DNA from: Owenia fusiformis
Lineage: Eukaryota > Annelida > Polychaeta > Sabellida > Oweniidae
DNA: 64,000 nt
Direction: 5' to 3'
Assembly: GCA_903813345.2 (NCBI GenBank)
Contig: CAIIXF020000003.1
Location: forward strand, 2,694,109 to 2,758,108
In this document: piece after piece, positions 1 to 64,000 of the stretch
How positions within the stretch are numbered: position 1 is the first letter of the stretch
Layout of the letters: the number at the start of each line of letters is the position of its first letter
Made by a program: the position numbers and the translations under genes
Notes under the pieces: generated by a model
What the model saw: only the letters and a program-made list of their open reading frames with translations
The model's database searches: none
What the model was told of the DNA's origin: nothing

Positions 1-1430
1 TCAAACTGTCTGGAACCACAATGTTCTCATTTGGATATCATTCAGTCTCCGTAACTCTGGCAGATGGAACTCCATTATCAATTAACCGCTAAATTATTTG
101 ACAATAATTGACCTGGTTCTCTGTGATTGTTCTGCCATCTTCAAACTTGGAACTTTTTCTCTGGGATTATTTGAATGAGCATGTTAAGTTAATCCCAAGC
201 CAAAAGACCTGGAACAACATAAGGCAAACACCCAAAGAGAAAATCAAAACGTTCCACCTAAAACATTATCAAATGTAATGAGCAATCTAGCACAAGGATA
301 CAGGCTGTCATCGAAATATGAAATAAAAACGTAAAGGGTTAAATCATCAAAAAGGCAAGACTGAACTAAAAACTTTGTATTGGGGAGGAAACTTACATGC
401 TTCAGCAACATGACCATGCGAAAATATCTGAAAATATTGATTGGTTTATCTATGCCGTTAATATACTTTTGGGTACATTTTTCGAGACATCTAGACGTAG
501 TATTATTTATCATACCAATCTATTATAGTTCATAGATAGCATTGCATTTCTATATTAAGTGTTAATGAAGCGTAGAAATGAATAGTGAGGACTTGTGTGA
601 ACCCTAGTGAACCCAAGAGTTCCTACATCCATTTTACACTGATTTTCATGTGACTAACATCACCTTAATAGTGTAACTTTGAACAAATTAACGTTTTATC
701 ACCATATCATCCATGTGACATTGATATCTGCATTAATATCACCTATATGGCATTCATCTTTGTCACATTGATCTCCATGTTCACCTCACCAGTGTGATTT
801 GACTTCCAAATATCATCTGTGTGACATTAATCTCCTAGTTAACTTTTTGATATAATCTGTTATATTGATAAGATCTTCAGAAACCCTTGTCTGAAAATAA
901 TTTAAATCATTGCAATGAAATAATATCTCTGCTCCCTAAACTACATTCTGTATGCTATTTTCATGCCATATTAAAGCTTCTAAAACTTTAAAAAAGTGTA
1001 TTAAAATAGTTTAGATTCAATCTCTGTCAATCATGATACGTGATTAACTCATTTGTTTTGCACTAAAATCTCCTGTTGTTACTGTTCTCAGTTTTGAATG
1101 GTATCCATACTCTACGGGGGTATACCTGAAATCCATCCATTTGATTTTTACATATTTCATGTTTTGGAAACCTTTTAAAACAAGTTTAGATATTAAGTTC
1201 TATAATACCACACATACTTCCATAGGAGATAGATGTAGGAAACCTATACGTAGATATAGGAAGGGTTAGTTAAAGTCCTACAAAAATCACTTCTTTTAAA
1301 GGGCATTTTTTCTTCGTGGCTATTTCAGCAGACTTTAATTTCAGGATTACTTGTACTACTTCATGTACTACTGAGCTCTTTGTATGGATTTTGTCATCAT
1401 TTTTCATTGCATATCAAAGAGGTTAGACTA
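1..1430. other. AT-rich intergenic stretch
   Basis: No gene with splice signals or a recognisable protein was found. Roughly 650-840 holds a loose degenerate repeat in which 'gtgacattgat', 'cacattgatctcc' and 'gtgacattaatctcc' recur next to 'atcat' or 'atcacc', probably a decayed minisatellite. The short open frames have no domain signature. Confidence 0.5.
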
Positions 1431-2860
1431 TAACAGGATCTTAAGAGGTTCTGGACAAATCATTTGATTCTGGACTTGACATATTTTTTTCCAACGAAAT
1501 CACATCCAAGGGTTGAATTTTTATTGGATATTTAGAGAGCGAGTCCTGTATTGATTAATAAAAAGGTTAAAATAGAACGCTATTTGAGAGTTAATCTTAT
1601 ACTTTCATTACATTGATAAATTAAGGCAAATTCTGAAAAATTTTAAAGTGCATTTTTTATGAAATATTATCCAAGTATTTAGATGAAACGGTCTTATTTA
1701 AATACAAATCATAACATGATGATATTTTTTCATAAAATATTTCTTCAAGAAATTCAATTGAAGGCTCAAGATAAAACGAGCTAATTTAGGTGAAAACCCT
1801 TACATGATGATGTGTTTTCATGACTTCTTTCATAAAATTCCATCAAGGGGTGAAAATAAAATGATCGAATTTAAGTGATTTAAGGATCACGAGGATAGGT
1901 TTTCTTGGATATTTTCTATGAAATCCCATCCAGTGGTCAAGGTAAAATTTTTATTTGGTATATTTGGTCACGTGTTCGAACCAATAGAACCATATAGGAA
2001 CGTTATTTTGAATGTTACGTGATAAATCCATATAAGGCTTTTAGAACAATGTGGGGAAAGATGAGGGGAAACCCCTGACACCTGTTCACGATTTTATCCG
2101 AACGTTCATCGGATCATTTCGGTTTTTATGCACTTCATTATTTTACCGAAGTTTGCCGATTCGATTCGTCGTATTTCGGAATATTGGGGACAATTTTATA
2201 CTCCATTGGGAGTATTTTTAATCTACTTCTTATTACGAAGATTCCCGAACCTTGTTCGGATTAATCCGGATTTTCTGACCTACTTCATCTACCGAGATTT
2301 AACGAGTTTACATTCGGCTCATTTCGGAATCCTGGTGACAATTTTATACTCCATTGGAGTATTTTTGATCTACTTCTTATGACGAAGATTTCCGAACCTT
2401 GTTCGGATTAATCCGGATTTTCTGACCTACTTCATCTACCGAGATTTAACGAGTTTACATTCGTCTCATTTCGGAATCCTGGTGACAATTTTATACTCCA
2501 TTGGAGTATTTTTGATCTACTTTTTCTGGATTTTGCCCTACTTATTATATCTTTACAACAAGCAAATCAAAAAATTCGCCATGAACGGGTCTCGATCGAC
2601 TAACCTAGAGCATGGAAGCTAGGCACGTTAGCCATGAGGCTAACGTGCAACCGATACGAAAGGATAAAAGTATTATATATTTATACCGAGCGTCAATTCA
2701 AAATGATCTTCACTTTTGACTGCACGTAAATACAACTCGTCAGTTGTATCCAGAATAGATGAACGCCTATGGTACTAGTGAATAACCAAGTCCCAGGCGA
2801 GTGGTTCGCACCCCACCATGATATGTTATTTTTGCTTTTTTAATACGACAGAAAGGAGCA
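1431..2860 (+). repeat. Family A repeat, copy 1 (left arm of a 1.43-kb inverted repeat)
   Basis: This block is almost identical to the reverse complement of 10440-13630 once the 1.74-kb insertion there is removed, and it is also found, more diverged, at 48018-49430. It contains a roughly 147-bp tandem duplication, with 'gaagattcccgaac'-type starts near 2238 and 2385. The open frame across it is repeated in the other copies and has no coding signature. Near 2620 lies a perfect 11-bp stem (gcacgttagcc / ggctaacgtgc). After about 2860 the sequence departs from copies 2 and 3, so this copy is truncated at that end. Confidence 0.85.
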
Positions 2861-3796
2861 AGGTCACTGGCATGTAGCGGTCCTGATATCGATACATTCT
2901 ACACGCAATAAAACCAGATACCTGCGTGTGATTAAAACTACATGTTAGAGCGTCGATATCCTACAAATCCTATTTTTTCATAAAAATATTTTTTCATGAA
3001 ATCCAATCGAAGGGTGAAGATAAAACGATCTTTTAGGTAAAACAGCTTTACATGATCTGGTGATGTGTTTTCATAAATTTTTTCATAAAAGACCATTCTC
3101 GGTTTGGAGAACAAAGTTCGTCACTCTAATTGAGCGTTATCCCTGCTTCGGACAAATTTGATTTTTTTACATAATATAGATTTGAATGTCTTCTTTTGAA
3201 TAGTCATAGTTTAATTTGGGTAATATTTCTAGATTTTTCATATAAAAATTACTAGTGAAACACCCAACGTCGCTTTTATGATTCGTACCACTTTTTTAAC
3301 TTGGTGTATTGCATATTTCCGTGGGTTGATTTGAAAAAAAGACAAACAACGTATACATGAATATGTCATAAGCATATAGTGAGATAATTGTTAGATTAGG
3401 TTTGCTATAAATGACTTTAAAACAAAAAAATAAAAAACATTAGTTCACGTGTTAAAGTCCCATTGACCACGACATCAAGGAAAATTGAGTTTTTTGTCAT
3501 CAGACATCTTTATAGATGGAACTAGCTATGTACTACATTTTTAAATACACTCACATTGTACATGTAGCTGTAATATCTAAGATGTTATTTTTATTGATGA
3601 AAAGATTCTTACATACTAAAGTTACATTAAAATATCAATTGCAATAGCCACCTGTTTTTAACATCCCTTTGTCACTCATCCCTTAATTATCTCTGTGTAT
3701 CTTAAACGTGTGTGTGTTCGATGTTGATAGCACCCGAGTGCAACCTAAGGAGCACATACAATACATTTTGTGTATGCCCAGTCTGGCCGCCTTATA
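2861..3796. other. Spacer between family A arms, no gene seen
   Basis: AT-rich sequence with no splice-bounded open frame. Around 2970-3080 it carries phrases such as 'tttttcatgaaatccaatcgaagggtgaa' in shortened form that echo the outer part of family A, so a decayed extra fragment of that family is likely. Confidence 0.4.
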
Positions 3797-4883
3797 CGAG
3801 GGGTGATCAATAAGTAATGGACGCTTTTTTACACAGATACTTTTTATAGACCAATCCCTTTGATTTTCCTACCAGTGATACATCATTCAATTATCTATCA
3901 ATTCTGAAGATTTGAAGACAAAATATACAATACATATTGATATATCCTTATTTCCATGAAGGAGGTACAGGTACCCCGGGACCGACATTTACGTCACATA
4001 TTCAATTTTTAGCCAGTTTGGTAAATTTCAGTTACATTTGAACTTTTTATATGCAACACGTGTTGTGTTGTTTGAAATTTTTTGCTGACTGGTAACACAT
4101 AAACAGAAAGTATTGTAATGTCAGAGTGTTGTATGGAAGGGGTTTGCAGGTCAGTTTGAGAAAGCATTGTGGAAGAAAGGGGTGGTGAGAGAAGGGAACA
4201 CCCTACTCCATATGGGCAATGCACCTGCCCACAGATCTCAAAATGTTCAGAAAACAATATCCCTGGACCTCAAAATTGAGCCCTTGACCAATGCACCATA
4301 TTGTCCAGATCTGCTCACATGTGACTTGTTTATTTCTATACTACTTATTTCTATAGAGAAAGGACGCAGGTTTATTGACATAGTTGAAATAAAACAACCC
4401 GTGCAACTGCATCTTGCTACCATGTCATAGAACGGATTCAGCCTTGTCTCACAATCTTGAGTAAAGAGGATGAGGAATTGTGTACATGTAGCACTTGATG
4501 GAACCTATTTAGAGGGCCCTGTGGAATGAATGTGGCATCGAATACCACATAGTAATGATAAAATATTCAAAATCAACTATGGCATAACAAAATGGGGTAA
4601 TTCATGACCATAATGGTTTGTTTTGTTCAGCCTGCATTCAACTGCATTGCATGTTAAACAATCTAAAATAGCTTCAGAATATGTGACGTAAATGTCGGTC
4701 CCGGGGTACCTGTACCTCCTTCACGGAAATAAGGATATATCAAGATGTAATATATATTTTGTCTTCAAATCTTCAGAGTTGATACATAATTGAATGATGT
4801 ATCACTGGTAAGAAAATCAAAGGGATTGGTCTATAAATAGTATCTGTGTAAAAAAGCGTCCATTACTCATTGATCACCCCTCG
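3797..4883 (+). mobile_element. Mariner-type DNA transposon relic with ~207-bp terminal inverted repeats
   Basis: The ends are cgaggggtgatcaataag and its complement, flanked on both sides by the TA duplication expected for Tc1/mariner elements. Inverted repetition runs inward for about 207 bp (3797-4003 against 4677-4883). Between the arms, 4167-4350 on the plus strand encodes the end of a mariner transposase: LLHMGNAPAHRS followed by APYCPDLLTCDLF, matching the family pattern HDNAPAH...YSPDLAPCDFF. The Asp normally before NAPAH is Gly, the spacing to the next catalytic Asp is about 30 residues rather than 34, and the N-terminal half is missing. The element is therefore dead or non-autonomous. 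Confidence 0.85.
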
Positions 4884-7800
4884 TATCTGCCTGCACCGAG
4901 AAATGGGCGCAGCTTTGACAATTAACGAATGATATAACGATATCACGGATTTCACCGAATGTTATTCATCCCTAAATAGCTTTTTTATTTAGTCTTATGA
5001 TCCGACTGATGTTTCAATTTTTTGCAGTGACTCTGAAATTGCTGCGCCAGATATGACATCACAGCGACTCATTTTCCTACATTTAAATCACTAAACTAAA
5101 TCAATTGAAACATAATCATTAAAGAATGAGGACCTTGTATTTTACTTTGGACGAGGGTAGTGGCCATGTCTTGGCATGGCTAGTTGTGCATTAACATTTG
5201 ATACTGTTGTGCGGATAAAAATAATGAATATATGTTAAAGTAGCACTAAACAGATACTTTTAAAGTTAAAAGAATATAGTTACATTTAAAGAATGGGCCC
5301 AACGAATAGATATTGAATATAGGACTCGTTTGATGAAACGTTCGTTCTTTTAATTCTAATAAACCTAGAAATCAATCAACGATTAAGTAAATTGACAAGA
5401 CTTCATGTTCAAGTTGGCTGAATTTCGTGTAACTTAACTCTGTTATGTTTCTAGATTTTACATATGGAGAACAGAATTCGAAATCATAATCACAATCGTA
5501 TTTTAAGGCAAATAGGCCATGAATATGCTTTTAGTTACACGGTGGATGATCAAATTAACACATTTTGGATGTTGAATTTCATTTCAAGTTCATTCGAATT
5601 TACGCATTATCGTGGGAAAGCCCATGGCATTATCCAATAAAATTGATATATATACTGTCTAGGCTGAGACTAACATATATAATGTTATTTAATGTATTTA
5701 ATATACAGGATATATCTGAGAAAGTTATGCAATATATCTACACGAGAAATAGTAGGGACCGAGGGTTGATATATTACCTTTACCTGTCGAAAATCGAGTA
5801 TAAACTATGAGGATTAGATACGCATTGAATGTAATGGAACCGTCATGTAATAATTAGAAATGATAATCACAATCAAATCATGAATATTTTATCTAGATTT
5901 AAAGTGCTTAAGATTTATTTTTAAAACTCAACCGAACTATTAACATTTAAAAGCACCGAACGAATTTTCTGGGGATTGCTGATGAGCGGGTGGGATGGGA
6001 TGGGAGGGATAAAATGAAATACTAGATAAAATATTGATACCTTTACGCATGTCAATCTCAAATTAGAATGCATATATCATTATCTCTTTTATTCTTCTGT
6101 ATTGTAATACGATAGTCTGATTATTGCCAATATCCTATACATGAAATAATGTACAACGTGTATTCTACATTGAATAACAAACGAAATAAAACTCATCTTT
6201 GTACGAATTTATTTTTCATATGACACAAAGTAACATAACATTGTTATATGTTGCATTTACGACTACTACAGCAAATCAGAAAATTCGTACAATATCAAAC
6301 GTAAGAGTTGTTCACAAATACATTGGTATTTTGATATGAGTATCATGTAGTATTAAAATATTAAAATCATATGATCAGCAAGTTTATAAGCTTAATATTG
6401 TATTGTTTTTTATTTAAGTGTCGCATGCTTAATTTCATACATATACATCTGTACAATCATCCAAAAAGCCTCGAGCCACCAATGGCTAATGAGACACTGC
6501 TAATCAAAATAAATCATATAATATTATATAATAAGATGCATAATATGAGTCAGTTGCAGAAATAGGATTATAAATAAAGCAAAGTTCATGACCTCTATTA
6601 CGAACATTGTTTGATGAACTCGATCACTCAGTCAGTTGTTGAACATATGCAAATGTGGTCAGGTTATAAATATAAGTACAATTTAAGTCCATGATATTTT
6701 CACATATTGAACATAACACTCAGTTCACAAAGAGATGTATACAAATCTAATCCACAAGTAGAAATGATTGTTTCATGCTGTTTATGCATTGTGTATAAAC
6801 TGTAATCCAAAACATGAATAAAGTGGGTAAGAGGTGGTTGTATGATGGCCCATAAAATCACATTATGTAACACCGGCACCCTGGTTCAATATAGTGCAGT
6901 GGCCCATGTTTGATATACGTACATCAAAACTCATGTTTTTTCAAGGAAAGAAGCTAGATTAGTGATATATTGAAAAATCAAACTACTATACCCCAATACT
7001 GTAGCCCGTATTTCTTTAAAAGGAATACAGGCTACACTGAAGTTGCAAATGGAAGACCTTTGTTTATTTCCATAGTTCTGGAGGAATACTAGATTTTACA
7101 TTGTATAGATTCATCGAGCAGTTTGCAACGCACTATCACCAGAAAAGTCCTATGGAAAAGGATAAAGAATACCCGCTCTATTTGCAACTTAACTGTACCC
7201 TGTATTCTTTTTAAATGTGTTCACGTGGTAGGGTAGTGTGATACTCCCTCTGCCTATGCCTACATCGTTCAATCTTTTTTTATAGTATAACGCCTTATTA
7301 ATACAACAGTTATTGAGCTGTTAAGAAAACATACTAACAAACAAACCACCGAGTTTAGAGTAAGACATATACATGTATTGTTCTATTATCAAATCATATA
7401 TTGTGTCCCAATTCTAAAACGTTAACAGTTTATGGTGTACAATAAAACTATTACTATTAACCACTTTAATATATTTAGACATAAAATATCAAGTTACTCA
7501 TCAGCCAACAAATCTCAAAATATCGAAAAATGAAAAATACGAGATACTTGTTCACTCAAATCTAGGAGTCAATTGGTAATGTGTACCTATAGATAGTTCT
7601 CAAAGTAAATGAGCAAAAGCGTAACATTTGTATGTAGCATGCTTCATAAAACACTAAACTTAGCCCAAAAAGTAAGCGTGCATTTTGTTCCTGGCACTGA
7701 TTGGTTAATAAGTGAATACAATTCGTTGAATGCACGATGCACTCAAAAGATTAGCAGCTGGGAAAGGCTATTGAACAAAAAGTACGCTTTCGTACTCAAA

Positions 7801-8041
7801 AAAGGATTACCCTTTTACAACTTTGACAACTTTGAAGCATGAACTTCGGAAGATCTAACGAAATGTACTTACTGTTACCCTGTGGATCCCAGGGTTTTGA
7901 TATGTTCTACAAAGTCATGCAAAGACAGACCATATATGCACTAAAAATATCTGTGACACTTGTATGATATGTATTCCACTTTGAACCACCATCTATTTCA
8001 ATATTGTGAAAATATATATTTCCCAAATTATGAAATAAAGG
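4884..8041. other. Intergenic stretch, no gene recognised
   Basis: About 3.1 kb of AT-rich sequence. Open frames of 60-80 codons exist (for example 5565-5810 and 7609-7842), but none has a domain motif, splice signals or a biased composition that would support coding. Confidence 0.45.
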
Positions 8042-8472
8042 AGCTTGTATTCGCGAATGCCGCTAACGCCTGTCGGCTACCGGATAAACCTACTTTACTA
8101 TTTTATGGGCAATTCATTAAAATATCAATGGAATATTGTCAGGTTCTTTTCATATTTAAATGAGTCGCCCATAGAATGGTAGGTTAATCCGGAAGCTGAA
8201 ATCTTCCATTCCCAAATCATAGTCTTAGCTTGTATTCGCAAATGCAACTAACGCCTGTCGGCTACCGGATTAACCTATTAGTTTACTGGAAACTCATGTC
8301 AATACGAATAGTACCTGCCACTATTCCATTCATATTTAAATGACTTGGTCATATTATACTGGGTTAATCAGGTAGCCGGAAGGCGTTAGTTGCATTCGCG
8401 AATATAAGGTTAGCTTGTATTCAATAATGCAAGAAACGCCTGTCGGCTACCGGATTAAACTACCTCTGGAGA
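8042..8472. repeat. 185-bp tandem repeat, each unit internally palindromic
   Basis: Units begin near 8042, 8227 and 8412 with 'agcttgtattcgcaaatgca' or a variant, followed by 'cgcctgtcggctaccgg'. Each full unit ends with an approximate reverse complement of its own start; the clearest case is 8360-8405, where 'ggtagccggaaggcgttag' precedes 'ttgcattcgcgaata'. Two full units and about a third of another are visible. The sequence fits a head-to-tail array of a hairpin-forming MITE or a small satellite. Confidence 0.8.
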
Positions 8473-8517
8473 CATCGGGATTTTAAAGCGGCGTGCAAAG
8501 CGTAATCGGGTACACCC

Positions 8518-8562
8518 CAGTTCTCCGAAACCCAGTTGTCCGAAACCCATTACTCCGAAAAA
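8518..8562. repeat. Three short ~16-bp direct repeats (ccgaaaccca)
   Basis: The words 'cagttctccgaaa', 'cagttgtccgaaa' and 'cattactccgaaa' follow one another, joined by 'ccc'. The function is unknown. It may be the edge of a longer low-copy repeat. Confidence 0.6.
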
Positions 8563-9959
8563 TAAAGTCATAATTTACCAGAGAAAGCGGGGGGCGTAGC
8601 TTACTTAAACTTACGTCAGTTTCATGCCATGTATTTGGCCAAATTAATGGCATGGACACATTCTGTTATTCATAGATCTCTCTCTCACTTTGAATTGCAT
8701 CCATTGCATGGCGTTACCAGAATGGCAGGAACGGGAGATTTATTTTACATTGTGATTCTAAAAAAAGGTTATTAAAACACAATATATATTACGGAACAGT
8801 TTATCTTATCTTCTTCAATCTCTTTTATATAGGCAAAATAAAATGAAACATTTTGAAACAGATAAAATAATTTATCGCATAGAACTTTAAGAATAAAACA
8901 GTATACAAATTACGTTGTCAAAATATTTCGTCGCATTTAATTTCTTAGTCTCGGTCTCTTATCAAATCGTAAAAGAATAAAACATTCTATACTTAATCAC
9001 TTGCGATTTATGTTTCGGCATTCGTTTCAGGCATTTGTTTTTGCATATGTTCTTCTCCTGAAATGTATTTGTTTGACAATAATCAGAGAAAGTGCGTATA
9101 CGTATAAATATGCCACGCAAACAAACGGGTGTGACTTCAATTTCTTGTCTGTCTGAGGACGTATTGGGAACGAGGTAGAATTAAAGAATTCTTATGAACG
9201 AGTCATGCAAGATACTAGAACTAGTAAAGTAATGTAAATGGATAAGTTAATTTCTGATGGATCTGGATATAATATATTTCAAAACTTTGTAAACACTAGA
9301 TAACTTCATTTAGGCAGATATAGTATCTTGATATATTTGGCTATCATGCGTTTAAAATACGTTCCTAAAACTATGAAGACGTTAGGTGAGAAATATTGCT
9401 ATTGTACGTTCGAAAAGTATTTGGTTGTATTTTGTAGTTCTCAAGTTACCCATGAACTTTCGTGGGCTAATTAACGTCTTGACTTAGCATATTTAGCCTA
9501 ATTTTGCAATGATGTCAACGTGATTCAAATGTTATGCTGTCGTGATTCGCAGAGGTTGCGGCAAGATTCGTTTTACAACAGATGTAATTATGAGAACATG
9601 AAAGCTCATAATCCTGATTATGCAACCTTATACAATCGTTATCTTTGGGACAAGAGCCCAAAAACAAGGTACTCGTGAACGAGAGTTGAATTTGCTCCGT
9701 GAACGATAGGATACGCTGTTCCCCACCAACAAAATACAGACATATGCTTCAGTGTCCTCAACGCAGATTGTAGAGAACAAGAGAAAAAATGAAATATACT
9801 TTGCCATAACAGAATACTGTTAAAGTATTGTTTATTAAGTTTATTAAGTTTCACAAATAACTTTTAAATGCCTTCTTTACCGTCAACGGACACTCAAATA
9901 AATACACAATACAATGCAATGCAATGTAATACAACGCATTACAATACAAACTAAATTAG
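8563..9959. other. Intergenic stretch with a short CAATA/GTAAT microsatellite
   Basis: No gene recognised. Positions 9902-9950 carry an impure pentamer array (acaatacaatgcaatg). Near 8618-8655 'gccat' motifs flank 'ttggccaa' as a small palindrome. Confidence 0.4.
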
Positions 9960-11901
9960 AGTATTTGTGCATAGCATTTTCCCATTTTGTTTGAAGGATA
10001 TTTTAAGAATAATTCCAGCGTTCGTACACACCTGGAAATGTCAGGGTTTTGATTTAATTTTCCAAGTGCCTGAAATGTCAGAGAATTTTAAAATAAGGTC
10101 AAAAAGGGCCAAAGAGTCCGGGAACTTTGAAACTGTAGACATGTCATGGAAATGTCAGGGAAATTTGTATCAGTGTTGAAAAAATGATGTTCCAGAAAAA
10201 TAAATTTTAGGACTATGACAGGATCTCAATGAAATCCAAAATGTAACATTTAGTTGATTCCACACGGGGCGTGTACATTGTCTAACATATATCTAAAAGG
10301 TTTACACTGTCTTGATTAATGAACTTCTTAGATCTAGTCGCGCTTCAGAAGTGGAAATCCTTCAATTATCAGAGGTTAATGTTTCTAAAACTGTATTGAA
10401 ATAAACGTACGTCTTGTTTTCAAACCTACACCTTGCTCCTTTCTGTCGTATTAATAAAGCAAAAATAACATATCACGGTGGGATACGAACCACTCGCCTG
10501 GGACTTGGTTATTCACTAACACCATAGGCGTTCACCTATTCTGGATACAACTGACGAGTTGTATCTAAGTCGAGTCAAAAGCGAAGATCATTCTAAATTG
10601 ACGCTCGGTATAAATATATGATACTTTTATCATCTCACACAGGTGAACGTTAGCCTCATGGCTAGCGTGTTTAGCTTCCACTCTCTAGGTTAGTCGATCG
10701 AAACCCGTTCATGGCGAACTTTTTGATTTGCTTGCTGTCAACTTATAATAAGTAGGGCAAAATCCAGAAAAAGTAGATCAAAAATACTCCAATGGAGTAT
10801 AAAATTGTCACCAGGATTCCGAAATGAGACGAATGTTAACTCGTTAAATCTCGGTAGATAAAGTAGGTCAGAAAATCCGGATTAATCCGAACTGATTCGG
10901 GAATCTTCGTCATAAGAAGTAGATCAAAATCCAGAGAAGTAGATCAAAAATACTCCAATGGAGTATAAAATTGTCATCAGGATTCCGAAATGAGCCGAAT
11001 GTAAACTCGTTAAATCTCGGTAGATGAAGTAGGTCAGAAAATCCGGATTAATCCGAACAAGGTTCGGGAATCTTCGTAATAAGAAGTAGATTAAAAATAC
11101 TCCCAATGGAGTATAAAATTGTCCCCAATATTCCGAAATACGACGAATCGAATCGGCAAACTTCGGTAAAATAATGAAGTGCATAAAAACCGAAATGATC
11201 CGATGAACGTTCGGATAAAATCGTGAACAGGTGTCAGGGGTTTCCCCTCATCTTTCCCCACATTGTTCTAAAAGCCTTATATGGATTTATCACGTAACAT
11301 TCAAAATGACGTTCCTATATCACGGTGTTATAGCATGACAGATACGACAAGGCAATTGGCCAAATTTTGCGGTAACGATAACAAAAAATGGCGGACGGGA
11401 AAGACAGCATGTCCTCTTTTTCGCCTGTAGGCAAGATTCACAGATAAGCTTTCCTTTTCAACTAGTTCCATTCGGTGATGCATATGTGAATGGTTATAAA
11501 GATTGAGTTAAATCTGTCGTGTGGTCTACAAGAAGCAGAATATAAGCTGTAAACCTACCCAGCTGAGATTTCGAAGTTCATAATTTTTAGTCATTTTTCG
11601 TGTTTTCTCAGTATATGTGCCTCAGAGCCACTCAAAATACTAACTGTACGTAAACTGTGTATAAACAAGCCATAAAATGACAAATGCAGAACAGAAATGT
11701 GGTAAATATTGTAGATAATAAGGTTTCAATCGCAAGGTCGTTAGACAGATACGTATGTATTGCATGCTTTTTTTATGGACAGCAACGCATTGTATTAGTT
11801 TTACATTAGATGTTAGCGGACGGTTACATGCAAGTTCCTGTCAAGTCAAGGTCCCTAGATGGATAGCTCTCTATGTGTGAACTGCCTGTATTTGTTTTCA
11901 G

Positions 11902-12160
11902 GACTCGCAAGAGACGCTCTTGCTTGAGCCTCTATAGGGCAAGGAAAAAATAGCGAAAGCCAATGAAAGTGAAAATGATTGTAATGAAGAGGCAAAGGAA
12001 GAAATTAGTAACAACGAACAGGCGACGGAAGAAAACAACTCCAAATTAATTGATGATGTCATGAGTGACATTAGACATATATTACCATTATTACAAATCA
12101 TATTTAGCTGTTTATGTCACCATCTTCATAATAGTACAATAACGTCATTTCTGCGGGCAA
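11902..12160 (+). pseudogene. Exon-like acidic coding fragment inside the 11321-13064 element
   Basis: A good acceptor (tttgttttcag, ending 11901) is followed by an open frame starting DSQETLLLEPL, then an in-frame TAG, then GKEKIAKANESENDC and a Glu/Asn-rich stretch ending near DDVMSDIRHILPLL. The frame then runs into the hairpin at 12138 and stops. The composition (many Glu, Asn, Lys) differs strongly from the AT-rich surroundings. It could be a captured host exon or the remains of the element's own gene. I do not recognise the protein. Confidence 0.45.
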
Positions 12161-12238
12161 TATAGTGAAATATTGGACCAAGGGCCGCAGGCCCAAGGTC
12201 CAATATTTCACTATTTTGCCCGCAGAAATGACGTTATT
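12138..12238. repeat. Near-perfect 100-bp hairpin with GGCC-GCA-GGCC apex
   Basis: The left arm from aataacgtcatttctgcggg pairs with the right arm ending in aaatgacgttatt, with only two or three mismatches over about 49 bp. The apex is ggcc gca ggcc. It sits at the 3' edge of an exon-like fragment. Its design (long stem, short GC-rich apex) resembles the hairpins at 15875, 18741, 21184 and 21735. Confidence 0.85.
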
Positions 12239-13634
12239 ATTACCATTATTACCACCGTTAATGCCCAGGGCTGAAATAGCAAATTTGAAATAGAAAATCT
12301 TACGCACTGAACGATATCACTTTTCCCGGGAAACATAGCCGGGTGGATAATATCATTATTGCCCGACTAAAGTCATTAACGCCCGACACAATATTGCTCA
12401 CGTCAATATAGCAATTTAAATGCCTTCTCAACTAGTACTAAAACCCCTAGAACAGGCCCTGCAAGGTGGTAATAATACGATTTCATCTATTATAGCTTAC
12501 AAAACTCAAATCCGGTTGAAAAACATTTCAATTTTGGATCACAAGCGATATGAAATGATTCGGTTTTACATATATGAACGAGGTTCGCGTAACTGTCTAT
12601 CAATTTTTGGCGTATCCGCAAATTCAAAATACATTATTATGGCTTGAGTAGAACATATTAAGTGGTTTACAATGCTTAGTTGGCTTTGTATGATCGTATG
12701 TAAGGTTACATTTATATACACCAAGGTTGTTGCGCAATGTAGAGCATGCCCTAACGAGGAAAAGAAACAAATTACTAAATTTTATGAAGTTTTGAATTTC
12801 AAACTCGACAGTTTTTCGCTTATTTCATGTTATCCATGGGCGTCGATTTGCAAAGACTACGTTCAAAATAAACATTACTGAATGCATCACCGAATGCGAC
12901 GCTTACATAAATCTTTCATGCTTTTATTGATACGCAGTAGTAGAACATAATGCACCTACCTTAGCTTTCTGTTTCATCGTGGCCATTTTATTGGATAAAT
13001 CAGTGATCGTATTCGACTAACCTCGTTTTCAGAGGTGGCGTATCTGTCATGCTATAACACCGTGTATATGGTTCTATGGGTTCGAACACGTGACCAAATA
13101 TACCAAATAAAAATTTTACCTTGACCACTGGATGGGATTTCATAGAAAATATCCAAGAAAACCTATCCTCGTGATCCTTAAATCACTTAAATTCGATCAT
13201 TTTATTTTCACCCCTTGATGGAATTTTATGAAAGAAGTCATGAAAACACATCATCATGTAAGGGTTTTCACCTAAATTAGCTCGTTTTATCTTGAGCCTT
13301 CAATTGAATTTCTTGAAGAAATATTTTATGAAAAAATATCATCATGTTATGATTTGTATTTAAATAAGACCGTTTCATCTAAATACTTGGATAATATTTC
13401 ATAAAAAATGCACTTTAAAATTTTTCAGAATTTGCCTTAATTTATCAATGTAATGAAAGTATAAGATTAACTCTCAAATAGCGTTCTATTTTAACCTTTT
13501 TATTAATCAATACAGGACTCGCTCTCTAAATATCCAATAAAAATTCAACCCTTGGATGTGATTTCGTTGGAAAAAAAATATGTCAAGTCCAGAATCAAAT
13601 GATTTGTCCAGAACCTCTTAGATCCTGTTCTATG

Positions 13635-14287
13635 TAAAATTATATAAAAACTACTTTTCAATTTGCTTCCTGAAGTACCTACTTTCTGCTTATAGTCCAT
13701 TTTCAGAAAAGCTATAACATAAATCATTCTAAGGTCGAATCACCAAGGGTTTTAAAGATTAAAAATTCCCCTAAAGTAGTTGTCATATTAGGTACCTGTA
13801 CCCTGCCATCTGCCGGAAAGTATTCACACAGTGGCGAAGGATGAGCTACAAGGCCTAAGTGTGACAGCTCCATCAAAATTGAAAGCAACATGTACAGTTG
13901 ACCTACCAATGCATTTATTACAATCTCAAATGTAATATCTCCATAAAAGATCCATAATTTGTTATTGATTGGTAAAGTTGTTTAAAATTCCAAGTGCAAA
14001 GGGGGGGGGGATGTTCAAATTCTCCCAAATAATAATAAATGAGTTACAATAAGTTAATGTAATTAATGTAGCAATGGTATAACAAATTACTATGGATGTT
14101 GACCCTTTGAATTGCCTATGGACTTTGAAACTGGATTGTATCTATCCCACATCATTTGAGACTTACAGTTTGCTTTTCTTGTTGGGTTTCCTTAAAGTTT
14201 TTAGTCACCCTTCCCTTTTGGCATTTGTGCTTATATATTTACACAAGTGTGAGGCGCCATCTGTGTTATCTGTGACTGGAGTTAGTG
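13635..14287. other. Unique-looking stretch with a poly-G tract
   Basis: No gene recognised. A run of about ten G lies near 14000-14010, and the rest is AT-rich. Confidence 0.35.
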
Positions 14288-14542
14288 ATGATGGCACTGT
14301 TTGACAATCTTACCACCAATAATAAGAAGCAAGTATTGGCTGCAATGCTTGTACATGACTCATTCCCTACAGCTATGAGCAAGTGGCAAAGCTGGTCTGA
14401 TTGTATGCATATTGCACCCAGGTTGAATACAGGAAAGTCATTTTTGGTTAATAAAGATTCTTAGCTACCTTTTCAAACATCTGGCTGTGATGCAACGTTG
14501 CTTAATGAGGACTCTGCTATATGGTCAGATGATGAGAACTAA
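14288..14542 (+). pseudogene. Unrecognised coding-like fragment with one in-frame TAG
   Basis: The frame opens at tandem ATG codons (14288, 14291) and reads MMALFDNLTTNNKKQVLAAM for its first 20 residues, then passes MSKWQSWSDCMHIAPR to an in-frame TAG at 14462. It continues in the same frame for 25 codons, ending in the acidic tail SAIWSDDEN before TAA at 14540. Composition and the lack of further stops suggest a decayed gene or retrocopy. I do not recognise a family. A chance open frame is possible. Confidence 0.35.
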
Positions 14543-15578
14543 CAGTTTACGGACTCTTGCCATGATTTTCACATTGTAAATGACCCTTCTTAATGGGTTG
14601 TAAAGGATTATTAGGTATACACCCGTAGGTATATATGGCTCAAATGACTCGTGACCTAGTGCGTGGGACACTATAGTACATAACTTGTGCATGGTGACCA
14701 CCATAGTCTCGTTGCTCAAATGAGATCAATTGATGATTATAGAGTTTAATCTTTATGTCTATGTCCAAACTGTATGCCAACCTCTCTAGTATGTGATTAC
14801 ACTAGATTTTATTATGACACATGTACTAAATTTAAGTCTTACATATAAAATAGCTAAAGTCCTATATTCAAGTAATGAATGTATACATGTTTTAACTTAA
14901 TGCTGCAAAATGATAAAACTGACCATATTCACTTTCTTCAATTTTCCAGGGGTAGGGCACTATAAAGTCATAACTAAAAAAGATGTATAACAATATCGCA
15001 CATAACATGGAAATGTTTTAAGAATACTACTTTGAGCTGTTAAAGCTGTCATATTTTGCTTGAAGCTACAAATATAAAATTGGCGAGTCAAAATTGCGTA
15101 TCTTTTTCCTGTTTATTGTATTTTTTCGGAGACAAATAAGGGTATCAACCTATACTTTTAGGATAGTATTCATATTTGTACTAGCAATGTATGTGTAGAA
15201 ACCAGAACAAAAGCTCAATATATCCTGTGAGTTTTGAACTAGTTTCATAGTACCCCCTAGAATATATATTCCTGGGGGATTAAGATGCCAAAATTCAGTG
15301 TCATGGCCATCCCGTTGAGCTGTCATCTTTTAATATCTTTATCAGCATGACAAACTGATCTAGTAAAAATAGGTATGCTTCTTTTTCTAAAAATGCCTCA
15401 AAAACTTGAATTATCTAAATTGGAACCTGTCTATTTGGGTCCCCTACAAGAATCTAAAGTCAAATTGAATCTAGGTGTTTTGGACACAATTCTCCTTGGC
15501 CGACTACATGGATATATTAATAAAAAAGATAGTAAACAGAATAAACGCAATTCGAAAACGTATTTATCAATTTATTAA
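14543..15578. other. Intergenic stretch, no gene recognised
   Basis: AT-rich DNA with scattered short open frames. No repeats, splice-bounded frames or motifs stand out. Confidence 0.4.
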
Positions 15579-15840
15579 CTCCGATTTCCTCCCGTTTTTT
15601 AGTGTAAACTCAAGAATTATTCTAAACAAACTCAATTTTCACCCAATTATTTTGTAAATCCCGACTTCCTCCTAATTTTCATTGTAAACTCCCGATTTCT
15701 CCCGATTATCCTAATCAATCCCGATTTTCCCCGAATCAAACCCAATTTTCTCTCAATTATTCTAGTAAACCCCGATTTCCTCCCAATTTTCATTGTAAAC
15801 TCCCGATTTCTCCCGATTATCCTAATCAATCCCGATTCCT
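15579..15840. repeat. CCCGATT-based tandem repeat, ~111-bp higher-order period
   Basis: The short words 'cccgatttc', 'cccgattatcc' and 'cccaattttc' recur about every 14-15 bp. A longer unit repeats at about 15660 and 15771 ('cccgatttcctcc' then 'aattttcattgtaaactc'). A more diverged unit precedes these. The minus-strand open frame across it is only the translated repeat. Confidence 0.8.
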
Positions 15841-15874
15841 ATACAATATGTATAGGATAACCTTTGATTTGAGG

Positions 15875-15972
15875 GATATCATTTTTATCCACGAGTTTAT
15901 ATCAATATCTGGACGAGTGAGCGTAGCGAATGAGTGCAGATATTGGTATTAACGAGTGGAATAAAATGATAT
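15875..15972. repeat. Hairpin with conserved GAGCGNAGCG apex (copy 1)
   Basis: Arms gatatcatttttatccacg and the complementary cgagtggaataaaatgatatc region pair closely. The unpaired apex (15912-15936) is gagtgagcgtagcgaatgag, the same motif found in the hairpins at 18741, 21184 and 21735. Confidence 0.8.
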
Positions 15973-16000
15973 CACGAATAAATCATACTAGCGTGTTCTA

Positions 16001-17648
16001 CAAGGGGCGATCAATATATTCTGATAAAAATGCTCTCATTTTGCTATTTTTTCACATATCCCTTTTATATTTTCAGAAAATATAGATTATGTAATTACAC
16101 ATACAATGCTCAAATATCATAATAACTTGTTATTTTAATTATTTTGAAGCATGCGGAAATCATGCATTTTTTAAAAAAGGTTGGTATTTTTCTTGTTGTT
16201 TGTTGTTAAAGATTCTCGCAATCTTTATCCAATCAGCGTTTGCGACGTGTACCGGCTCATGTATAAAAGGCGAATCAAACTCAAATCCATGCAGGGGTGT
16301 ATGAGGTACTCGAATAGGAAAGAGCTCGTGAAATCTGAATTTATATGCACATGTTCAATGTTTACACATGTTTGGAGTTATTAAAGAAAATGTGATATGG
16401 GTGTGATTCCGAATTTGAAGTCATTGCTGGAAAATATGATTTTAATACGTGAAATTATATCTATAAATACATCACTAAAAATAACAGTACACATGAAGTA
16501 CATGTATGATTGTGTCAAGAAATGTTTGAAACCCTTACGGAAAATTCTGTCTGCATTTTGTCACCATTGCTCTTTCTTCCCGCATTCTAGTGCTGTTTGA
16601 ATGAATATATTTATTAATGCATTTCTAACTAAAATATATGATATTTTTTTCATAAACCACAAACATTTAGATCATAAAAAAATTATTCAATACTTGAGTG
16701 AGCACGATATGCAAGGGTTACAAAGTTGACACAGTAAATGACCACTGATATTGTATTAGTTCATGCACACAGCGTATTCTGCTAATACACATTTGCTAAC
16801 ACCCCTCACTTTCATAATGAAGTGACTAATTGGTTTATGTTTACGTTTTAATGTGTTTTGTGTTCCTTGTTACAGCAAGGGGGCCAGTAAAGTAGACTAA
16901 CATGTTTGCATGGCAAGTTTTGATCGAATATGTGAGACACTTTAAACAAATGTTTATTCGTGATCACTATAACATCACAACAACTCACAATAGCAATGTA
17001 TGACAGGATGGGCAAATTGGGATTACATGTCATGAGACACACCAAATATCAACATGACAGATCAGATGAGGTTAGTGCGGCTGTTGCAGAGTGTGAAATT
17101 AACAGATGCATTAGGAGTACCACTTAGCTTTTATGTACTATCAAGAATAAGTAAGAGGACACCGCCAGAGACATACATGAACTCGTATAGTGTATGGACA
17201 AGGTGTTAGGCTAGTCTCTGTTGGATAAATCCCAATCTGGTTGCAAGAAGAGCTTGCGGTATAGAACACTAAAATAATTTGAGATGCAATTTATGAAAAA
17301 AGACCTATTCTACAGTGGAAATAGCAAACAAGGGCAACAGGGGTATGGAGCATTTCAACGAATAGTTGGCAATGACCTGGATATGTTTTTGATCTGCTAT
17401 AGGTACCGAGGAATGATTAAATTAACAAAATCTATTTTATACGTTATAATTTAACTGACCTGCCTACCCTAAATACAGGTTACCATGGCAATCTTATCTT
17501 GAAAAAAATTTAAGATCAAGCTATACTATTTTAGCATTGTATGAGTAATTACATAATCTTCAAGTTGATCTTCTGAAAAAATGAGAGGGATATGTGAAAA
17601 AATCACAAAATGAGAGCATTTTTATCAGAATATATGGATCGCCCCTCG
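16001..17648. mobile_element. Mariner-like element with GGGGCGATC ends and TA duplication
   Basis: The left end caaggggcgatcaatatatt and right end aatatatggatcgcccctcg are inverted repeats extending inward for about 75 bp ('ttctgataaaaatgctctca' and complement). TA lies outside each end (15999-16000 and 17649-17650). The end sequence is related to the mariner relic at 3797. The interior (about 1.5 kb) has no recognisable transposase on either strand, so it is a non-autonomous derivative or carries unrelated filler. Confidence 0.75.
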
Positions 17649-17660
17649 TATAATTAGAGG

Positions 17661-17774
17661 TTATGTCACTATCGTTGCATTTATGCCCGAGGTTTTCAGT
17701 GATATATGGCCCGACCTTGGGAGGGACATTAATCACTGAGAACCGAGGGCATATGTGCAACGATAGTGACATAA
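17661..17774. repeat. 114-bp near-perfect hairpin
   Basis: The arm ttatgtcactatcgttgca pairs with tgcaacgatagtgacataa, and the pairing continues through 'tgcccgaggttttcagtgat'. The apex region is gcccgaccttgggaggg. It directly abuts the TIR element at 17780, as the 12138 hairpin abuts an exon fragment. Confidence 0.85.
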
Positions 17775-17779
17775 ACGAT

Positions 17780-18289
17780 TTATAACATACCTATGGTGAT
17801 GCCGGCTGGTCAGAGAGTACTGTTTTCTTATCTAATTGACTAGCAATGGTTCGAAAATAATGATTTATTTCCATGTTTATATCTTCTTACGAATGTTCAA
17901 GTCATTTTGACCGAATGACGTAATGTATTCCTACGCGAATACTGACCGATCAACTCTGGAGATAAAACTAACCGATCAACTGGTTTTCGATTTTCTACTG
18001 GATTTTTCTTGCTGTTCAACAAACTGTCGAATATGTTCACGTTTTACAGACAGGTCTTCCAGTGAATCATCATCAAAAAATTGCATTAATTCATCGAAAT
18101 CATCGAAACCTCCGGCGAAATCCATTTTTTGTTTATGATTTCGGCAGTAAGAAAAGTACCCGGATGTTGGGAAAGTAGTCACAGCGCTTGACCAATCAGA
18201 GAGTTACCGGGCGCGGGCTTTTCAAAAGTTATATTGGCCCGCTGTCTAGTGTACAGTTTACATTATACATCGTCATAGGTATGTTATAA
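17780..18289. mobile_element. 510-bp TIR element carrying a promoter-like region and a 5' gene fragment
   Basis: The termini ttataacatacctatggtga and the complementary tcataggtatgttataa (18273-18289) form an inverted repeat of about 22 bp with two mismatches. Inside, on the minus strand, there is an inverted CCAAT-type word (gattggtc), a GC-rich patch (gcgcccgg) and then an ATG-initiated frame. It has the look of a small non-autonomous element holding the 5' end of a gene. Confidence 0.6.
17976..18125 (-). pseudogene. Acidic 49-codon N-terminal gene fragment
   Basis: The ATG at 18125 has an A-rich Kozak context (aaaaaATGG). The frame begins MDFAGGFDDFDELMQFFDDD, passes SVKREHIRQFVEQQ and ends at TAA-free DNA with TGA at 17976 after a basic SRKSKTS. 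An acidic head followed by a short helix and a basic segment recalls the start of Crypton-type tyrosine-recombinase proteins; this is only a resemblance from memory. No downstream exon is present within the element. It is either a truncated element gene or a captured host first exon. Confidence 0.4.
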
Positions 18290-18431
18290 TTTACCTTACA
18301 AAGCATTTCAAAACAATGCACGTCACATTGGCGGGAATTTTCAAATTTCAAGAAAAAGGGATATCAGTGGAATATTCTCCGTATTCGACAGATATCGCTT
18401 TTTCCACATATTTACAAATATCATAAATATA

Positions 18432-18637
18432 CAGGGTGTGCCAAAAAACTGTCTTGTTGAAAGATAAAATCTTCACTATATGTTCGTTTTATGTCTTTTA
18501 ACAGACCCCTTTTGAGTACTTATTGATAAAAAAAAACATTGAAATTCATAAACAATAAGTAAATCACACAAGTCAATGTACCATATTGAACGTAACTATT
18601 TTAATCCCGATTTAAAGCTGTTTTTTGGCCAACCCTG
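18432..18637. mobile_element. 206-bp MITE with CAGGGTG ends and TA duplication
   Basis: The left end cagggtgtgccaaaaaactg and right end cagctgttttttggc...aaccctg (reverse related) are flanked by TA at 18430-18431 and 18638-18639. It is too short to code. Ends of this form are typical of Tc1/mariner-derived MITEs. Confidence 0.75.
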
Positions 18638-18740
18638 TATTAACGTGTTATTCAGAATTCACTTCAACAATGGGATAATAATATAATATGATATAATATA
18701 ATGTAATGAATGCAATATTATGTAATATAATATAATTATA

Positions 18741-18902
18741 GGTTATTTCATGCTTGATTTTCAATATGAATAACTTTATTCCAGGGTAACATGATTTTGA
18801 CCGAGGGAAATATGACACTGACCGAATGAGCGTAGCGAGTGAGTGTCAATATAATATTTCCCGTGGTATAAATTAATATTGAAAATCCAGCATGAAATAA
18901 CC
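18741..18902. repeat. Hairpin with conserved apex (copy 2)
   Basis: The arm ggttatttcatgcttgattt pairs with aatccagcatgaaataacc. The inner stem is less regular because of about 30 extra bases on the left. The apex gaatgagcgtagcgagtgag (18823-18842) is the shared motif, here in the opposite orientation to copies 3 and 4. Confidence 0.75.
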
Positions 18903-19335
18903 GTTTTATTCCATAATTTAATAATTGAGAATTCAAGGGAAAAGAAATATTTTAAAAAATTGAAACAATGAACATTTTTGAAAAAAAATTGAAAAGTATT
19001 GGAAAAATGAAAATGTTTGAAAAAAAGATTCAAAAATGATTTTTTTTTTGTAATAAATAAAATCTTTGAAAATTGCAAGTTTTTGAAAAATAAAAATTTC
19101 TGAATTTTTTTTTCCAAAACTAGAAAAAATCTAATTTTTGAAAAATTTAAAAATCTAATTTTTGAAAAATTGGAAAAACTGATTTTTGAAAAAATGAACT
19201 TTTTTTGAAAAAAGGGACAATATGATTTTCAAGTATATATGTTTTTTTCCAGGGACAATATGATTTTTCGAGTATATATGATTTTAAGAGGGATAATTAT
19301 AATTTTATTTTCCAGGGAAAACAGTGGTATTATGG
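18903..19335. repeat. Degenerate (TTTTTGAAAAA) low-complexity tail
   Basis: Words such as ttgaaaaa, tttttgaaaaatt and aaaaattgg repeat irregularly. The block starts with ttattccataa and ends with ttatggaataa, so it is bounded by its own small inverted repeat. A similar low-complexity block precedes the hairpin at 21735, suggesting a two-part element. The long minus-strand open frame here is compositional only. Confidence 0.65.
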
Positions 19336-19512
19336 AATAATATAATGTATTATTATATACTCCATATGTATGCTAGCTCATTGGCTTATTCATGGTCACA
19401 TGATATGAAAAAGATGAAGTAATTCCATGCAAAGTTCTAAATTCCTGCTATCAGGGAAGATGAAATGTCCTTATCACCAGTTAGGTCATGTGGACAGGCA
19501 TTTGTATGTATC

Positions 19513-20153
19513 ACGCCCGGTGATCGTACAAATGGGATGGAGGGGGGGGGGATTAGGCGATTTATATGTCTTTACGATAGAACAAACTCACAAGAACTGT
19601 ATTTAAAAAAAAACTCAGTACCCCCGTAAGAAACTGGATATTATATCTCTGGAGAATAAAAATGGGAAAATTTGGAGTCATAAGAATAAATTCAAGTAGC
19701 ATGTCTTATCATGTCTTAAATTCACGTTATCCCCCTTCCATCCGATCCCCCCTCCCCCCGATCCCCCCTCCCCCCGATATTAATTTATTTCAATTATTTT
19801 TTGTATAACGCATGAAAACTAATTTTAAAAAGTGAGTAATGTCATTAGTATTGTGATAATAACGTCCCTTATACCTATTTATTACAGGTCGTGTAGACCA
19901 TTTTTGCCCGATTTATAGCAAAAACATTGACGTTTGCACGTTGGTGATAATGGGTCTTTCTTCTCATATCTTAGAAGGGTATCAGTTCAAAAAAATACTA
20001 GATGACCTAACATATTTTGCCATGCACTGCGTCTATTCATTTGGCAATTAAGTTGTAAATTTCTCTTGAAAAAATAAATCTTCCATATTTGTTGAGTTTT
20101 CTTGCAAAAATCGCCTTATCCCACTCCATCCCATTTGTACGATCACCGGGCGT
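19513..20153 (+). mobile_element. Family B element, copy 1 (CGCCCGGTGATCG ends, G-rich core)
   Basis: Inverted ends acgcccggtgatcgtacaaa and the complement at 20134-20153 enclose 641 bp. Next to the left end is a run of about ten G, and at 19731-19776 there are five-to-six-C runs separated by 'tccgat' or 'gat'. Sequence blocks in this copy reappear in a different order in the copies at 40173 and 50055. No coding sequence. Confidence 0.75.
19731..19776 (-). other. G-quadruplex-capable tract
   Basis: On the minus strand there are at least four runs of five or more G separated by one- to four-base spacers (ggggggaggggggatcgggg and onward). That satisfies the usual G4 pattern. Confidence 0.75.
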
Positions 20154-21111
20154 GTGTATATCTTCCCTGATAGCTGAGCTTATAAGAGTTGAAAGGCAAA
20201 ATACCTTTAAATGCCAAGAAGAACCTGTCAACCTTAAATTTTGAAATGAAAATACTTCCCATTTTGTTTTTGTAAAGAATACACATGAAGTATACAATAA
20301 AACAAATACTCACTGCCTCATTTTCGGGAAATAGTGTAAACATTTTCCCCTCGGAATATCCTGTGCATCCTGTGCATCGTGACATGTTGCCTTGGCCTGT
20401 AGCCGCGGAGGACAGGATATTCCATCAGGAAAAATAGTTTGCACTTTCCCTCAATGGCAGTCACTATTTGAATAATAAAATAAGTATAAGCTGTTCCATT
20501 TATCCTATAGTTTAACCATGGACGTAGGCCTTTTGGTATACGTCCATGACCTAACAAAGCATTGCAAAACAACATTCAGTTTTATTTTGTCATTTGAACT
20601 GTCAAAACATAAATCATTTTCATTGTGACGTCATAAAATCACCATTTTAGCTCGTGTGTCAATGCACATCACATTGGCAGTTTTCAAATCCGTGGAAAAA
20701 ATTGATATCTGTGGAATATTCTCCTTTATCCCACGATTAATGTGTTATCTGTACAATAACAGCTATTGATATTTCTGATATTATCGAAATCCGTGTGATA
20801 TTTTCCAGAAAATCGTTTATCAAACTCATATGCGTGTGATATCGTTTATCTCACGCATATCCATGTGATATCACATTTGCATTTCGCGCCACAATATTGT
20901 TGGGAATTGGGTCAGATAATTTATTCTCTTTTGAGAAAATAGGTCCGTTAATTTATTCTCTTTAAGTTTCATTGGTGTATTGAATTACGATTGTGTATAT
21001 AATTTGCTTAGAAGGCTGCTAACTAACGATTAAAAAAGGTATTTATGACGAACTATATCATGTACAGAAAGTAGTGCATATTACTGCGCAGTAAGTAAAG
21101 TACAAATCAAA
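20154..21111. other. Palindrome-rich non-coding stretch
   Basis: Contains a small hairpin (20517-20549, catggacgta...tacgtccatg). At 20640-20735 the text resembles 18290-18400 ('aatgcacatcacattggc', 'gatatctgtggaatattctc'). A group of 'gtgatatc' palindromes lies at 20760-20880. No gene apart from the fragment that follows. Confidence 0.5.
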
Positions 21112-21189
21112 ATGGCCGGTGCGAATTCGTCTGACGAAGAATTAAAAATTAAAATAAAAAAACATCACAAGGTGATTGTAATCATGGGA
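21112..21189 (+). pseudogene. Truncated 5' coding end abutting a hairpin
   Basis: The ATG lies in a good context (caaaATGGCC) and opens MAGANSSDEELKIKIKKHHK. The frame runs six more codons and stops at TAA where the hairpin at 21184 begins. The short CpG-containing start differs from its surroundings. It may be a genuine first exon cut off by the hairpin insertion or the start of the element's own decayed gene. Confidence 0.35.
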
Positions 21190-21350
21190 TAAACCCAATA
21201 TCACATAATTTCTCGTGATATCATTTTATCGCCTCGTAGATATCAAATATCAACACTCATTCGCTTCGCTCACTCGTGTTGATATTTGATATCAACTCGG
21301 CGATAAAAATGATATCACTCAAAATGATGTGATATTCTGTATTATCCCAT
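21184..21350. repeat. Hairpin with conserved apex (copy 3)
   Basis: Arms run from atgggataa to ttatcccat, with inner pairing of gatatcattttatcgcc and ggcgataaaaatgatatc and of tatcaaatatcaacac and gtgttgatatttgata. The apex ctcattcgcttcgctcactc lies at 21256-21275. The motif is nearly a mirror repeat: read backwards it is ctcactcgcttcgcttactc. Confidence 0.85.
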
Positions 21351-21436
21351 GGTTGCAAGGATATAGATCGAATATCACATGAAGATATATTTGATATGTG
21401 GATCAAGATATCATATTTTAGCAAAAAATTCACAAA

Positions 21437-21545
21437 CCATCGAATATCACTTTTAAACTATCGAATATCACGTCTTAGAAAGTGATATTCGATGGTTTGA
21501 AAAGTGATATTCGATGGTTTGAAAAGTGATATTCGATGGTTTCGA
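21437..21545. repeat. 22-bp repeats of gtgatattcgatggtttgaa in both orientations
   Basis: Three direct copies at about 21480-21545 are preceded by two inverted copies ('aaaccatcgaatatcac', 'aaactatcgaatatcac'). This gives an inverted cluster that can fold back. Confidence 0.75.
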
Positions 21546-21710
21546 ATTTTTTCAAATTTTTTTTACATTTTTTAATTATTTTCAAAAATATTTCAAAAAA
21601 ATTCAAAATTTCAAAAATAATTTCAACATTTTTTCACATTTTTTTCAATTTTTTTTCATTTTTTCAAAATTTTTCTCAAATTATATTTTTCAACTTTTTT
21701 CGCTGATGAT
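21546..21710. repeat. Low-complexity TTTTTCAAA tract
   Basis: T- and TTTTC-rich words recur without a fixed period. This is the counterpart of 18903-19335. The open frame over it is compositional (Phe/Lys/Ile/Asn). Confidence 0.6.
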
Positions 21711-21734
21711 GATTTTCCATGGGATAAACGGACA

Positions 21735-21869
21735 ATCCTATGGTTTTTCAAAAATATCAATTATATCCACTCATGGATACAAATATCTTCACTCATTCGC
21801 TGCGCTCACTCATGAAGATATCAATATCCATTCATGGATATAAATGATATTTTTTCAAAACCATAGGAT
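21735..21869. repeat. Hairpin with conserved apex (copy 4)
   Basis: atcctatggtttttcaaaaa pairs with ttttttcaaaaccataggat, and inner 'gatatcttc'-like segments pair around the apex ctcattcgctgcgctcactc (21792-21811). Confidence 0.85.
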
Positions 21870-22142
21870 ATTCCTATATTATTCTACAGATTTGACCTCA
21901 GCTAAGGGATAAGATGTTATATAATATATTATCACATACTATGTAAAAATCTAGTATTTTGATTTGTTGCTTTCTATGCCGTATTTCCCGTATCAAATGA
22001 ATTTCCTATGATCCGAGCACACGAACCACACGTTGTCTATAATAACGAAATGACGTCATACAACTTCATTCTATTCTTTCCTAATTCAAAATGACGTCAC
22101 ATATTGCCTATGTTATAATTTCATTTTTCGGACTTGTTGTTC

Positions 22143-22939
22143 TGGGTTGTTCTGGTTTATATCACAAGCCAATGAGGCTTGTAAAGGAGGAGGGAAGTTA
22201 GCGCAACAGATTTCGGACAGTCATATGTTGGATTTTGGCCATTTTCTGAGGATTTTAACAATTGCATATATTAGGCCAATGCATTTCCTCCAGGAAAATC
22301 ACTTCTAGAGATGATAAAATAATTTCGACTTGGAGACAGGTTAGATGCAAACAACCCACCCACATGTTTTTTCTGAAATGTTTTCCTGATTTTCAACCCC
22401 TTCCATCCCTGCTTTTTTAATTTTTCTTGCATCAATATGTTGCATTTTGACAAATAGTTAACCACTTTAAAGGAATAAGTGATTCCTTCAGGGGTTTTAA
22501 AGATACCCATTATTGGTGACCAAACTTAGCTGAAAGCAATGATTTTTCCTATGGGAAAATAACATGGGGAATATTGTTTTCCACTTTATCTAAAAGGAAT
22601 CATTTATTCCTTTTAAAGGATTAACTATGTGTCAAAACGCAACATATTGATGCAAGAAAAATTAAAAAAGCAGGGATGGAAGGGGTTGAAAATCAGGAAA
22701 ACATTTCAGAAAAAACATGTGGGTGGGTTGTTTGCATCTACCCTGTCTCAAAGTTGAAATTATTTTATCATCTCTAGAAGTGATTTTCCTGGAGGTAATG
22801 CATTCTCCTAACATATGCACCTGTTTAAATTCCCAGGAAATGGCCAAAATCAAACATATGACTGTCCGAAATCTGTTGCGCTAACTTCCCTCCTCCTTTA
22901 CAAACCTCATTGGCTTGTGATATAAACCAGAACAACCCA
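22143..22939. repeat. 797-bp palindrome with arms of ~346 bp
   Basis: The left arm starts tgggttgttctggtttat and the right arm ends in its complement at 22939. Pairing continues inward through 'aaggaggagggaagttagcg', 'gtgggtgggttgtttgcatc' and 'aaaaagcagggatgg' to about 22488 / 22594, with a loop of about 105 bp. A handful of mismatches indicates moderate age. No coding content is recognised. It is a foldback-type element or a head-to-head duplication. Confidence 0.85.
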
Positions 22940-23556
22940 ATAAGGTGTGTATAAATGATTAACTTCCCTGTTATCTCAAAATCTGCTTGGAACTATACCA
23001 TTGGATTAACATGGGAAATTCCTCAAATATAAAATTCTTGGAATTAAGGAAGGGGTACCAGCATACATAATTAGAGAAATTATTGGCATACATGAAACCT
23101 ATTTAAAACAGCATTAATATTATCTAAAAGCGATCGAAATAATGATTCACAGCCCTCTGAAGTTTGAAAAATAACAATGCCAGGGTGTGAATCCATAGAT
23201 AATCCTCGAAAATGAGAACTATTTTCTAGGATTATATGGTGCAATCTTATAGTCAATAAAATGTTTCAAAGTGTATTGAAAAACACAAGCAAAATGCATG
23301 AAAAAGCTCCTAATATTCATCCTGCAAACAACTTGTTGTCCTTTGAACTGTATTTGAAACACCTGAAAATAGAAACAAATTGTGCATGTACACGCAAGCA
23401 TAAATAGCAGGGCTGACAGGCACCAAATAGATTTCTCCTTATCAGTAAATACGGGAACAACAAGAAAGAAGAACTAAAACTCGAATGATGAGATTATTTC
23501 AAACGTTTCTTAAGTTGTTTAAATAGTATTACTTTTTGTTTTCATATTATACCTTA
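22940..23556. other. Region downstream of the secreted-protein gene
   Basis: This is where the minus-strand 3' UTR should lie. No AATAAA in minus orientation is visible within about 450 bp of the stop codon, so the polyadenylation site is not identified. Confidence 0.4.
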
Positions 23557-24293
23557 TTAGTAAGGAATCGTGTTGAAGTACCCTGCCTCATCTCCAACAA
23601 GCAACACTCCTTGTCTCTTGACGGCGACGGCGATTGGTCTCTCTCTCACTTCGATAAATTCTTGGAATCTGCCAGAAGAGTTCAGACGAACTATCCTGAA
23701 GTTCGTATAGTCTGCTATAAATACATGGTACTTGCTGTCTATGCAGACGTCCTTGAGTATAATTTGGCTATCTCCGCCGTATCTAAAGAGTTCGTTATCG
23801 AGTATATTGATATTGTAACCGATTACAATATTGTCTTCGGCGTCACTTACTACGACGATGTTATCGCGTAGTGCCAAATAGTTAGGAGCCCTAAATGAGT
23901 GCACATTCATGCCGTCCAGTTCTAACTTAGAAGTAGATTTATCTATATACGCTACGAAATCGGGCCCTGAATCTGTAGGAATGATGGCCAAATCGAATAT
24001 CTCGCGCGTAGGAGGATTCAGAGGTTTGTTAGCGATGAAATTCCCCGCAACAGAATACGTATCATAGGATGCTGTCGAGTCACAAGCCAGAAATATACTA
24101 GTAGACGTTGATTCTTTGAAGTACGTTCCTACACGAGCGTAATTAGTTTGGAAGAAAGTTTTGACTAAATTGAAATCAGTATCTAAAATCATGAACGTTT
24201 TTGGGTCATCTTTTATCACTGCAATTTGTCCACTATGTGTAACAGCAATATCGATTATTTTTTCTGTGAATAATTGAGTCCTTTCACCGACTT
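23557..24293 (-). CDS. Exon 7: NHL-like beta-propeller, terminal exon
   Basis: The acceptor tttatttaattgcag is followed by 245 codons (including TAA) without interruption. Repeated blades of about 40 residues can be seen: EKIIDIAVTHSGQIAV, PNYLALRDNIVVVSDAEDN, LKDVCIDSKYHVFIADYTNF and PIAVAVKRQGVLLVGD. These have the NHL / six-bladed TolB-like rhythm (hydrophobic strand, D/S-x-x-G, V-x-V-A-D). Propellers of this type in TRIM proteins bind RNA or protein; behind a signal peptide it more likely binds an extracellular ligand. It could alternatively be the end of a separate gene, since the 4.2-kb intron before it is crowded with repeats. Confidence 0.75.
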
Positions 24294-27200
24294 CTGCAAT
24301 TAAATAAAAACAAAAATGGTCAACATCAGGATTTTAGAATCATTTCATTTGTGCCCGTCGTGTGGAATTCATGTCGATTGTATAAACAATTCCCCAAGCC
24401 TTTGTTTGAATGGAGAAACTTTTGGAATGTATACCACATTGGCGTTTTGCTTGGTTAAAGGTTAATCAAATAATACGTTAACTTTATAAATAATGGGTAC
24501 TTTTGTGACGTTTCAAAATTCAAATGGGGAAGTTTTCAGAAAAGATGATTGAAGAAATAAGTTCAGTTTTCCTCTTTACATTCTAAATAACATTTGTAAA
24601 ATAAAGAAATGAGTTATATGTTAAACTGGAAAAATATTTTGAGAGACATACAAAACAAACCAGGAAGTCCAGGAATACTGTTAAAAACATTTTTTGACTT
24701 GTAGTACAGTCTGTTTGAAGTATAATTGCACTAAGGCGCCATTTCCTGTCCAAAGTATCATTATTTCATATATTTTTGATCTACCGAAGTGGTATTAGTC
24801 CAGTGTACGATAACAGGCCTCGAAAATTGTGCTTGTTTCCATTGAGTCCAATGTTAATTTATCAATCTTCCGAATACCCCCTGTTTATCAATTACCATTT
24901 ATAAACTACTATCTATATGGCTATACTAAAGTGTCATTTTCTCCAAAAGGCCACTATGGAATTTTCCAATATTGCTGGTTTCTATAGCCTATATATTTAC
25001 TTATAAAAAACCAAACAGGCACAATTCTAAAAATTTCTTATTTTCAATGACTCTAGCCATTAAATTGCTAACGAAAACTCCATTGAGTCTCGTGTTAATT
25101 TATCAATATTCAAAAGACCTCCTGCAGAACAGTTCAAGAGCAATAAAGTGAATCTCCCTGGTGTTTAAACAAAACGTGCATGTCTTCAAAATGAGAAGGC
25201 TCGCAAGCTGGATTTTGTTAAGTTCAAAAGATATTGGTGTTTAAATTTTGGAGATTCCCATTAACCGCCATTATGAACTACTCTGAATATGGTTTTACTA
25301 AAGTGTAATTTCCTCCAAAAGTTCACTATGGAATTTTCTGATGTTGCAGATTTTAATACCCAATGTGTTGAGTTTAAAAAACCAAACAGGCACATTTCTT
25401 AAACTTTCTTATTTTTAACATATTTAGCGCTTAGTTGACCGAAAACCGCCACTGGCTGCAATTATAAACTCCAATGAACATGGATTTGCAAATAAAGTGT
25501 ACCTTTCTCCAAAAAGTCCACTGTGAAATTTTATAATCTCACAAATTTCTAAAGTTGATATATATTGTCTTGAAGGACCAATCTGGCACAATTTAAAAAA
25601 TCTTGTTTTTAATATATTTAGTCGTTAAGTTGACCGAAAATCGCCATTGGCTCCTATTATAACCACTTAAAATGTCCTTTTCCCCAAAAGTCCACTTTGT
25701 ATTTTTTGCAGGTTTCTATAGTTAATCCATTGACTTTTTAGAAACCAAACAGGCATAAGGTGCATTCAAAAATCCTCATTGGCTGCAAATATAAGTTGTT
25801 ATCAATATATGGCGCTACCTAAGTGTCCCTGCCTCAGAAAGCCCACTATGAATTTTTCTAATATTGCAGAATTCTGTTTATATAATATTGATTTTAAATG
25901 GACCAAACAGGCACAATTCTATAATCTCTTTTTTTGTAATAGTTAAATCGTTAAATCGCAAACAAAAATTTTCTTGAAAAGCTATGCTTCCGAGATGAAA
26001 TGTGCCTGTTTGGATTTTTCAAAGTCAATATATCAACTATAGAAATCTGCAATATTCCAAAAATTCACATTGGACTTTTTTGGGAAAGGTCACTTTAGTA
26101 AAACCATATTGATATCAGTTTATAATGGCAGTCAATGAGGATTTTTGTATGTGACTTATAGCTAAATATATTAAGAACAAGACATTTTTAGGAGTGTACC
26201 TGTGGAGTTTTAAAAAGTCAATAAATAAATTGTAGAAATCTGCAATGTCAGAAAATTGCAAAGTGGACTTTTAGAGAAAATGACACTTCATTAGTAAAGC
26301 CATGTTGACAGCGGGCTCAATGGAAACATGCACAAATTTCGAAGCCTGTTATTATCCACTAGGGCCACTTTTTGACACCACTTCGGTGGATATCAGAAAT
26401 ATATGTATTAATGAGACTTTGGTCAAAAAATGGTGCCATATACAGGGTGGTCAAAAAAATTGGAACACTTGTAAATGAATGCAATACCTTTATTTTTCTT
26501 CTAAAATGCACCAAACTTTAACTGAGCATAGTTCTGTCATTTATATATCTGATGTAAAGTTTATAGGTGAAAACCCCAAAGCCAATGCATTAAACTAGTC
26601 AATGTTGGCTGAGACCATCGTAATACGCTTGTCAATTTCGCCGCTACATTTTCAAGTATTCTTTATTTCAAAGCGTATAATATGAACATGTTGATTGCTA
26701 TAAACATTTTACAAAATCATATTCATGAGTTGACAAAAGGTATTTATATCTAGGGTTTACCAGAAAAATATTTTGCTAATGCCAACTTAAACTATACCCA
26801 TTGAAATGATCATCTTTATTTAAGAGTAGGGAAAAAGGAACATGTCAGAGTTGAGCGATTGCATAACCCTCACTGCTACTCAAGTGACAAAAGCATTGTT
26901 CTCACTTTTCAGTAAAGGCAAAACTGGCTAGTTATTCACAAAGTTTTATTAAAAACCAACGCTAAGCACATACACGCTGTATTATAATATATAATATACC
27001 ATTTGTGTTCTGGGAGACTCCTCTATGATATTGATAAATATATTGATATATCCAATGAAAATTATTCATATCAGAATAATGAGGAGGGGGCTTTATTTAC
27101 CAGTAAAATCAGACTGTCCTGGTCCCTCTCTGGAGAATATTAAATCAGTGATAAACCCAACAATAGTCATCAAAATATGCTTGATACCCATCATTTGGGT

Positions 27201-30200
27201 GAAACATGTTAAATATGTTACTAGGTTTGATCTTCCAGGGCAAACGTTTAGAAAGTTTGGTCAAGCTGAATAATGTTCCAATTTTTTGGACCACCCTGTA
27301 TATAGCAAGTGCACTTCAAGGGTTTAATTGTCATTACTGACTCAACTTTTGTTAAAAGCTCCTACTATAACAAACTTCCCAGATTTAGTTAGAGGATTAC
27401 AAGTGACACACCCGATAGAATGTACAAATCACTAAACCCTTACATCATAATTACAAATAAAACTTCCTAGGGAAGCCAAATCAAAAAACGGACTTCGAGA
27501 TATGACAAAGCAGATGTTGAAGAACTAAATAGAGGTATCTTTGAAATTAACATCAACAACAGAGATGATCAGAGTGTGACGAAATCCCTATGAACAAATA
27601 TTTCCCCAAATTTTCGAAGAAACCATCTCAAATAAAATAACCACTTTTAGCTCAAAGAATCAGCCGTGGTTAAATAATTGCACCAATAATATTTTCGACT
27701 TAAGTCAAAAGCATATGAACGCTTCAAAAATTCAAAAGACTCTGTAGGTCATGAATTTTACAAAGAAAAGGCCAAAATAATTCGTGATAAAATAACTGAA
27801 ACCAAAGAAAACTACTATTCCAAGACTTGTGTAAAACATTTCAACTGAAAACACCTTTATAAAGAAGCTCTTGAACTGAACATTGTATAATGATTTCCCT
27901 ACTTCTTGACATTATTAGGGTTAAGGTAGTACTGAATAGTATGTCAGCCTTTTTCTACATTCAGACTTCCCTTAAAAATCTTGGTTGAGATAAATTGATG
28001 TTTAACAAAATATGTGGAAATTAGAAATATTGACTGTTTAGTTATTTCTAAAAAAATGTTTTATTTCAAATAGAAAATACTTTCTTATATTTATAAACCA
28101 TAAATGTATAAATGTATAAAAACCATAAATGTATAAAAATAAAAGAAATGATAAAAAATGAAAATAAAATTGTTGCGGCGGAACTCGAACCAGCATCCTT
28201 ATTGCTAAGAGTTACACTATTTATTCTTGTTCAACGAGAGCTTAAACGAGAGAAGGATCTATGATGTGCGAAATCACTGTACAATAGTCACTGAAAGACT
28301 ATCTTAATGTACGATATTTATATTAAACTTTTATTTAACACTGTTCAACACATTCTTGGAATCCACCTATTCACACCGTGTATTCGTAAACTAATGGCAA
28401 CATTGTTTTCCTAGATCCAGTTGATGTAGCAATTGTTAATTAGAACTACATCGATTGAAACAGTAGACACTATTAAAGTTTTAGGATATAAATATGTACC
28501 TCGTGTAGTTGTTGTTGTTTGTGGTTCAGTTGTTGTACTTGGTCCAGTTGTTGGAGTTGTTGTTGTACTTGGTCCAGTTGTTGGGGTCGTTGTTGTACTT
28601 GGTCCAGTTGTTGGGGTCGTTGTTGTACTTGGTCCAGTTGTTGGGGTTGTTGTTGTACTTGGTCCAGTTGTTGGGGTTGTTGTTGTGCTTGGTCCAGTTG
28701 TTGGAGTTGTTGTTGTACTTGGTCCAGTTGTTGGGGTTGTTGTTGTACTTGGTCCAGTTGTTGGAGTTGTTGTTGTACTTGGTCCAGTTGTTGGGGTTGT
28801 TGTTGTACTTGGTCCAGTTGTTGGGGTTGTTGTTGTACTTGGTCCAGTTGTTGGGGTTGTTGTTGTACTTGGTCCAGTTGTTGAGGTTGTTGTTGTACTT
28901 GGTCCAGTTGTTGGGGTTGTTGTTGTACTTGGTCCAGTTGTTGTTTGTGGTCCAGTTGTTGTACTTGGTACATCTTCTTGAAAGTGCACACAAAACTCGC
29001 CTCTGCAGCCTTTGGCTACCCACATGTACCCTGTTCTATAATCAAAGTTCCATCTGTCGTTCATCGTACATCGGGTCCTGGAATACAGATCTCTAACATT
29101 CATTTCTTGGATTCCTGAAACAAATATGTCGTTCCCAGTCCGATGTCTTCTGACAAACTTTAAGTTTACATCTATCTATCATACTGTAAAGTATGTATGG
29201 ACATTTCATTAACTTCTAGGAAACGGACATACACTGTACTTTCATGTTTGTATGATGGTATTTAAGGTTTTATGTTTTTTACTGAATTTATAATGGAGTT
29301 TATTATATATCTCTCTTTATTTCCAATTTAGCATGGAGTACAAAAATGTTAAACATTTAACAGAGCTGTGAGCCTAATTTTAGTGGAGTCAGTTGGCTGT
29401 TCAATTGCACATGCTATATCATTTTAGTATCATGAATACATATATTTTTCATATCTAACGAAGTGGTGTTGAAAAGTGGCCCCAGTTGATAAAAGCATTT
29501 TTGTAAAATATAATATGAACTAAAAATGGTGCTACATATATAGCATGTGCAATTCTAAGGTTTTATAGACCCAACTGACTCAACTATCTGTGCAAGTTCA
29601 AAAGTTAAGGCTAACACAAAAACACACGTTCTTTGCAAAGGTCCATGTGCAGTATGGCAAGTGATTTTAGACAGCCATATCTTTCACCATGAGTACTTTC
29701 TGGCCATAAATACAGTGTTTTTCATTAAAACAATATGTTTTCTTTCAAGTGAAGTCCCAATGATAGTAAAATATCAATTCAACTCTCTGAATGAACAATT
29801 TCTGAAAAGGGGATGGTTATTGAAATGGGTTATTAAAAGTTAAACCACATATCCCATATTGTTTGATTTATATTTTTATCATCGGACAGACGGACAGACA
29901 GACGGACAAGTAAGTGATTGCAATGAATCACCACGTGAGCTAAAAAGAAAGGGTGATTGGGGATAGAGGTGCAAAGGTATGATAGTAGAAAGTTGATGCC
30001 AATAGAAATGAAACAATATTGACCATGACTTTGTGCTCTTCTATCGCAACATCCATGTCTAAAATTAAAGAAATGGGATTTAAACTGACCATACCTTGAT
30101 ATTTGTGTCTCGAGGGTTACATTATGAATTGACATCGATGCCAAGAATGGTTTGTCGTCGAACAAAGGACACGTAACGTTCCTCCATCTCCTACTTGCAC

Positions 30201-33200
30201 ATTGAAAGCAGTGGGTTCCTGTTAATAAAATAGTAACTGTACAATAGTGATGAGTAGAAGATGCAATAAGAAAGTTTAGAGTATCTTCTTATACATTTGA
30301 CAAGGCTCAGTAAATAGACGCTTTTTAACTTTTTACTTTGCTTTTTACTACTTAACATGAAATAAATAACTAAATAAGAAATGTTCGATTTTACAAAACA
30401 GTTGATTATATAAAACCCTTCCAATATATGTAAGTTAGCCACATATTTCAATTTAAACGATTGTAATTCGAGTGTACTTTAAAACTACAGCGTGATATAA
30501 AACAATTGACACCGTTCCAAACAATGTTTCATAACTTTTTTGTCAGACTTGTTTTTGCACATTAAACTAGATCCCATTGTGCAACTCCACATGAAGTTTC
30601 AGATGACTAGCTCATTTTGATGCACATTTATGAGCGTTTCAAAATAAGTCTATCCCTTTGCTGGCACAACTGGATGTTACACAAAAGACGACACCCACAT
30701 TTTGTAACATAATTTTGGAAATAAGTCATGATCTTATCAACGACAACTACATAATTGTGTTTAATTGAATGGACTTCATTTCCTTGAAAGTACAAGCCAA
30801 AATCATTATCATTCACAACGTTATGTTACAAAAGCTGGGTGACATATTTTGTGCAGAATTATGTGTGTCTGAAAAGGAATGGACGATATTTAGAGAAAAT
30901 TTTGCAATGCTAATAAAATTGGACCCACTTGAGCGACGCATGTGAATTCTTTTGAGGTGGTTATGCATTATTTCTCCCTTAAATGTACTAGAGTACAAGT
31001 ATTTATAGGCCAAGCAAATGGGCTCATAAAAGGCCCAAACATCCCAAAAATTGCAACAGTTTTTAAATTAGTCTTATATTATGTATTAATATCAGTTGAA
31101 AAACATATCAAAAATATAGAAAAATGTATGCAGTGGACAAATATGAAATTTCACTTCCTAGGTACCCCCTACAACCCTACCCCAAAATTGAGTATTGGTA
31201 GTAAACAATTTTTTCTTCCCAAATGGAATACTTTAGTCAAGTATTCAAGCTTTATTATGATAGATCACATATTCACAAATAATTAAAATATTATTTTAAT
31301 CAATTTTGAGACCAGTCATTGGTCATTTGACCCCAAAGTATAACAAAATAGGCCACAAAACAGGCATGTTATCACATATCTATTTAGATATTTTAGGATC
31401 AGTTTGTCAGAAAAGCATGAAAAAAATCATGTTGTTACATATTCATATGAACTTCATATTTGGTGAGTGTCAGAATTCTAAGGTGTATACTTAGGAAGAA
31501 AAAAATTATTTCATTTTCATAGTTTTGCCCCGCCCACTATAGGGGAGACTATAGTTTTGATGATTAACTCCCACAATGCATCACATTTGTATTAGAGTTG
31601 ACATCTAAATCATTTATATAGGCTTGTCATCATCTAAAATACAGGTTTTGTGAAGGTTTATACCTTATTAGTATGAAAAATAGGAATTATTAGTTGCACC
31701 AGGTAAAATGTTAAGGTGACCTCACTTTTATTTGATGAATAATTACATATCACCACTCTGATATTAGGGTATTGATAACTGGTTTATTTATGGTTATTAA
31801 ACGGAATTTAAACTGACAGAGAACATTAAAATCTCAGATATCTGGGGAGTCTTTCATTATATTAATATAATTTCAGTGCATAGGAATGATGGTAATTCTG
31901 TTTGTCAGGTTGGAAAACATTGAGTGTACATGTGCTGCATTCAGAATCGGATGCAGATATTGTGATTGTGAAAACTGCAATCCAAAGTGTCCAAACCTCA
32001 AATACATTACTCATACAGATCTCCTTGTGCTTTTCATTTATCATGCACAAAACACAAACTTCAACATTTTCTTCAAACCTGAACCAAAAGCAGCAGAAAC
32101 AAAATGTTGGAATATAAATGAAATAAGATTGTCTTTGGGAAAAGTGGTCTGTGACAATATTTTGTTTCTTTTCTGGGGTGTGACATCGCATTCAGGTTAT
32201 ATATGGCATAGACAAGAGGCTATCATTGAGGCAGATAAAAAAGAGTGAGTTCTTGAGAAAACAAGCGGTTGTTTTTAAATTACCAAAAGCACTGGTGATC
32301 CGCTCGATTACGCTTGTCGTTTCGGTAACAAAATGTCTAAACGTCGAAAGTACGATATTTCTTTTTTCCTTTTTTTCACGCGTTGTAGGCAGAATCCCCA
32401 CGATGTTTTTTTCTCACAGAATTGTTGATTTAATTCCTTACTTAAGTTAAATAAACGGTTTGGGTTAAAAGTGCAGATCTTAATTGTTTATCGAAATACC
32501 GTTTATGTAACTTAAGTGAGGAATTAAATCGAAGATTCTGTTGTCTTCTGAACTATTTGTTCGCAAATATGTACATTTTTTAAACATATAATACTGATAC
32601 ATGTTTGTGATAACAATATTGTGGGAATTCTGCCTACAATGTGTGAAATAAAGAAAAAAGAAAAATCAAACCTCGGATGTTCCGACATTTTGTTACAGCG
32701 TAAACAAGTAGAAAACCAGTGAAATGCAAGCAACTCTGTTAATCATGTGTTATAACTCTCATCTTCATTCTTATCTCTTGTTTTAATGTTTCAAGTGTTG
32801 TTAGTATCGAAAAAAGGTCCACAGATAAAAAAAACTGGTGGTATTGATGTCCAGTCTGGCACATTTCGATATTTTGAGCACGTTTTGTAAATGGCCATAA
32901 AATCGTGACTATTAAGACGTGTCGCAAAAAGCTCGCGCACGCATTGTTACACATTTTGTGGCGTAATCCAGAGGATCCTCGTTTTTAACATGATAGAATG
33001 TGACGTTTTTGAGAAAAATGTACACACATGAAAATCCTTTCGTTCTCCACATTTACCTCTATAATTCAAAACATTTTAGACAAATAACTCTGATATCATA
33101 TATATATTGTTAATGGGCTAGGAGCATCATAAAACACGAATCAATTGATATTTTAGGTGAAATAAATATACGTGTTGCTGTGCTTGAAAATAGGCGAATG

Positions 33201-36200
33201 GCGTAAATTAGCCCTATTTTAATGAATTTTGAAAACCTTTCGTCCTCCACTTTTCCACATACAACAGAAAACACATACTTTTGTGAACAAAATCAACTAT
33301 TTATTAATAAACTAGAGTTTAGGAGCAAAATAATCGCATATATGATTTATTAAAAATTGATCTCGTATTTTTTGTTTAATGTACACCTGAAAAGTTGAAG
33401 GTACCAAAAAATGAGCAAAACAGGTCGCTGTCAACAGATTCTATTTTTCAGACTCTATGACGTCACAATATGGGACGCTTACTAAAATTCATCCTTTGAA
33501 ATAAAACTTCCATCTACCTTTATCAAGACGAAAAATAAGTATAATGGTCATATATTGTTTGAGTTATGAGCGTTTAAAGACGAAAAATAATTCAAAATGT
33601 AACGTGTCAACATGGGATATTTGCCAGATGTTTTGGTAAAAAACTCTTTTTTAAAAACGAACGCGCAAAAAATGTGAACGGAGTGTAGTTGATCGAAAAC
33701 CTTCATCGAAACAGCTTTAAAATGATATATAATTTTAATTAGAATATTATCTTATAATCCGGGGAATCAAAGTTACATTCACGCGATACCCTTAAAAACA
33801 AATGCGCTAGATCATAGATAGATCAATGACACTTAGTAGAATGAAATAACAGTGAACAAGGTAATTGTGCCAAATATGATGCCAAACCCATGCTGAATGA
33901 CTGGGTTATTAACAAACATTTGGTTGGGTTACCTTTTTTGGCTCATATTATAAACTGATGTCAGGGACAGGGATATTTAACATTTTGTTGCCTTTTCAAG
34001 GACATTTTTTGACCACTGATTGTAACAAATCGTTCTCTGTTTTACCAGAAATGTATATTATATATCAAATTGAATTTAAAAGGAAAAAACATTTGATAAT
34101 TTAACAGATATCAACTAAAAGTAGGGCTTCCCCTATATTTCACCTGGCATTTGCTGTTTTTCTACTTTTTTTTACATAATCCTTTCCTGAAAACCTCAAA
34201 AAACTGTTTTCAGGACAAAATAAGCCTTTACAAATAATTTAGTTGTGCTATTGAGTTCAAATATGACATATCTTGGAAGTAATTAAACAAAAGTAAGGTC
34301 ACCCCAAAAGTGGGTGTGGTAAAATATTGAAATTTCAAATATTATTTTCACGCTCAATATTCACTTAATGACCCTGATATTTATCAAAGACAATGTTCAG
34401 GTGTACAATACCCTCCTTGATATTTTTCATGCAATTCTGATGAATTGATACAGAAATAAATACATTGTTATATTAAATTCGGGCTATTTGATGGCCTATT
34501 TTCAGATATTTGGCGCTAGAAATGCCAATTATTGCACTCAAATAGTTGGTTAACAATTTTTAGTTGCTCTTATGTCAGTAAACTATCATAATATTACTCG
34601 TTTAGTTGACAAGAGTATTCCATTTTGAAATTAAAAAATATTTACAATCCCATACTCAAATTTGGAGGGGGGTACCTGGAATGTGACATTTCATATTTGT
34701 CCACTGCATATATTTTTCTATATTTTTGATATGTTTTTCAACTGGTATCAATATACAATATAAGCCTAATTTAAAAACTGTTGCAATTTTTGGGATGTTA
34801 AACTTCCATTTGCCTAGCCTATTAATAGATATTCAAGTTGTGCAGCGTAAGGTTGGAGTTATTTTTTGTGTCACCCTGTATAATAACATACATTGTAGAC
34901 GACTTCATTTCTAGGGTTCAGCTTTTCCTTACCTTGACCGCAACGATCGCCATTTGCTCCGGGTGGGCATAAGCACTTATACTTTCCGCCAAATGTGTTG
35001 ATACACACGGCGTCCTCCCCGTGGCAAGGTGCCGAAGCGCAAGCGTTTTCTATAAAAACAAGAAAAATATAAATATAACTTATACAATACATACTGCATT
35101 TATATACTTTGATTGAAGCATTTGGCAAACTCCCATACAGTGTCTCGGTATAGACACTGCGGCGGTCAGATGAGGAAATTCAAAAATTTGGGGAAGATAG
35201 TCCCCCTTTTCATTACAGATGTACTAAATTTTCACACAAGTTGTATTTTTTATTTCTCTTTTCAAATAAGACAAGTACAAAAATAAAAAAACATTTCAGT
35301 TATTTTCCACACAAACTCCATTCATTCAGACATGTGCAACAGTCATACTATAAGTTCTGGTACATATAAAAACATATTGTTTTCAAATTGTGTCACATTC
35401 AAATTGTGATTCACCTCGTTAAACTCTTTTGTATAAATATAATATTAAATTGCAAGGGTATGTCTATTTGGTACCATATTTTTCTTACTAACTTGCCTCC
35501 CAAAAACCATGCCATGCGCATTAAAATTAGAATCAGCTTTAAATAAACGTTTAAAATTCACTTTGATTGCTTTCAAAGAGATTTGAATCATTTGCTCTCT
35601 CGGCATTTGTGTTTTAACGTATCTCTTAGGACACAATAGTTACATTTAGAGTCATTTCTAATGCATATCTGCGCTAAAAAGGCATTTGTTGTACACATAC
35701 CGTGAAGTATTTTGAATTGAAGCGTTTTATTCTGTTTCGCACACATATAAGGTAATTTAAAATTATCGGTGTTCTTAAATTGACGGTCGTGATTGTCTTT
35801 CTTTATTTCACGCGTTGTAGGCAGAATCTCAACGATGATTTTTCTCACAAACGTGTATCAGCATCATATGTTTTAGAAAATGTACATGTTTGCGAAAAAA
35901 TAGCTCAGAAGACAACAGAATCGACGATTTAATTCCTCACTTAAGTTACATAAACGGTTTTGGTTAAAAGTGCAGATTTTAACTGTTTTAATAATAGTAT
36001 TTTCTAGTTGATGGCATATTTGAATTCTGTATAAAAATAATTTTGATTTACCCAGTTATGTGCCTATATTCAGATAATATTATTCAATTGTCAAGAAAAA
36101 GGTAGGGCAAGTTCCAATTGATACAATTTTGAAAAACTCAAAAGTCCATTTAACCCTAAATGATCACAGTATTATGTCAGTGCTCACCGTTTATACTAAA

Positions 36201-38663
36201 TGACAATCCACATGTCAACACAGGCCAACAAAACAATGTTGATACATTTCAATGATGTTTTAAGGTAATCCAAGTGGAAATGCTCAATAGATCATGAAAT
36301 ACAGTAACGTTTGCCATTTTTTCCTGGCGTTCTGGCCTACCCGTGCATACACATGTTGACATCTATGTATCCACCCATACAGCAAATAGTCTTTTAAATA
36401 TGATATTTAATGTTTTATTTGACTTACCATGCCCAGGCCAGGTACAATTATCAGCATCGGGAACATCTGAAGAGAAGTTTAACTAATATATAGAAACGTT
36501 AAAAATTAAAACCAAGTAGGTCAGCAACTTATACTCAAAAATGAAAGTTATATGTATTATATCATATAACATTATAACATGAGGGAGAGTGTGATACGTC
36601 AAATTATTATATCACTGTCTAGCTAACAACTGTTTGATTGGACAAAACCAGGTCATATGTCATGGAATTTCTGGCGGTATTTGATGGCCATGCTAATCAG
36701 ATAAGACAACTGTGTGATAGCTAGCGATTGCCCACGCTCCCGGAAATTTTCAATGAGATGAGAATTCGTTTTCGCTCAGTGTAAGTCAAAATGGCAGACG
36801 AGGAGATTTTAAGGTTTTAAAAGTATGCATGTGAAATACAGTGAAATACCGTGATCTGACGTCGTATTTAAAGGAATTTCTGACGAATAAAAGTCCAAAT
36901 AGTGATTAAAGTTTTTGTTGATTGGACGGAGGAAACAGGGAACAGTATAAACTTGCCAAAAAGTGTGAAATATATTCAAAATTATAATACTTTTTTTGTG
37001 TAGTGAGAAATCAATGCACGACTACAGACAGGGATCACTGCAGACGTCATAGATCTGGGCCATACGAGGTCCAATGCAAAAAGGGGATCTACTTCGGAAA
37101 AAACACACTGGTTTTTCAATGTGTAATAGATGCTGATAAATCTACGACGTCGGGAGTAGATACATGTAACTCGGTCAGACGGGTTTGGTCATGCAGACCC
37201 ATCCACGATGTCGAATGCTATGGAATCAACAGACAATGTCAGACAGTAAATAATAAAACAAATATTTCACTCTACTCAAAAGGAATCAGTCAATGAAATG
37301 TAGGATTATTAACAGTTAATCAGTAGCCCCCGCCCCTTATAATTGTGCTTGAGAAAAATTGATATGCTTTTTTTGAAAGTCACACTGTATCTAACATAAC
37401 ATGTAATATAGTCTATTTCAGTAACTATTCAAATCTGTAGTTGTGTACATTATCAGCAGTAGGTTTGATACTGGACAGGTTTATCGTGACTTTTGAATTC
37501 AGTATCACTTTTGTATAATTGTATGTTTTTTATTCTTCGTACTAGAAGTAGACTTGACAAAAAGACGATGCACTGATAAATTCCCGGGAACGATGTCGGA
37601 ACGCTAACTTTTAAGACCAATGACCCCCTCCTTCCCTAACTGTGCAAATACAATTAATTTTCCGATTTCGATCTTCGATGAATTGTTCCATAACTCAATT
37701 GAGTGTGTATGCATTACCAATAGACAAAATAGGGAGGCTGACTACTTGCTGTGGTACTCACCTTCACTGCAGTTTTTGCCCTGTTTGTTGGGCGGACAAA
37801 GACACTGGTATCCACCGTTCCAGGGAATAGAAAAGCCAGTTTTGCAGGGAGACTCTGCAAAACAATCAAACGGTCAAACTAGTTTTCATGATTAACTTAG
37901 AGGTCATATTCATGTGAACCCTCGATGTATTTACATTTTACATTGGCCTATTAGCAACGATTTCATTGCCAGATACAGAAGTGTTTTGGCAAGTCGACAG
38001 TTTTGTGTTTCGAATGCTGTTGTACGTAAGATATATAATCCCTTCCTTGCCATGTATAATCTAAATCTACAGGGTGTCAAATTAAAAGGTTGTTCTCCCT
38101 CTCTAACTTTAACATTATTGTGATGTTGCTTAACTTGTTTGTCTGCATGATATCTGACAAATTGTTCTTTGGCACATCAAAACTAAACTTCATGAAGCAA
38201 CTCCACAAGAAGTTTCAGATAACGAGCTCAACTAGATGCACACAAAAGTTTATATTTTGGAAATTAAATAAGGGGAGAACATATTTATTTGACACCCTCT
38301 ATATTGCAATAAAAAGTTCTTGATAATATTACAGAAAGCAAATTTACCTCTATGGTTTTGTAGAAAATGTGAAAACAATAGAAAAAGTTTAATTTTGATA
38401 GTGATTCGTTAACTAGTACACTATATTATGCATATTTTGTGCATGTTGTGCAATTGTGCATATGTTATTAAACATTACATGTTATATGAATTGCATAGTA
38501 TCTCATTATAAGAAAGCTTGACTTATGCTTATGGTTAAGTTCATATTCTATAATATAACTAAATTAGTTTAATATTTCAGCTTTTTTTCTCATTACCTAT
38601 CACAACAGCAGTGATCACTCCTAGCGTCACCGATAACATCAGCATAGAATGTAAGTGGGTCAT
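23557..38663 (-). CDS. Secreted EGF / DUF3011-like / mucin / beta-propeller protein (seven-exon model)
   Basis: Exons, 5' to 3' on the minus strand: 38663-38597, 37854-37762, 36466-36428, 35049-34933, 30218-30090, 29114-28500, 24293-23557. In this model every intron is phase 1, each junction codon starts with G, and the total is 1797 nt (598 codons plus TAA). Domain order: signal peptide; four-cysteine EGF-like segment; short linker; six-cysteine EGF; Cys-rich region ending in a DUF3011-like motif; 13 Thr/Pro decapeptides; NHL-like propeller. Uniform phase-1 introns are a hallmark of shuffled extracellular modules. The likely role is in extracellular matrix, mucus or recognition; this is inference. 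I do not recognise a named orthologue. Extra exons could have been missed in the two introns above 4 kb, and the exon-5 donor is uncertain. Confidence 0.7.
24695..27360. repeat. Composite inverted-repeat element with internal ~170-190-bp array
   Basis: The outer arms share 'accgaagtggt', 'aacaggcttcgaaa' and 'gtttccattgag' in opposite orientation (24778-24855 and 26310-26400). Between them, the words 'ccaaacaggcacaattct' and 'ccactatggaattttc' recur about every 170-190 bp, five times direct and twice inverted. The right flank is split by the mariner-like element at 26443. A short relative lies at 29370-29600. The whole sits inside intron 6. Confidence 0.7.
26443..27298. mobile_element. 856-bp Tc1/mariner-like element nested in the composite repeat
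   Basis: The ends cagggtggtcaaaaaaattg and the complement at 27279-27298 are flanked by TA on both sides (26441-26442, 27299-27300). The interrupted host text (ggtgccatatatagcaagtgc) is rejoined across it and matches 29531-29555. No intact transposase remains. Confidence 0.8.
27470..27850 (+). pseudogene. Fragment of a non-LTR retrotransposon ORF2 (linker between endonuclease and RT)
   Basis: In shifting frames the plus strand reads RKRTSRYDKADVEELNRG, then SKNQPWLNNCTNN, then DSVGHEFYKEKAKIIRDKIT and KENYYSK. This order (KPW-type motif, basic helix, YY) is typical of the region between endonuclease and reverse transcriptase in CR1/jockey-like elements. Several frameshifts and stops show it is dead. 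Confidence 0.6.
27851..28499. other. Remaining part of intron 6
   Basis: AT-rich. A short 'aaccataaatgtataaa' duplication lies at 28095-28140. At 28175-28195 the minus strand has a tRNA B-box-like word, ggttcgagttc, but no cloverleaf can be drawn. Confidence 0.4.
28500..29114 (-). CDS. Exon 6: DUF3011-like C-terminal half plus mucin repeat
   Basis: The acceptor atatttgtttcag leads a 615-nt phase 1-1 exon, donor CGAG|GTACAT. Residues 1-45 contain SRTRCTMNDRW and TGYMWVAKGCRGEFCV, closely resembling the end of DUF3011 modules (SrxxC...W...iWVxxGCRxxF). Then come thirteen TTGPSTTTTP-type decapeptides, a Thr/Pro/Ser domain of the kind that is densely O-glycosylated in mucins. Base changes among the repeats are nearly all silent, with a single Pro-to-Ser, supporting constraint on the protein. 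Confidence 0.8.
28541..28930 (-). repeat. 13 x 30-bp coding minisatellite
   Basis: The unit agtacaacaacaaccccaac plus ten more bases is repeated 13 times with very little divergence. Because the unit length is divisible by three, several frames on both strands stay open, which explains the spurious overlapping open frames. Such arrays are usually length-polymorphic. Confidence 0.9.
29370..29600. mobile_element. Short inverted-repeat element related to 24695-27360
   Basis: gagtcagttggctgttcaat / caattgcacatgctatat on the left pairs with atatagcatgtgcaattc and cccaactgactcaac on the right. Inside is 'cgaagtggtgttgaaaagtg', shared with the composite element. Confidence 0.6.
30090..30218 (-). 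CDS. Exon 5: Cys-rich first half of DUF3011-like region
   Basis: The acceptor ttttattaacag opens THCFQCASRRWRNVTCPLF and continues to VTLETQIS. Only this frame is free of stops. Two donors are possible: AAG|GTATGG (end 30095, phase 2) and TATG|GTCAGT (end 30090, phase 1). The second is used here because only phase 1 is compatible with exon 6. NVT is an N-glycosylation sequon. The pattern CxSxxWxxxxC...VxLxxQxS resembles the start of a DUF3011-type module. Confidence 0.5.
32328..32696. repeat. Hairpin element (gtaacaaaatgtc arms)
   Basis: gtaacaaaatgtctaaacgt pairs with the complementary end near 32696, including 'gttgtaggcagaat' and 'attctgcctacaatg'. A second inner pair is 'ttaattcc(t/c)(t/c)acttaagtta'. 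A partial copy with the same words lies at 35785-35990. Confidence 0.7.
33020..33720. other. Diverged ~205-bp duplications in intron 4
   Basis: 'cctttcgttctccacatttac' (33037 on, shortened here) and 'cctttcgtcctccactttt' (about 33238) head two similar segments that share 'ggagca' plus 'ataaaacacg' or 'ataatcgcat' text. A weaker third start lies near 33695. No coding. Confidence 0.35.
34933..35049 (-). CDS. Exon 4: EGF domain
   Basis: A 117-nt phase 1-1 exon between tcttgtttttatag and CAAG|GTAAGG. The peptide (NACASAPCHGEDAVCINTFG and on to YKCLCPPGANGDRCGQ) has six cysteines in the canonical EGF spacing, including CxCPPGxxGxxC. It lacks the D-x-N/D-E start and the hydroxylated-Asn consensus of a calcium-binding EGF, so it is probably a non-calcium type. 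The raised GC relative to the introns supports coding. Confidence 0.85.
35785..35990. repeat. Partial copy of the 32328 hairpin element
   Basis: Shares 'tttatttcacgcgttgtagg', 'aagacaacagaatcgacgat' and 'aattcctcacttaagttaca' with 32360-32560. Lies in intron 3. Confidence 0.65.
36428..36466 (-). CDS. Exon 3: 39-nt linker micro-exon
   Basis: The acceptor aacttctcttcag and the strong donor CATG|GTAAGT bound 39 nt, phase 1-1, coding VPDADNCTWPGH plus split codons. NCT is an N-glycosylation sequon. The exon is short, so its inclusion rests on the two good splice sites and matching phase. Confidence 0.55.
36591..36820 (+). promoter_or_regulatory. Promoter-like segment and truncated ATG start in intron 2
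   Basis: CpG-containing DNA with 'gattgcccacgctcccgg' precedes an ATG in good context (tcaaaATGGC) opening MADEEILRF and stopping at once. It is similar in design to the starts at 18125 and 21112. It is on the opposite strand to the host gene and is probably a decayed or captured 5' end. Confidence 0.3.
37003..37296 (+). pseudogene. Cys-rich open frame with acceptor, antisense within intron 2
   Basis: A pyrimidine tract and acceptor (tttttttgtgtag) lead a phase-1 frame: QCTTTDRDHC, YEVQCKKG, LVFQCV, VDTCNSV, VWSCRP, VECYGINRQC. It has eight cysteines and more CpG than its flanks. A weak donor (ACA|GTAAAT) lies near 37243; otherwise it ends at TGA 37296. The Cys spacing suggests a secreted domain I cannot name. 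It may be an exon of a nested gene or a captured fragment. Confidence 0.4.
37762..37854 (-). CDS. Exon 2: EGF-like segment with four cysteines
   Basis: The acceptor gattgttttgcag and donor GAAG|GTGAGT bound a 93-nt phase 1-1 exon. The peptide reads SPCKTGF, then WNGGYQCLCPPNKQGKNC. The ending GGYxCxCPPxxxGxxC is the C-terminal half of an EGF domain. The first and third cysteines of a canonical EGF are absent, so it is a degenerate or truncated EGF. Confidence 0.7.
38070..38299. mobile_element. 230-bp MITE with AGGGTGTCAAAT ends, intron 1
   Basis: The ends cagggtgtcaaattaa and atttatttgacaccctc are flanked by TA. The interior text 'gcaactccacaagaagtttc' recurs as 'gcaactccacatgaagtttc' near 30580, so a decayed relative lies at about 30505-30625 in intron 4. 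Confidence 0.7.
38597..38663 (-). CDS. Exon 1: signal peptide
   Basis: The ATG at 38663 opens MTHLHSMLML, followed by a hydrophobic run SVTLGVITAVVI, a textbook secretory signal of about 22 residues. It is followed by the donor ATAG|GTAATG, leaving one base of the next codon (phase 1). The start is chosen because it is the only ATG giving a hydrophobic leader that ends at a donor in the phase needed by all later exons, and because a TATA box lies upstream. Confidence 0.65.
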
Positions 38664-38721
38664 ATTTCGATCTCTTGTCAGCTATGATTTATCAAAACCT
38701 GGAAAAGTAACATTAGGTAAG

Positions 38722-38729
38722 TATATATA
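38722..38729 (-). promoter_or_regulatory. TATA box of the secreted-protein gene
   Basis: The minus strand reads ctatatatac here, about 60 bp before the start codon. A start site roughly 30 bp downstream would give a 5' UTR of about 35 nt. Confidence 0.45.
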
Positions 38730-38759
38730 GAGTAATGTATATGGTTTTTATATTGATAA

Positions 38760-39735
38760 GCAACTCTCTTCTTATGCTTCTTCTTTCTAAATGTTCATAA
38801 GCAATCCTCTTCTTAAAATTTAACTTTCTTGATGTTCACCAAGCAATTCTCTTCTTATGCTTCTTCTATCTGAATGTTCATAAGCAATTGTCTTCTAACA
38901 CAACCCCTTTCCAAAATGTTCATATTCAATCCTTCTCTTACACTTCTTCTTTCTAAATGTTCATAAGTAATCCTCTTCTTACACTTCCTTCTAAATGTTT
39001 ATAAGTAATTCTCTTTCATTCTTCTCTCTGATGTTCATAAGCAACCTCCTTATTACACTTCTTTCTAAATGTTCATAAGTAATCCTCTTCTTACGCTTCT
39101 TCCTAAATGTTTATATGTAATTCTCCTCTTTCATTCTTCTCTCTGATGTTCATAAGCAACCTTCTTCTTACACTTCTTTCTAAATGTTTATAAGTAATCC
39201 TCTTCTTACGCTTCTTCCTAAATGTTTATAAGTAATTCTCCTCTTTCATTCTTTTCTCTGATGTTCATAAGCAACGTTCTTCTTACACTTCTTCCTAAAT
39301 GTTCATAAGTAATCCTCTTCTTACACTTCTTCCTAAATGTTTATAAGTAATTCTCCTCTTTCATTCTTCTCTCTGATGTTCATAAGCAATCTTCTTCTTA
39401 CACTTCTTTCTAAATGTTTATAAGTAATCCTCCTCTTACATAATTCTTGCTGAATGTTCAAAAGCAACCCTCTTCCTACACTTCTTCTTTCTAAATGTTC
39501 ATAAGCAATATTCATAAGTAATCCTCAATAAGTAACCCTTTTATTGACGATCGCTAATAGACTTTCAGAAAGAAGGAGTTTAGAAAGAAGAGGTGTAGGA
39601 AGAGGGATGCTTATAAACATTAAGAAAGAGGAAGTATAAGAAGAGGATTGCTAATGAACATTCAGAAAGAAGAAGTGTAAGAAGAAGATTACTTATGAAC
39701 ATTCAGAAAGAAGAAGTGTAAGAAGAAGATTTATA
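38760..39735. repeat. Strand-switching CT/GA minisatellite
   Basis: Up to about 39535 the plus strand carries 38-39-bp monomers such as cttctttctaaatgttcata + agtaatcctcttcttaca. Three variants form a ~116-bp higher-order unit, seen near 39058, 39174, 39290 and 39406. From about 39560 the same repeat appears reverse-complemented (agaaagaagaagtgtaagaa). The junction lies at 39535-39560. Confidence 0.85.
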
Positions 39736-40172
39736 GAAAATATAACATTATTGTAAAAATCTTTAGTTTTGCTGAGATAAAGTGTTCACTTTGGGGATTT
39801 TATTATTGATAATTAAATCATTTGGTAAATACAGACAGACTTATTTCGGTAAGGGTTCGAATAGAAATTCGATATTTCGCATATATGTGTTACTCTTAAG
39901 GAATACCATAATGTCCGTTTACGCAAAAAGCAAATTGGCATATAACATGCCAATACCACTGTGCATATCATTTGACTGCACCATAAAGTCATCATTAATT
40001 GATGGCGAGAATGAAAGCTGTTTGGCGCGTTTTATATATACATGTATACGTACATCGCCTTCTATAGATAGCTATCCTTTCAAAAACCTGTCAAACCGGT
40101 TATGTCCATTGATTTATGCTACGTTTCAGGCGGTGATTCAATGAGCTCAGAGAAAATACATTTTACTTAATA
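39736..40172. other. Spacer, no gene recognised
   Basis: A 120-codon plus-strand frame (39782-40144) has no domain signature and no splice signals; it is treated as chance. Confidence 0.35.
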
Positions 40173-40918
40173 CACGCCCGGTGATCGTACAAAATGGATG
40201 GAGGGGGGGGATTAGGCGATTTCTGCAAGAAAACTCAACAAATTTGGAAGATTTATTTTTTCAAGAGAAAATTTACAACTGAATTGCCAAATGAATAGGC
40301 GCAGTGCATGGCAAAATATGTTAGGTCATCTAGTATTTTTTTTTGAACTGATACTCTTCAAAGATATCAGATCTATTAAAAAAGGCGCATCATCACCAAC
40401 GTGCAAAAGTCAATGTTTTTGCTATAAATCGGGCAACAATGGTCTACAAGACCTGTAATAAATAGGTATAAGGGACGTTATTATCACAATACTAATGTCA
40501 TTGCTCACTTTTTAAAGTTAGTTTCCATGCCTTATACAAAAAATAATCGAAATAAATTAATATTGGATGGAGGGGGGGAGTGGATGGAGGGGGGGATTTA
40601 TATGTCTTTACGATGGAACTAATTCACAAGAACTCGTGTATTTGAAAAAACTAAACTCAGTACCCCAGTAAGAAACTGGATATTATATCTCTGGAGAATG
40701 AAAAATAGGAAAATTTCGAGTCATAAGAATAAATTCAAGTATCATGTCTTATCATGTCTTACATACACGTGATCCCCCCCTCCATCCAATCCCCCCCTCC
40801 ATCCAATATTAATTTATTTCGATTATTTTTTGTATAACGCATGGAAACTAACTTTAAAAAGCGAGCAATGTCATTAGTATTGTGATAATAACGTCCCTTA
40901 TACCTATTTATTACAGGT
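40173..40918 (-). mobile_element. Family B element, copy 2 (rearranged)
   Basis: Starts cacgcccggtgatcgtacaa. Blocks seen in copy 1 occur here in a different order, and the block ending tatttattacaggt occurs twice in inverted orientation (40448-40566 and 40800-40918). Two G-rich stretches of 'gatggagggggg' type flank the middle block. The expected right terminal repeat is missing. Confidence 0.75.
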
Positions 40919-41049
40919 GCGCAGAAATATTAAAACATATTTTAAGACTAATATAGGTCATTGATATTACTTTGTTTTAATTTAGAAGAAAATAGAAGAA
41001 TTGTAGAATGTAGATAAAAGACATAATAGCATAATGAGATGTCATCACA

Positions 41050-41418
41050 TAATACGTCATGTCGGTCCCGGTGTAATAGGGTAGAAGTTCCTATCAAATT
41101 ATGGTCCTACTTTCCATTGATTTATATGGTGACCTAAATACAACTCTTTCCTTCATCATCTTATACGCAATCAGGGCCAGTAAGGGCCGTTAAGAAAGGG
41201 GACCATAATCCCTGGGTGCCCATCATTTCTTTCACACCGGGGTAGCTATACCTCCTTCACACATATAAGGATATATCAAAATATATTACATGTTTTGTTT
41301 TCAAATCTTCAGAGTTGATAGATAATTGAATGATGTATCACTGGTGAGAAAATCAAAGGAATTGGTCAATAAAAAACCTCTGTGCAAAAAGCGTGTATTA
41401 CTTATTGATCACGCCTCG
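41050..41418 (+). mobile_element. Right-end fragment of the 3797-type mariner, with an insertion
   Basis: 41250-41418 matches 4690-4883 ('acctccttcac', 'aattgaatgatgtatcactg', 'tattgatcacgcctcg') and is followed by TA. At 41060-41073 'gtcggtcccggtg' continues the match after a gap of about 175 bp of unrelated sequence. The left half is missing. Confidence 0.75.
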
Positions 41419-41883
41419 TATATAATGTACAATGTAAATGGAACTTTTCTTTGTCTATTTAATAGAGTGTCGAAAAAACTATGTTTTATATTGGTTAAAG
41501 TTTTTTTTTGATGATCTCAAAATTTTAACTCTTTGCTGCTAAAATGGATGGTAAATAAAATCTTTGGATATTAAAGGATTGCCGGGAGAGGTAGATTAAT
41601 AGATTAATTAATTCCAAATGCCTATATGGAAGGAAAAATAAGAACCACATCACTATTTATTTATTTTATTCATTTATTATGACACGCTATCAAATGAATA
41701 CTTTCGGTTTTTATACCAAATGCGCCCAATGTGTCAATGCAAGAAGTTTTGATCATATTTTTTAAGTTACTGTAATAATAAAATATGATTCCCCTGAAAA
41801 ATTCGAATCATTTGTGCAGTAGGAATAACATTGAATCGTATGTTTGATCTTCTAATAAAATTTAGTAAAATATTAATACTTAC

Positions 41884-41982
41884 ATAAAGTACAACTTCTT
41901 TGTTGATTCTGATCCTCGTTCGATATCCCGTATGTCGATTTAATATAAGCGACTCTTTAAATAAGACCCGTTGTTGGATAAA
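41884..41982 (-). other. Candidate 99-nt exon of unknown gene
   Basis: A frame reading QQRVLFKESLILNRHTGYRT and RIRINKEVVLY is bounded by AG at 41984-41983 and a consensus donor TTTAT|GTAAGT, phase 0-0. The composition is rich in Arg codons with CpG. No pyrimidine tract precedes it and no partner exon is found, so it may be spurious. Confidence 0.25.
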
Positions 41983-44138
41983 CTGACCAATCACCATGAA
42001 TATGTACACAATACAAATAAAAGGAACATTGCCAAAATCAAAGTATTGTATATCTTAACCCAACTGTGCCAATATATACTATGACACTATGATTGAGGGG
42101 TGGGAGAAATACAATTAGACGCATAATATATGGACATTGTTTCAGCCAAACTTCACCAAGATGATTTACTACTTATATTGAGACCATGGTGGATTTTTGT
42201 GGTGGATACGATATATCAAAAACCTGCGCAAAGCCTTATTTCTTGATATTTTGTATTTGAAATATGCTGCTGGTCTTTCGGATGCCTGACAAGTTAAGCT
42301 AAACAATGTTAAGGGTTTTAACTTTTCATTAGGCTAGTTGTTTTCCTCTCACCAAGGTCAAATTTGGAATTTGTATTTGAATGGAGTAAAACGCCGAAAT
42401 CGTCAATAGATGGCGCATGACGTCATTCTTCTATTATCGCCCAAGTTCAGTCAATAAAGTTCGCGGGAAATTTGAATAGAAATCTATATATTTCAAAATA
42501 CTGCCAAGGCAATGTTGCATTCTCGAATGCGACAACAGGGAGGGAGCATACATTTCCCCTTGAAAGAGGCAGACGATTTCGTTAAATAACAGTTTGTAAA
42601 TAACGTCTGCACAGCTCCAACCCGGGGATCTCCAAACGATTTCAGTCCGTGCCGAAAATGATGACGCCAAGGCACTGGCTGCCAGCTATGTAGATTTAAT
42701 CGTAGTTATGTAAACAGATACTAGTTGGCGCTTCTTAACATTAAACATCTAATAAGGTAATTAGTAAGATAAGCCAGGCAGTGAATCTTATTGGATCAGC
42801 TAGAGCTTAATGCCTATGGTGTATCATCTGACAGCATTCACCACAATGTTTTATTGCCATAACATTAACAAGTAGAATTAAAATCATCAAAGTCAATTTA
42901 AATTATACTAATAGCTAAAAATGAAAGTACTCTAAAAATCATTCTGGATCAAAATTACCTGTATCAATATAATTTGGTGTATCTAGTATTTGAGTCTAAT
43001 ATCAGTGTGACTATGTTTGTGAGTGTATGTATTTCTGGGGGGGATACATGTGTTATGGTTTGTTATTTGAGTTGAGGATGATAATACAAAGAATTCATTA
43101 CTCACCTATCAGCTGATTGGTGCTCTGTTTATTTTTTATTTCCAATTTGTTCATTTTCATGTCATAGATTTTAAATAATTATCCAGCAACTGTCTAATGT
43201 ACATACAACTGTCTAATATCCATTTATTGTTTGTACTTTTTATGTTTTCTCTTTGTGTTGAGTCAATATGTCTGTTACAGATACTTTAAAATATGCATAG
43301 CACCGTTGGACATATTTTATCCTGTTATTTGGATGGACAGATAGACCGTCTTTATCTAGATTTTCTTTATGCAGATTTTTTTCTAAAACAACAATGCGAC
43401 AGGTTTTGCCTTTTTTATTAATAACTTTTGATAAATTGAGTGTTTGTAATGTTTATTTTTGCATTTCTAAGTCCTCCATCACTCTAAGTACTTGCTTATT
43501 TGTGTATACTCATTCAACTTTAAGCTAATTACCTGTTGGAGGGGGTGTCTTAGATTTAAATTTTCTCAAATTCTGCTGGTGGAAAGTGAATCAAATCTTT
43601 TAGACCCTGCAGAGGATACTCTAAACTTAAACACATAGGAAAAAGTACTAACTTTCCACCAGGAAAATATTTCCTATATCAGTTTAAAGTTAATGGACAT
43701 TAAGATGATCCAAACTCGGAGAAATGGGTAGAAAAGTTTAGATGTTAAATCATCCCTAGTGAATCATTATCTCCTTAATGTCTTAACATCAAACAGTAAG
43801 TCAAGCCCTTTAGAAATAGTTTGTACAAGAGAAAGATACTCTTACTAAGTCTTAGGGTTAGTTTTAAGCATTTAAAATACACATTAAAAAGGGAAGAACT
43901 TCAGGCATTTTGATGCTCATTATGTTGCTAGGCAACAGCAGCAAGTGGTGATGCTATGAATATTAAGCAGGGATATTATGTTACAGTAGCTACTGGATTA
44001 AATCTAACAAAGTTAGCCTAGCTGGTAGCCAGTGAAGGGTAAGTTAAATGCTCAATTCAAAGGCATTTCACCCTCTGATTATCACATTTACAGAATAATA
44101 TTGTCCAAAAGAATGAAAAAATAAAGTAAACTACTTAC

Positions 44139-44257
44139 GCAATTGTAAATCGTTGTTCCTCACGCTGCCGAAAGTCATTGAATGCACCGAGTTGACCCCC
44201 TTCAGGAATGTGTACAAGTGCCAGGATATAAGGCCATAAAAAATAAGTTTTTGTTTT
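44139..44257 (-). other. Candidate exon of unknown gene
   Basis: The minus strand has AG at 44259-44258, then a frame including LYTFLKGVNSVHSMTFGSVR and NNDLQL, ending at the strong donor TTGC|GTAAGT. The CpG and codon quality stand out from the AT-rich flank, but no family is recognised and it could be a non-coding first exon. Confidence 0.3.
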
Positions 44258-45444
44258 CTGTACAAATATGTTGCTTATTCTGAAAGATTACTCCGTCTAA
44301 AATGATGACTATTATATTTATTGATTACTCCATCAATATGAAGACTCAAACCCACCGTTTTTTACTAGACCATTAAGATGTTGAATATGTGAACCACATC
44401 TGATATTTTTAAGGACATAATGCCTATGCTTTGTTTGCATTGAAACAGCTGGTCGCTAGCCTACTTGCAAGACATCGCTTCAAATGGGCATCATGCTAGT
44501 ATTTTCTTACGTGACACATGGCCCACACAGTCCTTGATAGGGGTCTTTTTACTCTTATCTCAAGATTGTGTATCCCCCTCTCTGGGTAACCTTTCCTTGT
44601 GATTTAGAATTTGAAAAACTGTCCACAGAGGGGTAAACACTCAGTCTTAAAGCAATACTAATAAATGCACTGAGTTATAATTCATTTAAAGTTAACTAGA
44701 CATTTTCCCTCTTAGAAATACAATATGGTCTTTTATCGATTTATTTTTTGCTAAAATCAGGTCAATTGATTTGAGTAGTTGAAAGTAATTAGAGGGTTCA
44801 AGCAAGGATATTTTTTATTTTTATTTTAATACAGAACTATTTTGTTTCAAAGAAATCTGTCAAAGGGATCTACTTAAATTTTTAGAAATGGATAACATGC
44901 ATCATGTACAATGCACATTTACACCTGGAAAATATTTAGCCCTTAATTGGATTTATGTTTTTACACTCTTTAAGGGATTTATTTCACATATTTGACAATA
45001 ACTCTGCAACCAGATAATTTTTTTCATTCTGGTTTAAGTTTTTAATAGGATATTCACTTACCTTTCATAATATATATAGATTATTTATGTTGTATGCAAG
45101 GATATAAAGAGTCCGGTATCTAAAGTGTTTTGAACATTTTGTAGCATTTACATATAACAATATATTATTTGAATATATGTTTTGGTGATAGTGATGTTCT
45201 TTGATCTAGGGTTGTACAAAAAGTTATCATGCGATTTACATCTGGGTTGTTTTATCTGAAAGGAAATAGCTTAAACAACGATTAGATGAAATTTCATGTA
45301 GATTAAATTATTAAAATTATTATAAAATTATTGCAAAGAATGTGCCCTGGGGTCCAAAATCCATTTAATAGTTAAACATATCTCATCAGCTGACAAATAT
45401 TTGAATCTCACTTGCCTTCTATTGTAAAATTTATACATGTGTAC

Positions 45445-45560
45445 TAGGTCGATCAATAAGTTCTGATAACAAAAATCCTCTAAAAATGCAAAATCAAGTT
45501 TTGTGATTCTTTATTTGAAATTTTCACAGAATATGTCAAATGAATACAGCAATTAATGGA
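45445..45560 (+). mobile_element. Mariner-like terminal fragment
   Basis: gtcgatcaataagttctgat and the following 'caaaatcaagttttgtgat' resemble the ends of the 16001-17648 element. No matching right end was found. Confidence 0.45.
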
Positions 45561-46847
45561 ACAACTTTCATGCACTTTCCCCTTATTGGACCAAAAATAT
45601 GGTTACTATGGTAACTCATGTTTTGGGCAGGTGGGGCAGATGATTTAAAGCGCAATAAATGTTAATAAGTCAATTTATAAATATCTTTCTAAGCTGCTTT
45701 CTGTATAAAGGTCAGTCTTATAGTACTAGTACACTATTTGATATCAATAAGATTCTCAAAATAGTTTCCATGATTTTTGGTACACTTCTCCTGGCGTTGA
45801 ACCAAATGGTGGAACAGGCGTCTGAATGCATTAAGAAACCTTCACAATTATATTCGAAATATGCATACCTTTCACAGATACCATTTTTTTCTTTTTCCTT
45901 GTACTCATTTTCAAAATTTTCTATTGCCATTTTTTAACTTTAAGGAAGCTTTATAGTAAAATTACTGTGATATATGTATTACATTATGTTAGTCTTTCAT
46001 GTGAATAATTATTTCAAACTGTAATGCTTTTAGTCGCCACTATTGCTGATCATACCATTCCTTTGGGTTGAACTGATCAATTATGCTCTTTTTGATAGAC
46101 TCTCTTTTCTTGTGTCACCTGCAATGAGTAATAACTTGTAATCCTGAATTAACAACACAGTACTAGATATACATGTAGTATTGAAAACTACAATAATAAT
46201 TCAAATGTTGCATTGCATATTTACATATTACAGATGGCTAACCCAGATGAGTTGACATGAAAGGCATACAAATTGTTCCCCTAAACTTAAAACAATTAGG
46301 CCTAAAAGATTTAATAAATCAATTTTTATATTATATTTTGGATTTTATTTGTGTTCAGAAAAAAGCACATTAAATGCATTACCTGTAATGTTCAATAAAA
46401 TAAAATGTTTAATATTTCATGTGAGGATTTTATAAAATGGACTTGTGGAAATCTACCTCAGGACCCACTTCCCTTGGCAAAAGTAGGCCATGGGCCTGAC
46501 AGTGCACATTGGTGCATAATAATATTCAAAATCAATCATAAGAAAAACTTGCTTATTTATTCTTAAATCAGTATTCTGTGAAAGGTCTGTCTGTATAATT
46601 CTCTAACAACCCTGGAATTTGCCACAATAATTCAGCTTCCCACATGGGATATTGAATTTAGCTTCCTTTTCATATTTGTCCAGCATGTTACACTACAGTT
46701 CCCTGGAGGCCATCTTGCCATTACACTTCGAATCTGAAACATGATAAAGCTTGAATAAGATAGTATGAAGCTGTTTTAAGGTTTTAAGATTTTAAAATAC
46801 GTATAAACATACATTTCATTTTTGAAGGTTCAAAAAGGGGCCGGACC

Positions 46848-46863
46848 CCATGCCCCCCCCCCC
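46848..46863. repeat. Poly-C tract
   Basis: A run of about thirteen C in otherwise AT-rich DNA. Confidence 0.8.
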
Positions 46864-48017
46864 CTCCCTAGATCCGCCAGTACATGTATTGTCAAGACTC
46901 TTGATATTCCAACTCATCATTACCGAGCAGCATACGACAACACCGCTTAATTATTAGTATAGGTATTGTGATAATATCCCGTTTTAGGCTGAACTTTAAT
47001 TTTTTTGAAATATTGATCAAATTAAATCTCGTTTTTTCGAACATATGTCATGTAACACATTCGATTTCTTGATACATATAAATAGTAATATTACCTCTCT
47101 ACCAAATCCGCCTTTTTATCCCTTTTTGAGGCTCCAAACCTCTATAATTCGATCTTTAAACTCCAAAAAGTTTCTGAGGCAGACTAAAATAAACCGGAAG
47201 TAAAAATTGCCTGAATTTGGGCGATAATAGGGGATGCGCCACCTATCGCCAATGTGACGTATTAATACGACATTTTAAGCCATTGATTTGTTTTCTTTTC
47301 AAAATGCTATTAATAATATTCCAAGATTTCTTTATATTACCTTTGCTCTCTTCAAATTAATTTTTATGAAACGTCTTCAGCATTTCTGATAACATGATTT
47401 AATGAATTTTAATGATTTTTTTATACCTAGTGTAAACTGTCTTGTTTTGCATTTTGCATTTTGTTTTGCAAGTTGGTTTATTCCTTAAATTTGGAGTAAT
47501 ATTTATTTTTATATTCGGCTGAAATTAATCTAGTATCCCTAATGTTATACATGGTTTATTATTATCATACAGGTTTTAATTATTTTGTTTTCAATAGGAA
47601 GACATCTGTTATATCTTTTTGATAAAATATCTAAACATGAATTGTAAGCAGTGTTAATACAAGGAGATTCATCATGATTATCCCAGTTGATCAAAGTTAT
47701 CTAATTTTATCTACTAAGTGTTTCATCATAAATAACCCGATATTGAATTGTTCTCTTTTTAACACAAGATTTTGTTCTATCATTAATTGCAAATATTGGG
47801 AAATGGTTTGGGATATCGTAAAGTAATGCACCTGTTTGAGCTATGTATATGCTATTTTGTTCCAACAATAATTGGCTTTAAAGAAAAACAATGTTGAATT
47901 CAGCTCGCAATATCAACAGCAGTCCCTTACTTATCATTTGCAATAGCTAAGTTTTAAAATGGTAATCTGATATTACAACAGGAATTAAATTACTAAAAGA
48001 TTCTGCAGCTTCAATTG

Positions 48018-49860
48018 ACGAAGGGTTGAATTTTTATTAGCTACATGTATTTAGAGAGCGAGTCCTGCCTCGTATTAATTTCAATAAAAAAGTTAAAATA
48101 GAAACCTATTTGAGAGTTAATCTAATACTTACATTACATTGATAAATTAAGGCAAATCCTGTAAATCCAATCCAATATTTTTTAAGTGCATTTTCTATGA
48201 AATATTGTCCAAGTATTTAGATGAAACGGTCTTATTCAAATACAAATCATAAGATGATGATATTTTTCATAAAATATTTTTCCATGAAATTCAATTGAAG
48301 GGTCAAGATAAACGAGCTAATTTAGGTGAAACCCCTTACATGATGATGTGTTTTCATTACTTCTTTCATAAAATTCCATCAAGGGATGAAGATAAAATGA
48401 TCGAATTTAAGTGATTTAAGGATCACGAGGATATGTTTTCTTGGATATTTTCTATGAAATCCCATCCGATGGTCAAGGTAAAATTTTGATTTTGATTTCG
48501 TATTAGGTCACGTGTTCGAAAGATCCATATAAGGCCCATAGAACCATATAGGAACGTCATTTTGAATGTCACGTGATAGATCCATATAAGGCTTTTAAAA
48601 CCATGTCGGGAAAGATGAGGGGAAGCCCCTGACACCTGTTTCACGATTTTATCCAAACGTTGTTCGGATCATCATGCACTTCATTATTGTACCGAAGTTT
48701 GCCGATTCGATTCGTCGTATTTCGGAATCCTGGTGACAATTTTATACTCCATTGGGAGTATTTTTGATCTACTTCGTATGACGAAGATTCCCGAACCTTG
48801 TTCGGATTAATCCGGATTTTCTGACATACTTTATCTTCTGAGATTTCACGAGTTAACATTCGTCTCATTTCGGAATCCTGGTGACAATTTTATACTCCAT
48901 TGGAGTATTTTTGATAATTCTTATGACGAAAATTCCCGAACCTTGTTCGGATTAATCCGGATTTTCTGACCTATTTTATCTACCGAGATTTAACGAGTTA
49001 ACATTCGTCTCATTTCGGAATTCTGGTGACAATTTTATACTCCATTGGAGTATTTTTGATCTACTTTTTCTCGATTTTGCTCTATGTATTATATCTTGAC
49101 AACAAGCAAATCAAAAAGTTCGATATGAACGGGTCTCGATCGACTAACCTAGAGCGTGGAAGCTAGGCACGTTAACCATGAGGCCAATGTGCTACCGATG
49201 TGAAAGAACAAAAGTATTATATATTTATACCGAGCGTCAATTCAAAATGATCTTCACTTTTGACTCCACTTGAATACAACTCGTCAGTTGTATCCAGAAT
49301 AGGTGAATTCCTATGGCGCTAGTGAATAACCAAATCCCAAGTGAGTGGTTCGTATCCTTTCGAGATATACTATTTTTATTTTATTAAATATGACAGAAAG
49401 GAGCAAGGTGTAAGGTTGAAAACAAGACGTTAGTTTGTTTCAAAACAGTTTGGAAACATTAAACTCTGATAATTAAAGGTTTTCCACTCCTGAAGGACCT
49501 CTAGATCTATGAAATTCATTAATCGAGACAGTGTAAAACTTTTAGATATATGTATCCATACTTTAGCCTGTGGAATCAACTAAATATTACATTTTGGATT
49601 TCATTGATATCCAGTCATAGTGCTAAAATGTTTGTTTTTTCTGGAACATTATTTTTTCAACACTGATACAAATTTCCCTGACATATCTACCGTTTCAAAA
49701 TTCCCGGACATCTTTTGCCCTTTTGACCTAATTTTAAAATTCCCTGACATTTCCAGCACTTGGAAAATTAAATCAATTTCCCTGACATTTGCAGGTCTGT
49801 ACGAACCCTGGAAATATCCCAATGGCTCGACCTATGAATCGCTAGTACAGATTGATTAGT
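48018..49860 (+). repeat. Family A repeat, copy 3 (nearly full length)
   Basis: Matches copy 1 from 'gaagggttgaatttttatt' and continues beyond the copy 1 breakpoint to 'caggtctgtacgaaccctgg' near 49812, as copy 2 does. It has many small differences from copies 1 and 2. The tandem subunit is about 145 bp here. The downstream part (49670-49810) repeats 'aatttccctgacat' words, which yields a spurious FPDIS-repeat open frame. Confidence 0.85.
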
Positions 49861-50054
49861 GTTTCAAAATGGTGGACGAAATGTTTGATTAGATAATTTT
49901 CATATTGAGCTTCTTAAAGGGGCGACAAGGCCTGTTCATAGAAAATTCTATTTTTTTTTTTACTTTTTCTGAATTTTTAGGGCAACATTTGGCTTTACAT
50001 CTTCTTTTATACATTATTTCGTAAAATTTTCAAGAAGAATATCAGCAGCTTAAA

Positions 50055-50433
50055 TCACGCCCGGTGATCATACAAAATGGATGGAGGGGGGTAGGCGATT
50101 TCTGCAAGAAAACTAAAAAAAAATTGGAAGATTTATTTTTTCAAGATAAAATTTACAAGTAAATTGCCAAATGAATAGGCGCACTGCATGGCAAAATATG
50201 TTAGGTCTTTTAGTATTTTTTTGAACTGATACGCTTCTAAGATATGAGATCTATTATAAAAGGTCCATCATCATCATCAACGTGCAAAAGTCAATGTTTT
50301 TGCTATAAATCAGGCAACAATGGTCTACAAGACCTGTAATAAATAGGTATAAATGGCGTTATTATCACAACACTGACATTGCTCACTTTTTAAAGTTGTT
50401 TCAATGCGTTATACAAAAAATAACCCCATTGTT
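50055..50433 (-). mobile_element. Family B element, copy 3 (partial)
   Basis: Begins cacgcccggtgatcatacaa and follows copy 2 through 'gaataggcgcactgcatggc' and 'acctgtaataaataggtat' to 'ttatacaaaaaataa', then stops. Only the first half is present. Confidence 0.75.
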
Positions 50434-50739
50434 ACAAAATCACAAAAAGTGAAATATCTATTATTGTATTGCATTTTCTTTCACTGGTCATATTTTGATT
50501 TGCATTTCTATTAGATACATAATTGTGATATGAACATTGAACCACGAACACAGATGTACTTTAAGTTAAAGGGAACTTTCTACCATACCCGCCATGCTAT
50601 CTGACCCGAACCTGTCGCATCTGCGTTATTACGCAGAGACATAAACGTATACACAAGGAAACGATAGGAGCTAACCTATTTTATCTCTGTATACATTTTA
50701 ACTTTAATACATCTTTACAAAGAATACAACATACCTGTA
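50434..50739. other. Spacer, no gene recognised
   Basis: AT-rich DNA with a short CpG-containing patch near 50590-50670. No open frame of note. Confidence 0.35.
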
Positions 50740-51970
50740 TATTGATTTTTTGACCTTGACAAATTCTTGAATTGAATCGAATTTGTCCAAAGGTCTTGAA
50801 ACGTAAAATACCTAAATATTTATCTTTGACCTTGGGATGACCTTGTACAAGAAACATTAATGTTGACCTCGGTTCATCTAATCATAATTCGCCAAGGGCC
50901 ATAGTATCATCAAACGCCAAATACCTAGACATTGATCGTTTACCTTTGAATGAACTTAACTCTGACCTACGTAGACCAACTTTCTATAAGGTTAAATGGT
51001 GTAGAAGGAGATGTCCCAACAAACAGACAAAATGACAGACGGACCACACATGCTTTATACTAGGTCTCGACATCTCATTTTGCCTCATACTTGATGGGCC
51101 AGTGAGCGTTCTACTAAGGTCAGAGGTCAAAGTCATTCTAGGTTAAAGGCAGAATCAGATATATGGGAGTGACAAAATTACATGCAACATGTACAATTGA
51201 CGTACCAATCTATTCCTTGCAATCTCAAATACAATATCTTACAAAATATTTACGATATGTTAGAAATTGATGAAGTTGTAATAGATTAATAGTGCAAAAT
51301 TGTTTAAATTCTCCCAAATAATAAGTAACCATTCTTATAGAAAAAATATACATTGTTGTAAACACTTTAGTTTTCCTGAAATAAAGTGTGCACTTTTCGG
51401 ATTTTTTTTGAAAATAGTCATGAAAGGGGATAACATAAGCCAGAAATATTCTAAAATTGAAACAAATTTTTGTTAGACTGCTTGCTAGATCTGATTCTCT
51501 CTTTAAAATGACAATATCTAGGTTTACGCGTTTTTTACCCTTGGTCTGAGATTTGACCCTTGATGAGGATTGATTAGGTGACCTGAAGTCAAGGTCATTC
51601 CTATGTAGAATAGCAATATCTAGATATTTTGTGATTTAAAGTCCATTGGGCTGCTAAGACCTTTGGCAACCAATGATAAGTTGAGTTCAAGGCCAATATT
51701 AATGGGTCAAGTTTGTTCCAAGATCAAATATTAATATCTAAGTATTTGGCATTGTAAGGACCTTGGGGGCTACAATGACCCTTGACGACACATGATTAGG
51801 TGACCTACATGTAAGGTCAAAGTCAATGTGTATTGGCCAACGTCATTTCAAGGTCATATCTAGGTATCTGGCGTTTCACGAGATTTCAACAAGTTCATCT
51901 CAATTCAAAAATAAGTCAAAGTCAAGTTAATAATACAGGTATTTTGCATTTTACGGAGACTGCAGCCATG
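50740..51970. repeat. Degenerate AGGTCA/TGACCT-rich repeat
   Basis: Phrases such as tgaccttgac, tcaaggtcattc, ggtcaaagtcaatg and 'atatctaggtatttggc' recur irregularly over 1.2 kb. They include a direct repeat aggtcagaggtca (51118-51130) and at least two tcaaggtca words. It looks like a decayed tandem repeat rather than a gene. Confidence 0.65.
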
Positions 51971-52624
51971 TGGGGACCCTTGGTGATCCACTCGCACATT
52001 TAGATTTTTTGTATTTGTAAAGGTGTATAAAAGTTAGAATGTATACTTACCATGAGCTCCTATCGTTGGATTTAAATAAGGAGTATGATTTTAATCTTTA
52101 AAATTGGCTAGGTCGTGGTTAGGCAACAATAGTACGCTCGAAATACCGCTGTGTAATGCCTGGGTCACATTTGCTGCGAGTATTTTGTTCAAATTGAATA
52201 CATTTCCGAACACAATACTCAATCGGCCGGGTGCCGTATTGAAAATCGGAGCAAATGTGAGCAAGGCATAAAACAATTGGAACACAACCGTATCAGTTTC
52301 ACATTTACTGCGGTGTCAAAAGCATTTACAAAAATACAGCCAGAGTTGGCAATCATATAAAATGAAACCAATCCCAATATTTTAGTGCATTGAATTCAAT
52401 GGTATAACCATGTCGATTTACATGAGTGTCCGATTCATTGTACCAAATTTAAACCTTGACTGTTCTCCAGAAAGCAATAAGCTGACATATATTATTTTTC
52501 ACATTTTAATACAACTGAAAATATAATAAATGTTTTAATATAAAGTTGACGTTGTTATAAATGTTTTAAGTGTAAAATCAAAGCACAACCATATAATGAA
52601 ATTTTTTTTTAAATTACGCTGGGA
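51971..52624. other. Spacer, no gene recognised
   Basis: AT-rich. Near 52090-52285 'cacaatactc', 'gcgagtatttt', 'gagcaaatgtgagcaaggc' and 'ggtcacatttgctg' form a loose inverted pair, possibly a small MITE. Confidence 0.35.
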
Positions 52625-52663
52625 TTCCAACTGGATACAACTGACGAGTTCTATTTAAGGTGG

Positions 52664-53448
52664 CCTAAAGTGCTGCTTAATTTTTCGTGAAGCCACTCAG
52701 TAAAATTACGATTTCTCTGCACCCTAATGTTCAATCAACATCATTCGAGTATCTTTGTGTTTCTGACACGTTTGGGCATTCGGTTATGACAACGTCTACC
52801 AAATGTTTGCACGCGAAATTGACGTAATTCATGACTGAAATCCGGAAGATTGTTTATAATTGTTTATAATAACTATTTACAAAAATGTTCCCGAGACACA
52901 AATCCATTTGGGTCAGGTTTGTTTTAAAGTCGAAAAGCCGCAATAAGACAATACAAACCCAGATTAAACCCGGAAGAATGCAGATTTCATGTAATGATTT
53001 ACGTTCATGTAAACAAGTAAAGTACATATAATCCCCATATAAAAACACTGGCCTACGTGACATGTAATAACATGTTTAAATTGAAATATAGAAAATTTTC
53101 AACATAGCATTTGCTTCTGTGTTCTGTATGCCCCTCTACCTGCTTAATAATGCAATGTATCTTCAAATAAAATCTTAGCCAAGTAGATTGAGTCTCTGGA
53201 ACACTTTTGTAAAGGGTTTTCACAAGCAATTTTGTTTGTGAATCTCAAATTTTGTCTTCCCGGTTTCAGTCATGAATTACGTCAATTTCGCGAGCAAACT
53301 TTGTGTAGACCTTGCTATTTCCGGACGTCCAAACTTGTCAGGAATAGATAGATACTTGAATGATCTTGATCGGACATCAGGTTGCAGAAAAATCGTTTTT
53401 TTACTGAGTGGCTTCACGAAAAAATAAAAAACCTATACGCCTCGTTAT
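52664..53448. mobile_element. 785-bp foldback element with ~180-bp imperfect inverted arms
   Basis: tttttcgtgaagccactcag (52681) is repeated in reverse at 53401-53424. Pairing resumes at 'gcgaaattgacgtaattcat' (52816) and 'atgaattacgtcaatttcgc' (53272). The empty site can be read from the other family A copies, giving GTGG on both sides as a likely target duplication. The outermost 17-20 bp are not inverted repeats. No coding. Confidence 0.75.
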
Positions 53449-53520
53449 GTGGAGTCAAAAGCGAAGATCATTTTGAATTGACGCTCGGTATAAATATATA
53501 AAACTTTTATTCCTTCACAT

Positions 53521-53596
53521 CGGTAGCACGTTGGCCTCATGGTTAACATGCCTAGCTTCCACACTCTAGGTTAGTCGATCGAGACCCGTTCATGTC
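53521..53596 (+). other. tRNA-like block inside family A
   Basis: ggtagcacgttggcctcatgg resembles a D-arm/A-box, and tagtcgatcgagacccg a B-box-like T-arm. The spacing is close to that of a tRNA. The same block is at 10646-10715 and, reversed, at 2590-2650 and 49130-49195. A full cloverleaf does not form, so a SINE-like or chance origin remains open. Confidence 0.3.
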
Positions 53597-53920
53597 TAAC
53601 TTTTTGATTTGCTTGTTGTCAAGATATAATAAGTAGAGCAAAATCCAGAAAAAGTAGATATAATTTTTCTAACGTTTGAGGTACGAATTAGTGAGAAAAT
53701 TACTTTGCGGGAGACGAGATTTTTGTTTTTATGCATACCAAGTTGTAAGGGGGGGGGGGGTTTATACGTTTCATGGTTCGTTGATTCTGTTGGGTGAATA
53801 GATTTTAGGGATGAGTACGTAATGAATAGGTAAGGTCATTCTCAGCTAAGCGAGTGGACGACCAACAACTTACTTTTAAAATTTTAGCACGTGTACGAAA
53901 TAAGTAGCACAACTTACAAC

Positions 53921-54339
53921 ATGGACAGAGACGATATAAAAACTCTATTAGAAAGTGTTTTAGATAATAAATTGGCAAATTACAAGAGATAATTGCTAGA
54001 TGATACAAAGAAGGTCGCCAAAAAGGCAAAGACTGACCCGTAATGTGCAAAAAGGGACACCAAAAACAGTTTGAATTCAACAACGAAGTTCTCGACGCCA
54101 TCAAAGACGCTTCCTATATGTTAGGGGACTCTCACCCAGAAGTACTAGCAAAGTTGGACGAAGGTATGAAACTTATTACATATCGAAATAAATGTATCAA
54201 AATTGCTGATGATTCTAAAAACGGTTGGTTAGCCGTAGAAGAATATGTAAAAGACGTTTATGCAAGTAACGACAAAGATGATAAAAAGATTAAAAGCGCC
54301 AGGTTTAACGCAGGTAGAAAAGTCAGAAACGCAAAATAA
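53921..54339 (+). pseudogene. DIRS-like retrotransposon gag remnant
   Basis: ATG at 53921 opens MDRDDIKTLLESVLDNKLAN, then hits TAA after 23 codons. A second stop and a frameshift follow near 54040. From there the frame reads QKQFEFNNEVLDAIKDA, then KLDEGMKLITYRNKCIKIAD and GWLAVEEYVKD to a Lys/Arg tail. The pattern QFxFNxEV...RxKxIKIADxSxxGWxxVxEY followed by an acidic and then a basic tail is familiar to me from the first ORF of DIRS-type tyrosine-recombinase retrotransposons of marine invertebrates. No RT, RNase H or recombinase region follows. Confidence 0.6.
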
Positions 54340-54469
54340 GCGTTAGAAATACTAGGTTTCACAATTCTGGTGCCAATTCAGTGCCAATTTCATATCCCTG
54401 ACCCCTTTCACTTAAACATAGCTTGGATATCCGATACCTATTTCATTTAACGTGACCCATCTTAATTTT

Positions 54470-54845
54470 GCCTGACGCTATTTGAGAAAATAGCGTCACG
54501 GTTTTTGAGGAAAAGCGTCACAGTTTTTGAAAAAAATTTGTCACGGTATTTTCTAAAAACCGCGACGCTTTTTCTAAACTACCCAATCTTAATTCTCTTA
54601 ATAGCGTTCGGTATTCTATGACCTAATCCAGTACGTACGGTATGCCCGTCACCGTATACCCGACGCTTTTACTGATCGTGCATTTTTAACGGACGCTTTT
54701 ACCGTTCGGTGAAATTCTCCCGTACGCTCTTACCGTTCCTTGCCGTGAAATACTGGACGGTCGACCGACGCGACATCTTTTAATGATGACATGCATTAAT
54801 ACCGTTCGGTGTATTTTTAACGGACGCTTTTAGTATCGCTTGTTT
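54470..54845. repeat. CpG-rich block with repeated ACGGACGCTTTT / CCGTTCGG words
   Basis: The words aacggacgcttttaccgttc, cccgacgcttttactgatcg and ataccgttcggtgtattttt recur. The first part has hairpins such as tgacgctattt...aaatagcgtca. It is unusually CpG-rich for this window. It may belong to the same element as the gag remnant. Confidence 0.6.
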
Positions 54846-56489
54846 TGATAGACTTCGTGTAATCTGAACCAAACGACCGTGTATGTATTGGGTTCAACTA
54901 TCCGATCGATCAATGTGTCTCTTAGATACATTATGATTTCATTTCAAATTACGAAACTGATTTATACCGATCAAAGTCTTGAAGACTCCTTGTACTCGCA
55001 TAAAGAAATGTTTACTTGTTGCACTGCACTGTGCTGCCATCTTTCAATGAGTGACATTTGAATTATTATTCTATACTTGTATACCTTTCATATTGAGGAT
55101 ATCCCTGTGGAATGATGTTCCAGTCTTTTATAATATTTTGTTTTATACAGGCCCGTAGTCCCCCTGGCCAAAAGTTCTTTCAAAATCATGCAGTTTTTCA
55201 CCATTTTGAGCACTTCTCAGGTGATTTTAGCCATATTTGGGCCAAAATTGTCAAATGTGAAACTCCTGGAAAGAACGAATGGCTATAGATACCCCTGGGG
55301 TCACTTATCATTTTTTGAAAATTGCAGTTCCGTTAATATCCTTGATCTTGATATGTAGGATCAAATTGTAGATAAATATGTATATTTTCAAGAAATAGCA
55401 ATAAAAAGCATTCAAGATTCCTGATATAAGTATATTTTGGTTGATTTGGGAGGTATGTATCACTACTTGTGAAAATGTGAAGTTTTATCAGTCTCAGAAA
55501 ATGTCTCCAGAATATATAAACCCAACTTGGCAGATGTCCCATTGTTTGATTGTGTCACTCTATACACTCATTGGATTAATATTTTGTAAAGATAAATAGT
55601 CATATTTCAATAGTCATTGAGTAGGGATTAGTTATGTTTGCAATTGTGTTGACCTACTTCTTTTTAGATAGAGGAAGGTTATGATAAACATTTTCTTTGT
55701 TCGTATAACGCTTGGTTCTTACCTAGAAAGTTATATGTATTGAGGGAATAGTGAACTTCTAAGGTACTTCTTGAGATATGTAAAAATCTAGGTAAAGACC
55801 AAGCGTTGTGCAAAAATGGAACTTTTCTGCAATTTTCAGCATGAAATGAAATGATGTCAGCCATTTTGAAAATCCTTCGAATGATTGTGACAGCTGTGTT
55901 TTATATATTTGAGTATATTTTCTTTATTCATATGATCTTTTCATGAACTAATATGTATGCTTGCACTGGAGCATGACCTCTTGAGAAGCATATATCTTTA
56001 CCATGGCTCTAAGCAACATAATAACATGCAATTCCTTTCAATACATTCATATGAGATGATTGTTGTACAATCATTTTATCTTGATGTTTTGTGTATGAAT
56101 GATTTTTTTTATATTATCACAGTTCACTGGCTGATCATACCAATGTTCATATTTAGAAATCCAGCTCAACTTTATTGTACAGAAGAAATATACTTTTACA
56201 ATATAAGTCACAATCGGTAGGCAGAAAAACTACATTTGCTAATAAAATGCCACTGTGAAAAAAGCCAAATATAGTTTGTACTATAGCAAACTATTGTTTA
56301 GAATAAACCCCATATAGTTTGAATTTCACCTAAAATATGGGCGAGAATAGTTTCTCCCATATTCCTAAAAACGGAACACTTTAATATAAGTCCTGATAAA
56401 CTCTCCGGTACGCCCATATAAACTAAAATAAGTTGCATATATCATTGCAGAGTGTATATCTTTACTGAACTATTTTCCACTTATATGCC
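54846..56489. other. AT-rich stretch, no gene recognised
   Basis: Around 55148-55215 a segment 'caggcccgtagtccccctgg' followed by 'gcagtttttcaccatt' is shared with 57569 and 58625, marking the start of the diverged-repeat zone. The open frames are chance. Confidence 0.4.
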
Positions 56490-56524
56490 TCAAAGTAGGA
56501 ATCGAACCTACTATATGCGGTGAA
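56490..56524 (-). other. Isolated tRNA-type T-arm (B-box)
   Basis: The minus strand has gtagg-ttcgatt-cctac, a perfect 5-bp T-stem and loop. No matching acceptor stem or D-arm is found upstream, so it is at most a tRNA-derived SINE remnant. Confidence 0.35.
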
Positions 56525-56649
56525 AAACAACTTATATTAAATAAAAACAGACTATATCAAACTATACTTGACTTATTCTTCTCTTATTCTACCTCAAAAC
56601 AAACTATTCGCTTCTTATACGCGATATTACGTAATTGCTTCAGTTCCCG

Positions 56650-59035
56650 AGTTTGTTGTTTTAACAGATTAAAAGCAAAGTCCAGCATTGAATGTATTTT
56701 GTTTTCAATGCTAATTAATTCGCTTGTTCAGATTAATCTGGTCATTTCTATAACTGAGGGTTCTAATGTCCATCAAAAAGTCATTTATAAATTAAGCTTT
56801 TTACTTTTACTAAATTGGACAATGACAGTCAAATTATAATTAACACCGTGTTAAATTTTGGATTCATTTCATTAAGTCTGCGGAAAGTTACATTTTTCAA
56901 TTCACTTGGTTTTGAAGTAAAAATGAAATAGAATAAAATGTTTAATATAGTCGCAATAAGAGGGAATCGTAGAGAATATTTTTTCCTGCATGGTAGGCAG
57001 TTATTTCCTGTATTATTTAATAATATTATTCGTGTATTATTTGAAGGGAACAACATATAATGCCATATAATATAGAATAATATTCTTGTCAGGAGCAAAT
57101 AATATGTTGGCATTTGCAATCAACCAGATTATATGTGTTTATTTCTGAGCCGTTAATCCCTAAGTATTCCATTCCTATGAAATGAGTGTCATTCACACTT
57201 ATTAATCCGTTTGTTGGGATTAATTTCTACAGCTGATGGTTCTTATTTCTCAAAAAACTATTTGCAAATTAAGTTTTTACATATTTATTTGATTGTATAA
57301 TGTCCCTCGAGTTATGATTAAGATTGTGTTAAATTTGGGATTCAATCGATCAATCCATTGGAAAATTAATTTTTTATTCTTAATTAATGAGTTTTCCGCA
57401 CATTTTTACTCTATTGTTTCTCTGTCACATCAGGTTTACAACAAACAACATTTAAATCCCCCTCTTACACAGGTACGAACAACCACCTGTACTTTTCACT
57501 TTGCCAACCAAAAACAGTCATGACACGGAACTGCTCAATATTCAATTATTATATTACGCATTTTATACAAGCCCGTACCTAAGGACCCCCTTCCCCTGGC
57601 CAACAATTCTTTAAAAATGCAGTTTTTCACCATTCACATACACGTATTGACATGTAAGAGCAATGTAATTAGTAAAACTTTAATCCCTAAGTATTCAATT
57701 TCTATGAATTGAGTTTTGTTAACCTTGATAAATAATCTGTTTGTTAGAGTTGATGGATTAATTTCTACAGCCTATGGATCTAATTTCCACAATAAGCCAT
57801 ATTAAAACAAAGTTAAAACTTGTATTCTTTCACATTTCACAATTCATGCGTTTTCTGTTATCCATATGATATCTGAGATAAACACCCGTGATAAACAACA
57901 GAGATTAGCGCGTGCAATACAATTGTTCCTATTAGAATTGGACCATGTCTGTTTATAACAGCTGGCTTTATTAATCATTCTTTGTTTTCGGTTTAAATAT
58001 ATACATATACAAAAGGTGCAAGATTCGGTATGTTTAGATGATAATGTAATAATGCAAATAAAGAAACAGGGCGCATTTTGCATTTATTGCAAATGTTTCA
58101 TTGGTGCATGGAAGAACAAACTGGTGCAAATAACATACAGTATGGACATACAGCTATGTCAGAGCAATATGATAAGTAAGACTTTAATCCCTAATTATTC
58201 AATTTCTATAAAATAAGTTTCGTTATCACTGATAACTAGTCTGTTTGTTAGCGTCCATGGATTAATTTCCTACAGCCAACGATTCTAAGTTCCACAAAAA
58301 ATAATTTGCAAATTAAGTTTTTTATATTTATCTGATTGTATATTATCCCCCATGTTATGATTAACATTGTGTTAAATTTGGATTCAATCGATCAATTCAT
58401 TGGAAAAATATTTTTTTAATTCTTAATTAATAAGTTTTCCTCACATGTTTACTCTTGTTTACTATTGTTTCTCACATCTCACATCAAGGTTACAATAAAC
58501 GACATTTAAATCTCCCTCTTATATTACACAGGCACAACCACCTGTATTCACTTTGTCAGCCACAAAAACAATCTTGACACAGAAATGCTCAATATTCAGC
58601 TAAATATATTACGCATTTTATACAGGCCCGTACCTAGCGACCCCCTCCCCTTAACCAACAATTCTTTCAAGATCATGCAATTTTTCACCATCTCGTACAT
58701 GTATTGACATGTCAGAGCAATATAAAAAACTTTAATCCCCAAGTATTTAATTTCCAGGAGATGAGTTTTGTTCACTGATAACTAATCCGTTTGTTATGAG
58801 TTAAAGGATTAATATCTACAGCCGATGGTTCTGATTTCCACAGAAAAATTATTTGCAAATTAAGTTTTTCTAATTTATTTGAATCTTTAGTGTCCCTCTT
58901 GCTATGATTAATATTGTGTTAAAATTTGGAATTAATCAATTAACTCATTGAAAAGTTAATTTCTTGATTTTTAATGAATGACTTTTTTTCACCTTTAATC
59001 CACAGTTATTACCCAAATGTTGAAAGAAACAGTGA
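56650..59035. repeat. Diverged tandem blocks (~0.5-1.03 kb)
   Basis: The sequence 'tttgcaaattaagttttt' with 'gtgttaaatttggattcaat' and 'caggcccgtacctag' recurs near 57250-57580, 58300-58640 and 58850-58960, with partial copies near 56780 and 57740. Spacing between the best pair is about 1035 bp. The copies carry many indels. No coding. Confidence 0.7.
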
Positions 59036-60532
59036 AAGGTTAAACTAGGCTCATGAGTATGTTTCAATTTGAGACATAGTATGTGATGTGCTCCAGGTAC
59101 ATCAGTATATTAAAAAGTTCAATTTAGCGCATTAGTATACATGTAGTTCAATTTGGCGCATTATTTATGATGTTCAAAGTACATCCTTACAGTGAAAGAT
59201 TAAACTTGGCTCATGAGTGTGTTTCAATTTGGGGCATAGTATATCATGTGCTCCAAGTACATCAGTATTTTAAAAAGTTCAATTTGGCACGTTAGTATAG
59301 ATCAATTTGGCGCGCAATTTATTATGTTCACAGTTCATCCTTGTATTGAAAGGTTAAACTTGGCTTATGAGTATGTTTCAATTTGGGAATAGTCTGTGAC
59401 ATGCTCTAAGTTCATCAGTATATTAAAAAGTTCAATTTGGCGCATTGGTATAGTTCAATTTGGCGCGCTATTTATGATGTTCAAAATACATCATTATATT
59501 GAAAGGTTAAACTTGGCTCATGAGTATGTTTCAATTTGGGACAAAGTATGCTCTAAGTTCTTCAGTAAGTTCAATTTGGCGCATTATCATAGTTCAATTT
59601 GACGTGTTATTCATGATGTTCAAAGTACATTCTTACATTGGAAGGTTAAACTTGGCTCATGAGTATGTTTCAATGGGATATAGATGTGATGTGCTCCAAG
59701 TTCATCAGTATATTAAAAAGTTCAATTTGGCGCATTATCATAGTTCAATTTGGCGCGTTATTTATGATGTTCAAAGTACATCCTTACATTGAAAGGTTAA
59801 ACTTGGCTCATGAGTATGTTTCAATGGGACATTGTATCTGATGTGCTCCAAGTTCATCAGTATATTAAAAAGTTCAATTTGGCGCATCATCATAGTTCAA
59901 TTTGGCGCAATATTAATGATGTTCAAAGTACATCCTTACATTGAAAGGTTAAACTCGGCTCATGAGTATGTTCCAATTTGAGACATAGTATGTGATGTGC
60001 TCCAAGTTCATCAGTATATTAAAAAGTTCAATTTGGCGCATTATCATAGTTCAATTTGGCGCATTATTTATGATGTTCAAAGTACATCCTTACATTGAAA
60101 GGTTAAACTTGGCTCATGAGTATGTTTCAATGGGACATAGTATGTGATGTGCTCAAACTTCTTCAATATATTAAAGAGATCAATTTGATGCATAAGTGTA
60201 GTTCAATTTGGCGCATTATTTATGATGTTCAAAGTACATCATTACATTGAAAGGTTAAACTTGGCTCATGAGTATGTTTCAATTTGGGACATAGTATGTG
60301 ATATGCTGTAAGTTCATCAATATATTAAAAAGTTCAATTTGGCGCATTAGTATAGTTCAATTTGGGGCATTATTTATGATGTTCAAAGTACATCCTTACA
60401 TTGAAAGGTTAAACTTGGCTCATGAGTATGTTTCAATTTGGGACATAGTATGTGATGTGCTCTAAGTACATCAGTATATTAAAAAGTTCAATTTGGCGCA
60501 TTAGTATAGTTCAATTTTGCGCATTAACCCAG
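59010..60532. repeat. ~152-bp satellite, ~10 units, rich in TTTGGCGC
   Basis: Unit starts, marked by 'aaaggttaaacttggctcat', lie at about 59041, 59201, 59355, 59508, 59647, 59798, 59950, 60104, 60256 and 60410. Most units hold two 'gttcaatttggcgc' words about 25 bp apart. Overlapping open frames here are the repeat in translation. Confidence 0.9.
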
Positions 60533-60534
60533 CT

Positions 60535-63500
60535 AACAATTTTACGTTGTGATAACGTCGTCAGAATATATGTCTCAAGTTGTAGCAACGTTAAATATGG
60601 AACGTTGTAGGTACAGGAAGGTGTGGACTCGCACAGATGTTTAAAGAACGTTACATTTGACTTAAATATCACGTGTCAGGAACGTAGTAGCGACCTTAAC
60701 AATGACGTCGCCAAAATAACGAAACTGTAACGTACTTACATTACGTCATATATACGTGGCCAATCTAAATTTCTGGTAACGTTGATATGGAACGTTGTAG
60801 GTACAGGAAGGTGTGGACTCGCATAGATGTTTAAAGAACGTTACATTTGACTTAAATATCACGTGTCAGGAACGTAGTAGCGACCTTAACAATTACGTCA
60901 CCAAAATAACGAAAATGTAACGTACTTACATTACGTCATAAATACGTGGCCAATCTAAATTTCTGGTAACGTTGATATGGAACGTTGTAGGTACAGGAAG
61001 GTGTGGACTCGCACAGATGTTTAAAGAACGTTACATTTGACTTACATATCACGTGTCAGGAACGTAGTAGCGACCTTAACAATAACGTTGCCAAAATAAC
61101 GAAACTGTAACGTACTTACATTACGTCATATATACGTGGCCAATCTAAATTTCTGGTAACGTTGATATGGAACGTTGTAGGTACAGGAAGGTGTGGACTC
61201 GCATAGATGTTTAAAGAACGTTGCATTTGACTTAAATATCACGTGTCAGGAACGTAGTAGCGACCTTAACAATTACGTCACCAAAATAACGAAAATGTAA
61301 CGTACTTACATTACGTCATAAATACGTGGCCAATCTAAATTTCTGGTAACGTTGATATGGAACGTTGTAGGTACAGGAAGGTGTGGATTCGCACAGATGT
61401 TTAAAGAACGTTACATTTGACTTAAATATCACGTGCCAGGAACGTAGAACCAACCTAAACGATGACTTCGCCAAAATAACGAAAATGTAACGTACTTACA
61501 TTACGTCATAAATACGTGGCCAATCTAAATTTCTGGTAACGTTGATATGGAACGTTGTAGGTACAGGAAGGTGTGGACTCGCATAGATGTTTAAAGAACG
61601 TTACATTTGACTTAAATATCACGTGTCAGGAACGTAGTAGCGACCTTAACAATTACGTCACCAAAATAACGAAAATGTAACGTACTTACATTACGTCATA
61701 AATACGTGGCCAATCTAAATTTCTGGTAACGTTGATATGGAACGTTGTAGGTACAGGAAGGTGTGGACTCGCACAGATGTTTAAAGAACGTTACATTTGA
61801 CTTACATATCACGTGTCAGGAACGTAGTAGCGACCTTAACAATAACGTTGCCAAAATAACGAAACTGTAACGTACTTACATTACGTCATATATACGTGGC
61901 CAATCTAAATTTCTGGTAACGTTGATATGGAACGTTGTAGGTACAGGAAGGTGTGGACTCGCATAGATGTTTAAAGAACGTTGCATTTGACTTAAATATC
62001 ACGTGTCAGGAACGTAGTAGCGACCTTAACAATTACGTCACCAAAATAACGAAAATGTAACGTACTTACATTACGTCATAAATACGTGGCCAATCTAAAT
62101 TTCTGGTAACGTTGATATGGAACGTTGTAGGTACAGGAAGGTGTGGATTCGCACAGATGTTTAAAGAACGTTACATTTGACTTAAATATCACGTGCCAGG
62201 AACGTAGAACCAACCTAAACGATGACTTCGCCAAAATAACGAAAATGTAACGTACTTACATTACGTCATAAATACGTGGCCAATCTAAATTTCTGGTAAC
62301 GTTGATATGGAACGTTGTAGGTACAGGAAGGTGTGGACTCGCACAGATGTTTAAAGAACGTTACATTTGACTTAAATATCACGTGTCAGGAACGTAGTAG
62401 CGACCTTAACAATTACGTCGCCAAAATAACGAAACTGTAACGTACTTACATTACGTCATATATACGTGGCCAATCTAAATTTCTGGTAACGTTGATATGG
62501 AACGTTGTAGGTACAGGAAGGTGTGGACTCGCATAGATGTTTAAAGAACGTTACATTTGACTTAAATATCACGTGTCAGGAACGTAGTAGCGACCTTAAC
62601 AATTACGTCACCAAAATAACGAAAATGTAACGTACTCACATTACGTCATATATACGTGGCCAATCTAAATTTCTGGTAACGTTGATATGGAACGTTGTAG
62701 GTACAGGAAGGTGTGGACTCGCACAGATGTTTAAAGAACGTTACATTTGACTTAAATATCACGTGCCAGGAACGTGGAACCAACCTAGACGATGACTTCG
62801 CCAAAATAACGAAAATGTAACGTACTTACATTACGTCATAAATACGTGGCCAATCTAAATTTCTGATACGTTAATTATGGAACGTTGTAGGTACAGGAAG
62901 TTGTGGACTCGCACAGATGTTCAAAGAACGTTACATTTGACTTAAATATCACGTGCCAGGAACGTAGAACCAACCTAAACGATAACTTCGCAAAAATAAC
63001 GAGACTGTAATGTGCTTATGCAACGTCACATATACGTGGCCAGTTTTAAGTTCTGGTACGTTAATTATGGAACGTTGTAGGTACAGGAAGGTGTGGACTC
63101 GCACAGATGTTTAAAGAACGTTACATTTGACTTAAATATTACGTGCCAGGAATGTAGAACCAACCTTAACAATGACTTCGCAAAAATAGTGAAACTGTAA
63201 TGTGCTTATGCAACGTAACATATACCTGGCCAGTTTAAAGTTCTGGTAACGTTTGTCTTGGACCGATGTAGGCACAGGAAGGTCTGGACTCGCACAGATG
63301 TTTATACAACGTTACATTTTACTTAAATATCATGTGCTAGGAATGTAGTAGCAACCTTACAATGACTGCAAAAATAAAATAACAGACTGTAACGTGCTAA
63401 TGCAACGTCACATATACGTGGCCAAGTTAAAGTTCTGGTAACATTAACTATAGAACGTTGTAGGCAAAGGAAAGTGTGGACACTCATAAATGAGTATACA

Positions 63501-63800
63501 AGTTACGTTCGACTTAGATATCACGAGCCAGGAATGTAGTACCAACCTTAACAACGACTTTGCCAAAATAAAGAGACTGTAACGTGCTTGTCACATACAT
63601 GGCAAATTCATAACTTCTGGTTACATCAAGTTAGGACAACACATGCAAGGAATGTTCTAGTAACCTTAATTATGCCATCAACAAGATATAGTGATAGTAA
63701 TGACTAACGTCCAGTTAAATGAATCATTACATGAACATAATTTAAAGTTCCTGTACAGGAAGATGTAGACACCGATGTTCAGTAAAATTATATATAACAC
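60535..63800. repeat. 190-bp ACGT-rich satellite, ~14 regular units plus decayed flank
   Basis: 'aacgttgtaggtacaggaag' recurs at exactly 190-bp steps from 60601 to 63071. After 63071 the units decay and shift in phase up to about 63800. Units at 60981, 61171 and 61361 are matched by those at 61741, 61931 and 62121 with shared private variants, showing a 760-bp higher-order duplication. Each regular unit has nine ACGT tetramers. Confidence 0.95.
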
Positions 63801-64000
63801 ACTAAGCCTAACATTTTCACATGTGAAGGTAAAACACAACTAACTTATGCTTTGACTTATTAACAAATGTATATTGTTTTTCCAATAATTAATGAGTTAA
63901 TACACAAGAACTTTTTTGAGCATCCAAATAGAGAATATTGACACACAGAATTGAACTTAAATATAATTACAGTCTCGTATGTCATCTATCAAAAATCTAG

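Follow-up and report, generated by a model that had tools for sequence, protein, structure and literature searches.

A 64-kb stretch of Owenia fusiformis DNA (all of the DNA analysed here, hereafter the window) contains four hairpins, termed E1 to E4, that carry the same tip. We propose, with a probability of roughly one half, that E1, E3 and E4, possibly together with E2, form a MITE-like foldback family in which the ability of the purine strand to fold when single-stranded has been preserved; the function of this folding, and its placement in DNA rather than RNA, we infer.

Four hairpins share one tip

Allowing up to 3 mismatches, a search of the window for the apex pattern gives four matches, compared to a mean of 0.01 in 100 shuffles, and all four lie within inverted repeats, at the tips of E1 to E4 (Table 1). 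This bears out the initial annotation, which described one apex common to four hairpins and placed at their tips; the near mirror symmetry that it noted is plain from the letters. On the purine strand the tip reads C-GA-RT-GA-GC-[GNA]-GC-GA-RT-GA-G. The window holds seven GCGNAGC heptamers, four of which are the tips of E1 to E4. GC-GNA-GC with a free base N is the mark of the GNA-loop DNA mini-hairpin, and the base that varies freely between the tips coincides with N, which points to a GNA-capped mini-hairpin. To judge from its letters, the purine-strand tip should fold as a very compact hairpin with unusual G-A pairs, the mini-hairpin being extended by GA steps that face each other around R·T pairs. 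The annotation had also suggested that the apex might act as a structural signal. The letters of the purine strand, which describe a hairpin capped by GNA and bearing opposed GA steps, speak for this, and in more specific terms than the annotation used.

The window ORFs lend no support to the apex being part of the coding sequence of a long ORF. E1, E3 and E4 overlap none of the 15 listed ORFs of at least 110 aa, and E2 is overlapped by one (18776–19228, minus strand), which runs from stop to stop and is of low complexity. A phage origin was rejected; blastn gave one distant match (E = 0.6).

Table 1 Positions of the shared tip, the hairpins and their GA steps in the window.
Feature	Position	Strand	Details
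Apex pattern match	15915–15934	−	
Apex pattern match	18824–18843	−	2 mismatches
Apex pattern match	21256–21275	+	
Apex pattern match	21792–21811	+	
E1 core hairpin	15869–15980	+ (purine strand)	Centre 15924; DNA fold z −8.1
E1 tip, GARTGAGCGNAGCGARTGA	15915–15933	+	N = T
E1 GA steps, left versus right arm	15893–15894 opposed to 15954–15955	+	Distance 30–31
E1 outer GA step, left arm	15871–15872 opposed to 15976–15977	+	Distance 52–53
E2 divergent hairpin, same tip	18741–18902	+	Tip centre 18833
E2 tip	18824–18842	+	N = T; R bases swapped between arms
E3 hairpin including outer arms	21176–21358	−	Centre 21266
E3 tip	21257–21275	−	N = A
E3 GA step, 5′ arm	21297–21298 opposed to 21234–21235	−	Distance 31–32
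E3 outer GA step, 5′ arm	21319–21320 opposed to 21213–21214	−	
E4 hairpin	21730–21874	−	Centre 21802; 62-base arms, 82% complementary
E4 tip	21793–21811	−	N = C
E4 GA step, 5′ arm	21832–21833 opposed to 21771–21772	−	Distance 30–31
E4 outer GA step, 5′ arm	21855–21856 opposed to 21748–21749	−	Distance 53–54

E1, E3 and E4 form one family

The stems had been described as unrelated, which does not hold for at least three of the four: E1, E3 and E4 can be aligned as members of a single family (115 columns, mean column identity 85%), and in a MAFFT alignment E3 and E4 are similar further out too. The family core spans ~112 bases, while pairing in E3 reaches 183. The initial annotation had named a single ordinary MITE family as a finding that would count against it, and this is largely what E1, E3 and E4 present, E2 being more divergent. 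The sample comprises three clear copies, all from a single 64-kb piece of one genome. As in foldback elements and MITEs, the copies are related, short and without coding capacity, have long inverted arms and lie several together; they differ in that pairing is kept while the arms change, and in that visual inspection of the window sequence, in which the element ends are not fixed exactly, revealed no target-site duplication. No transposase was found in a Pfam scan of five window ORFs, which gave two matches, both below the cut-off.

E2 may, on its sequence, be a divergent member of this family. Its tip lies ~11 bases from the midpoint of its outer arms, and by hand count it has GA at 29–30 on the left arm and GT at 30–31 on the right arm, near where the other three carry opposed GA steps. 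A model built from E1, E3 and E4, with which a scan of the window returned 38 rows up to E = 5, gives E2 34.7 bits. Other hairpins in the window outscore it, at 12135 (67.2 bits), 21430 (48.9), 17665 (46.2) and 32425 (36.2), so that the score does not prove its membership; these four are not claimed as members despite their scores.

Stems change while pairing stays and GA steps recur

Beyond the tip, GA steps face each other in E1, E3 and E4 at ~30 bases from the centre, in a gap-free register, and again at ~52, in a gapped scan whose scoring rewards opposed GA. The steps lie ~22 and ~44 pairs further out than those of the tip; in E1, pairing stops with a gap just beyond the outer one. Changes between the three stems are mostly compensatory (one of the alignments has hand-set gaps). 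In total 95.2% of cells are paired, and 10 of 42 pairs are altered on both sides, compared to a shuffled mean of 4.0, a number that none of 500 shuffles reached. In the three steps, all 12 GA columns are invariant, versus 56 of the 84 paired columns (Fisher 0.016); the test is weak, as 8 of the 12 belong to the tip, on which the choice of copies was based.

Minimum-energy folding favours the purine strand over its complement in all four elements, by a small gap of 2.1 to 6.4 kcal/mol. Judged by z-score, E3 folds better on the complement than on the purine strand (−12.8 versus −11.8). The parameters used assign zero energy to the isolated tip and therefore do not model it.

The same tip in viral contigs, Halorubrum and other genomes

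In IMG/VR, the tip is present in 62 contigs, the reversed tip in 1 (its location contains the tip as well), a version with one GA step broken in 1 and a perfect Watson–Crick version in none. This excess over reversed, broken and fully paired controls again favours the apex as a structural signal. A GAN-loop control occurs in 35 viral contigs, of which 28 have a GAA loop matching both patterns and 7 a GAT loop, which means that the third base of the loop is not completely invariant. Pairing continues outside the viral tip: across 41 non-redundant contexts, the flanks pair at 5.15 of 12 positions versus 3.13 when shuffled (sd 0.23; 0 of 5,000 as high). In a further contig set with the tip, flank pairing is weak (4.27 versus 3.61; 212 of 5,000 shuffles as high).

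Of 150 listed copies in Halorubrum, 131 have complementary bases between the GA steps (after shuffling, mean 36 and maximum 50); the 150 are drawn from 198 matches, come from 8 of 12 genomes and are partly related, many being one dispersed element rather than independent copies. Since the search pattern dictates the GA letters, these counts are informative only for the bases in between. Allowing two mismatches gave 72 matches, all listed and 57 of them distinct (reversed control, 3), with 7 mismatches in the 8 GA sites versus 36 in the 4 inner-pair sites; 17 of 19 altered inner pairs are still paired. The Halorubrum alignment comprises 18 of 30 loci, picked by eye. Outside the tip, GA facing GA is not enriched in Halorubrum, where it makes up 1 of 45 two-base runs; in the further contig set it accounts for 3 of 38 such runs, GG facing GG being commoner.

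The genome sets, whose group names were inferred from record titles, include genomes reached via the motif, and one set of 9 genomes was chosen wholly in that way. With motif-chosen genomes left out, the tip outnumbers its reversed control in three sets (146 versus 12, 10 versus 1 and 257 versus 22); in one phylum, dropping the motif-chosen genome leaves 5 versus 3, no clear excess. The recurrence of the tip in microbes and viruses suggests a structure that nature reaches repeatedly.

Alternative explanations

Because the stems of E1, E3 and E4 align as a family, their common tip could follow from shared descent alone. An ordinary foldback MITE, with long terminal inverted repeats and a short inherited spacer as an apex devoid of structural role, would suit this single family, as well as the CATGGGATAA-like sequence, which lies at the two ends of E3 and at a single end of E4, was not seen at E1 and has a number of matches that is equalled in 4 of 100 window shuffles. 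We regard such an element as quite improbable, given that covariation exceeds shuffles, the free base of the tip agrees with GNA, the GA steps lie at matching distances in the copies and the same tip appears again in unrelated genomes. Arms could also be kept alike without selection, through template switching or hairpin repair that overlooks opposed GA steps; compensatory changes with the GA steps left standing are what this would yield. That process is distinctly unlikely to suffice: alone it explains neither why three copies have GA facing GA at matching places nor why viral contigs show an excess of the tandem-GA tip over the fully paired one (62 versus 0), and the blindness of repair to sheared G·A is an assumption.

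Covariation fits RNA equally well, and tandem sheared G·A steps are also used by RNAs. The family might be kept for a long hairpin RNA transcribed from the purine strand, which might serve as a precursor of small RNAs; the opposed GA steps stand ~22 pairs apart, near the size of animal small RNAs. We nevertheless consider this unlikely. Rfam gave no match in the window at the gathering score, and on 19 loci of Halorubrum and others it returned three tRNAs and nothing else. Between co-oriented neighbours, as identified with a crude ORF caller, the tip has no clear strand preference (sense/antisense: viral 12/7, further contigs 2/1, Halorubrum 2/2). Copies inside crude ORFs of at least 80 codons (viral 2/9, further contigs 0/7, Halorubrum 11/7) allow no inference on strand, since many such ORFs are doubtful and TGA stops occur in two frames of the purine strand. 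The GNA triloop of the tip is, moreover, reported as specially stable in DNA, in the part of that study available (PMC4686876).

A model for the single-stranded purine strand

Under the preferred reading, a DNA strand kept foldable, the tip would take the form of a GNA mini-hairpin, with the opposed GA steps forming tandem sheared G·A pairs, as known DNA chemistry suggests; through both, the single-stranded purine strand would fold as an almost unbroken helix. The complementary strand would carry T·C mismatches, and a duplex without a perfectly palindromic centre would not easily start a cruciform. Least certain is that spreading lineages would need this foldability, for which replication, or the form taken by a putative mobilising enzyme, is a candidate setting. 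Such a need would let the stems of master copies drift while pairing and G·A steps were kept. Structural convergence would then account for the tip being found again in haloarchaea and viral contigs.

Relation to known structures

Work on DNA duplexes of d(ATGAGCGAATA) reportedly described tandem sheared G·A steps. Such duplexes share the letters T-GA-GC and GC-GA-A with the tip; here the geometry is read from the letters, and the GA steps are repeated along natural stems. Exceptional stability is described for DNA mini-hairpins that combine a GNA loop with two G-C pairs, and d(GCGNAGC) has the same heptamer, free-base place and two G-C pairs as the tip; in the available text it is an aptamer-stabilising oligonucleotide (PMC4686876), whereas here the tip is natural, repeated and accompanied by opposed GA steps. 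Similar letters occur in the terminal inverted repeat of a Methanosarcina spherical virus, both copies of which hold GGGGTGAGCGAAGCGAATCCCC on one strand, that is, the inner core T-GA-GC-GAA-GC-GA-A within a G/C stem; judging from the excerpt (PMC10342651), it has the inner GA step only and lies at a genome end, not in a dispersed element. The promoter hairpins of the phage N4 virion RNA polymerase are likewise strand-specific DNA, with a sheared G:A in the loop, and are read by protein; they are short promoters, and the accessible part of the source does not mention tandem GA steps (PMC4496689). REP and REPIN palindromes, too, are short and dispersed in genomes, and REPINs are described as miniature mobile DNA, but they are bacterial and, per title, carry the tags GTAG and CGTC (PMC3733652 and PMC3116915, as far as available). 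In the available text of open-licence PubMed Central articles, we found no description of the tip as a repeated element; parts of its letters occur in 16 papers.

Implications

More broadly, animals, archaea and viruses might repeatedly evolve a tip that works on one strand only, folding once this strand is single, combining a GNA cap with tandem G·A steps and poor at cruciform extrusion, as a strand-specific switch that proteins of replication, repair or mobilisation would read; we offer this tentatively and hold it to be rather doubtful. Surveys limited to perfect inverted repeats, such as that of PMC13155455 as its available text presents it, would overlook the tip. GNA-loop mini-hairpins and tandem G·A steps are already known from chemistry; their natural repeated use, if true, would provide a recognisable sequence signature for single-strand DNA structure.

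A shared hairpin apex

The 20-base apex pattern matches four times in the window with at most 3 mismatches, where shuffles expect 0.01, and inverted repeats enclose all four copies (elements E1, E2, E3 and E4, see table). This bears out the recurring hairpin apex described in the initial annotation. The window is 66% A+T; ARAGORN found no tRNA and Rfam gave no matches within it, and long open reading frames (ORFs) are few. This scarcity, the Thr/Pro-rich repeat ORF at 28411-29175 and the style of the repeats suggest an animal or other eukaryotic source.

On the purine strand, the tip reads C-GA-RT-GA-GC-G-N-A-GC-GA-RT-GA-G, with the outermost C replaced by T in E4 and with N being T in E1 and E2, A in E3 and C in E4. 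In both flanks of the tip, GA stands opposite GA and R opposite T. Sheared pairing of opposed GA steps in such a pyrimidine-GA-purine setting is known from both DNA and RNA. The mirror symmetry of the apex would then be a by-product, since a GA-rich arm set antiparallel against itself gives a near-mirror reading. The central GCGNAGC, with any N, agrees with the GNA mini-hairpin as reported in PMC4686876, which gives a melting temperature of up to 78 degrees for GCGAAGC.

Hairpins, inverted repeats and an open reading frame in the window
Feature	Position	Strand	Description
E1	centre 15924	purine strand on +	
E2	tip centre 18833	purine strand on +	tip ~11 bases away from midpoint of outer arms
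E3	centre 21266	purine strand on -	
E4	centre 21802	purine strand on -	
Hairpin	12138-12238	+ (fold)	49-base arms, 46 paired positions; DNA fold z -17.8; loop GCA closed by C-G, again GNA; AA opposite AA near tip
Hairpin	17661-17774		opposed GA in stem and near tip; apex differs from E1-E4
Inverted repeat	3794-4003 / 4677-4886		long; 96% complementary
Inverted repeat	22143-22488 / 22594-22939		arms 346 bases, 94% complementary, spacing 105 bases
Inverted repeat	40451-40597 / 40772-40918		long; 97% complementary
ORF	28411-29175	-	cysteine-containing start, then long Thr/Pro repeat; weak Pfam match (DUF3011), under cut-off

Kinship and covariation of the stems

The purine-rich-apex strands of E1, E3 and E4 align over 115 columns with a mean column identity of 85%, and the resemblance between E3 and E4 continues beyond this core. 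Judged by this alignment, the three elements are one family, so the earlier description of the stems as unrelated is wrong for three of the four. E2, perhaps a fourth member, has divergent arms, and the family model gives other hairpins of the window higher scores; it carries the same tip, but with the R bases swapped between its two arms, and near 30 bases from the centre it has GA in the left arm and GT in the right (counted by hand).

Across the alignment of E1, E3 and E4, 95.2% of cells in 42 pairs are paired, falling to 29-46% when partners are slid out of register. Ten pairs changed on both sides, compared with 4.0 in shuffles, none of 500 reaching 10. Compared pairwise with hand-set gaps (E1/E3, E1/E4 and E3/E4, respectively), pairing survives both-side changes at 4, 6 and 9 pairs, 5, 7 and 3 of the pairs that differ are unpaired in one copy or both, and left- and right-arm changes coincide above chance (hypergeometric P 0.001, 0.0002 and 0.000004). 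DNA fold z-scores of the purine strand and its complement are -8.1 and -5.7 for E1, -11.8 and -12.8 for E3, and -8.6 and -8.1 for E4; minimum energy favours the purine strand in all four elements.

In strict register, opposed GA also occurs farther down the stems, at 30-31 bases from the centre (E1, E4) or 31-32 (E3). An outer step lies at 52-53 in E1 and 53-54 in E3 and E4 (52-53 in one E3 arm), as placed by a gapped scan whose scoring favours such steps. The GA columns of the three steps are invariant in 12 of 12 cases versus 56 of 84 paired columns (Fisher 0.016), a weak test because 8 of the 12 sit in the tip used to find the copies. Three of 13 two-base mismatch runs are GA/GA on either strand (one each in E1, E3 and the hairpin at 17661), in a scan that ignores G·A and covers 12 window hairpins, E2 and E4 being outside this set.

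The same tip in prokaryotic and viral sequences

The exact apex with free N occurs in 19 prokaryotic contigs, two from one species, where ~2 would be expected by random-sequence arithmetic for 257 Gb. Sixty-two IMG/VR contigs carry the tip GARTGAGCGNAGCGARTGA (N is A in 28, T in 23, C in 7 and G in 4), versus 1 for the backwards control (overlapping a tip), 1 with one GA step broken and 0 for the perfect Watson-Crick form. With similar flanks collapsed, outside-tip pairing is 5.15 of 12 positions in 41 viral contexts (3.13 shuffled) and 4.27 in 15 contexts from prokaryotic apex contigs (3.61 shuffled). Across 49 viral contexts, GA/GA is the most frequent two-base mismatch run outside the tip, with 12 of 85 (AG/AG 4, TC/TC 2), but makes up just 3 of 38 runs in prokaryotic apex contigs and 1 of 45 in Halorubrum. 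The terminal repeats of a Methanosarcina spherical virus hold the inner core of the tip, whose structure draws no comment in passages of PMC10342651 on those repeats.

Across 12 Halorubrum genomes, GANNGAGCGNAGCGANNGA has 198 occurrences versus 15 reversed (summed); corresponding counts are 264 versus 23 in the class of genome G001 (29 genomes, summed), 15 versus 1 in the phylum of G005 (120 genomes) and 10 versus 3 in that of G006 (96 genomes), all including the genomes by which each group was reached. Of the 150 Halorubrum copies listed, 131 have complementary NN pairs (36 when shuffled), rising to 146 if wobble is counted. Allowing two mismatches in four Halorubrum genomes, 7 mismatches fell on GA sites (8 sites), 12 on the loop G and A (2 sites), 36 on inner pairs (4 sites) and 39 on outer letters (7 sites); 17 of 19 changed inner pairs remain paired. 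Eighteen Halorubrum copies fold into a longer hairpin, with both-side changes in 19 of 38 predicted pairs.

At 18 of the Halorubrum loci L022-L051, a dispersed hairpin element of ~105 bases (GGGGCAG...CTGGGGC), whose pairs covary, surrounds the tip; Rfam gave no match to it in the scanned loci. At L043 the tip lies ~70 bases past an Rfam tRNA match, and at L041 it adjoins a tRNA-like TTCAAATCC segment, where Rfam has no match.

Interpretation

The evidence is a pattern in sequence: pairing potential within one strand, opposed GA steps, covarying pairs and recurrence. From the chemistry of its parts, the purine strand would fold as a GNA-capped, G·A-stepped hairpin, and should do so once single-stranded. 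The duplex lacks a Watson-Crick palindrome at its centre, which should make it hard for a cruciform to begin extruding. The hairpin may instead fold as RNA; between co-oriented neighbours the motif lies 16 times sense and 10 times antisense (viral, prokaryotic apex contig and Halorubrum sets), a ratio that leaves DNA versus RNA undecided. The matching arms may also reflect neutral homogenisation, with repair overlooking the G·A steps.

The chemistry of the tip and the foldback form are both already known; the open-licence PubMed Central literature searched held no description of the tip as a natural repeated element. Strand-specific folding of the purine strand may have mattered for the copies that spread.
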